Shown here: positions 1 to 64,000 of the stretch, piece after piece | Numbering within the stretch: the first letter of the stretch is position 1 | How the letters are laid out: every line of letters begins with the position of its first letter | Origin: Stenotrophobium rhamnosiphilum | GTDB lineage: Bacteria > Pseudomonadota > Gammaproteobacteria > Nevskiales > Nevskiaceae | Length of the DNA stretch: 64,000 nucleotides | Reading direction: 5' to 3' | Assembly: GCF_003052265.1 (NCBI RefSeq) | Contig: NZ_QANS01000002.1 | Location: forward strand, 434,001 to 498,000 | Position numbers and translations under genes: made by a program | Notes under the pieces: model-generated | Seen by the model: the letters and a program-made list of their open reading frames with translations, nothing else | What the model was told of the DNA's origin: nothing | Databases searched by the model: none

Positions 1-228
1 GGTGAGTTCGAAATCTCACTCGAAGCCGCAGCAAAAGATCTGGCCGAGAGTTATGGCGTCAAGCTTCCAGAAAGCACGGCCGAGTTCAATGTGGGCCAAC
101 TCGTTCTCAAATTCCTGCCACGTCCAGTAGTGGGCGATCGCCTGCGCCTTGGCCACATCGAACTTGTGGTTCGCAGGATGGAAGGCGGCGAGTTGCGCGA
201 GATTGGTGTGCGTTTACCTCGCGAGTAA
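1..228 (+). CDS. C-terminal end of a K+/H+ (CPA1-type) antiporter, truncated by the window edge
   Basis: An open frame runs from the first base to a TAA at 226-228, giving the last 75 residues of a protein. The visible part looks like the CorC/HlyC-type C-terminal domain (residues like GDRLRLGHIELVVRRMEGG) that ends NhaP2/CvrA-type potassium/proton antiporters of the inner membrane; in that family the domain is cytoplasmic and regulatory. The membrane part is outside the window, so the family call rests on this domain alone; a CorC-domain protein of another kind is possible. A REP-like palindrome follows the stop. Confidence 0.6.
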   Translation, partial: GEFEISLEAAAKDLAESYGVKLPESTAEFNVGQLVLKFLPRPVVGDRLRLGHIELVVRRMEGGELREIGVRLPRE

Positions 229-240
229 AAGCCAAGTAAA

Positions 241-294
241 TGTAGGGCGGGAGCATCCCGCCTTTCGCGGAAGGCGGGATGCTCCCGCCCTACG
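241..294. repeat. REP-like palindrome, copy 1
   Basis: A near-perfect inverted repeat: gtagggcgggagcatcccgc, a short loop around tttcgcgga, and the reverse complement. The same element is found at 15935-15987 and 16368-16420, each time just after a gene. It would form a strong hairpin in RNA from either strand. Extragenic palindromes of this kind are known in many gammaproteobacteria as REP/BIME elements mobilised by RAYT transposases; no such transposase is in this window. Confidence 0.8.
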
Positions 295-338
295 ACTCTA
301 GGTTGAGGCTTCGTCCCGGCAGCCAGTTACAATGCGAT

Positions 339-1217
339 ATGCCAGACATCCTCACCGTCCGTAATCTCAAAAAACACTTCCCCAAAGTTCAGGCCGTTAA
401 TGGCGTGAGCTTTGAGGTGGCCGAAGGTAGTTGCTTTGGTTTGCTCGGCCCCAACGGCGCGGGCAAGAGCACTACGGTTGAAATGCTCGAAGGCATTCTC
501 AAACCCAGCTCAGGTGAAATTCTGTTTCGTGGCGAGCCTATTGGTCCGCGTTATCGCGAACGTGTCGGCATCCAGTTTCAAACGACGGCGCTGCAAGATT
601 TCCTCACTGTAAAAGAAAACCTACGCTTCTTTCATTCGCTGTATGAGCAAGGCCCGAGCATTGAAGAGTTAGTCGAGACCTGCCATCTCGGCGAGTTCAT
701 GGATCGCGACAGTCGCAAGCTCTCAGGTGGTCAGCGCCAACGACTGCTTCTCGCAATCGCACTGGTCAATGATCCTGATCTGTTATTTCTCGATGAGCCC
801 ACGACCGGCCTTGATCCTCAAGCCCGTCGCAATTTTTGGGAACTCGTACAGTCGATCAAAGCACGCGGCAAAACGATTGTGCTGACGACGCACTACATGG
901 AAGAGGCTTACCTGCTATGCGATGAAATCGCGATCATGGACCACGGCCACATCATTGCGCGCGGCACACCGAATCGTTTGCTGGCTGAGCATTTCAATGA
1001 CAGCGTGCTAGAAATTCCTTCCGCTGAACTGAATGGACAGGCTTCCGCACTGGGCTTCACAGTCCGCCGCGAAGCGGCAGAACTGATGACAGCCGATGTG
1101 AATGACTCCGTGCGCAAGTTACTCGATGCTGGCGTGTCACTGACTCATCTCAAGATTCGACCGCGCACACTGGAAGATTTATTTATCCGACTCACCGGCC
1201 GAGAGATGCGCTCATGA
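339..1217 (+). CDS. ABC-2 type exporter, ATP-binding protein
   Basis: 292 residues from the ATG at 339; upstream in-frame codons would add a proline/arginine stretch translated from the palindrome region and are unlikely to be used. All nucleotide-binding motifs are present: Walker A GPNGAGKST (37-45), signature LSGGQRQR, Walker B LLFLDEPTTGLD, and H-loop TTHYMEEA. The family (CcmA/DrrA-like, COG1131) powers exporters of drugs, polysaccharides or unknown substrates at the inner membrane. It overlaps the permease gene by four bases (ATGA), so the two are translationally coupled. The substrate cannot be told from sequence. Confidence 0.93.
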   Translation: MPDILTVRNLKKHFPKVQAVNGVSFEVAEGSCFGLLGPNGAGKSTTVEMLEGILKPSSGEILFRGEPIGPRYRERVGIQFQTTALQDFLTVKENLRFFHSLYEQGPSIEELVETCHLGEFMDRDSRKLSGGQRQRLLLAIALVNDPDLLFLDEPTTGLDPQARRNFWELVQSIKARGKTIVLTTHYMEEAYLLCDEIAIMDHGHIIARGTPNRLLAEHFNDSVLEIPSAELNGQASALGFTVRREAAELMTADVNDSVRKLLDAGVSLTHLKIRPRTLEDLFIRLTGREMRS

Positions 1218-2233
1218 AACGTTTATGGGCAATGACACTCGCACGCTCGCTGGAATTCCTGCGTGACACCTCCGCACTCGGTTGGAATCTGATTTTCCCA
1301 CTGGTGATGGTCGCTGGCATGGCGCTGATTTTTTCCGGCCCAGGCCAACCGCTATTCAAAGCCGCAGTGATTGCGCCAGCAGGCGCAGCACTGGATGCCA
1401 AGCTACATCCCTTTCTCGCCACACCACATGTGCAGTTCTACGCTGAAACCAGCGTTGAAGAAGCCTTGCCAAAAGTGCAGCGCCATCGCATCGACATGCT
1501 GATCGATCTGCGCACGACTCCGGGCAAATACTGGGTCAACGATCAATCGCCGAAAGGCACAACGTTAGAGCGCGTATTGGCTGGTACAGCCGGCCCCAAG
1601 TTAGAACGCGAGATCGCCAGCGGCGCACAGATTCGCTATGTCGACTGGGTTGTTCCCGGCGTACTCGGCATGAACATCATGTTCTCCTGCCTGTTCGGCA
1701 TCGGCTACGTCATCGTCCGTTACCGCAAGTCCGGCTATCTCAAACGCCTCAACGCCACACCGCTGCGCGCGATTGAATTCATCACCGCCCAGCTGATCTC
1801 ACGCCTCGCCTTGATCATGCTCATCACAGTCGTTGTATTTACAGGCACCAATCTGTTCCTGCACTTTCGCATGGAAGGCTCTTACTTGAATCTGTTCTTG
1901 GTCGCGCTAATCGGCGCCATCTCCATGATCGCGATGGGCCTCACCGTTTCTGCACGCGTCACCAGTGAAGAACTCGCAGGCGGCCTGCTCAACCTGATCT
2001 CATCACCAATGATGGTCGTATCTGGCGTGTTCTTCTCAATGGACGGTTCGCCGCAGATCTTGCAAGCCGCGGCCAAAATCTTCCCGCTAACTCACATGCT
2101 CGAAGCCGCACGCGCCGTGATGCTGGATGGTGCAGGCTTCATGCAGATCGCACCGCAGCTCGCGATCCTTAGTGCGATGGCTGTTGTGTTTCTGGCGATT
2201 GGGGCCAGCACTTTCAAGTGGACGCAAGACTAG
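1214..2233 (+). CDS. ABC-2 type exporter, membrane permease
   Basis: 339 residues, starting inside the stop of the ATPase gene. There is one N-terminal membrane segment (about 20-40), a large soluble loop (about 45-150), then about five hydrophobic segments from 150 to the end, which is the ABC2_membrane plan. In the family, a dimer of this protein joins two ATPases to form an exporter. The final segment ends shortly before the stop. The conserved pattern around ARVTSEELAGGLLNLISSPM matches the NodJ/DrrB-like signature region. No cargo gene is adjacent, so the substrate is unknown. Confidence 0.92.
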   Translation: MKRLWAMTLARSLEFLRDTSALGWNLIFPLVMVAGMALIFSGPGQPLFKAAVIAPAGAALDAKLHPFLATPHVQFYAETSVEEALPKVQRHRIDMLIDLRTTPGKYWVNDQSPKGTTLERVLAGTAGPKLEREIASGAQIRYVDWVVPGVLGMNIMFSCLFGIGYVIVRYRKSGYLKRLNATPLRAIEFITAQLISRLALIMLITVVVFTGTNLFLHFRMEGSYLNLFLVALIGAISMIAMGLTVSARVTSEELAGGLLNLISSPMMVVSGVFFSMDGSPQILQAAAKIFPLTHMLEAARAVMLDGAGFMQIAPQLAILSAMAVVFLAIGASTFKWTQD

Positions 2234-2461
2234 GCGTGTAGCGGCTCCCTGCTTGTCCAGCAATGTCTGCCTTCAGCCCTTTGCAGTCCGTCGACCATGA
2301 CGATTCGGCCGCTGGAAGCGGACATTGAATTTGCGGTCTAATCCGGCGATAGTTCCAGCACAACCATAAAAAATCAGGGCCTTGCAAATGATGCCGCTGA
2401 GTAAAACCGCCGAAGTAAAGCAATTAATTCCCGCGATTAGGTCCAAGTGTAGTTGGACCTC

Positions 2462-3802
2462 ATGAGCAGACCCTCATTCTTTTCCCTTTTACATGTATTG
2501 GTCATCGCGGGCTTAATATGCGCCCTGCCTGTTGCAATCATATCGGCGGCGAGTGGCTCCTGGATGACGTTGCTCATCTTCGTGGTCGTTACCCAAGTTT
2601 TTATAGTCTTATTGGGCCCTCCTGCACTTTTGTTGCTTATATGGCGAAATGCCATCAACGCGCGAGCCTGCTCAATCATGGGCGCTATTGTAGGAGCGTT
2701 TCCAGGCACACTTCTCTTGGTAAACACTACAGGGTCCGGTGTTGAGCCAGTCTTTCTTGGCGCACTCAGTGGTGCTGCTATCGGATTTGTCTTTTGGCTA
2801 TTAGTTTCAAAACTCAGCGGGGACGACGACCAAAACGAAATTCTAGAAAAGAATGCAAGACTTGTCCCGACATCCTCATCCTTGCGTCAAGTAAGCAAAG
2901 AAGTTCGCAAAAATTACCAAATGGTTAATCGTGAACTTTTAGCCATAGCCACCAAAAATACCCCAGACTTCGGAAAAAGGGTTGAGCGGTCTCTTCGCAA
3001 GATGGAGCGGGGACGCAGACTCAGATTGATCAGAAAAATGTTACTACTTTTTTCCTACGCTCTTCTCTCAATATGCGTTGTGATAATAGCCATTCGCGGG
3101 TGGAGAAATATCCCGCTCTCCATGCCATTGGCAGCCATGGCTATGGCCATATTGGGCGCATTCATTGATAACCTTGTCTTCAAAGATCATGAGCGAGCGA
3201 GCGCAATTAATGACACTTTGACAACCGTTAAGAAGGTATCTGAGATTCAGAAGAACGGAGAGATAACTGAAGGGAAAATTCCCCTAACAGTCGGCTTTAT
3301 CAATTTGGCTGGGACACAATTGGACCGGATGCTTTTCGAGGATGCGACAGCAATGTCTCGAATTTTCCTACGTACGGCACTTGCCCGCAATGAAGTTCCT
3401 AAATCAGAAATTCTCTTCATTTATGCAGAGCTCGACGCAGACGGATTATTCAAAAATAATAGCTTCAAAAACGTAAGGCAACTCGCCAAAGAAACAACCG
3501 CATCAATGGTGATTCTTGCGTCTCCAAATCCAGCCGATTTCATTAGGAAAGCCGTCAATCTTGCTGGACCCAGAACTGCAAATCTCGTTTTCACCATTGA
3601 TCGTAATGGCGCGGCATTTAGTAGATTTTTTCAATCTCTATTTCAGAATATGCGTGGCGGCAAGGACATGCTGAGCAGTTGGGTTGCATTGGCGCCACAA
3701 GGGCCGCAGGTTTCGCAAACAAACGTCCCCGTCACGCTACTTTTCGCAGAAGCGGGAAAGCTTGCCTTCCGGCCTGAAGAGACGCCTGACAAAACCCAAT
3801 GA
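2462..3802 (+). CDS. Unrecognised membrane protein, 446 aa
   Basis: I do not recognise this family. The ATG at 2462 is preferred; a TTG nine bases upstream (2453) would add three residues. The protein has an N-terminal cluster of about four hydrophobic segments (roughly residues 8-120), a charged linker (120-195), a second hydrophobic pair (about 196-245), and a soluble C-terminal domain of about 200 residues. The base composition is more AT-rich than the ABC genes to its left and the guanidine operon to its right, which suggests acquisition. The gene stands alone; 133 bp separate it from the next gene, which shares its composition. Confidence 0.75.
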   Translation: MSRPSFFSLLHVLVIAGLICALPVAIISAASGSWMTLLIFVVVTQVFIVLLGPPALLLLIWRNAINARACSIMGAIVGAFPGTLLLVNTTGSGVEPVFLGALSGAAIGFVFWLLVSKLSGDDDQNEILEKNARLVPTSSSLRQVSKEVRKNYQMVNRELLAIATKNTPDFGKRVERSLRKMERGRRLRLIRKMLLLFSYALLSICVVIIAIRGWRNIPLSMPLAAMAMAILGAFIDNLVFKDHERASAINDTLTTVKKVSEIQKNGEITEGKIPLTVGFINLAGTQLDRMLFEDATAMSRIFLRTALARNEVPKSEILFIYAELDADGLFKNNSFKNVRQLAKETTASMVILASPNPADFIRKAVNLAGPRTANLVFTIDRNGAAFSRFFQSLFQNMRGGKDMLSSWVALAPQGPQVSQTNVPVTLLFAEAGKLAFRPEETPDKTQ

Positions 3803-3935
3803 ATCAGCGCCGCCTTTATCCGAACGGCCGTTACTGGCACACAGTTCTATTTCAATCTTGCGAAGCGGCCGTCATATTTTTGATAGAGAAACCTCGACTT
3901 GGCACATCAAGTGCCAGTCTCGTTAAGGAAATGCA

Positions 3936-4706
3936 ATGACGTTCAAAAACGTATGTGATTGGACGTTAAAGATGGCAATGATAGTAACCGCAAGTCTTTG
4001 CGTGACTTTTGCGTCGGCCAAAGGCATTGATGACACTAATGGAAGTTTCCATTCAAAAAAATCTCTCTGTTATGTACAGCTGAGGCCAAACTGGCCCACT
4101 GTAAAGGGTGGGGATAATCCCGTTTGTAAAGCAGCACTAGCAAACCTCAATAAATTCTGTGACGAGTCTGCGCAGTACAACCACCGCAAGTTAGATCCGG
4201 AGAATATGGTTATTCATGAGCCGGATTGGCACCAAATGGATCCTGCCGCGAATTTGGATTTGATTATTGAAGTTCAGCTTTCAATGTTTTCCCAGAAATA
4301 TAGAGAGGACAACAGACCTCAATATGAGAAGCGCGCTAAGGAACTTCTGAAATCAGGAGTACTTCGACTTTATCGCGCAGAAATAAATATCGATGGGCGC
4401 GGCGAGTCTGAGACCATTTACAGACTTGAAAATATTCATCCCGAGAATGAAAACAAGCCGGGTTACAACCAAGTTGAATTTATGGTGGCTGATTTGAATC
4501 AGCGCGTGATCTCGCAGAAGTATCGGAAAGGAGAGATTGGTGATCTGTGGAAATATGAAAACGAATGGTTCGTTGTTTACTACGATCTATATGACGGCAA
4601 TGGTGGACGGCTTCTTGTTGATGTAGTAAGTCGACCAACTGAGGCTTCTGGTGGCCTTGTGACGGAATGCACGTTGGCAAACATCACGGAGAAAGGGAGC
4701 AACTAG
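3936..4706 (+). CDS. Unrecognised secreted protein, 256 aa
   Basis: The ATG at 3936 has a purine-rich ribosome site (taaggaaatg) just upstream. The first 29 residues look like a Sec signal peptide (basic start, hydrophobic core around MAMIVTASLCVTFA, cleavage near ASAKG), so the product is probably periplasmic. The mature part is hydrophilic, with about four cysteines (CYVQLRP, NPVCKAA, NKFCDES, TECTLAN). No enzyme motif is visible. It shares the AT-rich composition of the preceding gene and may have arrived with it. Confidence 0.72.
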   Translation: MTFKNVCDWTLKMAMIVTASLCVTFASAKGIDDTNGSFHSKKSLCYVQLRPNWPTVKGGDNPVCKAALANLNKFCDESAQYNHRKLDPENMVIHEPDWHQMDPAANLDLIIEVQLSMFSQKYREDNRPQYEKRAKELLKSGVLRLYRAEINIDGRGESETIYRLENIHPENENKPGYNQVEFMVADLNQRVISQKYRKGEIGDLWKYENEWFVVYYDLYDGNGGRLLVDVVSRPTEASGGLVTECTLANITEKGSN

Positions 4707-4874
4707 TTAGCTATGCGGCATTTTATTTCGCCATGATTTATGGGGCACTAGAGAAATGTAAAGGCTGCCTTTAAATCAATAGCCGCTCTGGAGCGATGAA
4801 ATTGATGGGGCGAGAGGCAAGTCTTGGCATAAAGTGGGCATAGCCCACGAAGCAATTGAGCTTTTCAATAAAAG

Positions 4875-6686
4875 TTATTTTGCAGCAGCATTTGCAAGAT
4901 AAGCACGCCAACCACCAAGCTCCGTAATCTCCTGCGCACCCACCACAGCGTAGGCTTCACAAAGAAATCCGCTGGCCTCAGTGCCGTCTTCCAGCTTCAG
5001 TTTGCCAATCCCTAACGGCGACGGAATGCGTGCAACGAATTGTCCAAACGCTGCCGCAGGCAATGACCAAAGCTCCAACTCAATCCCCGGCCCTTCAGCG
5101 TCCGGCGCATAGATCAGGCCTGGCTTCTTTGGCGTGGTGTTGGGCAGAACATAGAAGCGGTAGTTTTTAGTCGTGCGCGCTTTGCGAACCAAAGTACCGC
5201 CCGGTCCTGTTAGTTCGTGATTCAGTGGCATGCCAGTGAGATGTGCGCCGACAACAGCAATCACGATGCGATCATCGCTATGAACAGGAATAGACATTGT
5301 TGACTCCAAAATTGTGGCATCGCGATCAATGCCTAAACCAAATGCGCCGCTGCGATGCAGTCGTTCTGCCAACACGGCCAAAGCATCATCAGCAAACGCA
5401 GGTGCAATCAGTGAAACGCCAAAGGGCAAGCCGTTTTTGCGGAAACCTGCAGGTACGGCTACAGCACAGCAATCGAGCAGATTGACGAAGTTGGTATAGA
5501 GGCCCAAGCGTGAATTGAGTTGCACCGGATCTGCCTGCATCTCATCAACGCGATAAGTTGTCGGCGACGTCGGCAGCAACATCAGATCGAATTGTGTCCA
5601 CGCGGCATCCGTCTTACGGCGCAAAGCCGTTAGCGTGGTCATATCGGCAAACAGATCTGCCGCGGTGAAGCGCGAAGCCCCACTGATGATGCGATACACC
5701 GTCGCATCCATCTCTGCGGCGCGCCCATGAATAAACTCGCGCAGCGGTTCAAGACGCTCGGCGACGAAGCCTCCTGAATAAAGCAGGCTGGCTGCTTCAC
5801 GGAACGGTGTGTAATCAAAATCCACCGCCACACCGCCGAGTCCTTTCAAGCGTTCAATGCTTTCTGTGTAGAGAAGAGCAGCTTCATTGTCACCGTAGAA
5901 CTCACGTTGAGCCGCTGGCAACACTGCAAAACGAAATCCGGAAACAGGCAATGGACGCTGCGGCGCCGTACGCGCATAGGGATCACGAACGTCATCACCT
6001 TGCGCAATGCGACGCACTTGATCGGCGTCACGCGTTGTAGCCGCGAACACCGTGACGCAATCCAGACTGCGGCAAGCAGGCACAACACCGTGCGCAGGCA
6101 ACAAACCTTTAGTCGGCTTGATGCCGATGAGATTGTTGAACGATGCCGGCACGCGACCAGAACCCGCGGTGTCGGTGCCCAACGAGAAACAAACCTGCCC
6201 TGCCGCTACTGACACCGCCGATCCGGAACTCGAACCGCCAGAGATGTAGCGCGAGTCGAACACGCTGCGAGGCGCACCGTACGGAGAGCGTGTGCCATTG
6301 AGGCCAGTGGCGAATTGATCGAGATTGGTTTTGCCAATCAGCAAAGCGCCTGCCGCACGCAATCGCGCGACAACTGCGGCGTCTTCCTGTGGTCGATAAG
6401 CAAAGCTGGGACAAGCTGCGGTCGTATCAAGTCCGGCGCAATCGATGTTGTCTTTGACCGCGAATGGAATGCCCCACAGTGGCTGATTCGCAGAAGGCGA
6501 GCCCGCCTTCATCAACGCTCGTGCAGCATCACGCAACGCAGCATCAGAGACGCGGCTGATCCAGACGGCTTTGTCCGTGCTCGCAGCAATACGCTGCAAC
6601 ACTTCATCAACCAAAGCCAGCGGCGTCAGACTGCCTTCAGCGTAACGCGCATGCAGATCAGCGATCGTGAATATCTGCGGCAACAT
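4875..6686 (-). CDS. atzF: Allophanate hydrolase
   Basis: 603 residues, the full two-domain length of AtzF-type enzymes. The N-terminal amidase-signature domain has the Ser-cisSer-Lys triad: Lys78 (in GIPFAVKDN), Ser152 (GGSSSGS) and Ser176 (TDTAGSGRVPA), with the same spacing as in AtzF. The C-terminal domain (about 465-603) is the AtzF-type second domain; in family members that carry it, it acts on the N-carboxy intermediate. The reaction converts allophanate to CO2 and ammonia. It is the last gene of the guanidine operon, one base after the carboxylase stop, and yields the usable nitrogen. The start ATG is at 6684-6686. Confidence 0.95.
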   Translation of the reverse strand: MLPQIFTIADLHARYAEGSLTPLALVDEVLQRIAASTDKAVWISRVSDAALRDAARALMKAGSPSANQPLWGIPFAVKDNIDCAGLDTTAACPSFAYRPQEDAAVVARLRAAGALLIGKTNLDQFATGLNGTRSPYGAPRSVFDSRYISGGSSSGSAVSVAAGQVCFSLGTDTAGSGRVPASFNNLIGIKPTKGLLPAHGVVPACRSLDCVTVFAATTRDADQVRRIAQGDDVRDPYARTAPQRPLPVSGFRFAVLPAAQREFYGDNEAALLYTESIERLKGLGGVAVDFDYTPFREAASLLYSGGFVAERLEPLREFIHGRAAEMDATVYRIISGASRFTAADLFADMTTLTALRRKTDAAWTQFDLMLLPTSPTTYRVDEMQADPVQLNSRLGLYTNFVNLLDCCAVAVPAGFRKNGLPFGVSLIAPAFADDALAVLAERLHRSGAFGLGIDRDATILESTMSIPVHSDDRIVIAVVGAHLTGMPLNHELTGPGGTLVRKARTTKNYRFYVLPNTTPKKPGLIYAPDAEGPGIELELWSLPAAAFGQFVARIPSPLGIGKLKLEDGTEASGFLCEAYAVVGAQEITELGGWRAYLANAAAK

Positions 6687-6687
6687 C

Positions 6688-9600
6688 TCAGGCGTCCTCC
6701 AGTACTGCGATGACCTGCCCTGATTGCACTGTGCGACCGGGCTGGCAACGCAGTTCGCGAATCTTGCCGGATGCTGGGGCGAGGATTTCCATTTCCATCT
6801 TCATGGATTCAACGACGACCAGAACTTGCCCACGCTCAACAGTGGCGCCTTCTTCAACCTGAATCTTCCAGACGTTGCCAGTGACCTGTGCATTCACCGC
6901 GCTGCAGCCTGCGGGAATGTCATCACCGCCCATATCTGCGACAACATCGTCAACGCTGAAACTATCGAGACCACGCTCTTTCCAATCTGCACGCTCAGCT
7001 TCAAACGCTGTTTGTTGACGGCTCTTGAAGGCATTGATGTCGGCAGCGTTGCTGTCGAGGAACTTGGCGTAATCCGCATACGAGAACGTGGTGTTTTCGA
7101 TCTTGATGGGATAACGGCCATGCGGGAATGCTGCACGCGCTTCTTCAAGCTCTGCGTCACTCACTTCAAAGAAACGGATTTGATCAAAGCAGCGCAGCAA
7201 CCAAGGTTGCTCGAAGGCTTCGGTCTTGCGCCAGCGATTCCACATCTGGATTGTGCGGCCAAACAACTGATAGCCACCCGGACCTTCCATGCCGTACACG
7301 CAAAGATAAGCGCCGCCGATGCCCACCGCATTCTCTGGCGTCCAGGTACGCGCCGGGTTGTACTTGGTGGTGACGAGGCGATGACGTGGATCTACTGGTG
7401 TTGCCACTGGTGCGCCAAGATAAACGTCGCCCAAGCCCATCACCAAATAGCTCGCGTCGAACACGATGCGATGCACATCGTCGATGGAATCGAGACCGTT
7501 AATGCGACGGATGAACTCGATATTGTCCGGGCACCATGGCGCGTTGGGACGCACCAGTTCCTGATACTTACGCATCGCCAGCTGAATCTGTGGATCGTTC
7601 CACGACAGCGGCAGATGCACGATACGGCTTGGCAGCGTGACATCTTCTGCGCGTGGCAATGCACGTTCGATTTCAGCAAGAACATCAAGCAAGCGCTGAC
7701 GCTTGAGGACGTGACTATCGAAATGGATTTGCAGCGAGCGAATGCCCGCGGTGAGATCAATGATGCCCGGCAGCTTTGCTGCGCTGACTGCTTCTGAGAG
7801 CAGGTGCACACGTAGACGCAACGCAAGATCCAGCGCCATCGGGCCGTATTCAACGAGCAAGTAGTCATCACCGCAGCGGCGATAAACCACAGGCACTGGG
7901 CCTTCATCAGAGCGCGCCAAGATTGGCGAGCCTAGATCAGCAATTTTTGGCGCATTGACTTGCACCGTCTTTGCTGCCTCAGCAGGAACAAAACGAATCT
8001 TGTCACCGGGCTTGAGCTGACCGGTCTTCCAAAGATCATCACGCGCGATGACAGCTGGGCAAACAAAACCGCCGAGGCTCGGACCATCAGGGCCGAGGAT
8101 GATCGGCATATCGCCAGTGAAGTCGATCGCACCGATGGCGTAAGCGTTGTCGTGAATGTTTGAAGGATGCAGCCCTGCTTCGCCACCATCCGCACGCGCC
8201 CACTGCGGGCGTGGGCCCATCAAGCGAACGCCAGTGCGCGCGGAGTTGAAGTGCACTTCGTACTCGGCGCTGTAGAGCGCTTCGATATCGAAGTCCGTAA
8301 AGAAATCAGGTGCGCCGTGCGGACCATAGTGAACACTGATCGTCCAACTGCGGCTCAGTACTGGACGTTCGTTGAAGGCCAGCACTGCAGGTGCGGATTC
8401 AGCAGAACCAACACTGTCAATATGCAGCGTATCGCCCGCTTTAAGAACGCCAGTGGCGTGCCCACCAAAACCACCCAAACTGAACGTTGCGCCAGAGCCG
8501 AGATACTGCGCGACATCAAGACCGCCACGCAGTGCGAGATAGCAGCGCTGGCCTGCGCCTTCGATGGTGCCGAGTGCAAGTACCTGCCCTGCGCGGACTT
8601 CGATGGGCTCGTAGAACGAGAGCGGCTGATCATCCAAGGTCGCGCGCATGGCTGCGCCGGTTAGTGCAATGACCGTGTCGCAGCGAAACTTCAGTGTCGG
8701 ACCCATCATCGTGCATTCAAGTGCGGCTGCGCCTTCGCGATTGCCGACGATGCGGTTGGCCAACCGGAATGAGCGATCATCCATCGGGCCTGAAGGCGGA
8801 ATGCCAACGCCCCAATATCCAAGACGACCCGGCCAATCCTGCACACTGGTCTGCGCGCCGGGCGCGATCACTTCAATCACATTGGGCTGGAATACGAAAT
8901 CTTTAAGGACGCGTGTCGCAACGTTGCCGCTGAGGAATTCGTCCGACGCGATCACCGCGCGCAAATAACCCAGATTGGTTTCGATGCCGCGAACCGTGGT
9001 CTCTTCAAGCGCCTTCGCCAGATTGCTGATCGCTGCCTGACGGTCATCACCGTAAGCGATAATCTTGGCTAGCATCGGATCGTAGTACTGCGAAACTTCT
9101 GTGCCTGTCTCAATCCAGCCATCAACGCGAACGCCTTCAGGGAAGCTCACTTCCGTCAGCAGGCCCGTCGACGGGCGGAAATCCTGTTGCGGATTTTCGG
9201 CATAGAGACGCACTTCGACCGATGCACCTTTCGGCACCAGCGTTTCCTGTGCAGGCAACACCAGTTCACCCGCGGCTTGTTTGATCATCCACTCAACGAG
9301 GTCGATACCGAATACAGATTCAGTGACTGGGTGTTCAACCTGCAAGCGCGTATTCACTTCCAGAAAGTAGAAGTCTTCACGTGCGACGTCGTAGATGAAT
9401 TCAACGGTGCCTGCAGATTCGTACTTCACTGCTTCGCCAAGCGAACGCGCTGCAGCGTAAAGGCGTTGACGCATTGCGTCCGTCAGGCCCGGCGCTGGCG
9501 TTTCTTCTACGACTTTTTGATTGCGACGTTGCAGTGAGCAATCACGCTCACCCAGCGACACCACTCTGCCCTTGCCGTCACCAAAGATCTGCACTTCAAC

Positions 9601-10221
9601 GTGGCGCGCGGTAGAGATGAAGCATTCGAGATAAACGCGGGCATCGCCAAAGCTGGCCGTTGCCATGCGCTGTACGGCTTCAAACTTTGAGCGCAGCTCT
9701 GCAGCATCATGGCAAAGCTGCATGCCGATACCGCCACCACCCGCCGTGCTCTTGAGCATCACCGGATAGCCAATGCGTGTTGCTTCGCTCAACGCTTGTT
9801 CAACGTCATCCAGCAAGCCACTGCCCGGCAATAAAGGCACGCCGCTCTTCTGTGCGATCTCACGTGCGGTGTGCTTGAGACCAAACTCACGAAGATGCTC
9901 AGGGCGTGGGCCGATGAAGCGGATACCGTGTTCAGCAAGCTTCTCGCAGAACGCGGCGTTCTCACTCAGGAAGCCATAGCCCGGATGCACAGCTTGCGCA
10001 CCAGTCTTGAGGCAAGCCTCGATGATGGCATCGACCTTGAGATAACTCTCACGCGCTGGGGCAGCACCGACATGCATGGCTTCGTCTGCGGACAGCACTG
10101 ATGAAGAGAAACGATCCGCATCGGAATACACCGCAACAGACGACAGTCCCATCTTGCGAACAGTGCGAACAACTCGACCCGCGATTTCGCCGCGGTTAGC
10201 GATTAGTATTTTCGTGAACAT
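6688..10221 (-). CDS. Guanidine carboxylase (urea carboxylase family), biotin-dependent
   Basis: 1177 residues in the order typical of the family: biotin carboxylase domain (1-450, with an ATP-grasp glycine loop GGGGIGMQ and HPGYGFLSEN), KipA-like and KipI-like carboxyltransferase domains (about 460-1000), a linker, and a C-terminal biotinyl domain with the ESMKMEME motif (biotinyl-Lys1141). The family ATP-dependently carboxylates urea or guanidine. Here the guanidine-I riboswitch and the two deiminase subunits in the same operon argue that the substrate is guanidine, giving carboxyguanidine; that is an inference from established work on riboswitch-linked carboxylases. It starts three bases after the upstream subunit gene stops. 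Confidence 0.93.
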   Translation of the reverse strand: MFTKILIANRGEIAGRVVRTVRKMGLSSVAVYSDADRFSSSVLSADEAMHVGAAPARESYLKVDAIIEACLKTGAQAVHPGYGFLSENAAFCEKLAEHGIRFIGPRPEHLREFGLKHTAREIAQKSGVPLLPGSGLLDDVEQALSEATRIGYPVMLKSTAGGGGIGMQLCHDAAELRSKFEAVQRMATASFGDARVYLECFISTARHVEVQIFGDGKGRVVSLGERDCSLQRRNQKVVEETPAPGLTDAMRQRLYAAARSLGEAVKYESAGTVEFIYDVAREDFYFLEVNTRLQVEHPVTESVFGIDLVEWMIKQAAGELVLPAQETLVPKGASVEVRLYAENPQQDFRPSTGLLTEVSFPEGVRVDGWIETGTEVSQYYDPMLAKIIAYGDDRQAAISNLAKALEETTVRGIETNLGYLRAVIASDEFLSGNVATRVLKDFVFQPNVIEVIAPGAQTSVQDWPGRLGYWGVGIPPSGPMDDRSFRLANRIVGNREGAAALECTMMGPTLKFRCDTVIALTGAAMRATLDDQPLSFYEPIEVRAGQVLALGTIEGAGQRCYLALRGGLDVAQYLGSGATFSLGGFGGHATGVLKAGDTLHIDSVGSAESAPAVLAFNERPVLSRSWTISVHYGPHGAPDFFTDFDIEALYSAEYEVHFNSARTGVRLMGPRPQWARADGGEAGLHPSNIHDNAYAIGAIDFTGDMPIILGPDGPSLGGFVCPAVIARDDLWKTGQLKPGDKIRFVPAEAAKTVQVNAPKIADLGSPILARSDEGPVPVVYRRCGDDYLLVEYGPMALDLALRLRVHLLSEAVSAAKLPGIIDLTAGIRSLQIHFDSHVLKRQRLLDVLAEIERALPRAEDVTLPSRIVHLPLSWNDPQIQLAMRKYQELVRPNAPWCPDNIEFIRRINGLDSIDDVHRIVFDASYLVMGLGDVYLGAPVATPVDPRHRLVTTKYNPARTWTPENAVGIGGAYLCVYGMEGPGGYQLFGRTIQMWNRWRKTEAFEQPWLLRCFDQIRFFEVSDAELEEARAAFPHGRYPIKIENTTFSYADYAKFLDSNAADINAFKSRQQTAFEAERADWKERGLDSFSVDDVVADMGGDDIPAGCSAVNAQVTGNVWKIQVEEGATVERGQVLVVVESMKMEMEILAPASGKIRELRCQPGRTVQSGQVIAVLEDA

Positions 10222-10224
10222 GGC

Positions 10225-10866
10225 CTAACTCGCGAAGATCAACACGCGCACAGGCGTGGGATTGAAGCCATTGCAGGGGTTGTTCACCTGTGGGCAATTC
10301 GAGATGACGCAAAGCACGTCCATCTCGGCACGCATCTCGACGTAGTCACCCGGTTTGGAGACACCATCGACAATCGCGAGGCGACCATCCGGTTCAACCG
10401 GCACATTCATGAAGAAGTTGATGTTGGCGACGATGTCGCGCTTGTCCATGCCGTGGCGTGAGACTTCCAGCAGGAAGTTCTCGCGGCAAGCGTGCATGTA
10501 TTTGGTGTGATGACCGAAGCGCACCGTGTTGCTCTCGCAGGAGCATGCACCGGCGGAGGTATCGTGTGCGCCACCGGTGTTGTCCGTCACGGTCAACATC
10601 TCGCGGCCTTCGTTGGAAAGCAGCGTCGTGCCTGTCACTACATACGCCGAGCCTTGTGCGCGCAGCGTGTCTTGAGCGCTGTAACGCTCGCTGAAATCAT
10701 CAACGCGATAAAACAAAGTATCGACCGCCTGCTGACCTTCGAGATCAACAATGCGAATCACCTGACCGCGCTTGACCAAGCCAGACCACGGCGCGAGTGC
10801 AGGAATGGTGAAGTCATAGATGGCGCTAGCAGCTTCGCGTGATGCGCCAATGTTTGAAGTGTTCAT
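10225..10866 (-). CDS. Carboxyguanidine deiminase subunit (formerly urea amidolyase associated protein UAAP2)
   Basis: 213 residues of the DUF1989/UAAP fold. Cysteines at CSCESNT and in SNCPQVNNPCNG, together with conserved acidic and histidine residues (GGAHDTSAG), fit the metal-bound centre of the family. Its partner is encoded just upstream. In studied bacteria the pair (CgdAB) deiminates carboxyguanidine to allophanate and ammonia, bridging the carboxylase and allophanate hydrolase. Which of the two is CgdA and which CgdB I have not assigned. The ATG is at 10864-10866, nine bases after the stop of its partner. Confidence 0.88.
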   Translation of the reverse strand: MNTSNIGASREAASAIYDFTIPALAPWSGLVKRGQVIRIVDLEGQQAVDTLFYRVDDFSERYSAQDTLRAQGSAYVVTGTTLLSNEGREMLTVTDNTGGAHDTSAGACSCESNTVRFGHHTKYMHACRENFLLEVSRHGMDKRDIVANINFFMNVPVEPDGRLAIVDGVSKPGDYVEMRAEMDVLCVISNCPQVNNPCNGFNPTPVRVLIFAS

Positions 10867-10875
10867 GGCGTCTCC

Positions 10876-11706
10876 TTAGCGAAATAGCGGATCAGTGTTT
10901 TCGAATCCGCGACTCGCCTCAGCACTCAGGCTGCGACAGAGATCGTCGGGTTGAACCGGTTCAGCTTGAAAGACGATGGCTTCGATATCTGATGGAGCAT
11001 ATGTCGCAGCAGGAGCCAGCGGATGCGGGCAGTTTGAGACAGCAATCAGCAAATTCATGTCTGCGCGCAGATCAACGAAGTCACCACTTTGAAGAACGCC
11101 TTCATTCCAGACAAAGCGTCCTTCGGCATCCGTGCTGACTGGCGCAAAGAAAGTGATCGCTGGCGCGAGGTCACGACGGCTCAAACCATACTTGCCAGCA
11201 GCAAGCATCAGATTGTCGCGGCTGTTACGCAGGCTGGCGTCACCATATTTTTCCAGATTGGATTTGGAAGTGCTGCCACCCACCAGCGTGTCATGGCGAC
11301 CACAAGTGTCTTCCGTGATTGAGGCCAGCACGCGGCCCATATCCGAGAACAACACGCGACCTTTGCGTAGCTCTGCCGTCCACTGCACTTTGACGGTGTC
11401 ACCTGCGTTGTAACGCTCGGACGTGTCATCGGCATTCCAGATCATCACGGAGATACCGGGCGTGGCATTCACGTTGAGCAAACGTAAAGTCTGTCCACGC
11501 TCTATACGCACAGGCCAGTACCAGCCACCGGGAATCACTTCGCGATGCGTAATCTTAGAAGCATCTAGCGCGGCACCATTGCGCTGCGTGTGGGGCGGCA
11601 ATGGACGCTGAGAACCCTGCCCTGCGGCTTTGAGTTCCAAATAACGACTGCGATTCTGTTCGATATGTGCAGCCGTATTAGCTGACACATTTACTGTCAT
11701 GGACAT
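10876..11706 (-). CDS. Carboxyguanidine deiminase subunit (formerly UAAP1)
   Basis: 276 residues from the ATG at 11706, which has ggag seven bases upstream; a TTG at 11718 would overlap that ribosome site. It is homologous in layout to the neighbouring subunit (TCGRHDTLVGG, SNCPHPLAP, YNAGDTVKVQW) but with a longer N-terminus and no CSCES-type cysteine pair. Together the two are expected to form the heteromeric enzyme that turns carboxyguanidine into allophanate. It sits between the ABC importer genes and the second subunit, all on the same strand. Confidence 0.87.
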   Translation of the reverse strand: MSMTVNVSANTAAHIEQNRSRYLELKAAGQGSQRPLPPHTQRNGAALDASKITHREVIPGGWYWPVRIERGQTLRLLNVNATPGISVMIWNADDTSERYNAGDTVKVQWTAELRKGRVLFSDMGRVLASITEDTCGRHDTLVGGSTSKSNLEKYGDASLRNSRDNLMLAAGKYGLSRRDLAPAITFFAPVSTDAEGRFVWNEGVLQSGDFVDLRADMNLLIAVSNCPHPLAPAATYAPSDIEAIVFQAEPVQPDDLCRSLSAEASRGFENTDPLFR

Positions 11707-11733
11707 GACGGACTCCAAAGACGCTGCGGCGTC

Positions 11734-12561
11734 TTAGTGTGTGGTTGCCGGGTCGTCCCGACGAGTAGTTTCCACAGCGACCGGGTCGTCCCGATCTGAG
11801 TCTTCAGCAATTCTCTCATGAAAATCCTGCCCCGGCACACGCCGACGATGGACTTCGATGTTCTGGCTAATGGTTGCGCCGTAACGCTGCTTTTCTTCCG
11901 GACGATTACGTAGGCGATCAAACACGACTACGCGCGTGCCAAGCAGAAATGCTTCGCGAAGATCGTGCGTCACCATCACGATGGTCACGCCGGTTTCTTT
12001 CCAGAGCTTTTTCATCAGCACATGGATTTCTCCACGGATGCCCGGATCAAGTGCACCGAAAGGTTCATCCAGCAACAACACGCGTGGCTGACGGATCAAC
12101 GCCTGCACCAAGGCCAGGCGCTGTTGCATGCCACCCGAAAGCTGCGTGGGATATTTGTCCAGCGAATCGCCCAAGCCCACTTCCGTTAGCAGCACACGTG
12201 CACGTTCCACCAACTGACGTCGACACTTACCAAAAGTGCGGCCCAATATCGGTGATGCTTCGAGTTCAGGCCCGAGTAAAACATTGCCCAACACCGTGAG
12301 ATGCGGAAACACGGAGTAACGTTGAAACACCACGCCACGATCAGGGCCCGGTTCACTAGGCATTGGTTTGCCATCAAGCAGGATCGTGCCGCGTGCAGGA
12401 CTCTCCTGCCCTAACAGCAAGCGCAGAAAACTAGTCTTGCCGCAGCCAGAAGGACCAACAATGGCAACGAATGCGCCCGCTTCAATCTCCAGACTGACAC
12501 GCTCCAACACCACCTGAGCGCCGTACTCGATCCAGACATTCTTAATACTGAGCGCGCTCAT
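11734..12561 (-). CDS. Guanidine-operon ABC importer, ATP-binding protein
   Basis: 275 residues. Walker A GPSGCGKTS, signature LSGGMQQRLAL, Walker B VLLLDEPFGALD and H-loop MVTHDLREA place it in the NitT/TauT (SsuB-like) family of nitrogen and sulfur compound importers. The C-terminal 60 residues carry a GRDFHERIAEDSDRDD-like charged tail seen in the copies linked to this pathway. It overlaps the permease start by four bases. Substrate by context: guanidine; the older name for the set is urea-carboxylase-region transporter. Confidence 0.9.
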   Translation of the reverse strand: MSALSIKNVWIEYGAQVVLERVSLEIEAGAFVAIVGPSGCGKTSFLRLLLGQESPARGTILLDGKPMPSEPGPDRGVVFQRYSVFPHLTVLGNVLLGPELEASPILGRTFGKCRRQLVERARVLLTEVGLGDSLDKYPTQLSGGMQQRLALVQALIRQPRVLLLDEPFGALDPGIRGEIHVLMKKLWKETGVTIVMVTHDLREAFLLGTRVVVFDRLRNRPEEKQRYGATISQNIEVHRRRVPGQDFHERIAEDSDRDDPVAVETTRRDDPATTH

Positions 12562-13379
12562 GATGTGCGCTCCGCGTTATGCGCCCAAGGGAAAGCGCGA
12601 CGTGAAATCTGTGCAAGTGCGAAATCCAACAGGAAGGCCAACAGCGTGATCCAGATGACGTAAGGCAGGATGGTGTCCATCGCCAGATAACGACGCAGCA
12701 AGAAGATGCGATAACCCAAGCCGCTATCGGCCGAGATTGCTTCTGCAGAAATCAGAAACAGAAATGCAGGGCCCAGAGATAAACGCAGTGACTCGATCAA
12801 ACGCGGCATCGCCTGCGGCAGCGCCACGCGGATCAGCGTTTGCCATGTTGATGCGCCAAGCGATTGCGCTTTCACCAATTGCTCACGCGGCAAACTGCTG
12901 ACGGTGAATGACAGATCGCGCACCAGACAAGGCGTTACGCCGATGATGATCAGCATCACCTTGGACAACTCATCCAGACCAAAGACGATGAACAAGATCG
13001 GCAGAATCGCCATCGGTGGAACCATCGACAACACTGCAGTCAGTGGCGAGAACGTAGCGTTGGCTACTGGCAGCAATCCGATCAGCAGACCCAAGACCAA
13101 TGCGAACGCGACCGACACGGAGAGACCAATCGACAAACGTTTAAGGCTCGACTTTGTATCCGTCCAGAACAGGTATTGGCCCGTACGCTTGTCTTCTTCG
13201 AACGCTACGCGATGCACCGCGCTGGCCATCTCACTAATCGGTGGCAACACTTTGTCGCTAGGATTTTCTGCGCGGCGATGCGCTGATCCCATCATGTACG
13301 CCAACAGAATCAGCGCGAACGGCAGCAGCGCTAAAACCCAGCGCGCACGGCCCGGCCTTATGTTCATCACACGACGCAT
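12558..13379 (-). CDS. Guanidine-operon ABC importer, permease
   Basis: 273 residues with about six hydrophobic segments and a BPD_transp_1 type inner-membrane domain. The coupling loop around SLPREQLVKAQSLGASTWQT carries the EAA-like motif (A-x-x-L-G-A-S). It is the NitT/TauT type permease expected to work as a dimer with the ATPase it overlaps by four bases. The ATG at 13379 is used here; an internal ATG four codons on is an alternative. Confidence 0.9.
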   Translation of the reverse strand: MRRVMNIRPGRARWVLALLPFALILLAYMMGSAHRRAENPSDKVLPPISEMASAVHRVAFEEDKRTGQYLFWTDTKSSLKRLSIGLSVSVAFALVLGLLIGLLPVANATFSPLTAVLSMVPPMAILPILFIVFGLDELSKVMLIIIGVTPCLVRDLSFTVSSLPREQLVKAQSLGASTWQTLIRVALPQAMPRLIESLRLSLGPAFLFLISAEAISADSGLGYRIFLLRRYLAMDTILPYVIWITLLAFLLDFALAQISRRAFPWAHNAERTS

Positions 13380-13407
13380 AGATCTCCCCGGTCTCGGTCG
13401 TTATCGA

Positions 13408-14481
13408 TTAAAGCTTGCCGTCTGCGGCCAACTTCATGAAGCTCGCATCAAAGCGCAGCTTGATGTTCTTCTTGTCGCCCAGCGTTGCGCCGCCTGGGAA
13501 AGCAATACCAATCGCATCCTTGCTGGCAACGCCTTGACCAAGTAAGCCGTGATCGAACGAGAAGCCGCTGACCAGATCCATTGTCTTCACCAGCTTAGGG
13601 TCGCTCGTAAAGTTCACCGCTTCAGCAGGCGTGTAGAACATCTTGGTGGTCTTGAGCTGACCTTCGAAACTTGCGATTGATGAGCCAGACAATTTCGCCA
13701 TCGCTTCACGCGCAGCCTTGCCCTTGACCGGGTCCTGCATCAGCTTGAGCGTTTCAAACCAAATGCCGACCAGCGCTTTACCGAGTGCAGGGTTGTCTTT
13801 CAGCGTCTTGGTGTTCACGCTCATCGTGTCGATGATTTCGCCAGGAATCTTGCTGGAGTCGAACACCATGGTTGCGGTCGGTTCAGCGTTGATCTCGGAG
13901 AGCTGCGGATTCCAGGTCACCAATGCGGTGGTGCCTGCGGCTTTATAAGCGGAGACGATGTCAGCATCTGAAGTGTTGACCGTCTTGATGTCTTTTTCAG
14001 CAAGACCAACCGACGACAAACCGCGTGCCAGCAAGTAGTGCGAAACCGAGAACTCAACCAGATTCACGCTCTGGCCTTTGATGGCTCCTAGGGTCTTTGC
14101 ATTCTTCAGCACCACGCCATCATTACCGTTGGAGTAGTCGCCGATGATCACTGCCGTGGTATCAACACCGCCAGCAGCAGGAATCGTCAGTGCGTCCATA
14201 TTGGTCATCACCACACCGTCGAACTTGCCAGCGGTGTACTGGTTGATCGACTCAACGTAGTCGTTGATCTGCGTAACTTTGATCTTGATGCCGTACTTGT
14301 CGGCCCACTTCTTAACGATGCCGGCTTGATCGGCATAAGGCCATGGCATCCAGCCGACATAGATCGACCAAGCCACATTGAATTCTTTTTTAGGCGCAGC
14401 CTGTGCGGGCATCGCGAATGTCGCCGTGCAAAACGCCGCAGCGAGCAACAATTTAGAGACAGACGATTTGGAGAACTTCAT
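13408..14481 (-). CDS. Guanidine-operon ABC importer, periplasmic substrate-binding protein
   Basis: 357 residues from the ATG at 14481, preceded by gaggg at good spacing; a TTG two codons earlier is less likely. Residues 1-29 form a signal peptide ending in MPAQAA. The mature protein is a NitT/TauT-like (SBP_bac) binding protein of the family long annotated as urea-carboxylase-region ABC transporter component. As the first gene of the operon it lies directly behind the riboswitch. Guanidine as ligand is inferred from the riboswitch; no binding residue can be named from sequence alone. Confidence 0.9.
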   Translation of the reverse strand: MKFSKSSVSKLLLAAAFCTATFAMPAQAAPKKEFNVAWSIYVGWMPWPYADQAGIVKKWADKYGIKIKVTQINDYVESINQYTAGKFDGVVMTNMDALTIPAAGGVDTTAVIIGDYSNGNDGVVLKNAKTLGAIKGQSVNLVEFSVSHYLLARGLSSVGLAEKDIKTVNTSDADIVSAYKAAGTTALVTWNPQLSEINAEPTATMVFDSSKIPGEIIDTMSVNTKTLKDNPALGKALVGIWFETLKLMQDPVKGKAAREAMAKLSGSSIASFEGQLKTTKMFYTPAEAVNFTSDPKLVKTMDLVSGFSFDHGLLGQGVASKDAIGIAFPGGATLGDKKNIKLRFDASFMKLAADGKL

Positions 14482-14565
14482 TTTCAACCCTCACATTCCA
14501 TAAATGACGGAGGATCGACGAGGCACGGGCACAAACACGCTCGAACCTTGCCAATCCGGCTGGTC

Positions 14566-14670
14566 GAGGTCTCCCGGGCTTTTATCCCGCCGTGCTCCGG
14601 TGTTAAACCGGACGGCAGCTCTCGGACCAAACACTTCGCCAAACCCGCGAAGCTGGAACCCTAGCCACCA
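14566..14670 (-). ncRNA. Guanidine-I (ykkC) riboswitch
   Basis: Read on the minus strand, the leader contains the conserved blocks of the guanidine-I aptamer in the right order: ggctagggttcc, ggtccgagagc, a variable hairpin (gtccggtttaacaccgga), acggcgggataaaagcc and cgggagacc. This RNA class binds guanidinium and turns on guanidine export, degradation or carboxylation genes. It lies about 85 bases before the start codon of the binding-protein gene. I see no obvious T-tailed terminator between aptamer and gene, so the mode of control (transcriptional or translational) is left open. Confidence 0.93.
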
Positions 14671-14686
14671 ACTCATCTTTAATGAA

Positions 14687-14702
14687 GCAAGCGGCGTGCC
14701 AA
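14687..14702 (-). promoter_or_regulatory. Sigma-54 (RpoN) promoter of the guanidine operon
   Basis: On the minus strand the sequence ttggcacgccgcttgc carries the -24 GG and -12 GC elements at exact spacing and matches the TGGCACG-N4-TTGC consensus. The predicted start of transcription, about 12 bases on (near 14675), falls just before the first conserved block of the riboswitch. Sigma-54 promoters need an enhancer-binding activator; NtrC is the usual one for nitrogen genes. Confidence 0.85.
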
Positions 14703-14773
14703 AAGCCTGCATGGCTTTTAATGGGATTTATCCGCGCGCGCTTTAAAACCGTGCACGAAATTAAGGCATGGCA

Positions 14774-14799
14774 ACGCACCACTCCCGATCATGGTGCGT
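14774..14799. promoter_or_regulatory. Candidate activator-binding dyad upstream of the sigma-54 promoter
   Basis: Inverted repeat acgcacca-N10-tggtgcgt, centred about 100 bases upstream of the -12 element, which is the usual distance of an enhancer for sigma-54. Each half contains GCACCA/TGGTGC, the NtrC half-site, but the spacer is 10 bases instead of the usual 3. It may be an NtrC-like site, a site for another enhancer-binding protein, or an unrelated hairpin. Confidence 0.45.
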
Positions 14800-14858
14800 A
14801 AAAATCTCCGCCATGCACGAGCGTCGTGCACCGCATGAGGGTTCGATACACTGCCCGC

Positions 14859-15932
14859 ATGCGCTTTCCACTCTCATCCATCCTGCGCGCCGCGCTACTC
14901 CTAACCGTGTTGCCACTCTGCGCTTGCAGCAATCTGGCCTACTACACGCGCCTGGCGCAGGGTCAGCATGAGTTGATGTCCGCACGCGTCCCAATACGCG
15001 ACATCGTCAAAGATGAGAAACAAGACCCCGCGCTGCGCGAGCGTCTCAGCAAAGTCTTGGATGCCCGAGCATTTGCCACGCAACATCTCGGCCTGCCTGA
15101 TAACGACAGCTATACCGAATACGCCGACCTCAAGCGTCCTTATGTGGTGTGGAATGTTTTTGCCACACCAGAGCTTTCGCTCAAACCGATCGAGCACTGC
15201 TTTCTATTTGTCGGCTGCCTCGCCTATCGCGGTTACTTTGATCAGCAGCAGGCGCAGGAAAAATCCGATGAGCTGAAGGCGCAAGACAACGATGTCTATG
15301 TCTCCGGCGTGCCCGCCTATTCCACACTCGGCTGGTTTGATGATCCGGTAATCAACACGATGATGAACTGGTCAGACGCTGTGCTGATCAGCACCGTCTT
15401 CCACGAACTCGCGCATCAGCAGCTCTATATAAAAGACGACACCGTGTTTAACGAATCTTTTGCCAACTTCGTCGGCGAAGAAGGATTGCGGCAGTATCTG
15501 GCCCTGCACGGCGGCGATAGCGCTGCAGATAAATTAAGACGTCAACGAGAGCGCCAATTCACAGAACTCGTTCTTGCCTCACGCAGGCGTCTGCAAATGC
15601 TCTACGAGAGCAACGCACCCGCCGACGCCAAGCGCAGCGGCAAAGCAACCGAGTTCGTACGTTTGAACAGCGAATACCAAGGTCTGCGCGAAGGTGCGTG
15701 GAAAGATTATTCCGGATACGACCGTTGGTTCTCCAAAGAACTCAACAACGCTCGCTTGCTACCCTTTGGTTTGTATGACGAATACGTGCCTGCATTCGCA
15801 ACTCTGTTTCGTCAGAGCGAAGAGAACTGGACAGCATTCTATGCGGCCGCCAAAGCGCTCTCTAAACTCCCCACTAAAGAGCGCAAAGCACGCCTAACAG
15901 AACTGCAGAACACCGAATACAAACAACCTTAA
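14859..15932 (+). CDS. Putative zinc aminopeptidase lipoprotein (COG4324)
   Basis: 357 residues from the ATG at 14859. A signal peptide ends in a lipobox (LCAC), so the protein is probably anchored by lipid after processing. A HELAHQ zinc-binding motif follows SDAVLISTVF, with a downstream glutamate in FNESFANFVGEEG as third ligand, the pattern of the predicted aminopeptidases of COG4324. Substrate is unknown. It is divergent from the guanidine operon, so the 370-bp gap between them holds both control regions. Confidence 0.82.
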   Translation: MRFPLSSILRAALLLTVLPLCACSNLAYYTRLAQGQHELMSARVPIRDIVKDEKQDPALRERLSKVLDARAFATQHLGLPDNDSYTEYADLKRPYVVWNVFATPELSLKPIEHCFLFVGCLAYRGYFDQQQAQEKSDELKAQDNDVYVSGVPAYSTLGWFDDPVINTMMNWSDAVLISTVFHELAHQQLYIKDDTVFNESFANFVGEEGLRQYLALHGGDSAADKLRRQRERQFTELVLASRRRLQMLYESNAPADAKRSGKATEFVRLNSEYQGLREGAWKDYSGYDRWFSKELNNARLLPFGLYDEYVPAFATLFRQSEENWTAFYAAAKALSKLPTKERKARLTELQNTEYKQP

Positions 15933-15934
15933 AC

Positions 15935-15987
15935 GTAGGGCGGGAGCATCCCGCCTTCCGCGAAAGGCGGGATACTCCCGCCCTACA
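15935..15987. repeat. REP-like palindrome, copy 2
   Basis: Same element as at 241-294, with one change in the right arm (gatactcccgcc). It lies three bases after the peptidase stop and before the monooxygenase-like gene, so it could act as a terminator-like hairpin for the first. Confidence 0.8.
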
Positions 15988-16012
15988 AAATCTCTGGTCT
16001 CAAGGAAGAAAC

Positions 16013-16360
16013 ATGATCGCCGTCATCTTCGAAGTGATCCCCATCGAAAGCCGCAGAGCGGCCTATCTCGATACCGCCACGGCACTGCGTCCTCATCTTG
16101 AAAAGATCGACGGCTTCATCAGCGTCGAACGCTTCGAAAGCCTGACCCAACCCGGCAAGATTCTCTCCCTTTCCTTCTGGCGCGACGAAGAAGCCGTGAA
16201 GCAATGGCGCAATCTGGAAGTACATCGCCGCGCCCAAGAGAAAGGACGCAAATCTTTCTTCGAAAATTATCGCCTACGCGTAGCAAGCGTCATGCGTGAT
16301 TACGGCCTCAATGAGCGCGAACAAGCGCCAATAGACTCACTAAGCGTTCACGACATTTAA
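16013..16360 (+). CDS. ABM-domain (antibiotic biosynthesis monooxygenase-like) protein
   Basis: 115 residues with the dimeric alpha-beta barrel layout: MIAVIFEVIP strand, a helix containing YLDTATALRPHL, then GFISVERFES and ILSLSFWRDEEAVKQWRNLEVHRRAQEKGR. This is a common stress-related family in proteobacteria; members range from cofactor-free monooxygenases to haem-degrading enzymes, so no reaction is assigned. The gene stands between two copies of the REP-like palindrome. Confidence 0.85.
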   Translation: MIAVIFEVIPIESRRAAYLDTATALRPHLEKIDGFISVERFESLTQPGKILSLSFWRDEEAVKQWRNLEVHRRAQEKGRKSFFENYRLRVASVMRDYGLNEREQAPIDSLSVHDI

Positions 16361-16367
16361 GGATTTC

Positions 16368-16420
16368 GTAGGGCGGGAGCATCCCGCCTTCCGCGAAAGG
16401 CGGGATGCTCCCGCCCTACA
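16368..16420. repeat. REP-like palindrome, copy 3
   Basis: Third copy of the element at 241-294, between two converging genes (stops at 16360 and 16422). The hairpin is placed to end both transcripts. Confidence 0.8.
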
Positions 16421-16421
16421 T

Positions 16422-16838
16422 TCATTCAGCCCAAGCCGGATTCCACACCACTTCCCAAAGATGCCCATCCGGATCCTGGAAGTATCCCGAATAACCACCC
16501 CAGAACGTATCGTGCGCAGCCTTCACAATCTTTGCGCCAGCAGAAGTCGCCTTTGCCATCACAGCGTCCACTTCTTCTTTTGAAGAAACGTTATGACCAA
16601 GCGTCATCTCAATGGCACTTGCAGGACTCAGCGCAACGCCCGTGTCATGACTGATACTTTTTCGAGTCCACAGCGCCAAACGCAAACCCGGCTGCAATTG
16701 AATAAACACCACCGCACCATATTCAAACTCTTGGCCGATGATGCCCTCAGTCTCAAAGCCCAAGCCATCGCGATAAAACTTTAACGATGCTTCAAGATCG
16801 TTAACGCCAAGCGTGATGACTGTAATGCGTGGTTTCAT
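16422..16838 (-). CDS. VOC-family (glyoxalase/bleomycin resistance fold) protein
   Basis: 138 residues with the paired beta-alpha-beta-beta-beta modules of the vicinal oxygen chelate fold: ITVITLGVNDLEASLKFYRDGLGFE at the start, and GYSGYFQDPDGHLWEVVWNP at the end, with a possible metal-binding Glu in the last motif. Members include glyoxalases, dioxygenases and antibiotic-binding proteins; the exact role is open. It is downstream of a GFA-family gene on the same strand, 14 bases apart. Confidence 0.85.
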   Translation of the reverse strand: MKPRITVITLGVNDLEASLKFYRDGLGFETEGIIGQEFEYGAVVFIQLQPGLRLALWTRKSISHDTGVALSPASAIEMTLGHNVSSKEEVDAVMAKATSAGAKIVKAAHDTFWGGYSGYFQDPDGHLWEVVWNPAWAE

Positions 16839-16852
16839 TTTCGCTGCCTCGC

Positions 16853-17260
16853 CTAGACCGGATACTTTTCCATCTTAGGAATTTCTTCCAGTCCATTGTC
16901 CCAACCCGCCTTGCTCGACATGAATAAGTGAGCATCCGGCTTCTTTTCAACCACAGCATCCAAACTCCCCGCAGGCACCACGACCAACTTTCCTTCCGCC
17001 TGCGCACTCGGCAGCGCTGATCCACAAATAGAGCAAAAGCTTCTGCTGTGTCGGGTTGATGGCAGGTTAAAGAACGTCACCTTGTCCTGGCCCGCAATCC
17101 ACTTCAACGTGGCCTGCGATGAAAACAGATTGGCCCCGTGAGCGGAGCCCGTACCTTTGCGGCAATGCTCGCAATGGCAAAGATAGAAACGCTCAAACTC
17201 GCCATCAACTTCATAGCGAACCGCCCCGCATAAACATGAACCAGCGTGGGTTTTGCTCAT
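16853..17260 (-). CDS. GFA-family (glutathione-dependent formaldehyde-activating-like) zinc protein
   Basis: 135 residues with the typical cysteine sets: SCLCGAVRYE, YLCHCEHCRKGTGS and CSICGSALP. These bind zinc in the CENP-V/GFA fold. The family name comes from a formaldehyde-activating enzyme, but most members have no proven activity. It is probably co-transcribed with the VOC gene. Confidence 0.88.
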   Translation of the reverse strand: MSKTHAGSCLCGAVRYEVDGEFERFYLCHCEHCRKGTGSAHGANLFSSQATLKWIAGQDKVTFFNLPSTRHSRSFCSICGSALPSAQAEGKLVVVPAGSLDAVVEKKPDAHLFMSSKAGWDNGLEEIPKMEKYPV

Positions 17261-17338
17261 TCTTCTATCCCAAAAAATATTTACTTCGATCTATTTTCTT
17301 CAGTAATCAAGCCCGGTCTAATGCACTTGAGGCCTGCA

Positions 17339-17944
17339 TCAAGGTGCGGATTGGATCGGCTTTCGAGCATTGAGTATCCGCTGCGCAGTCGTCGAGTCCT
17401 CAATGGCAGGCACTTTCACGATCTTTCCAACATCCGACTGAATCATCGCCGAAACGAGCGCACCTCCGATGGCATTCCCTGCAATGTTTGCTCCGGCACT
17501 GATGCCGGGAGAGGGCGCCGTCATTCGCTGTAGAACATAAGCGTCTATATTGTCCGCTGTGTGGATCTCAGTTTCAAAGATAAAGAAAAAGCGCGGTGCT
17601 TCAGAAGGATTATTGGGCAAATAGATTCCTCCTTTCCATAGACGAGGTACCGGTTGGATTGCGGCATTCGTACTCCAAATCGAGCGATCGGGACCAAAGA
17701 AGTAAACGCCATCGTCGTCCTCTTTCCAAGCTGCATATACACCAGGCAATGCGCCTTCTTCGCATCTAACGTGCATCCCTCGATATGCCACCGTAGATAT
17801 TTTGTCGCTGATAACAATACGCTCTGCGCGCTGAGAATCAGCCAACTTCTCTGGGGCAACGGCGCAGCCAGACATAAATAAAGATACAAGCGCGACAACC
17901 AGAATTTTAATCACAGCGAACTCCATATTGTGCTGAATGTGCAT
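17339..17944 (-). CDS. Unrecognised lipoprotein, 201 aa
   Basis: The start is the ATG at 17944 or the one at 17926, which directly precedes a short signal peptide (FAVIKILVVALVSLFMSGC) with a clear lipobox (LFMSGC). No family is recognised for the rest. It lies immediately downstream of an integron attC site, only about 10 bases away, where a next cassette would start, but I cannot find a convincing attC after its own stop. Confidence 0.72.
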   Translation of the reverse strand: MHIQHNMEFAVIKILVVALVSLFMSGCAVAPEKLADSQRAERIVISDKISTVAYRGMHVRCEEGALPGVYAAWKEDDDGVYFFGPDRSIWSTNAAIQPVPRLWKGGIYLPNNPSEAPRFFFIFETEIHTADNIDAYVLQRMTAPSPGISAGANIAGNAIGGALVSAMIQSDVGKIVKVPAIEDSTTAQRILNARKPIQSAP

Positions 17945-17953
17945 TGCAGCGGC

Positions 17954-18010
17954 CCCTAACGCTCAAGTTAAACGGAAGCGTAGCCCGCCCGCTTGAACAC
18001 CTTGTTATGT
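17954..18010 (-). other. Integron attC recombination site
   Basis: On the minus strand the site reads cataacaaggtgttcaagcg, then a variable middle, then tttaacttgagcgttagggg. Both halves line up with the classic attC plan (R'' box ending in AAC, L boxes TTCAAGC and TTAACT-type, R' box GTTAG). The TAA stop of the gene upstream (18005-18007) lies inside the R'' box, as in true cassettes. No integron integrase is in the window. Confidence 0.78.
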
Positions 18011-18442
18011 TGCGGAATCGAAGATGCCCCAAGCATTTTCGTAGCCAAGTTGTTCAAATGTTTTTGGTTGGATGCCAGGCATCTTAGGATCAAGAAACCA
18101 CTTGGCGAAACGTTCTGGACTGCTCACAAGGTCACTGCCGGGCACCACAAAATACTGAACGGCTTGGCCCGGCTTGTTGAGGAGGACGAACACGTAGACG
18201 TGGCTCGCAACAACTTTGAGATGACTGATTAAAAAGAAGTTGCGGCTACGTAGTGCTTTTACCTGCACTGCGAACGTTCTATCCGTAGACGAGTTATATG
18301 CTAAAAGATCAATCGCTTTAGCGTTGCCGAAGGTGACGGACGTTTGCAACCCACGCTTTAGAAGCTCAGCGGCAACAAATAACTCGCCCGCAAGGCCAGT
18401 TATTTGACCATCGGCTCGTTTCGGTTTGGGAGATTCGGCCAT
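18005..18442 (-). CDS. Gene-cassette protein with a PD-(D/E)XK nuclease-like core, 145 aa
   Basis: Residues that would form a PD-(D/E)XK core are in order: an early Glu (GLAGELFVAAELLKRG), AIDLLAYN, and FAVQVKALRS. These are typical of small proteins of unknown role often carried in integron cassettes; a nuclease or DNA-binding role is possible. The stop codon overlaps the attC site at 17954-18010, so gene and site together form a cassette. The start is the ATG at 18442. No partner gene is seen. Confidence 0.7.
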   Translation of the reverse strand: MAESPKPKRADGQITGLAGELFVAAELLKRGLQTSVTFGNAKAIDLLAYNSSTDRTFAVQVKALRSRNFFLISHLKVVASHVYVFVLLNKPGQAVQYFVVPGSDLVSSPERFAKWFLDPKMPGIQPKTFEQLGYENAWGIFDSAT

Positions 18443-18538
18443 AGCAACCTAAACACAATTTAAATAATAAAAAAGCAGCATTTAAGTCAGAAGATACGCC
18501 AAGTAAAGCAATACGCTCTGAGCTCCATCGCTAAAGCA

Positions 18539-21124
18539 TCAGTGCACATACCTCGCCTTAACCGAATCCGAAGTGAACTCACCTGGCTTCATCGGCACAT
18601 CGTATTGCGCTGGCACGTCTTCTGATAACAAGCGATTTATAAAGTAGCGGCCATCTTTGAGATCGTAAGTAATCGTTGGTGCGCTATTAGCGGCTTGGAT
18701 GCTGTATACGGGTAACAGGTGGCCTTCTTGGAAGCGCCAGAGGTTGCCGCTGCGGTCGTAGTTTTCGACTAGCACGATGTTCCAGCTGTCTTCGTCGACA
18801 TAGAACATGCGTTTGCCGAAGGTGTGCTTTTTACCGTCGCGTTCGACTGCTTCGATGACCCACACGCGATGCAACTCATAACGTGTTGCAGGCTGGTAGA
18901 AATGTTTTGGCGTTAGTAGTTGGCTGTATTTGTAACGGCCATCGCTGATGCGATAGCTGTTGTACGGCAGATACATTTCCTGTTTGCCGGTGAGTTTCCA
19001 CACGTAGCGGTCAAACGCGCCGTTATACATATCCACCATGTCGATGAACATGATGGCTTCCGAGCCGGGGAATGGCTGGTCGTAACCTACGGGCGGAATG
19101 CGGAACATCTTGGGAATCCGCGGTGGGGCTACCCAGATGTTGCGTGACTGCTTGAGCGAGTTGGCGCTTTCATGCACGAGCGCCAAGAAATCCACGCCGG
19201 TTTTCGATTTTGAAAACCACGTCAGGTAATACAGCAGAATATTTTCGCTGCTGAGATTGGCGGGGTCTTTCGTGTTGGCGTAACGATTGAGTACACGCTC
19301 AGTCTGCTTGAGATTTTCCCCAAGGCTGCCATCTGGCCGGATGACGGCCTGAGTCGTTTGCATGACCGCGCTGTTGCCACGGAAGCGTACGCGGTGATTC
19401 CACATGATCTCGACGCCGTTTTGTGGCTGCGGGAATGGGAAGCCTAAACGTGCGTTTTCTAATGCATCGGAGCCTGCGAGCTTTGCTTTGCCTTCGTTCG
19501 CCTTCGTTGCATCGTAAATCGCTTGCGGATAACTGACGCTGCGACGCGTTGTGTACACCGGCAGTGTGTAGTCGGGATAACGCGAGAACAGTGCGAGATG
19601 TCCTTTGCTTAAGCGGTCACGATATTTCTGCACGTTGGCGGCAGTGATCGTATAAAGCGGTTTGTCGCCGGGGAATGGATCAGCAATGCGTCCACCTGCA
19701 ATGGCTGCGGGCCATTGTGCTTTCGTGATGCCACCGGTCCACGCTGGAATGGTGCCATCTGCATTGCCGCTCTTGTCAGCGCCCACCGGAGTGAGATCGC
19801 CGCTGGCGACTGCTCTGCCCTGCGTCGGTGTGCCACTACTTTCACCGGCAGTAACGCTAACAGTGCCGCCGAGCAAACGATCACTCAGCGTGACTTCGCC
19901 ATCATGCTGTTTACGATCTTTTGCTGCGGCCAGCGCCTGATCGCGCGCCTTGCCCGACTGCAAATATTTAACCCACTGCTCAGCCAACTTGCGCGTCTGG
20001 GGGAAATCTTGCGCAGCGCTAAATGCCTGCAATGCAGAATCAATATCCGCTTGCTGATAACGCGCCATACCTAGCGTCATCAACACTGGGCCACTCTTGG
20101 CACCCATCGCCACGGCTTGCTGAAACGCCTGTGCTGCATCGGAATACTGTTCGCGATACATACGCATTTGGCCGAGCTGCTGATACAGCTCAGCGCTTGG
20201 GGCTTTCATGATCGCTTGTTCCAAAGCAGGAATCGCCAAGCTGGATTCACGCGCGTTGATCCACATCGCAGCGAGTGTTTTCCAAGTTGCAGCGGTTTTT
20301 TGTATCTGACCTTTATCCATCCACTGCTGCATGGTGGATGCGCCTTCGAACGGCGCGCCAAGTTGTGCAGTGAGCGTAACGAGGCGCAGACGATCTTCTT
20401 CCGTCTTGATGAAGCCCATGCGACTGGCCAGTTCCAACACAGCACGTGCGCGATCGCGACTGCCGTATTTGAGCGTGAGTGCCGCCAGACGCATCCAGTC
20501 ATCACCCTGCGTCGGATCTTCGCGCACGATTTGATCTGCCATCGGCAGTGCATCTTTATCTTGGCCTGAACCCATCAGGGCGGCGAGTAATGCGCGCTTC
20601 CACGAAATGTCTGGCGTCTTGGTGCCAGCAATGCCCTTCTGCAACAGAGGCACGGCTTCCTTGAAACGCTTCTTGTCGACATAAGCGGCGCCGAGTGCAA
20701 TCAAGGTTTCGGTTGCGGCGTTGCCTGCTTTGACCTGTGCCTCAAGTTGCGGCACTAAATCTTTGTAATTACCTGTCGCCAAATAAATCTGCGACAAGTC
20801 TTTTTTCATTTGCTCAACGGCAGGGCCAGACAGCCCACCCAGCTTCAGCGCTTGTTCAATATATTTGGCGGCGCCTGCGTAATCTTTTTTAGCGGCGGCA
20901 GCAGAAGCCAAATCGCGCAGCAGCATCGACTTGGCATAAGGATCGGTCACATTCTGCAATTGCTGTTGCGCACTTTGCTGCACAGCTTTTGGCGGAGGTG
21001 CGCTGAGTTCTCGCACTTCGCTGCGATACTGATCGGCCATCGCGAACGAAGAGCTCAACAACAGTGGCAATGCCGCAAGGCAAACACGATAACGATGAGT
21101 GAAGGCGCGTATTGGCATGTTCAT
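18539..21124 (-). CDS. TPR protein fused to a DUF1329 domain (TonB operon)
   Basis: 861 residues. A signal peptide (about 1-30, ending FAMADQ) leads into an alpha-helical TPR region to about residue 400. From about 440 the sequence is a full DUF1329 protein (LTPVGADKSGNADGTIPAWTGG, then typical motifs to the end). TPR proteins close TtpC-type TonB operons; DUF1329 proteins are usually separate envelope proteins found with MMPL transporters and DUF1302. The fused domain has no signal peptide of its own, which fits one polypeptide. It overlaps tonB by four bases. Probably periplasmic. Confidence 0.85.
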   Translation of the reverse strand: MNMPIRAFTHRYRVCLAALPLLLSSSFAMADQYRSEVRELSAPPPKAVQQSAQQQLQNVTDPYAKSMLLRDLASAAAAKKDYAGAAKYIEQALKLGGLSGPAVEQMKKDLSQIYLATGNYKDLVPQLEAQVKAGNAATETLIALGAAYVDKKRFKEAVPLLQKGIAGTKTPDISWKRALLAALMGSGQDKDALPMADQIVREDPTQGDDWMRLAALTLKYGSRDRARAVLELASRMGFIKTEEDRLRLVTLTAQLGAPFEGASTMQQWMDKGQIQKTAATWKTLAAMWINARESSLAIPALEQAIMKAPSAELYQQLGQMRMYREQYSDAAQAFQQAVAMGAKSGPVLMTLGMARYQQADIDSALQAFSAAQDFPQTRKLAEQWVKYLQSGKARDQALAAAKDRKQHDGEVTLSDRLLGGTVSVTAGESSGTPTQGRAVASGDLTPVGADKSGNADGTIPAWTGGITKAQWPAAIAGGRIADPFPGDKPLYTITAANVQKYRDRLSKGHLALFSRYPDYTLPVYTTRRSVSYPQAIYDATKANEGKAKLAGSDALENARLGFPFPQPQNGVEIMWNHRVRFRGNSAVMQTTQAVIRPDGSLGENLKQTERVLNRYANTKDPANLSSENILLYYLTWFSKSKTGVDFLALVHESANSLKQSRNIWVAPPRIPKMFRIPPVGYDQPFPGSEAIMFIDMVDMYNGAFDRYVWKLTGKQEMYLPYNSYRISDGRYKYSQLLTPKHFYQPATRYELHRVWVIEAVERDGKKHTFGKRMFYVDEDSWNIVLVENYDRSGNLWRFQEGHLLPVYSIQAANSAPTITYDLKDGRYFINRLLSEDVPAQYDVPMKPGEFTSDSVKARYVH

Positions 21125-21870
21125 CGCCAGTTGTACGCACAGTCAGCAGGGTCCATATCCACGCGCTGTTTTACTTCGCGAGCGATCTTGGATGCTTCGT
21201 AAATCCAATTTCCAACGCTCTCAATCGCTGCGGCTTCATAAACACCGCGTGGATCGGCATCAACAATTTTTACGTCTTGTACGCGGCCATTGGGCATCAC
21301 GGTGAAAACGACTTCGACCCAACCTTTAATATTCTTCTTACAAGCCCACTCCGGCATCTGCGGACGTGCGGTAGAAATTGGAACGAGTGGTTTGCCCTTA
21401 AAGCCTTGGCCAGTGCCATACCCGCCACCACCGCCGCCATTGCCTGTACCGCGACCACCCGCGAATCCACCGAACACGCCACTGCCACCCAAGCTCATGC
21501 TGCCGGAGCCCAAAGTCACCGGCACACTCACCGAGCCAATGTTTGTGGTGCTCACGGAAACCAACGGCATATCGACCGTCGGCATGTTGGGCTGCGCTAA
21601 AGCTGGAGGCGCTGAAGGTGGCGGAGGCGGCGCAGAATCTGGTTTGAACATTTCGTCTGGCGGCGGCGGGGCTTCGGCTTTTGCCTGAACGACATTAATG
21701 CCTTCAAGAACGAGTTCGCCTTCGCCCTGACCTTCTGGCGCGCTGATGATGCGCTGCATGATCCAGAACAATGCCAACACCACCATCAAGGCGCTGATAA
21801 ACGAGCTGAGCCAGCGCCGTTCGGTGAACGCGCGGCGGAGCGCAGGTATTTTTGGAAGAGCAAACTTCAC
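21121..21870 (-). CDS. tonB: Energy transducer TonB-like protein
   Basis: 249 residues. One N-terminal membrane helix (about 19-45) is followed by a proline- and glycine-rich linker (PPPPDEMF, GGGGGG) and a C-terminal TonB domain (about 165-249: GWVEVVFTVMPNGRVQDVKIVDADP). It starts with GTG. In the TonB2/TtpC type of system this protein carries energy from the inner membrane to an outer-membrane receptor. The next gene overlaps by four bases. Confidence 0.9.
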   Translation of the reverse strand: MKFALPKIPALRRAFTERRWLSSFISALMVVLALFWIMQRIISAPEGQGEGELVLEGINVVQAKAEAPPPPDEMFKPDSAPPPPPSAPPALAQPNMPTVDMPLVSVSTTNIGSVSVPVTLGSGSMSLGGSGVFGGFAGGRGTGNGGGGGGYGTGQGFKGKPLVPISTARPQMPEWACKKNIKGWVEVVFTVMPNGRVQDVKIVDADPRGVYEAAAIESVGNWIYEASKIAREVKQRVDMDPADCAYNWR

Positions 21871-21879
21871 TGGATCAGA

Positions 21880-22287
21880 TCACTTCGATGGCTGTGCAGC
21901 GATGGCGACATCTTTAACGCCCGCAAGACGCACCTGGTCCATCGCTTCCACCATCAACCCTGCTCGTGCATCTTTATCTGCCTGAATAACGACGGTGATC
22001 TTGGGATGCTGCGCCTTGAGGCGCTGAACATTGGCGCGCACAGAACGGATATCGACATGCTGACGATCAATCCAGACTTCGCCGTTGGCGCTGATGGCGA
22101 TAAACACATTGGCTTGATCTTCTTTGGTTGCGGTCTGCGCTGTTGGACGATTCACGCGGATGCCGGACTCACTGATGAACGCGGCAGTGATGATGAAGAA
22201 GATCAGCAGGTTCATAACGAAGTCCAGCATCGGCGCTAAGTCGATACCGGTTTCTTCCTGCTGATGAACGTGTCTACGAATACGCAT
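21880..22287 (-). CDS. exbD: ExbD/TolR-family biopolymer transport protein
   Basis: 135 residues. There is a charged N-terminus (RIRRHVHQQEETGIDLAPMLD), one membrane helix with the conserved Asp (DLAPMLDFVMNLLIFFI), and a periplasmic domain. It forms with ExbB the proton-driven motor that energises TonB. The stop is nine bases before the GTG of tonB, and its first base overlaps the exbB stop. Confidence 0.93.
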   Translation of the reverse strand: MRIRRHVHQQEETGIDLAPMLDFVMNLLIFFIITAAFISESGIRVNRPTAQTATKEDQANVFIAISANGEVWIDRQHVDIRSVRANVQRLKAQHPKITVVIQADKDARAGLMVEAMDQVRLAGVKDVAIAAQPSK

Positions 22288-22865
22288 TAGCCTTCCTCGT
22301 AAGCGAGAACGTCATTAAGCCGCTCTGTCTCGCGCGCTACACGCGCTTGAAAATGGTGAACAAAGAACATTCCGGACAAGCTCACCGCCAGACCAGACAT
22401 GGTTGCAACCATCGCGTGTGAAACACCGCTGGCCATGGTGCCTGCGTCGGCAGTGCCTTGGATGGTCATCACATCAAAAACTTCCAGCATGCCGCCGACG
22501 GTGCCGAGCAAACCTAGCAAGGGACACATGGGAATAACCACGCTCATGATCGGCAAGGTCGCGCCCATCGCGACGTTGGCCTGCGAGATCAACATGGCGC
22601 GCACACGGCGTGCGTACCAAGATTGGCGATCGGTGCGATGGCCCCACTCGTGACGCAAACGTTCTTGCTCTTGCGGAAACACTTCGCGGAAATACCACCA
22701 GCGTTCAATGATCAGCGTCCACATCACCAGCGCTGCGGCAAAGATCAGCCACAACACCGGACCACCGGCATCAAAGAAATCCTGAATCGAGCGGAACGGC
22801 GCAGTTAGGCCGTTCACTACCCAGCCATTGTTGATCCAGCCACCAAAATTTTGAGCAAGGCTCAT
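22287..22865 (-). CDS. exbB: ExbB/TolQ-family proton channel protein
   Basis: 192 residues with three hydrophobic helices and the MotA/TolQ/ExbB domain (CPLLGLLGTVGGMLEVFDVM, then MASGVSHAMVATMSGLAVSL). A proton channel subunit of the inner membrane, paired with the ExbD encoded next. This is the second ExbB-like gene of the operon; the long TtpC-like one is upstream across a 150-bp gap. Confidence 0.93.
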   Translation of the reverse strand: MSLAQNFGGWINNGWVVNGLTAPFRSIQDFFDAGGPVLWLIFAAALVMWTLIIERWWYFREVFPQEQERLRHEWGHRTDRQSWYARRVRAMLISQANVAMGATLPIMSVVIPMCPLLGLLGTVGGMLEVFDVMTIQGTADAGTMASGVSHAMVATMSGLAVSLSGMFFVHHFQARVARETERLNDVLAYEEG

Positions 22866-23015
22866 CGATCAGCTCACATCGAACCGTTAAGCACGGAGCC
22901 GGTGGCTGGATCAACAATAAAAACTATGCCCTGTTTCATTGAGGCGGCCACTCCATACTTGATCGAGAGAAGGCTCGATTTCTGGACAGTGCGTGTATCA
23001 CGGACTGACGCCGCC
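22866..23015. other. Intra-operon gap with an inverted repeat at the ttpC stop
   Basis: The 150 bp between two same-strand genes hold a 12-bp perfect inverted repeat: cattgaggcggc (22937-22948) and gccgcctcaatg (23010-23021), the latter covering the ttpC stop codon. It could form a hairpin in the transcript with a loop of about 60 bases. A short frame across it (22874 leftward) is not supported as a gene. Confidence 0.5.
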
Positions 23016-24362
23016 TCAATGAGCGTTGGCAGCACGCGCCGTCTCCATGCGCTGTGCGAGCATGCCCGCACTTTGCTCGTCGAGAATCTGCACGAGTGCG
23101 CGTGAACGCGACATCAGCAAGGTGTTCACGAACAACAAAGGAATCGCGATGCCGAGGCCCAGCACGGTGGCAATCATGGCTTGCGAGATACCGCCCGCCA
23201 TCACTTTCGGATCACCCGCGCCTACTTCCGTAATCACCTGGAAGGTTTCGATCATGCCGATGACGGTGCCCAACAAGCCTAGCAAAGGACCTGCCGCAAC
23301 GATCAAGCGAATCAAACCTTGGAAGCGTTCGATCTTCGGCGTTTCACGCAGCACGGCTTCTGACACATGCAGCTCAACCACTTCTGGATCTGCGCTGATT
23401 TCATCTGTGAGGCATGCCAGTACGCGGCCCAGCGGATTGTCGAGATTTGGTTGACGAAGATTTGCGAGCTGAATATGGATCAAACGTCCGACCTTGATCA
23501 GGAAGGTCAGCTGATAAGCCGCAATCGCTGCGCCGACCAGACCAATGAAGATGATGACGTAACCGACGAAGCCGCCCATGTGGAGGCGCTCACCAATGGT
23601 TGGGCGAGCAGATTCCAATGCGAGCAAAGTGCCGTGCGAAGGATCAACGATGATCGGTTCGATTGGATCGTCACTCTTGGCAAATGATTTTGCGAGACCG
23701 GTTGCGCCGTGACCCGGCTGACGCGGCAACACAGACAAGGAGCCGTCTGTTTGCATGGCCAGATACTGGCCATCAGCAAACGCATCAAACACGCCGATAC
23801 GAATCACATCTGCTTTTGCACGTGCGCCGTCTTCATCAACGATCTCGGCGGAGAAGCGTGCAACCTTGCCGCCTTCCGTCATTTCTTGTTGCAGCAAGAA
23901 CCAGAACTTTTCCAGCTTGGCGACGCTAGGCAGTTCGGTGCCCTTCATCAAATCTTCAAGCAGTTCGATACGCTCTGGATACTGCGCAGTCACGAGTGAA
24001 CCAGCGGCGGCACCGCGGAAATCTCCAGCGGCCTGACGGACTGAAGCATACATCTGGCCGGTATCACCGACGCGAGTCTGCAGCTTTTCTTTCAGCGCTT
24101 TGATTTCAGCTTGCGAGGCGTCGTAGCGACCTTTGACGCGCGAGATGCGTGCATTGGCTGTAGCCAAATCTGCTTCTGCTTTTTGTAGCATCGCGGCTTG
24201 TTCGTTTTTGTCACGCAGAAAACGTGCTTCACGATCCGCATTCATTTTTGCAGAGGCCTGACTGCCCTGCTGCACTTGCTTGAGAAGTTCGTCGAGGCCC
24301 TGCGGTGCCGCTTGTGCAACCGCGCTAAAGCTCAGTGCAGCAATGATGAAAAGTTTTTTCAT
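23016..24362 (-). CDS. ttpC: TtpC-like long ExbB-family protein
   Basis: 448 residues. After a signal peptide (1-18) come a long coiled-coil-like periplasmic part (to about 130) and a further soluble domain to about 260. Three membrane segments then carry the ExbB/TolQ signature (GPLLGLLGTVIGMIETFQVI, AGGISQAMIATVLGLGIAIP). This is the layout of TtpC, the extra ExbB-like partner essential for TonB2 function in Vibrio. The stop lies in an inverted repeat. Confidence 0.9.
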   Translation of the reverse strand: MKKLFIIAALSFSAVAQAAPQGLDELLKQVQQGSQASAKMNADREARFLRDKNEQAAMLQKAEADLATANARISRVKGRYDASQAEIKALKEKLQTRVGDTGQMYASVRQAAGDFRGAAAGSLVTAQYPERIELLEDLMKGTELPSVAKLEKFWFLLQQEMTEGGKVARFSAEIVDEDGARAKADVIRIGVFDAFADGQYLAMQTDGSLSVLPRQPGHGATGLAKSFAKSDDPIEPIIVDPSHGTLLALESARPTIGERLHMGGFVGYVIIFIGLVGAAIAAYQLTFLIKVGRLIHIQLANLRQPNLDNPLGRVLACLTDEISADPEVVELHVSEAVLRETPKIERFQGLIRLIVAAGPLLGLLGTVIGMIETFQVITEVGAGDPKVMAGGISQAMIATVLGLGIAIPLLFVNTLLMSRSRALVQILDEQSAGMLAQRMETARAANAH

Positions 24363-25198
24363 TTGGCTGCTCCCGCCGGAGTTGGCATGGGCAAGGTGAG
24401 CAGATCCGCCGCCGTTTGTTCACGAGCAATACGCATACCCTGACGCACACTCTTTACATAGCCATGGTCCAACTTTTCCCATTTGCCTGCGTTGGCATCC
24501 CAACGGCCTGCTGCATCGCCATCAATGCTGAGGAAGAACAGCGCAGTGCGACCGACGTGAAGAATGTCGACAACCTTGCCATCGACATCTGCGCGCTCAA
24601 CACCGAGCGTGCGGCCATAGTCGGCTTCGATTGAATACGCTTCGAGAATGCGTTTGTACTTTTCAGAAGTATTGGCTTCCGGATCAGCCATCAAGCGCTT
24701 GAGCGAGGCAATGCGGTCCTGACGCTCTTGCTTGAGGAAAGGCAAATCTAGCGAGACAAATTTTTCCAGACTGTTGAGCATGCGCAACATCAGCGGCATG
24801 ATTTCGCGGTCGGTGTTGTCCATTTCGACGAGCTGGCGTTGCAGCGAAACTTTTTCAGTGTCTTGCTGACCCGCAATTTCTTCTAGCTGCTGCGCATAAA
24901 CATTGAGCTGCTGCGCCTGCCATGTCGCGGCGCGATAACGCTCAAGCATCTGCTTGGTTTGGTCATCGGTGCTATTCACACGCTGCTGCGAAGCTTTGGA
25001 GGCATTGTTCGCAGCCTGCGAGGCATCAATCGCTTGGCCCACAGGATCTGCCGCTTGCGCGATCAGCTCAACGCTGCCCGTCAACAAGACCAGCAAAACA
25101 AAGTAAGACCAGCCGCGAGCAGGGGATTTTGATCCCCCTCGCTTTGCCAATCCTTTGGCCCTGTTTTGTTTTATTTTTGGTCTATTTTTATAAAACAT
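24359..25198 (-). CDS. DUF3450 family protein, first gene of the TonB operon
   Basis: 279 residues with a basic N-terminus (about 30 residues), a hydrophobic signal-like segment (WSYFVLLVLLTGSVELIA), then an alpha-helical, coiled-coil-like region to about 150 and a DUF3450 C-terminal part (VDILHVGRTALFFLS). DUF3450 proteins are regularly encoded before TtpC. It overlaps ttpC by four bases. I see no Fur-box-like sequence in the 76 bases upstream, so iron control is not supported here. Confidence 0.88.
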   Translation of the reverse strand: MFYKNRPKIKQNRAKGLAKRGGSKSPARGWSYFVLLVLLTGSVELIAQAADPVGQAIDASQAANNASKASQQRVNSTDDQTKQMLERYRAATWQAQQLNVYAQQLEEIAGQQDTEKVSLQRQLVEMDNTDREIMPLMLRMLNSLEKFVSLDLPFLKQERQDRIASLKRLMADPEANTSEKYKRILEAYSIEADYGRTLGVERADVDGKVVDILHVGRTALFFLSIDGDAAGRWDANAGKWEKLDHGYVKSVRQGMRIAREQTAADLLTLPMPTPAGAAK

Positions 25199-25274
25199 TC
25201 CATCTCCTCGACCCGCCGCACGCGGTGTCTAACGCAATAAGGCGCTCATTGGCGCATGTGACGCAGTGAAGCGT

Positions 25275-26060
25275 TCATGAACCGCGAGTCACTCGGTGTT
25301 CAAAAGGACGCAGCCAACTAATGATGCCGTTGACCATCTCCTCGGTTTCTTCGTCGTCGATCACCCAGTGACCACGATTCAAGTAATACCGTTGTGACGC
25401 TGCCGGATACAAAGCAGCGACTCTGCGCACCACTTTCGGTGGCGTCAGTTTGTCTTTCTCAGCGCTGACCACATAAACCGGGCAGCGCACAGCGGTTTCA
25501 TCAACTTCTGAAGCACGCGTGAAATCGAGTGGCCACAAACCGATCTCGTACACCACGCGGCCAGACTCATGCACCATCGATTCGTAGCCTGCTCGATGCT
25601 GTTCCTGTGGCACGGTGTTGAACACGTACGATTGCGTCTTTTCAAATGACGGCTTATGTGGTTTGCGCCAACCGCCCCAAGCCAGCAGCACTCGCCAGAA
25701 GGCCATGATGTTGGTCCACGACAGCGCCAAGATGCCGGCCGGTGGCGCAGGTGTCAGCAGTACGAGTGCCAAGGGCCGCGTACGTGCCGCAACTTGCTGC
25801 GCCAACAAACCGCCCATCGAGTGACCAATGATGATGGGTGGCTGCTTAAAGTTTTGGCGTGCGATGTAGTCTTCGATGTAAGCCACATAGCTCTTCAGAC
25901 TCAGCGGCCCCACCGTGATCGGCTGATCGGCCGTGGGCTCATGCCCCGGCAAAGTGATCGCGTGACAGTCGTAACCACGCGGTGCCATCAAATCGGTGAC
26001 GCGCTTCCAGTGAGCGCCGGTGCACCACATGCCATGAATAAAAACGACGGGGTATCCCAT
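25275..26060 (-). CDS. Alpha/beta hydrolase
   Basis: 261 residues with VVFIHGMWCTGAHW (oxyanion region), the nucleophile elbow GHSMGG, a likely acidic residue in VSAEKDKLTP, and a terminal histidine in NRGHWVID. The substrate is not clear; the family includes esterases and lipases. It is ten bases downstream of a short-chain dehydrogenase gene, so the two probably form an operon for lipid or carbonyl compounds. Confidence 0.87.
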   Translation of the reverse strand: MGYPVVFIHGMWCTGAHWKRVTDLMAPRGYDCHAITLPGHEPTADQPITVGPLSLKSYVAYIEDYIARQNFKQPPIIIGHSMGGLLAQQVAARTRPLALVLLTPAPPAGILALSWTNIMAFWRVLLAWGGWRKPHKPSFEKTQSYVFNTVPQEQHRAGYESMVHESGRVVYEIGLWPLDFTRASEVDETAVRCPVYVVSAEKDKLTPPKVVRRVAALYPAASQRYYLNRGHWVIDDEETEEMVNGIISWLRPFEHRVTRGS

Positions 26061-26070
26061 ATCCGTGCTC

Positions 26071-26856
26071 TCAGTATCCGGAAAGTTTTTTAACGACGAT
26101 GCGGTTCAGGAACGACGGCGTGATCTTGGTCAGCAGATGCATCAGGAAAGTCTGCAAACCTGGGTAGTAGTGCACCGGCGTCATCCATGCGGGGCGCGTC
26201 GCGCCCTTCCACACCACCGCTGCAATATCTTCGGCGGTGAGACGCACGCCCATTTTCTTGGCGGACTCTGGCTGGCTCTCAAACTGACGCACCATCGGCG
26301 TGTTCACGAACAGCGGCATGATGTCCATCACGCGGATACCGTGGCGATCCCACTCAACATTGAGTGACTCGGTCAGACCACGGATTGCGAATTTAGTTGA
26401 AGAATAGACAGTGAGTTTCGGCGCGCCATAAATGGCGGAAGCCGAGCACATGCTGATGACTCGGGCATCGGGCGTGCGGATCAAATAAGGCAGCGCCAAA
26501 TAGAAGCCGTTGATCACGCCATTGAGATTCACTTCAACCGTGCGGTGATGGCGGGCTAAGGGAATATTTTCGAAATCATCAACCGAAGCGATGCCGGCGT
26601 TGTTGAAAAGCACATTGAGTTGGAAACCGGAGGCATTCCAAAACGCCTCGAGTGCAGACTTATAAGTCTCAACATCGGTGGTATCGAGTTTGCCGATGAT
26701 GCAGTTGTCAGCGCCAAAGCGCTCCTGCAGAACCCGCAGACCCGCCTCATCGACGTCGTACAGTCCCAGAAACCAGCCTCTGGCGGCAAATAGTTCAGCA
26801 GTGGCACGGCCAATACCGGCAGCCGCGCCGGTAATAAAAATAGTCGGTCGGGTCAT
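26071..26856 (-). CDS. Short-chain dehydrogenase/reductase
   Basis: 261 residues with a Rossmann start (TGAAAGIGRATAE), the NNAG motif and the YSSTKFA catalytic pair. The C-terminal stretch (FLMHLLTKITPSFLNRIVVKKLSG) is like that of the SDR family acting on membrane-bound or acyl substrates. NAD(P)-dependent; substrate unknown. Operon partner of the downstream hydrolase. Confidence 0.9.
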   Translation of the reverse strand: MTRPTIFITGAAAGIGRATAELFAARGWFLGLYDVDEAGLRVLQERFGADNCIIGKLDTTDVETYKSALEAFWNASGFQLNVLFNNAGIASVDDFENIPLARHHRTVEVNLNGVINGFYLALPYLIRTPDARVISMCSASAIYGAPKLTVYSSTKFAIRGLTESLNVEWDRHGIRVMDIMPLFVNTPMVRQFESQPESAKKMGVRLTAEDIAAVVWKGATRPAWMTPVHYYPGLQTFLMHLLTKITPSFLNRIVVKKLSGY

Positions 26857-26937
26857 GATTCTTTATAGATTGAATTGCTTGGCCTTAATCTATCATGTGA
26901 TAGCGTTCCACATCTGTACAAAAACTAGGAAATCGAC

Positions 26938-27306
26938 ATGTCTGCTCACTCCCCCGGTTTCATGGCGCTGATCAACGACGCCAAGACCCGCATCAAAGAA
27001 ATCCAAGCCGACGAAATACCGCAGCTGCTGACCCAGAACTCAGCGGTCAAACTAATCGACACCCGCGAAGAAAGTGAATATGCCGCCGGGCATGTGAGCG
27101 GCGCGGAATGGCTGGGTAAAGGCATCATTGAGCGCGACATCGAAGCCAAGCACCCCGACAGAAATGAGCCTCTTTATCTGTATTGCGGCGGCGGTTTCCG
27201 TTCGGCCATTGCTGCGGACAATCTGCAAAAGATGGGCTACACCAACGTCTGGTCGATTGATGGCGGCTGGCGCGTGCTCAAAGACCTGTTGCCTACAGCC
27301 AAGTAA
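26938..27306 (+). CDS. Rhodanese-like domain protein
   Basis: 122 residues forming one rhodanese domain, with the active-site cysteine in LYLYCGGGFRS and the motif LIDTREESEYAAGHVSGAEW. A single-domain sulfur-relay type protein in the cytoplasm; the partner is not known. The ATG at 26938 follows aggaaatcgac. Confidence 0.9.
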   Translation: MSAHSPGFMALINDAKTRIKEIQADEIPQLLTQNSAVKLIDTREESEYAAGHVSGAEWLGKGIIERDIEAKHPDRNEPLYLYCGGGFRSAIAADNLQKMGYTNVWSIDGGWRVLKDLLPTAK

Positions 27307-27332
27307 TTAGAATTTTTCTCCGGAGAATCGCC

Positions 27333-28130
27333 GTGTCCAGAAAATTGCTGGTTCCCATGCTCGCCTCACTGCTGAGCCTCATCGCCATGCCTACTCTTGC
27401 CGCCCCAGTCAGCAAAGCTGTCAGCTATGAAATTGGCGATCAGAAATTTGAAGGTCGTTTGATTTATGACAACGCCTCCAAAAAACTGCGCCCCGGACTG
27501 TTGATGTCACCGAATTGGATGGGGCCCACTGAAGCCGCGTTCAAACAAGCGCAAGCGATCGCAGGTAAGGACTACGTGATCTTTGTCGCCGATATGTATG
27601 GCGCTGGCGCGCGACCCAAGAACAGCGACGAAGCAGGCGCCGCATCGAAACTCCTTTATGGCGATGCTGTGACGATGCGCGCACGGATTGAGAAAGCGCT
27701 GGAAGTTCTGAAGGCACAAGCTGGCAAAGCCCCGATTGATCTCAAGCGCATCGGCGCGATTGGCTTTTGCTTTGGCGGCACCAACGTTCTGGAACTCGCA
27801 CGCAGCGGCAATGACATCGCAGGCGTGGTCAGCTTCCACGGCGGCTTGAGCCCAGCTGCAGGCGCAGCATCCAAAACCATCACCGCCAGGGTTCTCGCGC
27901 TACATGGCGCCGATGACCCTTTTGTCCCCGCCGAGCAAGTCGCCGCCTTTGAACAAGAAATGCGTGATGCGAAAGTGGATTGGGAACTCGTGAAGTTTGG
28001 CGGCGCAGTGCATTCCTTCAGCGATCCGGATGCGCATGTGGTTGGCAAGGCGGATTACAACCCGGTTGTTGCACAGCGTGCGTTCCGTTTGATGAATGAT
28101 TTCTTCAAAGAACTATTTGCCAAGAAGTAA
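27333..28130 (+). CDS. Dienelactone hydrolase family protein, secreted
   Basis: 265 residues from a GTG at 27333 with ggaga eight bases upstream. The first 23 residues are a signal peptide (LIAMPTLAAP). The nucleophile is a cysteine in GFCFGG; the Asp (HGADDPFVP) and His (AVHSFSDP) of the triad follow. The family hydrolyses dienelactones and related esters; a periplasmic location suggests another substrate. A strong terminator follows. Confidence 0.9.
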   Translation: MSRKLLVPMLASLLSLIAMPTLAAPVSKAVSYEIGDQKFEGRLIYDNASKKLRPGLLMSPNWMGPTEAAFKQAQAIAGKDYVIFVADMYGAGARPKNSDEAGAASKLLYGDAVTMRARIEKALEVLKAQAGKAPIDLKRIGAIGFCFGGTNVLELARSGNDIAGVVSFHGGLSPAAGAASKTITARVLALHGADDPFVPAEQVAAFEQEMRDAKVDWELVKFGGAVHSFSDPDAHVVGKADYNPVVAQRAFRLMNDFFKELFAKK

Positions 28131-28146
28131 AAAAAATGGCTTCAAC

Positions 28147-28182
28147 AAAAAAGCCCCGGCAGATTTGCCGGGGCTTTTTTAT
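28147..28182. terminator. Bidirectional Rho-independent terminator
   Basis: GC stem agccccggc / gccggggct with loop agattt, flanked by A-run and T-run, between two converging genes (stops at 28130 and 28201). It can serve both strands. Confidence 0.93.
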
Positions 28183-28200
28183 TTCAGCGACGAAGAATAC

Positions 28201-28713
28201 TTAACCGCCTAGCAGCGTACCTTCAAGCAAGGGGCCAACAAGCGGCAAGCCACTGATAAATCCCGGAGTGAGCGGCAAGCCCGGCAAGTTACCGCCGACG
28301 CCCGCAGGCGCACCAAAAATGCCGCCGACCAAGGGGCCAACAACAGGTACGGGACTCACAACACCACTGACCACGCTAATTACATTCGCAACCGTTGGCC
28401 CCACTACTGGTAGCGTGCCCAACAATCCAGTCAGCGGACTAATCGACGGCAAACTCGGCAAACCTGGGAGACCACCGCCGACATTCACCGGCGCACCCAA
28501 AACGCCACCAAGCAGGGGGCCAGCAACTGGCACCACGCTGACAGCGCCACCAACCAAGCCAACCACATTCACAACGGTTGGACCCAACACAGGCAAGCTG
28601 CCCAACAAGGCAACAACTGGGCTGATTGCCACAGGCGCATTTGTTGCGGCATGAGCGGCTGGTGCCGCAGCGATAAACAACAGAGCGGCCGCAGCAAACG
28701 ACTTACGATTCAT
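28201..28713 (-). CDS. Repetitive Gly/Val/Leu/Pro-rich secreted protein, 170 aa
   Basis: No known family recognised. A signal peptide (1-22, FIAAAPAAHA) is followed by two related units: LGSLPVLGPTVVNVVGLVGG... and LGTLPVVGPTVANVISVVSG..., each with a PVAGPLLGG or PVVGPLVGG block, a GAP.NVGGGLPGLP-type linker and more glycine. The composition is nearly all G, V, L, P, S, T and A, with almost no charged residues. It could be a hydrophobic coat or matrix-like protein. Adenine/guanine-poor codon choice follows the composition. Confidence 0.7.
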   Translation of the reverse strand: MNRKSFAAAALLFIAAAPAAHAATNAPVAISPVVALLGSLPVLGPTVVNVVGLVGGAVSVVPVAGPLLGGVLGAPVNVGGGLPGLPSLPSISPLTGLLGTLPVVGPTVANVISVVSGVVSPVPVVGPLVGGIFGAPAGVGGNLPGLPLTPGFISGLPLVGPLLEGTLLGG

Positions 28714-28921
28714 GATCAGCTTTCCTTTTCTGATGAGATAAAAATTGAGCCGAGCAATTTGTGCTCGGCTTAGTCGAGCGTATTCGCTGGGCTCATCATC
28801 TGTAAGCAGTGCGCATGGATGGGAGTTGTAGGCTTCTGGCTACTTGTGAACTTTGATGGCTACTGCCTGTTGTGCTTTGATGTGGCGTCTTTCGCGCTGA
28901 GGCGGGAGTTACTTTTCTTTT
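28714..28921. other. Non-coding stretch left of the long inverted repeat
   Basis: Holds the upstream region of the repetitive secreted-protein gene and, from about 28857, a diverged extra copy of a unit found at the start of the inverted repeat (ctactgcctgttgt, then tttcgcgctgaggcg). A frame of 64 codons across it contains the repeat and shows no protein-like pattern. Confidence 0.5.
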
Positions 28922-29741
28922 GCTGTCATTCCCGCGTAGGCGGGAATCCAGTTTTGCTTTGTGTCTTTTTAGCTACTGCCTGTTGTTCTTGGAGATGGTG
29001 TGTTTCGCGCTGAGGCGCGAGTTACTTTTCTTTGCGTGCCCAAAGAAAAGCTAACCAAAAGAAAGGGCACCCTGCGTCTACGCCCGCACGATAAAGCTGC
29101 GCGGGTACCCTGCGCTTCTCGTCTTGACCGGGGTGCGTGCCAGGCCATCCATGGCCTGGCACGCACGCTCGGCTCCTGCCTCGCCCGCGTCGTTGCGCGG
29201 CAATAACCGGACAAGACTGTGATGCTCGGCGCTGCCGAAGGGACCCGACATCAAAAGCAAAGCGACTCTTGCTGTGAATACGGAGAGAGTCTCCTCAATG
29301 GCCGCTTCTATATCTTGAGAGCAGTAAAAGTGTTGGCGGCACTTTTGTCCGCATAAAGAGCTGTATCACGGCTCATTCGCTCGCTAGCTAATGCGATGTA
29401 CAAGTGGCTTTGCTTTACCGGGTTCCCTTCGACAACGCCGAGCATCACAGCACTGATCGGTTATTGCCGACGCTTGCGTCGGGCGAGGCAGGAGCCGAGC
29501 GTGCGTGCCAGGCCACGGATGGCCTGTCACGCACCCCGATCAATGCGAGAAGCGCAGGGAACCGGAACGCTTTTGTTCCGGCGTAGTCGCAGGGTGCCCT
29601 TTCTTTTGGTTACTTTTCTTTGGGCACGCAAAGAAAAGTCACTCGCGCCACAGCGCGAAACACGACACTTCAAAGAAGAACAGGCAGTAGCTAAAAAGAC
29701 AAAAGCAAAACTGGATACCCGCCTACGCGGGCACGACGAAA
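28922..29741. repeat. Long imperfect inverted repeat, arms about 340 bp
   Basis: The left arm (about 28922-29267) and right arm (about 29400-29741) are reverse complements with scattered mismatches: for example gtgatgctcggcg left against cgccgagcatcac right, and tttcttttggttacttttct against agaaaagctaaccaaaagaaa. About 130 bp in the centre are unpaired. The outer ends carry a cattcccgcgtaggcggg-type repeat, also seen at 46383-46489. A partial extra copy of the outer unit (about 28857-28921) precedes it. Short open frames inside lack support as genes. It looks like two copies of one repeat inserted head to head. Confidence 0.8.
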
Positions 29742-29748
29742 AAACACG

Positions 29749-30246
29749 TTAGTCGTAGCGAATCGCCACTAACTCCAATTCACTCTCGCCACCGGGCAAT
29801 GCCACCTGCACCACATCCCCTTTCGTCTTCCCAAGCAAAGCCCTCGCCACCGGCGAATCCACACTGATCCAACCCTTGGACGTATCGACTTCATCAGATC
29901 CAACGATCCGATAAGTTTTGCGATCATCGTTATCGTCCGCCACCTCAACCCAAGCGGCGAAGAACACTCGCTTGAGATCCCCAGGCGCACGATCAACAAC
30001 TTTCACTTCCTCTAGTCGCAGCGTCAGATACTTGAGCCGCGCATCAATCTCACGCAGTTCTTTTTTGCGATAAATGTATTCCGCATTCTCGGATCGATCT
30101 CCCTCTGCTGCGGCAGCAGAAAGCGCACGAACAACTTCAGGCCTGCGCACGCGCCAAAGTTCATCGAATTCGCCTTTTAGCCGAGCTTGTCCCTCCGCAG
30201 TGATATACGGCGAGCTTTTGGCTTGTGGTGGGCGATAGCGAGACAT
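29749..30246 (-). CDS. greB: Transcription elongation factor GreB
   Basis: 165 residues with the coiled-coil antenna ([30 protein letters not shown]) carrying the acidic tip residues D and E of GreA/GreB, then the C-terminal domain ([27 protein letters not shown]). It rescues arrested RNA polymerase. The length and the basic N-terminus fit GreB better than GreA. It follows the terminator of the upstream SDR gene and ends near the long inverted repeat. Confidence 0.93.
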
Positions 30247-30252
30247 AGAAAT

Positions 30253-30294
30253 AAAAAGGCGAGGACGCTAGGAGTTTAGCGCCCTCGCCTTTGG
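30253..30294 (-). terminator. Rho-independent terminator after the SDR gene
   Basis: Read on the minus strand: a long stem aaaggcgagg / cctcgccttt with a further acgcta / tagcgc pairing, then a T-run (ttttta) at the end. It lies between the SDR stop (30304) and greB start (30246). Confidence 0.85.
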
Positions 30295-30303
30295 TCTGCG
30301 TAC

Positions 30304-31143
30304 TTAGATCTGCGGGGTGTCGTCTGGCACGAAGAAGTCCGGCATGAACTTGGTGGTGCCTGGCACTGCGGCGTAGTGCGAGAAGTCGCGCATGCCTTCT
30401 GCGTGCAGCACGAGATCGTCGATGGCGAAGTTGCCGGTGTATTCGCGGCTCGGCTTGGTCAGGATCACATGCGCTGCGTCGGCCATGATCTCTGGTTTGC
30501 GTGACTGCTTCATCAACGCTTCGCCGCCAATCATTTGAATCGCAGCGGTCGCAATGCCAGTGCGTGGCCACAGCGAGTTGGCGGCGATGCCGTCTTTGCG
30601 GAATTCTTGTGCCCAAGCCAGCGTGCACAGGCTCATGCCGTATTTGGCCATGCTGTACGCAACATGCGGTGCGAACCACTTGGTCGACATATCCAGCGGC
30701 GGGCTCAGCGTGAGGATGTGTGGATTCGCTGCTTTCTTCAGATGCGGAATGCAGGCGCGGCCAACCATATACGTGCCGCGTGCGTTGATGCCGTTCATGA
30801 GGTCGTACTTCTTCATGTCGGTTTGCATCGTGCCGGTGAGGCTGATGGCGCTAGCGTTGTTGACCAGAATGTCGATGCCGCCAAAAGTGTCGACCGTTTT
30901 CTGCACGGCTTCATTCACCTGCTGCTCATCGCGGATGTCGCAAAGAATCGGCAGCGCTTTACCGCCTGCCTTTTCGATTTCTTCAGCCGAGCTGTAAATC
31001 GTGCCCGGCAACTTGGCGTGCGGTTCTGCAGTTTTGGCAGCGATGACGACATTGGCGCCATCTTGTGCAGCGCGAATCGCAATGGCCAGACCGATGCCAC
31101 GCGAACCGCCGGTGATAAATAGGGTTTTGCCTTTCAAGCTCAT
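30304..31143 (-). CDS. Short-chain dehydrogenase (HSDL2-like)
   Basis: 279 residues from the ATG at 31143, with ggag upstream; an in-frame TTG at 31155 overlaps that site. TGGSRGIGLA, NNASA and YSMAKYG give the SDR cofactor and catalytic motifs. The long N-terminal match (KLPGTIYSSAEEIEKAGGKALPILCDIRDE) is typical of the HSDL2-like subgroup, which in eukaryotes is peroxisomal and lipid-related; the bacterial substrate is unknown. Confidence 0.88.
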   Translation of the reverse strand: MSLKGKTLFITGGSRGIGLAIAIRAAQDGANVVIAAKTAEPHAKLPGTIYSSAEEIEKAGGKALPILCDIRDEQQVNEAVQKTVDTFGGIDILVNNASAISLTGTMQTDMKKYDLMNGINARGTYMVGRACIPHLKKAANPHILTLSPPLDMSTKWFAPHVAYSMAKYGMSLCTLAWAQEFRKDGIAANSLWPRTGIATAAIQMIGGEALMKQSRKPEIMADAAHVILTKPSREYTGNFAIDDLVLHAEGMRDFSHYAAVPGTTKFMPDFFVPDDTPQI

Positions 31144-31277
31144 GAGCAGCTCCAATCAATAGAAATCTTGGCGCGGGGAATTACCGATTCAACCCGACGG
31201 GAGATGGATATTAAGGCCTTATACAGTGCTACGCATGGAAAACCCGGATTACTGCGTAAGGGTGATTTCCTGCAGCG

Positions 31278-34004
31278 CTATTGCAGCATCGAGGTCATAC
31301 GAGCAATGCGCTCGGCCTGAATGCGATTGAGATTGCGGAAGATGGTGGCGGCAATCCATGGATAGCGAACACGCAGGCGCTCCAGATCTTGCGAGTCGAA
31401 ACGCAGCAGACGTGCCGAGGTCGTGGTATCGACATTGGCCGTGCGGCGCTGGCCAAAATAGCCGGCCTCGCCCATCACCGCACCACGACCCATTGTGGAC
31501 AGCACTTTGTGTTCACCGTGGCTATCAACCCAAGCTTCGAGCGTGCCATCGACGACCACATAGATGTCGCGTGCGAGATCACCTTGCTGAATGACACGCT
31601 TACCGGTGGGAACGTTTTCCAACTTCGACATCAGCGCAAACACACGCGCCTGACGCAGCGATAAACCGGAGAACAATGGAATGGTGTGCTGCGGGCTCTG
31701 ACCCAGATCAAGGCGTAGCAAATCCCACAAGGTCACGATGCGCAGCTTACTGCCCAGCGCAGGCGTCAAGGTGATGTTCATGAACCAAGCCACAAACAAT
31801 GTGAACGCTGAGAGCAAACCAAACTGCACCTGCGTGATCAGTTCGCTGCCGGTGAATACGAGAAAGCCCAAGCACAGTGCCACAGTGCTGAGCGTGATCG
31901 GTCGCAACACACTGACCAATGCGCTACGCACTGCGGGCTCTTCCTTGCCGCCTGCACGAGCATCGGCGTTAAAGCGTGCGAGGTATTGAATGGTGTCGTC
32001 TACCGCGATACCAATGACGATACACGCGATCAAACAGGTGGTTGGACTCAAACTGATATTCAGCAGACCCAAGGTTCCAAAATAAATCGCAACCGGCACA
32101 ACCGTCGGCAGCAGCGCAATCAAACCTGCGCGCATCGAAGTGAACATCAGACTCAGCAACAACCAGATGCCGAAGGTTGCGATGGCAATCGACTCCAACT
32201 GCCCTGCTGCAATTTCTTGCACGGTGCGCGTTGCGAGCACAGGACTACCAGTCACTTGTGCGTTCAACGGTTGCGGCAATAACTTGATGCGTTTCTCTAT
32301 GCGTTGCACCAAATCGGCAACAGGCACGGAACCATCAACGTTGATACGAACACTGAGCAAAGCCGTGCGGAAGCGTGAATCGATCACATGTCGCATCTGA
32401 TCGTTGCTGGCAAAAACCAGTAGCTGCTTCACTGCCGCAGGATCATCCGGCACGCTGAAATACAGCGGACTATTATTGTTGAGGCTTTGGTGAATCAGTT
32501 TGAGGTGATCGATATAAGAAACAACGGCGCCCACTTCTGGCTGTTTACGCAGCCATTCTTGGAGATCGTCGACTTCGCGGATCAGGCTCGGGTCCGTCAG
32601 CGCATCATTCACATGCGTCTCGATCAGCACCGAGATCATGTTGGCGCCATTGAACGCGGTGTTGATCGCTTCAAAATCCGTACGCACCAGCGCCTTTTCA
32701 TTAAAGCTCTTGATGAACTCAGAGCCGGCGTGAATGCGTGACGCGAAAATCAGATCCAAAGGAATCATGATCAGCGCGATAGTGATAATCCAGAAACGCC
32801 ATTTCTGATCGAAGCGCGCCAGGCGATGGGCCCAATTAGCGAACATGGTCTCGCCCATGGATCGCGGCTTGTGCGTCGTGCCAATAATGGCCAAGGCAGC
32901 CGGCATGAAAGTCAGCGAGAGCAGCACGCCGAATGCCGAACCGATACTGGCCAGCACTGCAAAGTGTTTGATCGCTGGCAGTGCATTCAACAGCAGCGCC
33001 GAGAAGCTGATCACAGTGGTGCCTGCTGAGAGCAGCAAGCCCACAGATGCACGATTGATCAGCCAAGCCGTTCGCTGTGGCTTAGTCGTGAGTGACGTTT
33101 CTTGTTGCGCAGTGAAATACGCAGACAGCAGATAAATTGAATACGACAGCCCCAAGGTAATGACCAGCGGCGGCACAATCGCTGTCACCAAATTCATCGG
33201 GATGTGTAGAAATGCTGCGACAGCCATCGTCCACAACAGCGCAGTGCCTACAGTAGCTGCGGCCACCAACATCGCACGCAGACTACGAAAAGCGATGAGC
33301 AACAGAAGCAAGATCACACCAAAGACTGCGGGGATGGTGAATTTGATGGTCTTGATTAACGCCTGTGTCGTTGCGGCACGAGCAATCGGTGTGCCGGTGA
33401 TCCAGACTTTTGCATCACCAGAAACTTCGCGAACGATGTTACGAATCTGCGTTGGGTAATCGCGCTTAATAAAATCGCTTTCACCCACATCGCCCATCAC
33501 CAGTGCAAACGAAACGATCTTTCCATCCAGCGAAAGCAAAGTGCCGTTATAGAGCGGATTAGATGCAAACTGCCTGGGGAATTCTGCAATGAGTGCCGGG
33601 TCTCTCTTGGCTTGTTCAGCAAAGCTACTGACCTCAACATCTTCTCCCTGTGCGAGAAGATTCGGCGCACTCGCCAACGACACGACCGTGTTAACACCCT
33701 CTAGCGCGCGTAGGCGCTGGGTAATCTGATCAATGCGATCCAGACTCTGCGCCGTGAAAACAGTCTCGAATTTAACCGCAACGATCACCGCATCGGCATC
33801 GCCAAAATTTTTGCGGACGCGATCTGAAACGGCACGATCTGCATCGCCTGCTGGCAACAGATGCTCGACGGCCGGATCAATCACCAAGCGCGGCGTCATC
33901 GTTACCGGGTTCACGCACAACAGGAGCGCAAAAACCGACAGCAGGGTCGTAAACAACACGACCCTATAAGGATGCTTAGCCAGCCACTCCACTGTTGCTT
34001 GCAT
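31278..34004 (-). CDS. MMPL/RND-family exporter with C-terminal cyclic-nucleotide-binding domain
   Basis: 908 residues. Two MMPL/RND halves are seen, each with a membrane block (about 230-380 and 590-740), an initial membrane helix and a large periplasmic loop. After the last membrane helix, residues about 780-900 form a cNMP-binding domain (GKRVIQQGDLARDIYVVVDGTLEAW ... GRGAVMGEAGYFGQRRTANVDTTTSARLLRF) with the GEAGYF phosphate-binding cassette. MMPL proteins move hydrophobic compounds such as hopanoids or lipids. It follows a LolA-like gene by 11 bases, and a class III cyclase gene is upstream on the same strand. Confidence 0.9.
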   Translation of the reverse strand: MQATVEWLAKHPYRVVLFTTLLSVFALLLCVNPVTMTPRLVIDPAVEHLLPAGDADRAVSDRVRKNFGDADAVIVAVKFETVFTAQSLDRIDQITQRLRALEGVNTVVSLASAPNLLAQGEDVEVSSFAEQAKRDPALIAEFPRQFASNPLYNGTLLSLDGKIVSFALVMGDVGESDFIKRDYPTQIRNIVREVSGDAKVWITGTPIARAATTQALIKTIKFTIPAVFGVILLLLLIAFRSLRAMLVAAATVGTALLWTMAVAAFLHIPMNLVTAIVPPLVITLGLSYSIYLLSAYFTAQQETSLTTKPQRTAWLINRASVGLLLSAGTTVISFSALLLNALPAIKHFAVLASIGSAFGVLLSLTFMPAALAIIGTTHKPRSMGETMFANWAHRLARFDQKWRFWIITIALIMIPLDLIFASRIHAGSEFIKSFNEKALVRTDFEAINTAFNGANMISVLIETHVNDALTDPSLIREVDDLQEWLRKQPEVGAVVSYIDHLKLIHQSLNNNSPLYFSVPDDPAAVKQLLVFASNDQMRHVIDSRFRTALLSVRINVDGSVPVADLVQRIEKRIKLLPQPLNAQVTGSPVLATRTVQEIAAGQLESIAIATFGIWLLLSLMFTSMRAGLIALLPTVVPVAIYFGTLGLLNISLSPTTCLIACIVIGIAVDDTIQYLARFNADARAGGKEEPAVRSALVSVLRPITLSTVALCLGFLVFTGSELITQVQFGLLSAFTLFVAWFMNITLTPALGSKLRIVTLWDLLRLDLGQSPQHTIPLFSGLSLRQARVFALMSKLENVPTGKRVIQQGDLARDIYVVVDGTLEAWVDSHGEHKVLSTMGRGAVMGEAGYFGQRRTANVDTTTSARLLRFDSQDLERLRVRYPWIAATIFRNLNRIQAERIARMTSMLQ

Positions 34005-34015
34005 GAATTAGCGCT

Positions 34016-34834
34016 TTAGTCCGCGGTATAGAAACTGCTGACGTTGAAGTAACGCTCAGAGAGCTTGTCGACGCTGGTCAAGCCAGTGATTTTGAGCGTG
34101 GTGTGAGACTTGGAGTGCAGGTCTTCCATCAACGCTTCCGACACATACCAGTTGCCGCCCGCCTGTTTAAGCGATTTCACTGGCGATGAGAGGCGCTTAC
34201 GAATCTTGGCGCCTTCATAAAACTCAACCTTGAGTGCCACGCAGGTTTTTTGATCGACCCAAGCGCGGATCAAACTGTAATTTGATTTGGTGCCAGTGCC
34301 AGTGCCAGTGCCCGTTCCAGTGCCCGTGCCCGGTGTTCCGGTGCCTGGCGTCATCGCCAGAACATGCATCTGCTGACCTTCTAAAGCTTGCGGCTTTTCC
34401 AACTTCACCGGGCCGCCAGAGAATGCGTTCTGCACTTGCTTGATGTCGTTGTAAGAGAGATCAGTGCCAAACAAAGGACTGTCTGCAGTGCCGCCCAAAA
34501 TTCGGCGCACGCGATTGAGCGCAGGCAGGAAGATGAACATGTCATCTCGCTCGACGCCTTCACGCACCAAATACGCTGCATTGTTGAGATCAGGTGGCGC
34601 TTTGATTTTGACCATGGCGCGAACCAAATCGTTTTCGCGCTTGGCGTACAGACGACCACGCAACATGCGCTCGCCGCCTGCTGGATCAAACGCGTTCAAT
34701 TCAAATTCTTGAATACGCATGATCTTGGGAATATTGCCGCGCATGCATTCGAGGATCTTGTCCGTCGCCGCATCGTTGGCCTGTGCCGTGCCCGCTACAA
34801 GCAGTAGCGCGAGAAGCATTTGGATTCGCTTCAT
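34016..34834 (-). CDS. LolA-like outer-membrane lipoprotein-sorting protein with a Gly-Thr repeat
   Basis: 272 residues from the ATG at 34834, with gggg at good spacing (an ATG at 34840 lies too close to it). A signal peptide (about 1-18, ending TAQA) precedes a LolA/LolB-like fold (EFELNAFDPAGGERMLRGRLYAKRENDLVRAMVKI...) seen in proteins that accompany MMPL exporters. In the middle of the fold is an added PGTGTPGTGTGTGTGTGT run encoded by a hexanucleotide repeat. It probably receives lipid from the exporter. Confidence 0.87.
   Translation of the reverse strand: MKRIQMLLALLLVAGTAQANDAATDKILECMRGNIPKIMRIQEFELNAFDPAGGERMLRGRLYAKRENDLVRAMVKIKAPPDLNNAAYLVREGVERDDMFIFLPALNRVRRILGGTADSPLFGTDLSYNDIKQVQNAFSGGPVKLEKPQALEGQQMHVLAMTPGTGTPGTGTGTGTGTGTGTKSNYSLIRAWVDQKTCVALKVEFYEGAKIRKRLSSPVKSLKQAGGNWYVSEALMEDLHSKSHTTLKITGLTSVDKLSERYFNVSSFYTAD
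34285..34348. repeat. Hexanucleotide tandem repeat inside the LolA-like gene
   Basis: On the plus strand, units of cagtgc (cagtgccagtgccagtgcc and variants with cgtgcc and ttccag) encode the Gly-Thr run on the minus strand. Units of six bases keep the frame when the number changes, so length may vary between strains. Confidence 0.85.
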
Positions 34835-34969
34835 TGCCATCCCCTTTTCACTATTCTTGTTGTCCGCTATGGCCATCTTACCTGCCAAGGTTTGTTCTTA
34901 TTTATATAATAATGATTTAATCGGTTGATCTATAGAAACACTCGGGCGATCCGACATATCGACCTGCCA

Positions 34970-37900
34970 TCACACTGTAGTTCTCATCCCAATTTTCTTG
35001 AATGATTCCACAGCCCGGGCACGCAATTCTGCGGCCAAGCGTTCATCAGCGGCCCAATGGGCTTGCGCGCGGATCAGCCAAGGTTCAAATCCAAGCGCAC
35101 CGCTCTGCTTGATCAAACAATCCATGCGCTCCAAACCCTGCTCGGCACGCGGGCGCAGCGCATCGGTGACGGGCATATCCAACAAGCTAATCCATGCTCG
35201 CATTTCCCACACGCGAGACTGCGATCGCTGCGCGCTAGTGACTGCTTCTTCGCCAGTGCGAAGTGCATCTTCTAAACGACCTGCACCGCGATAGGACTCG
35301 CACAGCACTGAGAGATAGTTGGCTTCAAATTGATGCGCCAAACCGCCACGCGCATAGATCGGCCGACCCGGTTCCATAAACTCAATCGCCTTGTCGTACT
35401 CGCCGCGCAGATTGTGTGCGAGCCCTAAAGCACGCAGCGCAATCGCGTGGAAGAACTTGCTGCCAAACGACTGAGAACGCTCATAAGACTTACGAGCTTC
35501 AAGCAAGGCCAACTCGTGTCGCCCGGTGAACCAGGCAAAGTCGACCAAATTGGCGTGCATCCAACTTGCGGATCGATCTTCTTTGGCAGCAAACGCTGCT
35601 GCTTCGAGCAAATTAGTTTCAGCTTCTTGCAACTGGCCCATCCAGGTCAGCATCAAGCCATAGAAGCCACGCGACATGAAATTGTCTTCACCAATCGGCT
35701 CGGTGCGCCACTGCGAACCACCGGCGGAATCGACGAGCGCAATACCGTCACGAGGTCGCCCTGCAGAGTTATGCGTCAGCAACAGCGCTAAGCGGAAGCG
35801 CTTCACCAAATTTTCGTGTCCATGCTGCAAACAAAGTTGAACTGCTTCGGCACCAAGCTTAGCGGCAGCTTCTGCGTCGCCGTAATGCACTAACTCGTTG
35901 CCGTAAGAAATCATCAACTCGGCAGCGCCTGCAATATCGCCGCACTCATCGGCAAGCTGGCGCGCTTCGGCATAGGCGCCGTCGACTTCTTCTACCGAGA
36001 TCTCAGTGAACTGCGCCATGCGAATTAAACCGGCACGCGCGGCGATGCGTTGCTTGATGATCTCTGGTGTCTGCGGCCCTTGCAGTAGATGTTTGGCGGC
36101 CAAACGAAATTGCTCAACCGTCACGCGACTATCACGCGAGGAAGCCCAGATTGCAGAGCGCAGATTCCAGCTACCGGCCTTGGGTAATTCCCCTGCACAT
36201 TTCCAGTGATGCGCAATGCGCAGCGCTACTTCAGTGGTTGGCGCAGTGGGTGGATTCTGCGCTTCCAGCGTCGCGGCCAAACGTGCATGCGTAAGTGCGC
36301 GCTGCGCTTCCAACTGCGCTTGATACGCCACCTCTTGCATCAGCGGATGGCAGAAAACGTATTCGTTATCGTTGCTACGCTGTTGAACAAAGCCAGAGTC
36401 TTCTAGCGCAGAGAGATGATGACCAAACTCTTCATCCTGCGTTTCTACCAATTCAGCAAGCGTCTTCTGGCAAAACTCTTGGCCGATCACCGCTGCGGTC
36501 TGCAACAAGCTCTTGTGCTCAGTCGGCAAACGATCAATACGAGCAGCGAGCAGCGCATGCACCGTATCTGGAATCGGCCACTCAACAATCGGTTGAATCA
36601 ATTCATAGTTGCCCATGGCACCTTGCAGATGACCTGAATCCGCCAGCGCCTGCACCGCCTCTTCAACAAAGAATGGATTGCCGCTAGCGCGCTGACGAAT
36701 CATTGCAGCAACGCCGTTGAGACTCTCATCTTTTCCGAGCAAACCAATCGCTAAACGTTCCAGCTGCTGCGCGGACAAAGCCGATACTGCGATCTGTTCG
36801 TCGAGATGCGGAATCAAATATTCGCTGATGTAATCCGGGCGATAATTGAGCAGCAGCAAGCAGCGATTTTTGCGAATGTATGAGCAGAGGTTGGCGATGA
36901 ACTCTTCGCTTGCCGCATCCAGAAAATGAAGATCTTCAATCAGCAACACTTGCACCTCATCGCTGCAAGGCAAGTATTGGGCAAAGAGCTCAAACATCTT
37001 TTCCGTTGCATTGGCCGGCGGCTCAGCAACACGTTCATTGCTATCAACTGCGCCGAGAAATTCGAATACACGCGGCAGAATCGCTACGTGAGTCGGGTCG
37101 TGCAGCAGGAAGGTACCCGCAACCAAGCGGCGTACATCTGAAGAACTCGCGCGTTCAGGCAAACCTAAACGCGAGCGCACCAAAGTCTGAACCGGAAACA
37201 GCGGCAAGGCGTTGGCGTATGGAACACCGGTTGAACGATGCACAACAACACCGGACTCTTCACAAGCGCGGGTGAATTCATGGCACAAGCGACTCTTGCC
37301 AATACCAGCGTTGCCGACAACAGCGACCACCTGCCCTTCACCTGCACGCACACGTTCCAGTGCAGCAAGCAAACCAGCAAGCTCGGTATCACGTCCCACA
37401 AATTGCGAACCGCCGCGCGCGAGTGAGCGATCCAAACGCGTACGCAGATTGCCTTTGCCTTCTAGCTCGTAAACTTCTACCGGCTCATCAAGCCCAGCAA
37501 CATTCATGCGGCCCAGATCACGCAGCTGGAAATAACCTTCAACTCCTCGTGCGGTGTAGCGCGATAAATAAACACGACCCGGCTCACAGATGTGTTCCAT
37601 ACGCGCGGCAAGATTCACCGTAAGACCTTGCGCGGTGTAGTCCATGCGCAGATCGTCGCCGATGCTACCGACAATGACTTCGCCAGTATTTAGGCCGACG
37701 CGCATCGAAAGATTGAGGCCTTTCTTTAAGCGCAGATCGTCAGCGAAGCGACGAACCTCAGCCTGCATTTCTAGTGCGGCAAAACAGGCGCGCTGTGCAT
37801 GATCTTCATGCGCGATGGGCGCGCCGAACAAGGCCATGATGCCGTCGCCGGTGTATTGGTTGACGGTGCCTTCGTAGCGATGAACAGCACCGCTCAGAAT

Positions 37901-38179
37901 TGAAAAAAAGCGATCGAGCAGGCCATGCCAAGCTTCTGCGCCTGCTTCTTGCGCGAGCTTGGTGGAGCCTTTGATATCGGCGAACAAGACCGTGACGCGC
38001 TTTCGCTCACCCTGCATAGCCGAACGCGATTTGAAGATGCGATCAGCCAGATGCTTGGGGGTGTAGCTGGCGATATTGGGTTGTGGCGCAGAGGTTTCTG
38101 CAGACAGCTTGCCGCCGCACTGATTACAGAATCGTGCGTTGACCGGGTTGGCAGCTTGGCAAGATGAGCAGGTCTGCAT
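34970..38179 (-). CDS. Class III adenylate/guanylate cyclase with AAA/NB-ARC-like ATPase and TPR region
   Basis: 1069 residues. An N-terminal zinc ribbon (CSSCQAANPVNARFCNQCGGK) leads to a class III cyclase catalytic domain (about 60-240). Both metal-binding aspartates are seen (VLFADIKGST, YTGDGIMALFG), plus NLAARM with the transition-state Asn and Arg. A P-loop ATPase (VAVVGNAGIGKSRLCHEF) and a long helical repeat region follow. The usual adenine-selecting lysine position reads Gln (NQYTGDG), as in many cyclases of this multidomain class. It lies directly upstream of the LolA-like and MMPL-cNMP genes, about 136 bp from the first start. Confidence 0.88.
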   Translation of the reverse strand: MQTCSSCQAANPVNARFCNQCGGKLSAETSAPQPNIASYTPKHLADRIFKSRSAMQGERKRVTVLFADIKGSTKLAQEAGAEAWHGLLDRFFSILSGAVHRYEGTVNQYTGDGIMALFGAPIAHEDHAQRACFAALEMQAEVRRFADDLRLKKGLNLSMRVGLNTGEVIVGSIGDDLRMDYTAQGLTVNLAARMEHICEPGRVYLSRYTARGVEGYFQLRDLGRMNVAGLDEPVEVYELEGKGNLRTRLDRSLARGGSQFVGRDTELAGLLAALERVRAGEGQVVAVVGNAGIGKSRLCHEFTRACEESGVVVHRSTGVPYANALPLFPVQTLVRSRLGLPERASSSDVRRLVAGTFLLHDPTHVAILPRVFEFLGAVDSNERVAEPPANATEKMFELFAQYLPCSDEVQVLLIEDLHFLDAASEEFIANLCSYIRKNRCLLLLNYRPDYISEYLIPHLDEQIAVSALSAQQLERLAIGLLGKDESLNGVAAMIRQRASGNPFFVEEAVQALADSGHLQGAMGNYELIQPIVEWPIPDTVHALLAARIDRLPTEHKSLLQTAAVIGQEFCQKTLAELVETQDEEFGHHLSALEDSGFVQQRSNDNEYVFCHPLMQEVAYQAQLEAQRALTHARLAATLEAQNPPTAPTTEVALRIAHHWKCAGELPKAGSWNLRSAIWASSRDSRVTVEQFRLAAKHLLQGPQTPEIIKQRIAARAGLIRMAQFTEISVEEVDGAYAEARQLADECGDIAGAAELMISYGNELVHYGDAEAAAKLGAEAVQLCLQHGHENLVKRFRLALLLTHNSAGRPRDGIALVDSAGGSQWRTEPIGEDNFMSRGFYGLMLTWMGQLQEAETNLLEAAAFAAKEDRSASWMHANLVDFAWFTGRHELALLEARKSYERSQSFGSKFFHAIALRALGLAHNLRGEYDKAIEFMEPGRPIYARGGLAHQFEANYLSVLCESYRGAGRLEDALRTGEEAVTSAQRSQSRVWEMRAWISLLDMPVTDALRPRAEQGLERMDCLIKQSGALGFEPWLIRAQAHWAADERLAAELRARAVESFKKIGMRTTV

Positions 38180-38233
38180 GGGTCCTTATTCCGCTGACAC
38201 CATCATAAGCCGAACGCGTCGGCGCAACGCATG

Positions 38234-39187
38234 CTATTCGGCGGGTTTAACCGCTTTACGCAGCGCTGCTGGCAGTGAGAAAACGATGTGCTCTTGGCGG
38301 CCCGGCATTTCAACCGAAGCCTTGCCGCCCAATTCCTTGATGCGTGCGACAACTTGCTGCACCAACACTTCTGGTGCGCTGGCGCCTGCGGTAACGCCAA
38401 TCTTTTCGCGGCCTGTGAGCCACTCGGCGCGAATGTCTTCTGGGCCATCGATTAAAAAGGATGGCACGCCGCGTTGTTCTGCAATCTCTCGCAGACGATT
38501 GGAGTTTGAGCTGTTGCGCGAACCAACAACCAACAGCGTGTCGCAAGCGGCTGCCAATTCTTTAACCGAGTCTTGGCGGTTCTGCGTGGCGTAACAGATG
38601 TCGTCTTTGCGCGGCCCGTGGATCATGGGAAAGCGTGCACGCAGTGCATCGATAACGCGACTGGTGTCGTCCATCGACAACGTGGTCTGCGTAACAAATG
38701 CCATGTGATCAGGATTTTTGACCGGCAGATCAGCAACGTCTTCTGGCGTTTCTACCAAATAGATGTGGCCGCCTTGGGCGTCATCAAACTGACCCATTGT
38801 GCCTTCCACTTCTGGATGGCCTTCGTGTCCGATCAACACCACTTCGCGACCTTCGCGTGAGTAGCGTTTTACTTCGATGTGAACCTTGGTCACCAACGGG
38901 CAAGTCGCATCGAACACCGTCAGATTGCGACCGGCGGCTTCTTCACGCACTTTTTGCGAAACGCCATGTGCCGAGAAAATGCAGGTGGCGCCATCGGGAA
39001 TCTGATCGACCTCTTCAACAAACACCGCACCCATATTGCGCAGGCGCTCGACAACAAAGCGGTTGTGCACAACTTCGTGGCGCACATAAATCGGCGCGCC
39101 GAGTTGCTCAATCGCACGCTCAACAATCTCGATGGCGCGATCAACGCCAGCGCAAAAACCACGAGGATTGGCGAGCAGAATTTCCAT
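38234..39187 (-). CDS. ispH: 4-hydroxy-3-methylbut-2-enyl diphosphate reductase
   Basis: 317 residues. The three iron-sulfur cysteines are in [24 protein letters not shown] and [17 protein letters not shown]-preceded CYAT. The last enzyme of the MEP pathway, giving IPP and DMAPP. It stands next to lspA, two bases apart; the fkpB gene present between them in many gammaproteobacteria is absent. Confidence 0.96.
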
Positions 39188-39188
39188 G

Positions 39189-39686
39189 TTAGTTCTTAAC
39201 CTCAGCCACAGGCTTTGCGCGACGCGTATCCAAGATCATGTCCAGAATCATGAAACCAGCGCCGAGCGTAATCGCCATGTCTGCAACGTTGAATGCTGCA
39301 AAGTGCCAGTTGCCAACGTAGAAATCTACGAAGTCGACAACAGCGCCACGCGTCACGCGATCAATCACATTGCCTAGTGCGCCGCCCAGAATCAGCGCCA
39401 GCGCTGTAGCGACCAATGTTTGCCCGCGAGGATTGCTGCGCATCCACAAAATGATGCCGACACTCACTGCAACACCCAAAGCTGCAAACACCCAAACCGG
39501 CGCGTTGCTGAACATTGAGAAAGCCGCACCGGTGTTCTTCATGTGCACCAGATTCAGATTCGGCAGCAGCGGTTGCACTTCGTACCAAGACAGATGCTTG
39601 ACCACGAGTTGCTTGGTGATCTGGTCAATCGAGATCACCAGCGCCGAGAGCCACAGCCAGTAAACATTTTTGTATTGGTAGGACAC
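39189..39686 (-). CDS. lspA: Lipoprotein signal peptidase (signal peptidase II)
   Basis: 165 residues, starting from a GTG. Four membrane segments and the two catalytic aspartate motifs ([14 protein letters not shown] and [24 protein letters not shown]) are present. Cleaves the signal peptides of lipoproteins such as the peptidase and LolA-type proteins in this window. Ten bases downstream of ileS. Confidence 0.95.
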
Positions 39687-39695
39687 GGGATTTAC

Positions 39696-42590
39696 TTAGA
39701 TATAGAGGCGGCTTTCGCCGGCCCCAGAAATGTTGGTGACGCAGCGACCACACAGCGTCGGATGTTCGGCATGCGCGCCAACATCGGGGCGCTGATGCCA
39801 GCAACGTTCGCACTTGGTGTTGGTTGAAGCTTGTGCCGCAATCCAAATGGATTCGCCCAATCCCAACGATGAATCAAGCTTGGACTCGACGGCGTTGGCG
39901 CTTCGGCTAGCAGCGTTTTCAACCTTGGCAGAAGAGGTGATGAACCAGAAACGCAGTTCATCGCCGACTGCGTTCAGCGTCTGAGCGCTTGCGCCATCCG
40001 CGAATAACGTCACTTCAGCATTCAAGCCCGAACCGATCGCGCCTTGTGCGCGCAGGTCTTCCAGAACTTTCTTCACGGCTTCGCGTGTCGCGGCAAGACC
40101 AGCCCAATCGATCTGTGCTTCAGAGATCTTCGGGAACTGATGCCACTGCTGCGAGAACACGCTCGCGCGGCGATCACCCGGCAGCAACTGCCAGATTTCG
40201 TCTGCGGTGAAGCTGAGGATAGGCGCAATCCAGCGCACCATCGCTTCGGTGATGTGGAACATCGCGGTCTGCGCTGAACGACGTGCGAGGCTGCTGGTTG
40301 GCAAGGTGTAGAGACGATCTTTCAGAACGTCGAGATACAAACCACCGAGATCGAGCACGCAGTAGTTGTGCAGCTTCTGGTAAACCAGATGGAACTGCGA
40401 CTCGTCGTACGCTTGCTTGATTTCTTCTTGCAGCTTTGCAGCTTGTGCGATGGCCCAGCGATCGATGGCGAGCATCTGATCAACTGGCACTGCATCCTTC
40501 GCAGGATCAAAGCCGTTCACGCTCGCCAACAAGTAGCGTGCGGTGTTGCGGATACGACGATAGGCGTCAGCGATGCGCTTGAGCAGATTGTCGGAGATCG
40601 AAATCTCGCCGGAGTAATCGCTAGCTGCAGCCCACAGACGCAGCACGTCAGCACCCAGCGTTTTGATCACGGTCTGCGGTGCAACCACGTTGCCGAGCGA
40701 CTTCGACATCTTCCGGCCCTGCTCGTCGACGGTGAAGCCGTGAGTGAGCACTGCTTTGTACGGCGCGCGATCATTCATCGCCACGCTGGTGAGCAGCGAC
40801 GACTGGAACCAACCGCGATGTTGGTCGGAACCTTCAAGATACATATCGGCTTGTGGTGCAACGCCGTTCACGATCGCCGAAGGATTGGTCGACTTGAACG
40901 AGCACTGATGCACAACGCCGGAATCAAACCAGACGTCGAGTGTGTCGGTGCATTTTTCGTACTGGCTCTCATCAACACCCCAATCGCTGGGCGTAGAACC
41001 GAACCAAGCTTCAAGACCCCCGCTTTCCATCTTGTCGGCGATCTTCAATGCCAACGCAGCGGAGTCCGGATGCAACATCTGCTTTTCGCGATGCACGAAC
41101 ACCGCCATCGGCACGCCCCAAGTACGCTGGCGCGAGATGCACCAGTCAGGACGGCCTTCAATCATCTTGGCAATGCGCTCTTCGCCCCAGCTCGGAATCC
41201 AGCGCGTCGCCTTCACTGCAGCTTTCGCACTTTCACGCAGGCCCTTCTCATCCATCGACACAAACCATTGCGGCGTGGCGCGGAAGATCAGCGGCGTTTT
41301 GTGGCGCCAGCAATGTGGATAGCTGTGCGTGATCTCGGCGAGATTGGCGAGTGCGCCAGACGCTTTGAGATTTTCCAGAATCGGTTCTTCGGCTTTGCGC
41401 ACGAACAAGCCCGCAACAATTGGCGTGCCTTCGATGAACTTGCCGTTGCTGGCGACTGGATTGTCGACGGGCAACTTGTACTGTTTGCCAACCACGTAGT
41501 CATCCACACCATGCGCAGGCGCGGTGTGCACGAGACCCGTACCGGCTTCAAGCGTGACGTGTTCGCCACAGATAACGGGCACGGTGCGATCAGCAAACGG
41601 ATGCTGCGCGCGTGCGCCTTCGAGTGATTTTCCGGAAGCCTTAGCGAGTACCTTGGCCTCGTCTTTCCAACGCGCAGCGGTTTTCTCAACCAGCTCGGCA
41701 GCGAGGATGACGCGGCCATTTTCAGCAAAATCTACCAGCGCGTATTCAAGCTCTGCGTTGACGGCGATGGCTTGGTTAGCAGGCAAGGTCCAAGGCGTGG
41801 TGGTCCAAATCACTAGCGAAGCGCCTGCAGCATCAGCAACGCCGAAACGCTTGGCGAGATCTGCTGCGTCAGCCGCAGCAAACTTCACATCAATCGCAAA
41901 TGATTTTTTATCTTCGTATTCAACTTCGGCTTCAGCCAGAGAAGATCCGCAATCCAAGCACCAGTGCACCGGCTTGAAGCCACGCACGACGTGACCACGG
42001 TCGATGATCTTCGACAGGCAACGAACCTGCTCAGCTTCGAAAGCTGGCTGCATCGTCAGATAAGGTTTATCCCAATCGGCGAGCACACCGAGGCGTTTGA
42101 AATCTTCGCGCTGTTTGGCGACTTGCTCGTTAGCGTACTCGCGACATTTTTCGCGGAAAGCTTTTGCATCAAGCTTGTCACCAACTTTTCCGAATTTCTT
42201 TTCGACCTGCAATTCAATCGGCAGACCGTGGCAATCCCAACCCGGCACGAACGGCGCTTGATGGCCGTTGAGACGTGCGGACTTCACCACCATGTCCTTC
42301 AGGACTTTGTTAACCGCGTGGCCGATGTGAATGTCGCCGTTGGCGTACGGAGGGCCGTCGATGAAGTAATACGCGGGCAGACCGGCAGTCGCCTTCTGCA
42401 CTTCTGCGTACAGGCCCTGCTGCTCCCAGCGCGCCAACATTTCCGGCTCGCGCTTAGCGAGATTGGCCTGCATCGGGAACGGAGTCTCCGGCAGGTTGAG
42501 CGTGCTTTTATAGTCTTTGCTTTCGGTCACGGCGGGATCAGATAGAAATCGTTTCAAATCAGGGGGCAACGTTGAGGGCTTGAAGCCCAT
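39696..42590 (-). CDS. ileS: Isoleucyl-tRNA synthetase
   Basis: 964 residues from the ATG at 42590. Class I motifs are present: the HIGH signature in DGPPYANGDIHIGHAVNK and KMSKS (GRKMSKSLGN). The C-terminus has a zinc-binding cysteine set (KCERCWHQ and LCGRCVTN). The first 20 residues are not in the usual family start; a GTG at 42530, just before TESKDYKSTLNLPETPFP, is a plausible alternative start but I see no clear ribosome site for it. Confidence 0.96.
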   Translation of the reverse strand: MGFKPSTLPPDLKRFLSDPAVTESKDYKSTLNLPETPFPMQANLAKREPEMLARWEQQGLYAEVQKATAGLPAYYFIDGPPYANGDIHIGHAVNKVLKDMVVKSARLNGHQAPFVPGWDCHGLPIELQVEKKFGKVGDKLDAKAFREKCREYANEQVAKQREDFKRLGVLADWDKPYLTMQPAFEAEQVRCLSKIIDRGHVVRGFKPVHWCLDCGSSLAEAEVEYEDKKSFAIDVKFAAADAADLAKRFGVADAAGASLVIWTTTPWTLPANQAIAVNAELEYALVDFAENGRVILAAELVEKTAARWKDEAKVLAKASGKSLEGARAQHPFADRTVPVICGEHVTLEAGTGLVHTAPAHGVDDYVVGKQYKLPVDNPVASNGKFIEGTPIVAGLFVRKAEEPILENLKASGALANLAEITHSYPHCWRHKTPLIFRATPQWFVSMDEKGLRESAKAAVKATRWIPSWGEERIAKMIEGRPDWCISRQRTWGVPMAVFVHREKQMLHPDSAALALKIADKMESGGLEAWFGSTPSDWGVDESQYEKCTDTLDVWFDSGVVHQCSFKSTNPSAIVNGVAPQADMYLEGSDQHRGWFQSSLLTSVAMNDRAPYKAVLTHGFTVDEQGRKMSKSLGNVVAPQTVIKTLGADVLRLWAAASDYSGEISISDNLLKRIADAYRRIRNTARYLLASVNGFDPAKDAVPVDQMLAIDRWAIAQAAKLQEEIKQAYDESQFHLVYQKLHNYCVLDLGGLYLDVLKDRLYTLPTSSLARRSAQTAMFHITEAMVRWIAPILSFTADEIWQLLPGDRRASVFSQQWHQFPKISEAQIDWAGLAATREAVKKVLEDLRAQGAIGSGLNAEVTLFADGASAQTLNAVGDELRFWFITSSAKVENAASRSANAVESKLDSSLGLGESIWIAAQASTNTKCERCWHQRPDVGAHAEHPTLCGRCVTNISGAGESRLYI

Positions 42591-42616
42591 CGACGGCCAA
42601 ATTCACAGGGGTGGAA

Positions 42617-43549
42617 TTATGCGTGATTTGAAGCGAAAAAGGCTCTCGCGTCGTCTGCGTCGCGCTGCATTTGGACGCTGAGCGCGTCCAGCGAATCGAA
42701 TTTAAGCTCTGGGCGCAGATATCGGCAGAACTCGACCTCCATCGTCGAGCCGTACAACTCGCCCGGTTCGCCGAACAAATGGGTTTCCAGCAAGCAGCGC
42801 GTCAGGCCTAGCGTTGGGCGAACGCCCAAACTGGCAACACCTTCCCAATCGCGACCATTCACCTTGGCGCGCACGGCATAAATGCCCTGCTTGAGCGCCA
42901 GCTTGCGGTGCAGATTGACGTTGGTGGTCGGCATGCCGAGCGTGCGGCCCAGTTGCAGGCCACGACGGATGCGGCCACAGAGCGTGTACGGACGGCCCAG
43001 CAGTGCTGCGGCCAGCTTCACATCGGCCTCGGCCAAGGCCGCACGCAAGGCGGTTGAACTAAAGCGGCAACCATCGAGTTCAACCGTATCGAGATTTTCG
43101 ATGGTGTAGCCGTGCTTCTTGCCGAGCTCGCGAAGCAGCTCAATGCCGCCACCACGCCGCGCGCCAAAGCGGAAATCATCGCCAATCACTAAGGCACGAA
43201 CGCCCAATTTGCCGACCAGCAACTGCTCAACAAAAGCGGTCGGATCGTAAGCTGAAAACTTTTTATCGAAGCGCTGCAAGACCAATCGATCGACGCCCTG
43301 CGCAGACAACAGCGCAATACGGCTGCGGAAAGTCACGACACGACCGGCAACCGATTCAGGCGAAAAGAATTCGCGAGGCGTCGGCTCAAAGCTCAGCACA
43401 ACCAAAGGCAAGCCGAGTTCTTTTGCACGCGCACGTGCTTGGGCGATCAAGGCCTGATGCCCACGATGCACGCCATCGAAATTTCCAATGGTCAGCACAC
43501 AGCCGCGATGTCGATCGCGCAGATTGTGTTGGCCTCTGATGATTTCCAT
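42617..43549 (-). CDS. ribF: Bifunctional riboflavin kinase / FAD synthetase
   Basis: 310 residues. The N-terminal FAD synthetase domain has TIGNFDGVHRGHQALI; the C-terminal kinase domain has GRTLGMPTTNVNLHRKLALKQGIYAVRA. Converts riboflavin to FMN and FAD. Located in the usual murJ-ribF-ileS-lspA order, 26 bases before ileS. Confidence 0.96.
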   Translation of the reverse strand: MEIIRGQHNLRDRHRGCVLTIGNFDGVHRGHQALIAQARARAKELGLPLVVLSFEPTPREFFSPESVAGRVVTFRSRIALLSAQGVDRLVLQRFDKKFSAYDPTAFVEQLLVGKLGVRALVIGDDFRFGARRGGGIELLRELGKKHGYTIENLDTVELDGCRFSSTALRAALAEADVKLAAALLGRPYTLCGRIRRGLQLGRTLGMPTTNVNLHRKLALKQGIYAVRAKVNGRDWEGVASLGVRPTLGLTRCLLETHLFGEPGELYGSTMEVEFCRYLRPELKFDSLDALSVQMQRDADDARAFFASNHA

Positions 43550-43565
43550 GGGTGCGGATCAGTGT

Positions 43566-43943
43566 TTAACGAAAACGGCCGCCAGACATCAGCAGCGATA
43601 AACCAGCAAGAATCAGAAACACCGGCCACCAAGTGACCCAGCTCAAGCCCATCAAAAAGATGGCTGCCACAAACAGACAAGCCAGCCCGGTGATCAATGG
43701 TTCGCGTACGGCAACGTGGCCGAGACTGAAGCCTGCGCGCAAGCAGGTCCACGCCTGATGAAATTTGCCAACAGCAGGAATCAGCAGCAACAAGGCCCAC
43801 CAGTTTTGCAGGCGATCAAGACCAATGTCGTAGCCCAAATTGTTCGCTAGCAACAAGCCGCCGATCACAACAACAACGACACCCACCCACACGCGGGGAT
43901 GGCTACGCGGCACTGCTGTTGGTTCACCGTTTTCAATATCCAT
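43566..43943 (-). CDS. Small membrane protein with LiaI-LiaF-like (DUF5668) segments
   Basis: 125 residues from the ATG at 43943, preceded by ggagag; a TTG four codons earlier overlaps this site. Four hydrophobic segments are visible (VWVGVVVVVIGGLLLANNLG, WWALLLLIPAVG, LITGLACLFVAAIFLMG, VTWWPVFLILAGLSLLM), of the LiaI-LiaF-like family in part. Role unknown; placed between ribF and murJ, where Pseudomonas has no such gene. Confidence 0.75.
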   Translation of the reverse strand: MDIENGEPTAVPRSHPRVWVGVVVVVIGGLLLANNLGYDIGLDRLQNWWALLLLIPAVGKFHQAWTCLRAGFSLGHVAVREPLITGLACLFVAAIFLMGLSWVTWWPVFLILAGLSLLMSGGRFR

Positions 43944-43992
43944 CTGTCTCTCCAAGCTCTAAAGCGTCGTCCCTAACTTAGAACAACAGGCC

Positions 43993-45543
43993 TCAATGCC
44001 TGCGGAAATCATTTAAACGCATGCCCATCGCGATCAGCACGCCGAAGTACACCAAGCCAGCGGCGCTCACTACTTCCAGCAATTTAATGACACGCAGCTT
44101 AGTGCTCAGTGCCAGCCAATCCGCCAGCGGCGCGTTAAGCAAAACAGTGACTGCAACCATTGCAGCGCTGGCGACGAAGAGACGCAGCCAGAATTTGCGC
44201 CAGTCCGGTGCCGGCAAATAGATGCTATCTGCACGCAAGCGACGGTAGAGCAGTGTTGAGTTAACGCAGGCTGAGAATGAGGTGGCCAGTGCGAGGCCAG
44301 CATGGGCGGCTTCCCAGTGATAGATCAGCGACAAGCCATAGAGGCTGACACTCAAAACGCTACCGCTAATCAAAGCAATGACGCCGTAGCGAACTGGAAT
44401 ACGCGTTTCCTGACGCGCGTAAAAGCCTGGGATCAACACCTTCACAAGCGAGAAACCCATGAACGCTGGCGCGTAGGCCCACAGCGCATAGGTGCTCATC
44501 TCGACATCGCGATCAGTGAATTTGCCGTAGCCAAATAGTGTGGTCACCAACGGGCCCGCAAGCAATATCAAGCCCAACATTGCTGGTACGCCAATCACCA
44601 ACATCGTGCGCAGGCCCCAGTCGAGAATGCGTGAGAAGTCGCCAGTTGAATTTTTAGCGTGCTGCACCGCCAAGGCTGGGAGAATCACCGTGCCCACAGC
44701 GATGCTGAAAATGCCCAGCGGAAATTCCATCAAGCGATCCGCGAAATAAAGCCAACTCACCGGGCCATCGCCCATCAGCGAGGCAATCGCAGAATCCACC
44801 AGCAAACTGATCTGCGATACCGATGAACCGATCATCACCGGAATCATCAGCGCCAAGATGCGACGCACGCGTGAATCGCGCCAAGCCCAACGTGGGCGCG
44901 GCAACAAATCCAGTTTGCGCATCTGCGGAAGCTGGAACAGAAACTGGACGATGCCGGCGACGAATACGGCATAGGCCAGAACACGTACCGAGTTGGCATC
45001 GATGAATGCGGATGCGATGAGGCAAACGTTGAGCAACACCGGCGTGAAGGCCGGAATCGCGAAACGGCCATAACTGTTCAGCACGCCGCCGCACATCGCT
45101 GTGAGCGAGATAAACATCAAATATGGGAAGGTCCAACGCAGCATTTCCGTGCCGAGTTGATGCTTGACCGGGTCCGCGCTGGCGGAAAATCCGGGCGCAA
45201 ACACATACAGCAGCAGCGGCGCGCCGAGGCAGCCGATCAGCGTAACAACCGAGAGCACACCGCCGAGCGTACCCATGACAACCGATACGAGATCACGCAC
45301 TTCTTCGTGAGATTGCTTGGTTTTGGTCTCAGTAAAGACCGGCACAAAGGCCTGTGAAAACGCGCCTTCGGCAAACATGCGGCGACCGAAATTGGGGATT
45401 TTCAGCGCGATCAGGAAGGCGTCCATGCCGCCACCTGCGCCAAAAGCGACCGCCAGCATCACATCCCGGACGAACCCGAGCACCCGTGACAGCAGCGTCA
45501 TCACACTGACAATGCCAGAGGATTTGAGCAGGCTAGAGGCCAT
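43993..45543 (-). CDS. murJ: Lipid II flippase MurJ
   Basis: 516 residues with about 13-14 hydrophobic segments and the MOP-family layout of MurJ/MviN (GIVSVMTLLSRVLGFVRDVMLAVAFGAG start; ALRLDSIYLP-like C-terminal region). Flips lipid II across the inner membrane for peptidoglycan synthesis. The ATG lies three bases from the end of a palindromic element (45546-45811), which must supply the upstream untranslated region. Confidence 0.95.
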   Translation of the reverse strand: MASSLLKSSGIVSVMTLLSRVLGFVRDVMLAVAFGAGGGMDAFLIALKIPNFGRRMFAEGAFSQAFVPVFTETKTKQSHEEVRDLVSVVMGTLGGVLSVVTLIGCLGAPLLLYVFAPGFSASADPVKHQLGTEMLRWTFPYLMFISLTAMCGGVLNSYGRFAIPAFTPVLLNVCLIASAFIDANSVRVLAYAVFVAGIVQFLFQLPQMRKLDLLPRPRWAWRDSRVRRILALMIPVMIGSSVSQISLLVDSAIASLMGDGPVSWLYFADRLMEFPLGIFSIAVGTVILPALAVQHAKNSTGDFSRILDWGLRTMLVIGVPAMLGLILLAGPLVTTLFGYGKFTDRDVEMSTYALWAYAPAFMGFSLVKVLIPGFYARQETRIPVRYGVIALISGSVLSVSLYGLSLIYHWEAAHAGLALATSFSACVNSTLLYRRLRADSIYLPAPDWRKFWLRLFVASAAMVAVTVLLNAPLADWLALSTKLRVIKLLEVVSAAGLVYFGVLIAMGMRLNDFRRH

Positions 45544-45545
45544 CA

Positions 45546-45811
45546 GGGCCTGCTAAAGCCAATTTCACGCCAGCGGCGGAGAGCCATTGGGTGCAGGGCA
45601 AGGAAGAGGGAGCGCCGCATAGTGATTCTATGCAAGTGACCGATGACGCTGCCATGCGCCCAATGGCTCCCGCCCCTTCGGGCTGCCGCTTCAAAAATTG
45701 CCATGCGTCGTTGCTCCTCCGTTATTTAGACTCACTAAACTTCCTCCGTCGCGCCTAGCCTGGCAATTTTTGAAGGGGCAGCGCTGACGCGAAATTGGCT
45801 TTAGCAGGCCC
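45546..45811. repeat. MITE-like palindromic element upstream of murJ
   Basis: The 30-bp ends are inverted repeats: gggcctgctaaagccaattt at 45546 onward and aaattggctttagcaggccc to 45811, with only two mismatches in 30. Two inner inverted pairs are nested: gagccattgggtgca with tgcgcccaatggctc, and ttcaaaaattgcca with tggcaatttttgaa. No open frame is inside. The structure is like a miniature inverted-repeat element; no transposase is in the window. Confidence 0.8.
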
Positions 45812-45926
45812 TATAAAGCAATAAATTCGGGGCTCATCAGAGGATTATCGCATCCAAGGCATGCGTAATGAATGATTAATTTGCCGAATCGCGTGGAGTT
45901 TCAGGGGCTTTGCTACACGTTTTAGG

Positions 45927-45955
45927 TTGACAAAAGCACTCCATATCACAATACT
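45927..45955 (+). promoter_or_regulatory. Sigma-70 promoter of rpsT
   Basis: ttgaca, 17 bases, then aatact. Lies about 50 bases before the rpsT start, downstream of the palindromic element. Confidence 0.7.
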
Positions 45956-46003
45956 ACGCGCCCTCAAAAGGCACCGAATTTTAATTTTTTCAGGAGTTAC
46001 CCC

Positions 46004-46267
46004 TTGGCAAACATTGCTAGCGCCAAAAAGCGCGCCCGCCAGGCTGTGAAGCATCGCGAACACAACGTTGCTCAGCGTTCTATGATCCGTACCACGATCA
46101 AGAAAGTGATCAAAGCTGTGACCGCTAAAGACAAGGCTGCTGCTGAAGTTGCCTACGCCGAAATGGTTCCGGTCCTCGACCGTTACGCCAACCGCGGCCA
46201 GATTCACAAGAACAAAGTTGCACGCCACAAGAGCCGTTTGCTCACCAGCATCCGCGCACTGGCCTAA
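46004..46267 (+). CDS. rpsT: 30S ribosomal protein S20
   Basis: 87 residues, very basic ([20 protein letters not shown]). It begins with TTG (46004), with caggag eight bases upstream; the rpsT gene of E. coli also starts with UUG, which is linked to autoregulation of S20. A hairpin terminator follows. Confidence 0.96.
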
Positions 46268-46285
46268 AGGCTAGCGTTGCAAATA

Positions 46286-46312
46286 AAAACGCCGGCACTG
46301 CCGGCGTTTTTT
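46286..46312 (+). terminator. Rho-independent terminator of rpsT
   Basis: Stem aaaacgccgg / ccggcgtttt with loop cactg and a T-run, 19 bases after the rpsT stop. Confidence 0.93.
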
Positions 46313-46382
46313 GTTATGTACAGGATGTACGGTATGCCGCGGGCGCAGGATGCGCAGGAGCGGCTAGTCTGCGATTTCTTCT

Positions 46383-46489
46383 TGTCATTCCCGCGAAGGC
46401 GGGAATCCAGTGTTTATAAGCAAGAAGCGCGGGTTAGTTTGTTCAGACTTTCCAGCAAAACTGGATCCCCGCCTTCGCGGGGATGACGG
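46383..46489. repeat. Pair of inverted CATTCCCGCG-type repeats
   Basis: tcattcccgcgaaggcggga at 46385 and, inverted, ccccgccttcgcggggatga before 46489, about 50 bp apart. Each is itself a palindrome. The same motif bounds the long inverted repeat at 28922-29741. Confidence 0.8.
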
Positions 46490-46495
46490 CTAGCT

Positions 46496-47620
46496 TTAGC
46501 TGATCACCAAGTTATCGCGATGAATCAGCTCCACATCGCCGACATAACCCAGACGAGCTTCTAGCTCATCACTCTTGGCACCAATGATCTTGCGCGCATC
46601 AGCGAATGCGTAGTTAGCCAAGCCACGTGCAATCTCGCGACCATCTGGGTCTACACACGCCACCAAGTCGCCGCGCTCAAACTCACCCTCGAGTTTCTTC
46701 ACGCCAACCGGCAGCAGGCTCTTGCCCTGCTCGCGTAGTACTTTGACCGCACCTTCATCCAGCCAAAGTTTGCCGCGTAGCTGCAGCTGACCTGCAATCC
46801 AACGCTTACGCGAAGCCATAGGCGCTTCCGCAGGCTTGAGCAGTGTGCCGATGTTCTCGCCGCGCGCAATCTGCAACAGCGCATCTGGCTTGCGGCCGTG
46901 CGCAATCACCGTTGCCGCGCCTGAGCGCGCTGCGGTGTATGCAGCAGAGAGTTTGGTCCGCATACCGCCACGACCCAACTCGCCTTTGCTGTCGCCAGCC
47001 ATGCCGACCAAACGCGTGTCGGAGAGATCCGCTTCGGAGATCAGCTTGGCATCTGGGTTGTTGCGTGGATCAGCATCGAACAGGCCATCTTGGTCGGTGA
47101 GAATCACCAACAGATCACCTTGAATCAAATTGACCGTGAGTGCGCCGAGCGTGTCGTTGTCGCCCAGACGAATTTCGTCGGTCGCAACAGTGTCGTTCTC
47201 GTTAACCACCGGCACCACGCCCAGCTCCAGCAGCGTGTTGAAGGTGCCGCGTGCATTGAGGTAACGACCACGATTGGAAACATCATCGTGGGTCAGCAAA
47301 ATCTGCGCAGCATGCAGACCATGCTTTTTGAATTCATCTTCGTACGAGCGCACCAAGCCCATCTGACCAACAGCGGCCGCGGCTTGTAGCTCGTGAATGA
47401 CTGACGGGCGCTTCTTCATGCCGAGACGCGCCATACCTTCTGCAACCGCACCAGAAGACACCAACACAATCTGCTTGCCAGACTTGCGCAGCTGCGCGAT
47501 CTGAGCACACCAGTCGGCGATAGCAACGTGATCCAGCCCCTGTCCCTTAGCGGTGACCAAAGAACTACCGACCTTGATCACCCAGCGGCGGCTGCTTGCG
47601 ATTTTCTGACGGTCCAACAT
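46496..47620 (-). CDS. proB: Glutamate 5-kinase
   Basis: 374 residues: amino acid kinase domain ([36 protein letters not shown]) and a C-terminal PUA domain (about 275-374). First step of proline synthesis. Follows obgE by 32 bases on the same strand, as in Pseudomonas. Confidence 0.96.
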
Positions 47621-47652
47621 GATTGCCTGTCGTTTTTTATCTGTTTTAAGAA

Positions 47653-49044
<1,392 letters not shown>

Positions 49045-49075
49045 CTACGAAACACAGAGCTTAGCTCAGAAACAG

Positions 49076-49099
49076 AAAAGCCCCGCTACCGGGGCTTTT
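49076..49099 (-). terminator. Terminator after rpmA
   Basis: Stem aaaagccccg / cggggctttt with loop ctac, lying between rpmA and obgE on the minus strand; the A- and T-rich stem ends would allow action in both directions. Confidence 0.85.
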
Positions 49100-49119
49100 C
49101 AGGAATACCTCACAGTGCC

Positions 49120-49383
49120 TTAAGCGGCAGCTGCGACGATATCCACGTGAAGACGGCCGTTAACGCCGCGCTTCTTGAATACTACGGTGCCGTCGGTCAC
49201 TGCGAAGATCGTGTGATCCTTGCCAACCTTAGCGCCTACGCCTGCACGGTACTGAGTGCCGCGCTGACGAATGATGATGTTGCCAGCGATAACATGCTCG
49301 CCGCCAAACTTCTTAACGCCAAGTCGCTTGGCTTCTGAGTCGCGGCCGTTACGTGTACTACCGCCTGCTTTTTTACTTGCCAT
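49120..49383 (-). CDS. rpmA: 50S ribosomal protein L27
   Basis: 87 residues with the standard start [20 protein letters not shown] and [10 protein letters not shown]. No N-terminal extension of the Firmicutes type. Twenty-two bases after rplU. Confidence 0.97.
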
Positions 49384-49405
49384 TGTCTTCTAACTCCTAG
49401 CTAAC

Positions 49406-49720
49406 TTAGGCGCCAACGATGCCGAGAATCTTCACTTCCGTGAAGTTCTGACGGTGGCCCTGTTCTTTGTGATAGTGCTTACGGCGGCGGTGCTTGATGA
49501 TGCGAATTTTATCGCCACGGCCATTGGCCACGACTTCTGCATTCACCTTGCCACCCACAACCAGCGGAGCGCCGACGATGAGGTTGTCGCCATCGGCGAT
49601 CAACAACACTTCGTCAAAGGACACCTGAGCGCCTACTTCGGCGTTCAAGCTTTCAATTTTGAGCTGTTCGCCCGGGGTAACCTTGTGCTGCTTACCACCG
49701 GTTTTAATGACCGCGTACAT
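49406..49720 (-). CDS. rplU: 50S ribosomal protein L21
   Basis: 104 residues with the L21 pattern [19 protein letters not shown] and the basic end [21 protein letters not shown]. Divergent from ispB; the 166-bp gap should hold both promoters. Confidence 0.97.
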
Positions 49721-49886
49721 TCGCTAACTCCGCAATGTCTTAGTAGCCGGCCACGCCAGCCTTGAAAGAGCGCGAGATTGTAGTGACCTGACCTCGAATC
49801 GTCAATGACTTTGTCACAAATTCATGTGGTAATTGACGGTTCTCGGCCCAACCCCTAGCATCCCGCGACTTTTCCCCGGCTATCCC

Positions 49887-50855
49887 ATGGATCTCAAAGC
49901 ACTTCTCGCCCCTATTGCGGACGACATGAAACGCGTCGATAACACGATCCGCGCCCGTCTTTCCTCAGAAGTGGCTCTTATTAATGACATTGGCGGCTAT
50001 ATTATCGCCGCCGGTGGTAAACGCCTGCGCCCTGCTCTGGTCCTGATGTCCGGCCGCGCCATGGGCAGTAAAACCGATGAAACCGTCCTTTTGGCAGCGA
50101 CCATCGAGTTCATCCATACCGCCACCCTGCTGCACGACGATGTGGTCGATGAATCCGGCCTGCGCCGCGGCCGCAAGACTGCCAATGCCGTTTGGGGCAA
50201 TGCCGGTGCTGTGCTCTCTGGCGACTTCCTGTATTCCCGCGCCTTCCAGATGATGGTCGACTCCAAACGCATGGAAGTCATGCGCGTGATGGCCGACACC
50301 ACCAATGCGATTGCTGAAGGCGAAGTGCTTCAGTTGATGAACGTTGGCGATCCAGAAGTCAGCGAAGCGCGTTATATGCGCGTGATCGAACTCAAGACCG
50401 CACGTCTGTTTGAAGCGGCCACCAAACTCGGCGCGATCAGTGCCGATGCTGATGAAGCCGGTATCGCTCGCATGGCCGAATACGGCCACAAACTTGGCGT
50501 CGCTTTTCAGCTCGTTGATGACGTGTTGGATTACGTTGCCGACAGCAGTCTCAGCGGCAAAAATCTCGGCACCGATTTGGCCGAAGGCAAACCCACTTTG
50601 CCCCTGATTCACGCGATGAAAAATGGCACGCCAGAACAAGCTGAATTGATTCGCGGCGCGATCGTAGAAGGCAAATTGGAGAACCTCGCAGAGGTCCTAA
50701 AAGCCGTTGAAGCGACTGGGGCCATCCCTTACACTCGTGCCCTCGCAGAACGGTATTCCCGTGAAGCGGAAAATGCGTTAAGCGATCTTCCCGATTCGCC
50801 ACATAAAAACGCACTCATTAGCTTGGCCCGCTACAACAACGCGCGAGTCAGCTGA
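49887..50855 (+). CDS. ispB: Octaprenyl diphosphate synthase
   Basis: 322 residues from the ATG at 49887; an upstream in-frame start (49833) would add a non-conserved PTPSIPRLFPGYP stretch. The two aspartate-rich motifs (LLHDDVVDES and LVDDVLDYV) of trans-prenyl synthases are seen. Makes the side chain of ubiquinone; chain length cannot be told from sequence with certainty. Directly followed by tRNA-Pro. Confidence 0.95.
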   Translation: MDLKALLAPIADDMKRVDNTIRARLSSEVALINDIGGYIIAAGGKRLRPALVLMSGRAMGSKTDETVLLAATIEFIHTATLLHDDVVDESGLRRGRKTANAVWGNAGAVLSGDFLYSRAFQMMVDSKRMEVMRVMADTTNAIAEGEVLQLMNVGDPEVSEARYMRVIELKTARLFEAATKLGAISADADEAGIARMAEYGHKLGVAFQLVDDVLDYVADSSLSGKNLGTDLAEGKPTLPLIHAMKNGTPEQAELIRGAIVEGKLENLAEVLKAVEATGAIPYTRALAERYSREAENALSDLPDSPHKNALISLARYNNARVS

Positions 50856-50861
50856 TCGATT

Positions 50862-50938
50862 CGGGGCGTAGCTCAGCTTGGTAGAGTGCTTGCTTCGGGA
50901 GCAAGAAGTCGCAGGTTCGAATCCTGTCGCCCCGACCA
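50862..50938 (+). tRNA. tRNA-Pro (anticodon CGG)
   Basis: 77 bases with a complete cloverleaf and encoded CCA. The anticodon stem cttgc / gcaag holds loop ttcggga with anticodon CGG. The T arm reads gcaggttcgaatcctgt. It starts six bases after the ispB stop. Confidence 0.96.
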
Positions 50939-50957
50939 AATCTTCGAGACTTGATCG

Positions 50958-51770
50958 CTAAAGCATTCGACGCTTAAACAACAGCATCGAAAACGCCGCT
51001 TCCGTTATGTGCCCTTCACTCGCAGCAAGCGCGTCACGTCGATCTTGTTTTGCTTTCCAAGCATACGGCGTCATCTGCAATAGCTGGTGTAAGCCTTGCT
51101 GATTCAAGTTCAGCGGAAAGCGAACCTGCTGTTGTGACCGCAACTCGAATAGCGATTCGAACCCTGACAAAAACTTTTCAGGATCGTGCGCGCGCACTTC
51201 TTCGAAGAGTTGTTGGCGAATGCTCCACAGATGATCTGGCGCTGGCGTGACTACCAGCACATAACCTTCAGGCTTCAACACGCGCTGCATCTCATCGATG
51301 TGTAGCTGCGTGAACATATTGCTGACGATATCGATTGATGCGTTAGCAATCGGCAATAACGCGCCGCTACCAACAAGCCATGTGATGTTGGAATGACGCT
51401 TTGCTGCGAGGCGAATTGCAGGACGTGCAATGTCGAGGCCGATCACTTCATTCGCAACTTTGGTAAACGCGCCGGTGTAGTAGCCCTCGCCACAACCAAT
51501 ATCAAGAATGCTTTGTGCTTGCAGTGGTGCGAGTGAGTTCAGCACCGCATCGCGCAGGGGTTGATAGTGATCCGCCTGCAAGAATTCGCGGCGCGCCATC
51601 ACCATCTGTGGATCGTCGCCGGGATCACGGCTGTTCTTGTGCTGCACGGGCAAAAGGTTGATGTAGCCTTCGCGCGCAACGTCGAAGCTGTGTCCGGTTT
51701 TGCAGCGCCAAACTTTGTCGCCACGCTCCAGCGCGTGGCGGCACAGTGGGCAAATAATCGTTGTCGTCAT
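50958..51770 (-). CDS. rlmA: 23S rRNA (guanine-N1-)-methyltransferase RlmA-like
   Basis: 270 residues. An N-terminal zinc finger (CPLCRHAL ... WRCKTGHSFD) is followed by VAREGYINLLPVQHKNSRDPGDDPQMVMARREFL, a very typical RlmA stretch, and a Rossmann methyltransferase (SILDIGCGEGYYTG). Methylates G745 or G748 of 23S rRNA. Downstream of a flavoprotein gene on the same strand, overlap excluded by eight bases. Confidence 0.93.
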   Translation of the reverse strand: MTTTIICPLCRHALERGDKVWRCKTGHSFDVAREGYINLLPVQHKNSRDPGDDPQMVMARREFLQADHYQPLRDAVLNSLAPLQAQSILDIGCGEGYYTGAFTKVANEVIGLDIARPAIRLAAKRHSNITWLVGSGALLPIANASIDIVSNMFTQLHIDEMQRVLKPEGYVLVVTPAPDHLWSIRQQLFEEVRAHDPEKFLSGFESLFELRSQQQVRFPLNLNQQGLHQLLQMTPYAWKAKQDRRDALAASEGHITEAAFSMLLFKRRML

Positions 51771-51778
51771 TCGTGCGC

Positions 51779-53404
51779 TTAAGCGCTCTTTGCATCAGCA
51801 AGAAGGCTCAAGGCCAACGCTTCGGCAACACGGATACCGTCGATGCCTGCGGACATGATGCCGCCTGCATAACCCGCGCCCTCACCTGCTGGATACAGGC
51901 CGCGCGTGTTGAGGCTTTGATAGTTCGCGTCACGCGTGATGCGCAGCGGCGATGAGGTGCGTGTTTCGACGCCCGTCAACACCGCATCTGGCATTGCGAA
52001 TCCTTTGATCTGCTTTTCGAAGGCAGGCAAGGCTTCGCGGATGGCATCAATCGCGTAGCTGGGCAATGACGGCGCGAGATCACATAAACGAACGCCCGGT
52101 TTATAGCTGGGCTCAACGCTGCCTAAGGCAGTGGATGGGCGTGCGGCGATAAAATCACCGACCAACTGCGCAGGCGCTTCGTAGTTTCTACCGCCCAATA
52201 CATAAGCACGCGATTCCAAATCTTCTTGCAGCGCAAGACCCGCCAAAGGCCCGGCGGCAACACCGCCCGGATAATCTTCTGGCGTGATGCCAACGACGAT
52301 GCCTGCGTTGGCGTTGCGCTCGTTGCGTGAGTACTGGCTCATGCCGTTAGTGACGACGCGATTCAGCTCCGACGTTGCCGCCACGACCGTGCCGCCCGGG
52401 CACATACAGAAGCTATACACAGAGCGACCGTTCTTGGCGTGATGCACTAATTTGTAATCTGCCGCACCAAGCAACGGATGGCCAGCGTATTGGCCGAGTC
52501 TCGCTTTGTCGATCAACGACTGCGGATGTTCAATGCGGAAGCCAATCGAAAATGGTTTGGCCTCCATGAAAACATTGCGCGCATGCAGCATGCGGAAAGT
52601 CTCGCGAGCACTGTGGCCCAGCGCAAGAATCACATGATCAGCGTGAATGGTTTCGCCACTTTTAAGGGTGACGCCACGCATACGACCATCTTCAATCAGC
52701 ACGTCGGTGACTTGCTGCTCGAAGCGAATCTCACCACCCAGCGCTTCAATCTCTTCACGCATACGTGTGACCACGCCGGTGAGACGGAAGGTGCCGATGT
52801 GTGGCTTATTCACGTAAAGAATTTCTTCTGGCGCGCCTGCTTTCACAAACTCATTGAGAACTTTGCGGCCGTGATACTTAGGATCTTTAACTTGGCTATA
52901 GAGTTTGCCGTCGCTGAACAAACCCGCGCCGCCCTCACCAAATTGCACATTGGATTCCGGGTTCAGCACATTCTTGCGCCACAGTCCCCAAGTGTCTTGC
53001 GTGCGTTCACGCACCGATTTGCCGCGTTCCAACACGATGGGCTTGAAACCCATCTGTGCCAAAGCGAGCGCTGCAAAAATTCCGCAGGGACCGAAGCCAA
53101 TCACTAGCGGTCGATTGGTAAAACTGGCAGGTGCTGTCGCAACAACTTTGTAAGACGTATCAGGCGAAGGACCGATGTGATGATCGTCTTGGAACTTGGC
53201 GAGAATCGCTGCCTCATCGCGCAGCTCGCAATCCACGGTGTAAACAAAATTCAGCTCAGACCGTTTGCGTGCGTCATAGCTGCGCTTGTACACAATGAAA
53301 TTGTGCAGATCGCCATCCGGCAAACGCAGACGCTCCTGAATCGCGGGCGCGAGCGCCTCGGGCGGGTGATCAATCGGCAGCGTGAGTTCGGTGATTCTTA
53401 GCAT
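51779..53404 (-). CDS. NAD(P)/FAD-dependent oxidoreductase (COG2509)
   Basis: 541 residues. The N-terminus (1-80) is the conserved helper domain of the family, then an FAD-binding GFGPCGIFAALALAQ and a long two-domain flavoprotein with GEGAGYAGGIMSAGIDG near the end. Bacterial FAD-dependent dehydrogenase of unclear substrate, commonly next to no partner. Length normal. Confidence 0.9.
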   Translation of the reverse strand: MLRITELTLPIDHPPEALAPAIQERLRLPDGDLHNFIVYKRSYDARKRSELNFVYTVDCELRDEAAILAKFQDDHHIGPSPDTSYKVVATAPASFTNRPLVIGFGPCGIFAALALAQMGFKPIVLERGKSVRERTQDTWGLWRKNVLNPESNVQFGEGGAGLFSDGKLYSQVKDPKYHGRKVLNEFVKAGAPEEILYVNKPHIGTFRLTGVVTRMREEIEALGGEIRFEQQVTDVLIEDGRMRGVTLKSGETIHADHVILALGHSARETFRMLHARNVFMEAKPFSIGFRIEHPQSLIDKARLGQYAGHPLLGAADYKLVHHAKNGRSVYSFCMCPGGTVVAATSELNRVVTNGMSQYSRNERNANAGIVVGITPEDYPGGVAAGPLAGLALQEDLESRAYVLGGRNYEAPAQLVGDFIAARPSTALGSVEPSYKPGVRLCDLAPSLPSYAIDAIREALPAFEKQIKGFAMPDAVLTGVETRTSSPLRITRDANYQSLNTRGLYPAGEGAGYAGGIMSAGIDGIRVAEALALSLLADAKSA

Positions 53405-53464
53405 TAGCGGTGGGCTCTTAATATGGCCAGACTAGGCGCATATTGTCCCACGATTACTAGCGAA

Positions 53465-55000
53465 TCAGCGCGCCCAGGTGTGATAGGTCTTGCTGGAGGG
53501 GCGATATTCTTCGATACGCTGATTGCCGGTATCCACCAACAACACGCGATCCTTGCCGTCGATGACGATGCCGGCTGGTTCGCGGGTTGGGATGCAGACC
53601 GGATCCATGCAGGTGTAGGTACCACCATCGAATTCACTGATCTGCTTGGCCGCAAGGTCCAGACTGCGAATCGCATTGTTATAGGTATCGGCCACTAATA
53701 ACTGCTGACCATCCACCGCAACGCCCAAAGGATGCTGCAAGCGTCCGACCTTGAATGTGCCATTGGTGCGGCCAAAATCGAACAGCCCTGCACCAACCAA
53801 TGTTTTGACCATGGGCTTGTTATTGAGCGTGATGGTGCGAATCGCTGAGCTCTCAGAATCCGCGACGTAAAGCGTTGCGCCATCTGCGCTGATTACCAAG
53901 CCACTAGGCTGGGCAAAACCGACTTCACGCGCCGCGCCATCCTTGAGTTCTTCAGCGCCGCTGCCTGCAAACATCGCCACCTTGTTATCGGCCAGATTCA
54001 ACACGCCAATCTGATGCGTGCCCGCGTTGGCAAAATAAATTTGCTGGCCTTTGCGCTCAAGATCCCAAGGCGAAGCTAAAGCGGTGACTTTGCCAGCACT
54101 TGGATTGCCCAAGACACTGCCGCGCTGCCCCGTGCCCGCCAAGGTAGAAACATTGCCTGTCGCCAGATCAATTTTGCGAATGGCGTGATTGCCGGTATCC
54201 GCAACGTAAATGGCATCGTTAGTGGCGATCAGCCCCTGCGGATGATGGAAGCTGGCCTTGTTTGCTGCGCCATCAATAAAACCTTCCTTGCCACTGCCGA
54301 AGCGACGCACGTCCGCACCCTTATCGTTGAGCAAAACAATTTGATTGTGTCCGGCATCCGCCAGCGCCAAGCGCTTCTCTGCACCCGCTACAGATTTGAG
54401 TTTGCCGGGAAAACTGAAACGGCCTTGGACTGCTTCCAATGGTTTGAGCGCCAAATGCTGCGGCTTGAGTTCGCCCGCCGATTGTTTGAGCAAATCCATC
54501 ACTAAGCGATTAAACCGCTGAGGTTCGGGCTCGCCCTGCACTTGTCCGAGCAATTTGCCGTCAGCGCCAACAAATACCAAAGTTGGCCAAGCCTCTACAC
54601 CATAGGCCTTCCACAGCTGCATCTCTGGATCATGAATAACCGGATGATGAATTTCGTAGCGACGAATCGCGTCGCGAACGCTAACGATACTTTTCTCACG
54701 CTCAAACTTTGGCGAGTGCACGCCAATCACAACAATCTTGTCGGGATAACGCTCTTCAAGCGCACGCAGCGTTGGAATGATATGGACGCAATTGATACAG
54801 CCCAGCGTCCAAAAATCGAGAATCACGAGGCGACCGCGTAGTTTCTCGAGCGGAATCGGCGCGGCAACGTTGAGCCACTGCAGGCCAGGGAGTGCGATTT
54901 CGGGGGCCTTTCCTGAGAGCGTGCTCTGCGCCCACGAGGGGCCAGCTGTCATCAACAAGATAAAGACAGCAATCAAGCGGCGGTACGCATCAACATTCAC
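53465..55000 (-). CDS. Thioredoxin-like domain plus NHL-repeat protein (NHLRC2-like)
   Basis: 511 residues from a GTG at 55000. A signal peptide (1-25) is followed by a thioredoxin-like domain with a CINC redox motif (FWTLGCINCVHIIPTLRAL), then five or six NHL/beta-propeller repeats with GNHAIRKIDL-, DTYNNAIRSLDL- and DTGNQRIEEY-type motifs. Probably a periplasmic redox sensor or scaffold. Its upstream neighbour is the left boundary of the integrative element. Confidence 0.9.
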   Translation of the reverse strand: MNVDAYRRLIAVFILLMTAGPSWAQSTLSGKAPEIALPGLQWLNVAAPIPLEKLRGRLVILDFWTLGCINCVHIIPTLRALEERYPDKIVVIGVHSPKFEREKSIVSVRDAIRRYEIHHPVIHDPEMQLWKAYGVEAWPTLVFVGADGKLLGQVQGEPEPQRFNRLVMDLLKQSAGELKPQHLALKPLEAVQGRFSFPGKLKSVAGAEKRLALADAGHNQIVLLNDKGADVRRFGSGKEGFIDGAANKASFHHPQGLIATNDAIYVADTGNHAIRKIDLATGNVSTLAGTGQRGSVLGNPSAGKVTALASPWDLERKGQQIYFANAGTHQIGVLNLADNKVAMFAGSGAEELKDGAAREVGFAQPSGLVISADGATLYVADSESSAIRTITLNNKPMVKTLVGAGLFDFGRTNGTFKVGRLQHPLGVAVDGQQLLVADTYNNAIRSLDLAAKQISEFDGGTYTCMDPVCIPTREPAGIVIDGKDRVLLVDTGNQRIEEYRPSSKTYHTWAR

Positions 55001-55124
55001 TGAGATTTTCCGAAGGACGGCATGGACTGCATCTTAGGCTGTGATGAGACAGCAGACTGCGGCCATGCGTTCGGGAGATATGCCTGATCGTTCAGGCGGA
55101 TTCTTGGAAAAAGGAATCGTAGAA

Positions 55125-55155
55125 ATAAAAAAGGCCCCTTTCGGGGCCCTTCTTA
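55125..55155 (-). terminator. Terminator-like hairpin next to the left end of the element
   Basis: On the minus strand: aagggccccgaaaggggcctt followed by a T-run. It directly precedes the left att core. The best explanation is that it was the native terminator of tRNA-Asp before insertion separated the two. Confidence 0.8.
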
Positions 55156-55158
55156 CAT

Positions 55159-55176
55159 TATATGGCGGAGCGGACG
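55159..55176. repeat. Left attachment site, 18-bp core
   Basis: tatatggcggagcggacg, identical to 62928-62945, which includes the 3' end of tRNA-Asp. Only a fragment of the tRNA gene is left here. Confidence 0.88.
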
Positions 55177-55296
55177 TCCGCTCTGTTAACGTCCTATAGG
55201 GTTTCATAAAGTTTAATTTTATCAATATATATCAGTAACTTATAATTATTTATTGTCTTATTTTATCTAGCCGAGACTCACTGAATCCGGTATTCT

Positions 55297-55320
55297 ATGT
55301 GGGACAAGATGTAGGACAGA
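55297..55320. repeat. Candidate integrase arm-type repeats, left
   Basis: atgtgggacaag and atgtaggacaga in tandem just before the integrase start. A related pair (62855-62880) is at the other end of the element. Arm-type sites bound by the integrase N-terminus look like this. Confidence 0.5.
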
Positions 55321-55335
55321 TAGAGCAAATCGCCC

Positions 55336-56640
55336 ATGCCCAAAAAAGCCAAAGAACTATCCGCCTTAGCGGTATCTAGGATTAAGACTGACGGTCGCTA
55401 TGCGGTAGGGGGCGCTGATGGCCTGCATCTTCGTATCGCCGGGAGCTCCCGCGCTTGGGTTTTGCGCCTAGCGGTTGGAAGCCGGTTAAACAGCAAAAAT
55501 AAAATCGTAGTTCATCGCCGCGATATAGGATTTGGAAGCTACCCCGAAGTGTCCTTAGCCGAAGCGCGCGAGAAAGCCCGAGAATGCCGCAAACAAGCAA
55601 AAGCTGGCATAGACCCATTAGAAGAACGCAAGACTGCTAAAGCTCGCGCGAAGCTGGAAGCGGCAATGACTAAAACGTTCGAGGAATGCGCTTCAGCATA
55701 CATTTCGGCGAATCGCTCAGGCTGGAAGAACGAAAAGCATATCCAACAGTGGGAAAACACTCTCGCCACCTATGCGTACCCACAAATCGGTCAACTCCCC
55801 GTAGCCGCGATTGATACCGGCTTGGTGTTAAGCGTCTTACAACAGGACGTCAATGTAGATGACGAAACGGCGCAGCTATGGCACGCCAAAACTGAAACAG
55901 CCAGCCGCCTTAGAGGCCGCATAGAAGTCATCTTGGATTGGGCAGCATTTCGAGGCTTTCGCGAAGGCGAAAACCCCGCACGATGGAAAGGCCACTTACA
56001 ACACGAGTTGCCTGCACGAGCCAAAGTGCGAAAGGTCGAACATCATCCCGCTCTTCCGTACAACGAGCTCGGCCACTTCATGAGCGACCTTCGTCAACGT
56101 GAAGGTGTTTCAGCGCGAGCATTGGAATTCGCCATTTTGACCGCCGCACGTTCCGGCGAAGTGCGCGGCGCTACTTGGAGTGAAATCGACTTCAAGACGC
56201 GGACATGGACAGTTCCAGCGGAGCGCATGAAAGCAGGGAAAGAACATCGAGTCCCATTATCTGACGCCACGATGAAGTTGTTGAAATCCCTGCCACGCGT
56301 TGCAGGCAGTGACTACGTCTTTACTGCCCCTCGCGGCGGTCAGCTATCCGACATGGCTCTTACTTCCGTTCTACGCAGAATGGAGCGCACAGGACTAACG
56401 CAACATGGCTTCCGTTCGACATTTCGCGACTGGGCAGGTGAAACAACTTCATACCCACGCGAAGTCTGTGAACATGCCCTAGCCCACAGGCTCGCTGATG
56501 GCGTCGAAGCGGCATACCAACGCGGCGACTTATTAGCAAAACGCGCACGCCTTATGTCTGATTGGGCACTCTACTGCAACACTTCCAGAAATACCCATTC
56601 CGACAACGTAGTGCCAATGAAAAGAGGGGTTACGTTATGA
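55336..56640 (+). CDS. Tyrosine site-specific integrase
   Basis: 434 residues. An N-terminal DUF4102-like arm-binding domain (LSALAVSRIKTDGRYAVGG...LHLRI) and a core-binding domain lead to the catalytic domain with the ordered motifs ARSGEVRGATW (Arg), EHRVPLS (Lys-strand region), TQHGFRSTFRDWA (His-x-x-Arg), EHALAHR (His), and AYQRGD (Tyr). It integrates and excises the element at tRNA-Asp. Transcribed inward from the left end. Confidence 0.95.
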   Translation: MPKKAKELSALAVSRIKTDGRYAVGGADGLHLRIAGSSRAWVLRLAVGSRLNSKNKIVVHRRDIGFGSYPEVSLAEAREKARECRKQAKAGIDPLEERKTAKARAKLEAAMTKTFEECASAYISANRSGWKNEKHIQQWENTLATYAYPQIGQLPVAAIDTGLVLSVLQQDVNVDDETAQLWHAKTETASRLRGRIEVILDWAAFRGFREGENPARWKGHLQHELPARAKVRKVEHHPALPYNELGHFMSDLRQREGVSARALEFAILTAARSGEVRGATWSEIDFKTRTWTVPAERMKAGKEHRVPLSDATMKLLKSLPRVAGSDYVFTAPRGGQLSDMALTSVLRRMERTGLTQHGFRSTFRDWAGETTSYPREVCEHALAHRLADGVEAAYQRGDLLAKRARLMSDWALYCNTSRNTHSDNVVPMKRGVTL

Positions 56641-57047
56641 CAAGGCTACGGTATGGCTTTGACCCAAGCTTGCCAAATGCTGACAACCCACCTTGGACAA
56701 AGCTAGCGACAATTGCCGAATATTTAGAAGATTGTGAAGTGATCCCACCCGACCTCGCTGCATGGCTGGGAGAAGCAATCCGCCATTCCGGACAAGATCG
56801 TAATGAGCTACTGCGCCGTTTGGGACTAGCCAAAGGACGAGGAAAACCGTCCGCCGACCCCAAAGCGTGGTTGAAGTACGGCGAAGAAATTTGTGAGCTT
56901 GAGGAAAAAGGAATGAAGCCCGAAGCTGCGATTGCAAGAGTCTCGGCAACAATCAATAACGGTCTCAATGAAAAATATAACCGCACACAGCTGCAAAAGT
57001 TTCGTGACGAATATCGTAAAGCTCGTCATAGCTCGCAAGCGCAATAA
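56637..57047 (+). CDS. Unrecognised protein, 136 aa, coupled to the integrase
   Basis: The ATG at 56637 overlaps the integrase stop (ATGA), so it is translationally coupled. An earlier frame (from 56562) would overlap the integrase much more. No family is recognised; the protein is hydrophilic with a basic C-terminus (NRTQLQKFRDEYRKARHSS). It might be an excisionase-like or regulatory protein of the element; that is only a guess from position. Confidence 0.75.
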   Translation: MTRLRYGFDPSLPNADNPPWTKLATIAEYLEDCEVIPPDLAAWLGEAIRHSGQDRNELLRRLGLAKGRGKPSADPKAWLKYGEEICELEEKGMKPEAAIARVSATINNGLNEKYNRTQLQKFRDEYRKARHSSQAQ

Positions 57048-57060
57048 ATCGAGAGCCGTA

Positions 57061-57660
57061 ATGAACAAAGATAAAATAAATAACCCATCAATCCTTGATC
57101 GAAGCAAGCTTCCAGCACTGTTCCCAACTCACCGCCATGAACCTGAATTCTGGGAGCAACTTGGAAGAGTTATCGCAACGTTTGGATTTCTGGAAGAAGT
57201 ATTGGGTAAGGCGATTTTTGCATTTACCGCAACACGCCAATACAGCACTGAAGAAATAGATGCGGCATATCAAGCTTGGCTTCCAAAGCTAGAAAAAGCC
57301 TTATCTGATCAGTTATACAATCTTGCTGAAGCCTATGAAAAGGCTGTTCGAGATAATTCAGAATCGACCATTAAAAACATCGAAGACCTAGTAAGCGACA
57401 TAAAAAAGACCGCTAAGATTCGCAATGTTCTATGTCACGGCTCTTGGCGAACTCCAAATGCCGAAGGGAAATCTATTCCCCATTTTGTCGATAGAAAAAA
57501 TAACGTTTTCAAAACACCTATTGATATTGCTTACCTCAAGCAGACGCAAGCTGAAGTCGCGGCCTTGTCGTATTCAGTCATAGATACAGTAACAAGCATG
57601 GGATGGCAGTTCCCCGGGAGTAATGGGCCGGGAAATCCAATTTGGTCTAGCCATCAATAA
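57061..57660 (+). CDS. HEPN-like protein, 199 aa
   Basis: From the ATG at 57061. The C-terminal half carries IRNVLCHGSW, matching the R-N-x-x-x-H (Rx4H) pattern of HEPN RNase domains. The N-terminus (LGRVIATFGFLEEVLGKAIFAFT) is helical. HEPN proteins often act as RNases in toxin-antitoxin or phage defence systems. No antitoxin nucleotidyltransferase is adjacent. The function is inference from the motif and the mobile context. Confidence 0.65.
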   Translation: MNKDKINNPSILDRSKLPALFPTHRHEPEFWEQLGRVIATFGFLEEVLGKAIFAFTATRQYSTEEIDAAYQAWLPKLEKALSDQLYNLAEAYEKAVRDNSESTIKNIEDLVSDIKKTAKIRNVLCHGSWRTPNAEGKSIPHFVDRKNNVFKTPIDIAYLKQTQAEVAALSYSVIDTVTSMGWQFPGSNGPGNPIWSSHQ

Positions 57661-57753
57661 TCTGCCACTAAACAAACAACTTTAACGGCAGACTTAAATT
57701 CTACTCAGCTTAATACTTCACCCATCGTTCAGTTGAATCTAACGGGGTGCAAT

Positions 57754-57996
57754 GTGACTTCTCTTCTACGGCTACCAGCCGTCATGACAGCAACGGGCCT
57801 AACGCGCTCGACTCTATATCTCCGCATAAAGCAGCGTCTCATGACGCCCCCGGTCAAATTAGGTGAACGCTGCGCTGCGTGGCCCTCTGGAGAGATCGAG
57901 GCAATTAATTCTGCGCGTATTTCAGGAAAGTCCGACGACGCAATTCGGACACTCGTCGCGCAACTAGAGCAGCAGCGCACAGCTAATGCGCAGTAA
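57754..57996 (+). CDS. AlpA-family helix-turn-helix regulator
   Basis: 80 residues from the GTG at 57754, with ggggt at good spacing; a TTG at 57733 would add seven residues. The AlpA pattern LLRLPAVMTATGLTRSTLYLRI ... PPVKLGERCAAWPSGEIEA is clear. In P4-like elements AlpA controls integrase and excision. The stop overlaps the next gene by 11 bases. Confidence 0.85.
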   Translation: MTSLLRLPAVMTATGLTRSTLYLRIKQRLMTPPVKLGERCAAWPSGEIEAINSARISGKSDDAIRTLVAQLEQQRTANAQ

Positions 57997-59398
57997 TGCC
58001 GCTAGTTTCAGCCCTTATAGCGTCCCGCCCGGCTTACTCGGTGAGCTTGCACAATTTATCTATGCAGCAGCTCCACGTCCCGTACCAGAAATAGCATTGG
58101 CGGGCGCAATTGGCTTGATGGCTGGCATTTGTGGTCGCGCCTATAACGTGTCGAACCCACCGACAGGGCTAAATCTGTACACGCTTCTACTAGCTCCCAC
58201 TGGCACTGGCAAAGAAGCCATAGCAAACGGAATTACTGCGTTGATGAAGTCCATTCGCCAAACTGTTCCTTCGTCAGTGGAATTCATTGGCCCAGCGTCC
58301 ATCGCCTCTCCGCAAGCTTTGGCGAAGTACTTGGCGAATACGTCACCCAGCTTCGTTTCGATTCTCGGCGAATTTGGCTTGACCATGCAGCAAATGGCGA
58401 ATCCCAAAGCACCATTACATCTTGTTGGCCTACGGCAAATCATGCTCGATCTTTACAACAAGTCCGGCGTAAACAGCGAGCTTCGCCCAAGTATCTACAG
58501 CGAACGTGAGAAGAATACTTCGGTGGTGGCGTCGCCTGCATTTTCGATCATTGGAGAATCGACTCCTGAAAGCTTTTACGAAGGCCTAAGTGAACGATCC
58601 GTATCCGACGGCCTGTTGCCGCGCTTTACCATCGTCGAATACCGAGGCGACCGACCCTCCCGAAACGAAGATGCTCACGCAATGCCGTCACCGGAACTGG
58701 CCGCAAAACTCGCCGAACTCTGCTCGTACGCCCTTTCACGAAATCATCCGGGACAAACGCCAATAACTGTTCAACTGACCATCGAAGCACAAAGCATGTT
58801 TGACGATTTTGATTTATATGCAGACGAACAGATCAGAGGAAGCACCGAAGTAACACGGCAACTTTGGAATCGTGCCCACATTAAAGCTTTGAAGCTGGGC
58901 GCATTAGTTGCAATTGGCCGAACGCTATACGCGCCGATGATTACCCCTGACATTGCCTTGTGGGCCATTCAAATCGAAAAGACGAACGTTCACAACCTAC
59001 AAAGTCGATTTGAAACTGGCGAAGTTGGGGAGCAAATTTTTTCCGAGATGTCACAGCAATCACGACTGCGCTCTGTCATTAAGGATTGGTTTCTAAAACC
59101 TTGGCCGGAACTACAGCGTTACAAAATCGGCACAGAATCGATGCGAACAGGGGGCATTGTTCCCTATAGCTACTTATCAAAGCGCCTCACGAACGATGCA
59201 GCATTTAAGAATTTTAAGACCGGCGCAACGGCAACGTTAAAACGCACAATCGACGAACTATGCAAGTGCGGCGAAATAAACAGAGTATCGCCGGGGCAAT
59301 TGAAAGCCAGATATGGAATAACAATGGAAAGTTATGCAATTACTGACGTTGAGCAATTCTTGGCGGGATTGAAGCATGAAGTTAAATCGTTTTTCTGA
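57986..59398 (+). CDS. DUF3987-like P-loop replication-associated protein
   Basis: 470 residues. A Walker A-like LLLAPTGTGKEAI near residue 70 and a helicase-like domain over about 50-350 are in line with YfjI/DUF3987 proteins, found as the replication-type ATPase of satellites and islands. A C-terminal winged-helix-like region (about 400-470) is likely. It overlaps AlpA by 11 bases, so the two are probably co-expressed. Confidence 0.82.
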   Translation: MRSNAASFSPYSVPPGLLGELAQFIYAAAPRPVPEIALAGAIGLMAGICGRAYNVSNPPTGLNLYTLLLAPTGTGKEAIANGITALMKSIRQTVPSSVEFIGPASIASPQALAKYLANTSPSFVSILGEFGLTMQQMANPKAPLHLVGLRQIMLDLYNKSGVNSELRPSIYSEREKNTSVVASPAFSIIGESTPESFYEGLSERSVSDGLLPRFTIVEYRGDRPSRNEDAHAMPSPELAAKLAELCSYALSRNHPGQTPITVQLTIEAQSMFDDFDLYADEQIRGSTEVTRQLWNRAHIKALKLGALVAIGRTLYAPMITPDIALWAIQIEKTNVHNLQSRFETGEVGEQIFSEMSQQSRLRSVIKDWFLKPWPELQRYKIGTESMRTGGIVPYSYLSKRLTNDAAFKNFKTGATATLKRTIDELCKCGEINRVSPGQLKARYGITMESYAITDVEQFLAGLKHEVKSFF

Positions 59399-59670
59399 AG
59401 GCCTAAAAGCCATCTAATTCGCAACTCATTGATACATGAAACTTCTGATCTTTCTTACGCTTCTAACTCCATAAGACCTAATACGCCTTTAAAACCCCTA
59501 GAGGAAAATACTTCCAATAATCGTTAGAAGCTTTAGAAATTAGAAATATTTTCTATTGCCCAATGAATATCTAGGGTTGCTTATCTGATCAATTTTTAGA
59601 ACAGAACCAATATGCATTAGAAAAGTAACGGCGAAAATTTGTGGGCTTTCAGTATTTTCAGGGAATTGAA
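59399..59670. other. AT-rich gap in the element
   Basis: 272 bp of low-complexity, AT-rich sequence without a convincing gene. It probably holds the promoter of the following small genes. Confidence 0.5.
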
Positions 59671-60078
59671 ATGAACGACATAAAATTTATAGCGATGAAG
59701 AAACAATTTGCTTACGAACTTTTCATGCGAACACAGCCGCTTGGATTGGAGCATGAAGCGACTTTCTCCATAGCTCAAGAAATAGCTCGCCGTATTTATC
59801 CTTTTGATCCAACATCAAGCTCCGCCCTTCGCATTGCTAACGAATGGGTCAAGGACCCCTTAGTTGTCGACACTTACTTGCGGCTAAAGAGCGATGAAAT
59901 AGCTGGCCTTTGCTTACCCACCAAGGCTCAGTTCGTTATGGCGATTGTCGACCGGCTAGATCGCATCGACGAAGAAATAGGCTCGCTAAAGCGCGATTCA
60001 GCAGCACGAAAGAAAGCAAATAGGCTTCGTCGAAGTTTCGTCGAAATGAGCCAACTAGCAACCGATTGCCTGCAATAA
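59671..60078 (+). CDS. Unrecognised protein, 135 aa
   Basis: The ATG at 59671 has aggga eight bases before it; a GTG at 59641 is possible. A helical protein with charged C-terminus (RRSFVEMSQLA). The pattern WVKDPLVVDTYLRL resembles small-terminase or phage DNA-binding proteins weakly. It heads a set of three small genes on the plus strand. Confidence 0.65.
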   Translation: MNDIKFIAMKKQFAYELFMRTQPLGLEHEATFSIAQEIARRIYPFDPTSSSALRIANEWVKDPLVVDTYLRLKSDEIAGLCLPTKAQFVMAIVDRLDRIDEEIGSLKRDSAARKKANRLRRSFVEMSQLATDCLQ

Positions 60079-60096
60079 TTTTGCAGAGATAAGTCC

Positions 60097-60384
60097 ATGA
60101 CCAACGATACCAATTTGCACGATAAAAACCGTCAACCCCACATGAATATTGACGATAATGTGCCACCCCCACCCCCTGCTAAACAGAGCGCACGGGCGAG
60201 ACTTGGAACCGCAACAGAGGTAAGTCGCGAGCTCGCCAAACTGTACCGTGAAGCGCGGTCCGGAAAGATTGATGTTGCCGACGCATCGAGACTTGCCAAT
60301 ATGCTTTCGATTTTGTCGCGCATCTTGTCAGATTCTGAACTTGAGGCTCGAATAGAAAGGCTCGAACAACGCGGAATACATTGA
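60097..60384 (+). CDS. Unrecognised small protein, 95 aa, proline-run start
   Basis: Contains VPPPPPAKQ near the start and a helical part (EVSRELAKLYREARSGKIDVADASRLANML) seen in small proteins of phages and islands. No function assigned. Eighteen bases after the previous gene. Confidence 0.68.
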   Translation: MTNDTNLHDKNRQPHMNIDDNVPPPPPAKQSARARLGTATEVSRELAKLYREARSGKIDVADASRLANMLSILSRILSDSELEARIERLEQRGIH

Positions 60385-60385
60385 A

Positions 60386-60682
60386 ATGCGTATCGGGCTA
60401 AAAAGTCGCGTAGAAAAGCTTGAAAATCGCCGCAGTCTACAGAGCCCCAATAAGGTTCTTTACTATCGTCCTGAAGATGCCACATACGGCCCGGCAGACC
60501 GCGACCTTGAAGTTTGGCAGACAGGGTATTGGACGCAAGGGGAGAACCCGGCCAGCGGGTCACTGCCCTCCTTTACCGGAAAATTTTTACTTATGCCTGA
60601 TCACGGGACAAATGAGCAGTGGGAACTCAGCGGCGAAAAACAACAGAGAGATTTACTCCTGCTGGCACGCAGTCGGAAATAA
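60386..60682 (+). CDS. Unrecognised small protein, 98 aa
   Basis: Begins with the RIGLKSRVEKLENRR pattern common in short proteins of mobile elements. The start ATG is one base after the preceding stop, so the three small genes are one operon. Confidence 0.65.
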   Translation: MRIGLKSRVEKLENRRSLQSPNKVLYYRPEDATYGPADRDLEVWQTGYWTQGENPASGSLPSFTGKFLLMPDHGTNEQWELSGEKQQRDLLLLARSRK

Positions 60683-60705
60683 CCTGCCAACTATTTGGCT
60701 GGAAA

Positions 60706-61401
60706 TTAGAACTCATGCATTTCCATCCACGGAACACTGCCTTGCAGTGGCCCACCAGAAGACAGATAGAGAGTCCAGCGAAAGAGCATGTTAGTGTCGC
60801 GGCCTGCACGGTATATCTCGTCGGTGATGTCGTACGCCAATGACACCTTTCCGATACCGACTAGCTCCAAATTTTCACCCCTATAAATTTTGGCACCGCT
60901 TATCTGATACGACGCATACCTTTTACCTTCGAAACTAACGTCATCAAGTTGTTCAATGTTTTGCGTTCTTATTGGAACTGCATGCGGAAACCAAATATGC
61001 AGCTTCCAGTCTTGGACCGCGTCTTCGCCGTTTTGCAACCGCATAATTAACTGGTAGGTATGAAGTTCTTGCGACGTGTAGACCCGCTTCCACGCGACTT
61101 CTACATTACACACAGGAATGGCGTTGCCTGTTGCGATAGTGGCCCACCAGCTATCTCTATGCTTGCGAAGTTCCGTTGGCGAATATTTTGTTCCAAGCGG
61201 GTGGCGGGGATTGTAATGCCCCGCTTCTGCATGACATCGAGGACATAGGGCAATCGCATTTTCTATAGAGTTTTCTCCGCCATCTGCCTCTTGGACGATG
61301 TGATGTACGTTGATTGATCGCCCAACGAAGTCGCGACAAACACAGCAGCGCCTCCCCGATCTAACTAGAACGTCATCGCGGACTGATGTCGGGAATGGCA
61401 A
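60706..61401 (-). CDS. HNH endonuclease, 231 aa
   Basis: Starts with TTG at 61401. The HNH motif is seen as RRCCVCRDFVGRSINVHHIVQEADGGENSIENAIALCPRCHAEAG, split here: CVCRDF (zinc Cys pair), HHIV and ALCPRCH (second pair). Several extra domains follow without assignment. It points away from the island's plus-strand genes. It could be a restriction-like nuclease or a homing-type gene. Confidence 0.85.
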   Translation of the reverse strand: MPFPTSVRDDVLVRSGRRCCVCRDFVGRSINVHHIVQEADGGENSIENAIALCPRCHAEAGHYNPRHPLGTKYSPTELRKHRDSWWATIATGNAIPVCNVEVAWKRVYTSQELHTYQLIMRLQNGEDAVQDWKLHIWFPHAVPIRTQNIEQLDDVSFEGKRYASYQISGAKIYRGENLELVGIGKVSLAYDITDEIYRAGRDTNMLFRWTLYLSSGGPLQGSVPWMEMHEF

Positions 61402-61553
61402 TTTATTCTCTTAGCCTCGATATCATTTACTGTGAATCGCAATAATCAAACTGCACCATTCAGCTTTCGTCTCGCCTATTAGCTATACACCTAGCGTCCT
61501 GCCAGAACGACAAACCCGTGCTGGCAGGACTTCGACGAAAACGATTGTTACGG

Positions 61554-61667
61554 CTATTTCTTCCTAGCTGGCGGGGGCGGGTCCTTTGGAGGCTTGCTAC
61601 CTCTTACTGAACGCGTCGGTGGCGGGGGCGGCGGAGGCGGCTTGTCACTTCCCATGGATGACGACAT
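61554..61667 (-). CDS. Tiny proline-rich protein B, 37 aa
   Basis: ATG at 61667, TAG at 61554-61556. The protein starts MSSSMGSDK, followed by eight prolines, TRSVRGSK, PPKD, four prolines and ARKK. It begins two bases after the stop of protein A. A run of g before the start (ggggggtag) is a plausible ribosome site. Polyproline coding in such a short frame, with consistent start and stop, argues for a real gene. Function unknown. Confidence 0.62.
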   Translation of the reverse strand: MSSSMGSDKPPPPPPPPTRSVRGSKPPKDPPPPARKK

Positions 61668-61669
61668 CG

Positions 61670-61804
61670 CTAACTACCCCCCTTTTGATGTTTAGAGTCC
61701 TTGTTGCCGCCAAAAAATGGGGCGTCCTCTTTAATTACACGTTTCGGCGGCGGCTTCGGCGGCTCCGGCTTTGAATTTTGCGGTTTACTATTGTCGGTAG
61801 TCAT
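61670..61804 (-). CDS. Tiny proline-rich protein A, 44 aa
   Basis: ATG at 61804 with gagg at good spacing; TAG at 61670-61672. The sequence runs from MTTDNSKPQNSKPEPPKPPP through KRVIKEDAPFFGG to HQKGGS. Highly charged with a proline-lysine block. It lies 21 bases after the stop of the membrane-protein gene and overlaps no other supported gene. Function unknown. Confidence 0.65.
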   Translation of the reverse strand: MTTDNSKPQNSKPEPPKPPPKRVIKEDAPFFGGNKDSKHQKGGS

Positions 61805-61825
61805 TTCGATCCTCATCAAGTGACG

Positions 61826-62374
61826 CTAAATAGATTGCACCTTGGCGAGACCGCCGAGGAGGAAGCTGATTGCCGCAATCAATATAAATGGTATTGAATA
61901 AACAATGCACGAGACTGATTCATGTAGAAAATCATATCGCTCAGCGTTTTGCTTGGCATTGTGCGCAGCACATTCGGAGAAGTATTGAATTAGAAACTTA
62001 CGAAAATAGCCCGCTGCTGTTTCAGGTCCATCAGAAAATTCTTTGTAGGTGTCATACATTTGAATTCGGTAGTTTTCAATTTCGGTCGCTACTGGCAGGC
62101 AATCGTAGGAATGGCCCCAAAGTGCTTTTACGAATTTGAAACACGCTATTGCCAAAAGTACAGAGCCACAAGCAAAGCAAACTAAAAAAATAGCCCACAC
62201 GAACGGCTGAGACGGTCCACTGAAATTAAGCCGAGAGAAGATATACATCCATCCCCCGACTATGCCGGTCAGTATTGCAAGTGTTAATTGCAGTCTCTGA
62301 ATTAGCTTCTCTCTACAATCCAGTTCATGGAAGTAGAGTTTTTCATGGAATACCAAAGTCTTGTCGTCGTCCAT
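61826..62374 (-). CDS. Membrane protein, 182 aa, with SLATT-like layout
   Basis: Two neighbouring hydrophobic helices (LQLTLAILTGIVGGWMYIF and PFVWAIFLVCFACGSVLLAIACF) are near the start, then a long soluble stretch (about 90-150) and a third helix (IPFILIAAISFLLGG) at the end. This two-plus-one plan is like SLATT-type effectors of nucleotide-activated anti-phage systems, but no cyclase or sensor partner is recognised in the element. It heads the operon with the two proline-rich genes. Confidence 0.72.
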   Translation of the reverse strand: MDDDKTLVFHEKLYFHELDCREKLIQRLQLTLAILTGIVGGWMYIFSRLNFSGPSQPFVWAIFLVCFACGSVLLAIACFKFVKALWGHSYDCLPVATEIENYRIQMYDTYKEFSDGPETAAGYFRKFLIQYFSECAAHNAKQNAERYDFLHESVSCIVYSIPFILIAAISFLLGGLAKVQSI

Positions 62375-62401
62375 ATTTGTCTAACGCCATCAGACTTATG
62401 T

Positions 62402-62749
62402 TTAGAACTGTCGCTTAGGAGCAGTAGCAAGCTTGCATTGGCCGACATCCGTTTTTACATCACCGAGAATATTCGACGTTCTTTTGAAAGACAGGTCTAT
62501 ACGGCTAATTTCCATCGAGCTAAATACGACCTTATCGGGAGAAAACACAGCCGGATACTTGCTGGCCGTTCCTAGTTCAGGAATTGAGTAGCTAATAGTG
62601 CCGTTCGCCTCATCAGTTACGACATTCCATGTTAGGTCCTTCTGCCCATCCGTCATGGTGCATTCGAGATACACCGGGGCTGCTTCGGCAACAAAGGCGA
62701 CAGCTAATAGTATTCCCGCTGTTCCAATCTTGATTATTTTTATACTCAT
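62402..62749 (-). CDS. Unrecognised secreted protein, 115 aa
   Basis: A signal peptide (1-23, cleavage after VAEA) precedes a mature part with two cysteines (CTMTDGQ and GQCKLATA) and beta-rich character. Small proteins of this type are frequent in islands. It is 27 bases upstream of the membrane-protein gene on the same strand and may be part of that operon. Confidence 0.7.
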   Translation of the reverse strand: MSIKIIKIGTAGILLAVAFVAEAAPVYLECTMTDGQKDLTWNVVTDEANGTISYSIPELGTASKYPAVFSPDKVVFSSMEISRIDLSFKRTSNILGDVKTDVGQCKLATAPKRQF

Positions 62750-62854
62750 GCCAATCCCTTCGCTTGTGGAACTACCTGTCGCAGTTTACTTCGACATGAA
62801 GGAAACAAAGGGAACACGCCCAAAGAAAGTCGAAGAGCGTCTTTGGTGAATCGC

Positions 62855-62880
62855 TATTGTGGGATTTTATGTGGGATCAA
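62855..62880. repeat. Candidate integrase arm-type repeats, right
   Basis: attgtgggattt and atgtgggatcaa, matching the pair at the left end (55297-55320). Confidence 0.5.
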
Positions 62881-62890
62881 TAGTCGCATA

Positions 62891-62920
62891 AAACAAAAAA
62901 GCCCATGTTTCCATGGGCTT
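62891..62920 (-). terminator. Element-borne terminator placed after tRNA-Asp
   Basis: On the minus strand: agcccatggaaacatgggct followed by a T-run. It lies inside the element, right after the tRNA 3' end, and so replaces the native terminator now stranded at 55125-55155. Confidence 0.83.
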
Positions 62921-62927
62921 ACTTGTA

Positions 62928-62945
62928 TATATGGCGGAGCGGACG
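62928..62945. repeat. Right attachment site, 18-bp core
   Basis: tatatggcggagcggacg; its last 14 bases are the 3' end of the tRNA-Asp gene including the encoded CCA. Confidence 0.88.
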
Positions 62946-63008
62946 GGACTCGAACCCGCGACCCACGGCGTGACAGGCCGTTATTCTAACCAACTGAACT
63001 ACCGCTCC
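62932..63008 (-). tRNA. tRNA-Asp (anticodon GTC)
   Basis: 77 bases with a complete cloverleaf and encoded CCA; anticodon loop ctgtcac gives GTC. The 3' end is the insertion site of the element, and the gene remains intact. Confidence 0.97.
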
Positions 63009-63020
63009 ACATAATCTTGA

Positions 63021-63096
63021 TGGTGGGTGCTGAGGGGCTCGAACCCCCGACATTCGCCTTGTAAGGGCGACGCTCTACCAGCTGAGCTAAGCACCC
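63021..63096 (-). tRNA. tRNA-Val (anticodon TAC)
   Basis: 76 bases with encoded CCA; anticodon loop cttacaa gives TAC. Twelve bases upstream of tRNA-Asp; the two are probably one transcript. Confidence 0.97.
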
Positions 63097-63133
63097 AAAG
63101 GCTGTTGTTTTTGAAACAACCCAACTGAGACAG

Positions 63134-63406
63134 CTATTTTATAGCATCCTTTAAAGCTTTGCCAGCCTTAAATGATGGCGTTTTGCTGGCTTTGATTTTC
63201 AGAGCCGCGCCGGTCTTGGGATTACGGCCCGTGCGAGCTGCACGCTCACGAACCAGAAACGTGCCGAAGCCGACGAGAGAAACCTTGTCTTTCTTCTTAA
63301 GTGCTTTGCCCACTACTTCAAACAACGAGTCAATCGCTTTAGCTGCATCGACCTTGGAGATGTCGGCCTTATCTGCGACTGCAGCAATCAGTTCAGTTTT
63401 ATTCAT
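63134..63406 (-). CDS. hupB: DNA-binding protein HU-beta
   Basis: 90 residues with the HU arm signature ([15 protein letters not shown]-like). A nucleoid protein that bends DNA and helps recombination of elements such as the one next door. Followed on the same strand by tRNA-Val. Confidence 0.95.
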
Positions 63407-63436
63407 CTAACAAATCCCCTAATAAACTTTTTCATT

Positions 63437-63460
63437 GAAACGAGCTTCCCTACTCGTTTC
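63437..63460. other. Dyad in the hupB leader
   Basis: gaaacgag, eight bases, ctcgtttc, about 30 bases upstream of the hupB start and within the presumed leader RNA. It could be an operator or a leader hairpin. Confidence 0.4.
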
Positions 63461-63537
63461 TAAATGTCATCGACTTTTCTGCGGCAGGGTCATCGCTGAG
63501 CGAAGCCTGCTCTACAAGGAGTGATGGAGTGCGCAGC

Positions 63538-63567
63538 TTTATATCAAGCGAAAACACGGGGCGTCAA
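63538..63567 (-). promoter_or_regulatory. Sigma-70 promoter of hupB
   Basis: On the minus strand: ttgacg, 18 bases, tataaa. The start of transcription would lie about 125 bases before the hupB start codon. Between this and 63721 I see nothing else. Confidence 0.7.
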
Positions 63568-63721
63568 CAAGATTTACTGCTCTATTTATGACACTTAAAT
63601 TTCGAGCTTCGTGATGGCGATTTTCCTACGCACGGGATGCATTTAAAGGTCGCACTGTCAAGGCCAGAACGCATGACCTTATTGCGATATTTCATACCCA
63701 TATCGCAGCCTCCAAAGCACA

Positions 63722-64000
63722 TTAGAAAGATCGCGTCTCTCCATGTTTAAAGACCCAAAATTTTTCTGCGTCGACTCCCGCGGCCGCTAATTCGCTCGAC
63801 AACTGCTTCGGTGGCTGGTCGGCTGGCTCCGCTGTTAACTGAAACGTGCCCCAGTGCATCGCCACCGATTGGCGACTCTGTAAGTCTCGGTGAATCTTGA
63901 CCGCCTCACCCGGATCAACGTGCACCGGGCGCATAAACCAGCGCGGCTCATAGGCGCCAATCGGGATCAACGCCAGATCCACCGGCGCAAAGCGCTCGCC
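63722..64000 (-). CDS. C-terminal end of a metallo-beta-lactamase-fold hydrolase, truncated by the window edge
   Basis: 93 codons run from the right edge to a TAG at 63722. The pattern [31 protein letters not shown] and [15 protein letters not shown] is typical of the NAPE-PLD/RomA-like metal-dependent hydrolases (metal-ligand Asp and His parts). The N-terminal half is outside the window. Confidence 0.85.

Follow-up and report, generated by a model that had tools for sequence, protein, structure and literature searches.

The window, the whole 64,000-nucleotide stretch of Stenotrophobium rhamnosiphilum DNA that was analysed, carries on its minus strand genes for a class III nucleotide cyclase, a LolA-like protein and an MMPL exporter with a cyclic-nucleotide-binding domain (CNBD), the LolA-like gene lying between the other two. 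Open reading frame calls and Pfam matches agree with an earlier note on this DNA, both on this layout and on the gene limits. The features are as follows.

30304..31143, minus strand: short-chain dehydrogenase (Pfam); by synteny, the downstream neighbour in many family loci
31278..34004, minus strand: MMPL/RND-type inner-membrane exporter with a C-terminal CNBD, 908 aa (Pfam, AlphaFold2, Foldseek)
31371..31619, minus strand: CNBD, residues 796-878 (Pfam PF00027), presumably on the cytosolic side
31431..31472, minus strand: phosphate-binding cassette GEAGYFGQRRTANV, residues 845-858 (conservation of Glu846 and Arg854)
31650..31739, minus strand: linker from the last membrane helix to the CNBD, residues 756-785 (conservation within the family)
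34016..34834, minus strand: LolA-like protein (open reading frame call, Pfam PF17131), start set at ATG 34834
34970..38179, minus strand: class III nucleotide cyclase, 1069 aa (open reading frame call; Pfam Guanylate_cyc, AAA_16 and TPR_12)
36881..37405, minus strand: AAA_16 ATPase domain of the cyclase, P-loop GNAGIGKSRL (Pfam, cyclase alignment)
37460..38005, minus strand: cyclase catalytic domain, residues 59-240 (Pfam PF00211, alignment of 46 cyclases)

A sequence scan between the cyclase and lolA in the window found no terminator-like site and no minus-strand promoter-like site. The open reading frame of the LolA-like protein spans 34016-34888 from a TTG codon; the ATG at 34834 is the better start and gives a putative Sec-type signal peptide, MKRIQMLLALLLVAGTAQA, as judged by eye. 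Its match to LolA_like PF17131 (E 6e-29, 101.4 bits) lies well over the gathering cut-off of 30.

The exporter matches the MMPL family (PF03176) in two stretches (E 2.5e-41, 142.2 bits against a cut-off of 20.5), and its AlphaFold2 model has a mean pLDDT of 84.9. Foldseek ranked MmpL4 (E 1.3e-25) ahead of MmpL5 and then MmpL3, with HpnN at rank 31; the structural matches are MmpL-type exporters that carry lipids and siderophores. A profile search of the PDB placed HpnN first. Orthology to HpnN was rejected on the family models (TIGR03480, 103.7 of 751.85; NF052374, 53.6 of 1100). The actII model scored 106.4 of 874.7, and the best NCBIfam match, to the HAE3 family (TIGR00921, 180.8 bits), falls under its cut-off of 351.9. 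By inference, the exporter is a proton-driven, 12-helix pump of a hydrophobic substrate.

The CNBD matches cNMP_binding PF00027 with an E-value of 5.7e-15 (55.5 bits, cut-off 27.5), and the cassette GEAGYFGQRRTANV carries Glu846, Arg854, Thr855 and Ala856. This upholds the earlier description of a cyclic-nucleotide-binding domain with an intact cassette. In known cyclic-nucleotide binders, the cassette Glu and Arg contact the ribose and the phosphate. In a sequence-level comparison with solved structures, the domain matches those of PKG, EPAC, SthK, PKA and CRP. Among the exporter CNBDs with letters at these positions, Glu is kept in 94 of 96 and Arg in 94 of 96, despite overall identity falling to about 25%. 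The domain thus has the ligand-contact residues of known binders, which supports its prediction as one. Within the family (48 orthologues), mean pairwise identity is 0.907 for the cassette, 0.861 for the linker, 0.698 for the CNBD and 0.518 for residues 1-755; the linker is the best conserved long segment of the exporter, and the membrane core of the second half (0.656) is close to the CNBD.

Not every CNBD-like domain binds a cyclic nucleotide. The pump and the LolA-like protein might accordingly move an envelope lipid without gating, the CNBD being a structural or assembly domain or one for another ligand, and the cyclase a mere neighbour. We consider this somewhat unlikely. It would fit the CNBD being no better conserved than the pump among the 17 most distant exporters (linker 0.366, CNBD 0.334, pump 0.365), the loss of Arg in two and of Glu in two of the 96 domains, and a cassette that aligns one residue shorter than that of PKG. 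The near-universal retention of both residues across so wide a range of identity argues against it. AlphaFold2 confidence is low around the cassette (block mean 68). We also considered whether loss of the Arg marks loss of the cyclase and rejected this, with one case for and one against: exporter L128, which lost the Arg, comes from G400, the only genome in the class sample that has a CNBD exporter and no class III cyclase (it has no class I cyclase either), and L118 lost the Arg in a genome (G295) that has cyclases of both classes.

Of the 58 family genomes, 52 carry the MMPL-CNBD fusion (E 1e-80), which is therefore not a chance architecture; the copies in G021 and G027 and one copy in G007 are cut by contig ends. 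A LolA-like gene lies directly upstream of the exporter in all 55 family loci with room (a count that includes L095), at a distance of -4 to 35 nt in 40 of the 54 scored with a codon-usage gene caller. Beyond the order, the same CNBD pump is found in other Gammaproteobacteria, in other classes of the phylum and in Desulfobacterales and Myxococcota bins, with identities of about 23 to 44%. Genome contigs were searched for the exporter with an alignment query, from which the best 80 of 569 matches were used; a single-protein query gave no match. Some distant pumps adjoin Pqi lipid-transport genes or a gene for an NTE-type CNBD phospholipase. PqiA, PqiB/MlaD and PqiC-type genes precede lolA and the exporter in five distant relatives, and one family member (L069) has two of the three types upstream. 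A lipid cargo is suggested by these neighbours together with the fold. The exporter tree was calculated without six loci that are too short (L092-L095, L101, L104), and nine loci with too little upstream room are unlabelled on it.

The window cyclase matches Guanylate_cyc (E 2.6e-25), AAA_16 (E 2.8e-21) and TPR_12 (E 2.3e-7), all three above the curated Pfam cut-offs. Its N-terminus has a CxxC...CxxC stretch resembling a zinc ribbon, with Pfam zinc-ribbon matches under their cut-offs. Assignment as a TOMM kinase/cyclase fusion was rejected, the nearest NCBIfam model, TOMM_kin_cyc, scoring 261.2 bits under a cut-off of 705.75. The catalytic domain contains the metal motif LFADIKGST, VNQYTGDG, the tail DYTAQGLTVNLAARM and TVNLAARM. 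In the alignment, it has the two metal Asp residues, the transition-state Asn and the Arg expected of a class III cyclase. At the substrate positions, Gln stands where Lys is usual and Thr where Asp is usual (46 cyclases aligned). The Gln occurs in all 44 full-length rows; Rv0386 is an active cyclase of the Gln type. The canonical Asn, present in the window copy, is missing in 12 of 24 exporter-adjacent rows and in 6 of 20 others. The activity and product of the adjacent cyclases are uncertain because of these two features, and the Asn loss in half of them would argue against a uniform local signal source. Left out of the cyclase tree are two distant cyclases that are short (L108_non_4135, L131_non_13535), as well as those of loci L134-L143 and L233, whose genomes are already represented.

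Across the window and loci L038-L133, the set on which the CNBD conservation counts were also made, 82 loci can be scored; 22 have the cyclase upstream of the exporter and 60 lack it there. The co-occurrence of the three genes in other genomes thus holds for LolA and MMPL-CNBD, which are the conserved core of the gene set, and breaks down for the cyclase, which is a looser partner. The earlier note had counted an exporter kept without a nearby cyclase against its reading, and taken literally this is what the 60 loci show, as the ungated account would have it. This result is less decisive because the signal diffuses and nearly all searched exporter genomes have some class III cyclase.

Where present, the cyclase is not a random neighbour. 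Fifteen of the 52 exporter genomes in the family have it upstream, and these 15 share ancestry; by chance, 0.26 would be expected (cyclase within 10 kb, same strand). None of 60 other MMPL loci, hand-picked among the matches listed in ten genomes chosen from the linked ones (G050 was searched and not used), has an upstream cyclase. Chance juxtaposition was rejected on these two results; within the tested genomes, the link looks specific to the exporter with the CNBD, which also speaks against an ungated CNBD. The cyclase is linked in four of the five other scorable families of the order (f2, f3, f5, f6), and in f117 of the class. The link therefore looks old and repeatedly lost, and is probably old in the order. 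Downstream neighbours vary by family (SDR/GreB, DUF3450/ExbB, aldolase/ARD, MFS) and the cyclase stays. The cyclase gene overlaps lolA by 4 nt in L108, and other genes stand between the two in L057 and L059.

A strictly dedicated three-gene system was rejected because the adjacent cyclase is missing in most relatives. In a related account, cyclase and exporter form a dedicated switch at operon level: the AAA/TPR part would sense the state of the envelope or its lipids, and the cyclase product would gate only this exporter. This seems to us highly improbable: the specific, apparently old link and its excess over chance would suit it, whereas many relatives have lost or relocated the cyclase and kept an unchanged cassette, and every one of the 52 exporter genomes in the family has between 1 and 15 class III cyclases. 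No close relative of the window cyclase (E 1e-100) was found in 22 of these 52 genomes, and in 11 a close relative is located elsewhere.

Such relocation also fits the possibility that gating is real and draws on the cyclases of the cell in general, the adjacent one mainly serving other targets, such as a CRP-like regulator, and its position being a relic. The genome of S. rhamnosiphilum encodes five cyclases of class III and contains 13 matches to the CNBD, nine of which pass the cut-off and one of which is a CRP-like regulator. The adjacent cyclase may therefore be one source among several and may serve other targets too. Other upstream genes, among them c37 (DUF3307) and c5 (ketopantoate-reductase-like), are likewise kept in several families. 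We nevertheless judge the relic account quite unlikely, given that the cyclase persists while downstream neighbours turn over and given the overlap in L108. In the class sample, 20 of the 21 genomes with a CNBD exporter have a class III cyclase, compared with 211 of the 348 remaining genomes (figures uncorrected for kinship and genome size). In the phylum sample, class III cyclases occur in all 19 genomes with a CNBD exporter besides this one.

The idea of the earlier note, that the cyclase makes the signal that gates lipid export, is therefore kept in part. The retained ligand-contact residues, the specific and probably old link and the lipid-exporter type of fold are in its favour; the loci without an upstream cyclase, the genomes without a close cyclase relative and the missing Asn count against a cyclase dedicated to the exporter. 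We propose, at close to an even call, an envelope lipid export unit of MMPL pump and LolA carrier, gated by cyclic nucleotide through the CNBD. The MMPL protein would draw a hydrophobic molecule from the inner membrane, powered by the proton motive force, and hand it to the secreted LolA-like protein, which would carry it towards the outer membrane. The cytosolic C-terminal domain may bind cAMP or cGMP made by the class III cyclases of the cell, including the adjacent AAA/TPR cyclase where kept, and binding would alter pump activity through the linker that is so well conserved within the family. Gating of the exporter by cyclic nucleotide is plausible and unproven. We hold more tentatively, at somewhat short of even, the fuller picture of a second-messenger-gated lipid route, in which an MMPL pump that loads a LolA-like carrier would be opened or closed by cAMP or cGMP coming partly from the cyclase of the same set, with the pump occurring far beyond the order.

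If true, this would tie cyclic nucleotide signalling directly to the lipid make-up of the envelope, bypassing transcription, and the spread of the pump far past the order would make such control of envelope lipid traffic widespread. It would also make the system convenient to study at the bench, since sensor and pump are one protein and two Solimonas strains differ in cyclase linkage: S. soli DSM 21787 (L137) has an adjacent cyclase and S. variicoloris DSM 15731 (L134) has none.

The earlier note knew of no described system of this type, and our search among open-licence papers agrees: it found no MMPL/RND exporter with a CNBD and no published case of post-translational cyclic-nucleotide control of an RND/MMPL lipid exporter. 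Excerpts from a review of transporters with fused regulatory domains note MFS transporters fused to CNBDs and name no RND or MMPL case with one (PMC10710835). Excerpts from another paper describe operons of Porphyromonas gingivalis (PG1175-81) and Prevotella intermedia with an MMPL protein and an 'outer membrane lipoprotein-sorting protein' (PMC10434189). These share with the window a LolA-like gene beside an MMPL transporter gene; they differ in having ABC ATPases and a TetR regulator and in being reported as iron-responsive, and the excerpts mention neither a CNBD nor a cyclase (PMC10434189). PqiABC, an MCE lipid transport system, is connected through the Pqi-type genes that adjoin lolA and the exporter in distant relatives; none was found by Pfam among the scanned window open reading frames beside the lolA-exporter unit. 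MmpL3/4/5 of mycobacteria and the hopanoid exporter HpnN of Burkholderia resemble the window exporter in their RND/MMPL fold, inner-membrane location and hydrophobic cargo, and their PDB matches cover only its transporter part. We know of no cyclase linked to any of them. The HAE3 family model TIGR00921 is without a CNBD, unlike the window exporter. For the CNBD, a likeness is found in SthK, which matches it in sequence and has a C-terminal CNBD behind membrane helices, as in the window exporter; SthK, PKG, PKA and CRP are channels, kinases or regulators, whereas the window protein is a putative exporter.

The earlier note had placed a cyclase, a LolA-like protein and an exporter together on one strand of the window, and all three open reading frames were recovered there, on the minus strand, at the same coordinates. 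In transcription order they are:

38179 to 34970, minus strand: class III cyclase, first
34834 (best start, ATG) to 34016, minus strand: LolA-like protein, second
34004 to 31278, minus strand: MMPL exporter with a C-terminal cyclic-nucleotide-binding domain (CNBD), third

Pfam matches above the curated cut-offs were obtained for the cyclase (Guanylate_cyc, AAA_16 and TPR_12), the middle protein (LolA_like, PF17131) and the exporter (MMPL in two stretches, and cNMP_binding), while zinc-ribbon matches at the cyclase N-terminus fell below them. The ispH gene ends 54 nt ahead of the cyclase start, 135 nt separate the cyclase from the LolA-like gene, and 11 nt separate the latter from the exporter. 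A search of the 135-nt gap for terminator-like and minus-strand promoter-like sites found none. The LolA-like ORF contains a tandem repeat at 34290-34330 (6-mer GTGCCA, 6.8 copies; as a 12-mer, 3.4 copies), which we read as a Gly-Thr-rich loop whose length could differ among strains. Nearby, 28201-28713 encodes a repetitive, Gly/Leu/Pro-rich protein of 170 aa, secreted as judged by eye, with no Pfam match at E 0.01.

The exporter was modeled with AlphaFold2 (24 rows), giving a mean pLDDT of 84.9, with 62-65 in the linker (residues 756-785) and 68 in the block of the phosphate-binding cassette (residues 845-858). Foldseek ranked MmpL4 and MmpL5 first, MmpL3 next and HpnN 31st; a profile search of solved structures placed HpnN first. 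Considered as a member of the HpnN equivalog, the exporter fell outside it. The host genome comprises 3.96 Mb in 21 contigs. Exporter and CNBD occur in 52 of 58 family genomes (E 1e-80; the matches in G021, G027 and one G007 copy are cut by contig ends), with Solimonas and Nevskia as named relatives, and exporter matches occur in 62 of 85 order genomes (E 1e-60). An even sample of the class gave matches in 22 of 369 genomes, 21 of them extending into the CNBD, and an alignment search of the phylum sample (E 1e-90) gave 73 of 398, of which 20, including the host genome, reach the CNBD. Among the best 80 of 569 matches, named CNBD-reaching ones also come from Myxococcota and Desulfobacterales bins and from one Omnitrophota bin. 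Thus, MMPL-CNBD fusions make up a family that is old and sparse, not a local oddity.

Among 48 family orthologues, residues 1-755 share a mean pairwise identity of 0.518 and the membrane core within them (586-755) 0.656, compared with 0.861 in the linker, 0.698 in the CNBD and 0.907 in the cassette. Among 17 distant members the corresponding values are 0.365, 0.484, 0.366, 0.334 and 0.436; with the CNBD at 0.334 and the pump at 0.365, the whole domain is no better conserved than the pump at this distance. In the 96 exporters with letters at the cassette, Gly845 is kept in 96, Glu846, Arg854 and Ala856 in 94 each, and Thr855 in 81. The solved structures nearest to the CNBD by sequence are PKG, EPAC, PKA, SthK and CRP; relative to PKG, the exporter cassette is one residue shorter in the sequence alignment. 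Threonine after the cassette arginine is a PKG-like state, which by itself does not discriminate cGMP from cAMP.

By LolA-like profile, a LolA-like gene lies directly upstream of the exporter wherever the family loci leave room for one (55/55: L038-L091 and L095, with paralogues counted), and likewise in 11/11 order loci outside the family and in 12/24 class loci that leave such room. With gene starts from our own gene caller, 40 of the 54 scored family loci have a gap of -4 to 35 nt, and the remainder have gaps of up to 666 nt. Together, these counts and short gaps indicate that lolA and mmplCNBD are tightly paired. In L088 the gene caller placed a small ORF between the two, and L044 carries two LolA-like genes in tandem ahead of the exporter (8119-9721, oriented). 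Downstream, many family loci have SDR and GreB genes, and other families have DUF3450/ExbB (f5, f6), aldolase/ARD (f2, f3) or MFS (f117) genes. Upstream of lolA and in the same direction, five distant relatives (L112, L119, L123, L124, L132) carry genes clustering with PqiA, MlaD/PqiB and a PqiC-type lipoprotein, an assignment from scanning a single member per cluster; the family member L069 has two of these three clusters upstream, with two other genes between. Other CNBD proteins were seen near MMPL-CNBD genes: beside the L088 paralogue, a CNBD, NTE-type P-loop and patatin phospholipase protein (L088:3731-5518, minus strand; cluster member also in L146), and elsewhere one CRP-like regulator and two short stand-alone CNBDs (L101:1739-2356; L129:5123-5473, minus strand; L151:2117-2485).

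The cyclase is less constant. Within the stretches fetched, the 91 exporters in the tree have a same-strand upstream cyclase in 22 cases, none in 60, and 9 are unscorable; this label requires at least 12 changes on the exporter tree (FastTree, several long rows unsure). On a quick-method tree of 44 cyclase rows, adjacency to the exporter requires at least 7. Fifteen of 52 family genomes have a same-strand cyclase starting no more than 10 kb upstream, against 0.26 expected by chance; the 15 share ancestry. Among the five other order families with scorable loci, the cyclase is upstream in f2, f3, f5 and f6 and absent in f4; in the class, f117 has it and, among the remaining loci scored, only L131 (f96). 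This pattern points to a link that probably dates far back in this group, with several losses or relocations in the host's own family. The gap from cyclase to next gene spans -4 to 276 nt; cyclase and lolA overlap by 4 nt in L108 and are separated by other genes in L057 and L059. Tandem cyclase pairs whose members fall on separate branches of the cyclase tree precede lolA-mmpl in L038 (2641-9077) and L096 (2500-9004; both oriented, exporter on plus). Among the 52 family exporter genomes, 11 carry a close relative of the cyclase elsewhere, 3 a distant relative (about 35%) and 1 a fragment; in 22, a search for a relative of the window's cyclase at E 1e-100 found none.

As a control, 60 further MMPL loci, apart from the CNBD exporters, were drawn from ten genomes in which the link is present, as stretches of 5.0 to 12.8 kb upstream from inside the MMPL gene; lack of a CNBD was seen for the host genome and assumed for the others. 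Class III cyclases are absent from both strands of every stretch (0/60), 14 have a LolA-like gene, and one (L324) has an unrelated CNBD ORF at its far end. Since the genomes were picked for having the link, the control shows its specificity, not its frequency. Three of the ten also hold CNBD-bearing paralogues (L086, L090, L091), which have no upstream cyclase.

The window's cyclase has both metal motifs and the tail Asn and Arg, with Gln at the Lys position and Thr at the Asp position. Gln occupies the Lys position in all 44 full-length cyclases aligned; Rv0386 is reportedly a Gln-type cyclase with activity. The canonical transition-state Asn is replaced in 12/24 exporter-adjacent cyclases (by His, Gly or Ser) and in 6/20 others, a result that speaks against a uniformly active local cyclase. 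At the genome level, at least one class III cyclase is encoded in 52/52 family exporter genomes, and G035, the sole family genome without one, likewise lacks the exporter. The class sample gives 20/21 CNBD-exporter genomes versus 211/348 others (Fisher one-sided p 5.5e-4, ignoring kinship and genome size), and the phylum sample 19/19 besides the host. The class-sample exception, G400, has neither a class III nor a class I cyclase, and its exporter (L128) lacks the cassette Arg; L118 in genome G295 has lost this Arg too, yet both cyclase classes are present. The host encodes 5 class III cyclases, and a search for class I found none; of its 13 CNBD matches, 9 exceed the cut-off, one being a CRP-like regulator. 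One host ORF (L265:113-1273, minus strand) fuses a CNBD to a region that by eye resembles an EAL-type (c-di-GMP phosphodiesterase-like) domain.

The earlier note had proposed that the cyclase makes a signal gating lipid export, and had staked this in part on relatives not keeping the exporter without a cyclase nearby. The 60 loci that do so contradict it in the letter and lower the claim of the adjacent cyclase to be a dedicated signal source. Gating itself is not refuted, because the signal is diffusible and the means to make it are present in nearly all of the exporter genomes searched. Anatomy, conservation and the cyclase linkage with its control are observed. The reading we consider most likely is that of a lipid exporter driven by protons, which works with a periplasmic partner and is modulated by a cyclic nucleotide from the cytosolic side. 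The pump would use protons to export a presumed lipid cargo and would hand it to the periplasmic partner; a cyclic nucleotide would bind on the cytosolic side, and its binding may open or close the pump. In the open-licence full-text literature we found no described case of a CNBD joined to an MMPL or RND transporter. A review names MFS transporter-CNBD fusions (PMC10710835). A Thalassolituus protein combining MMPL and LolA-like domains is reported to be raised on long-chain alkane (PMC6304351), and Bacteroidetes operons are reported to join LolA-like and MMPL genes (PMC10434189).
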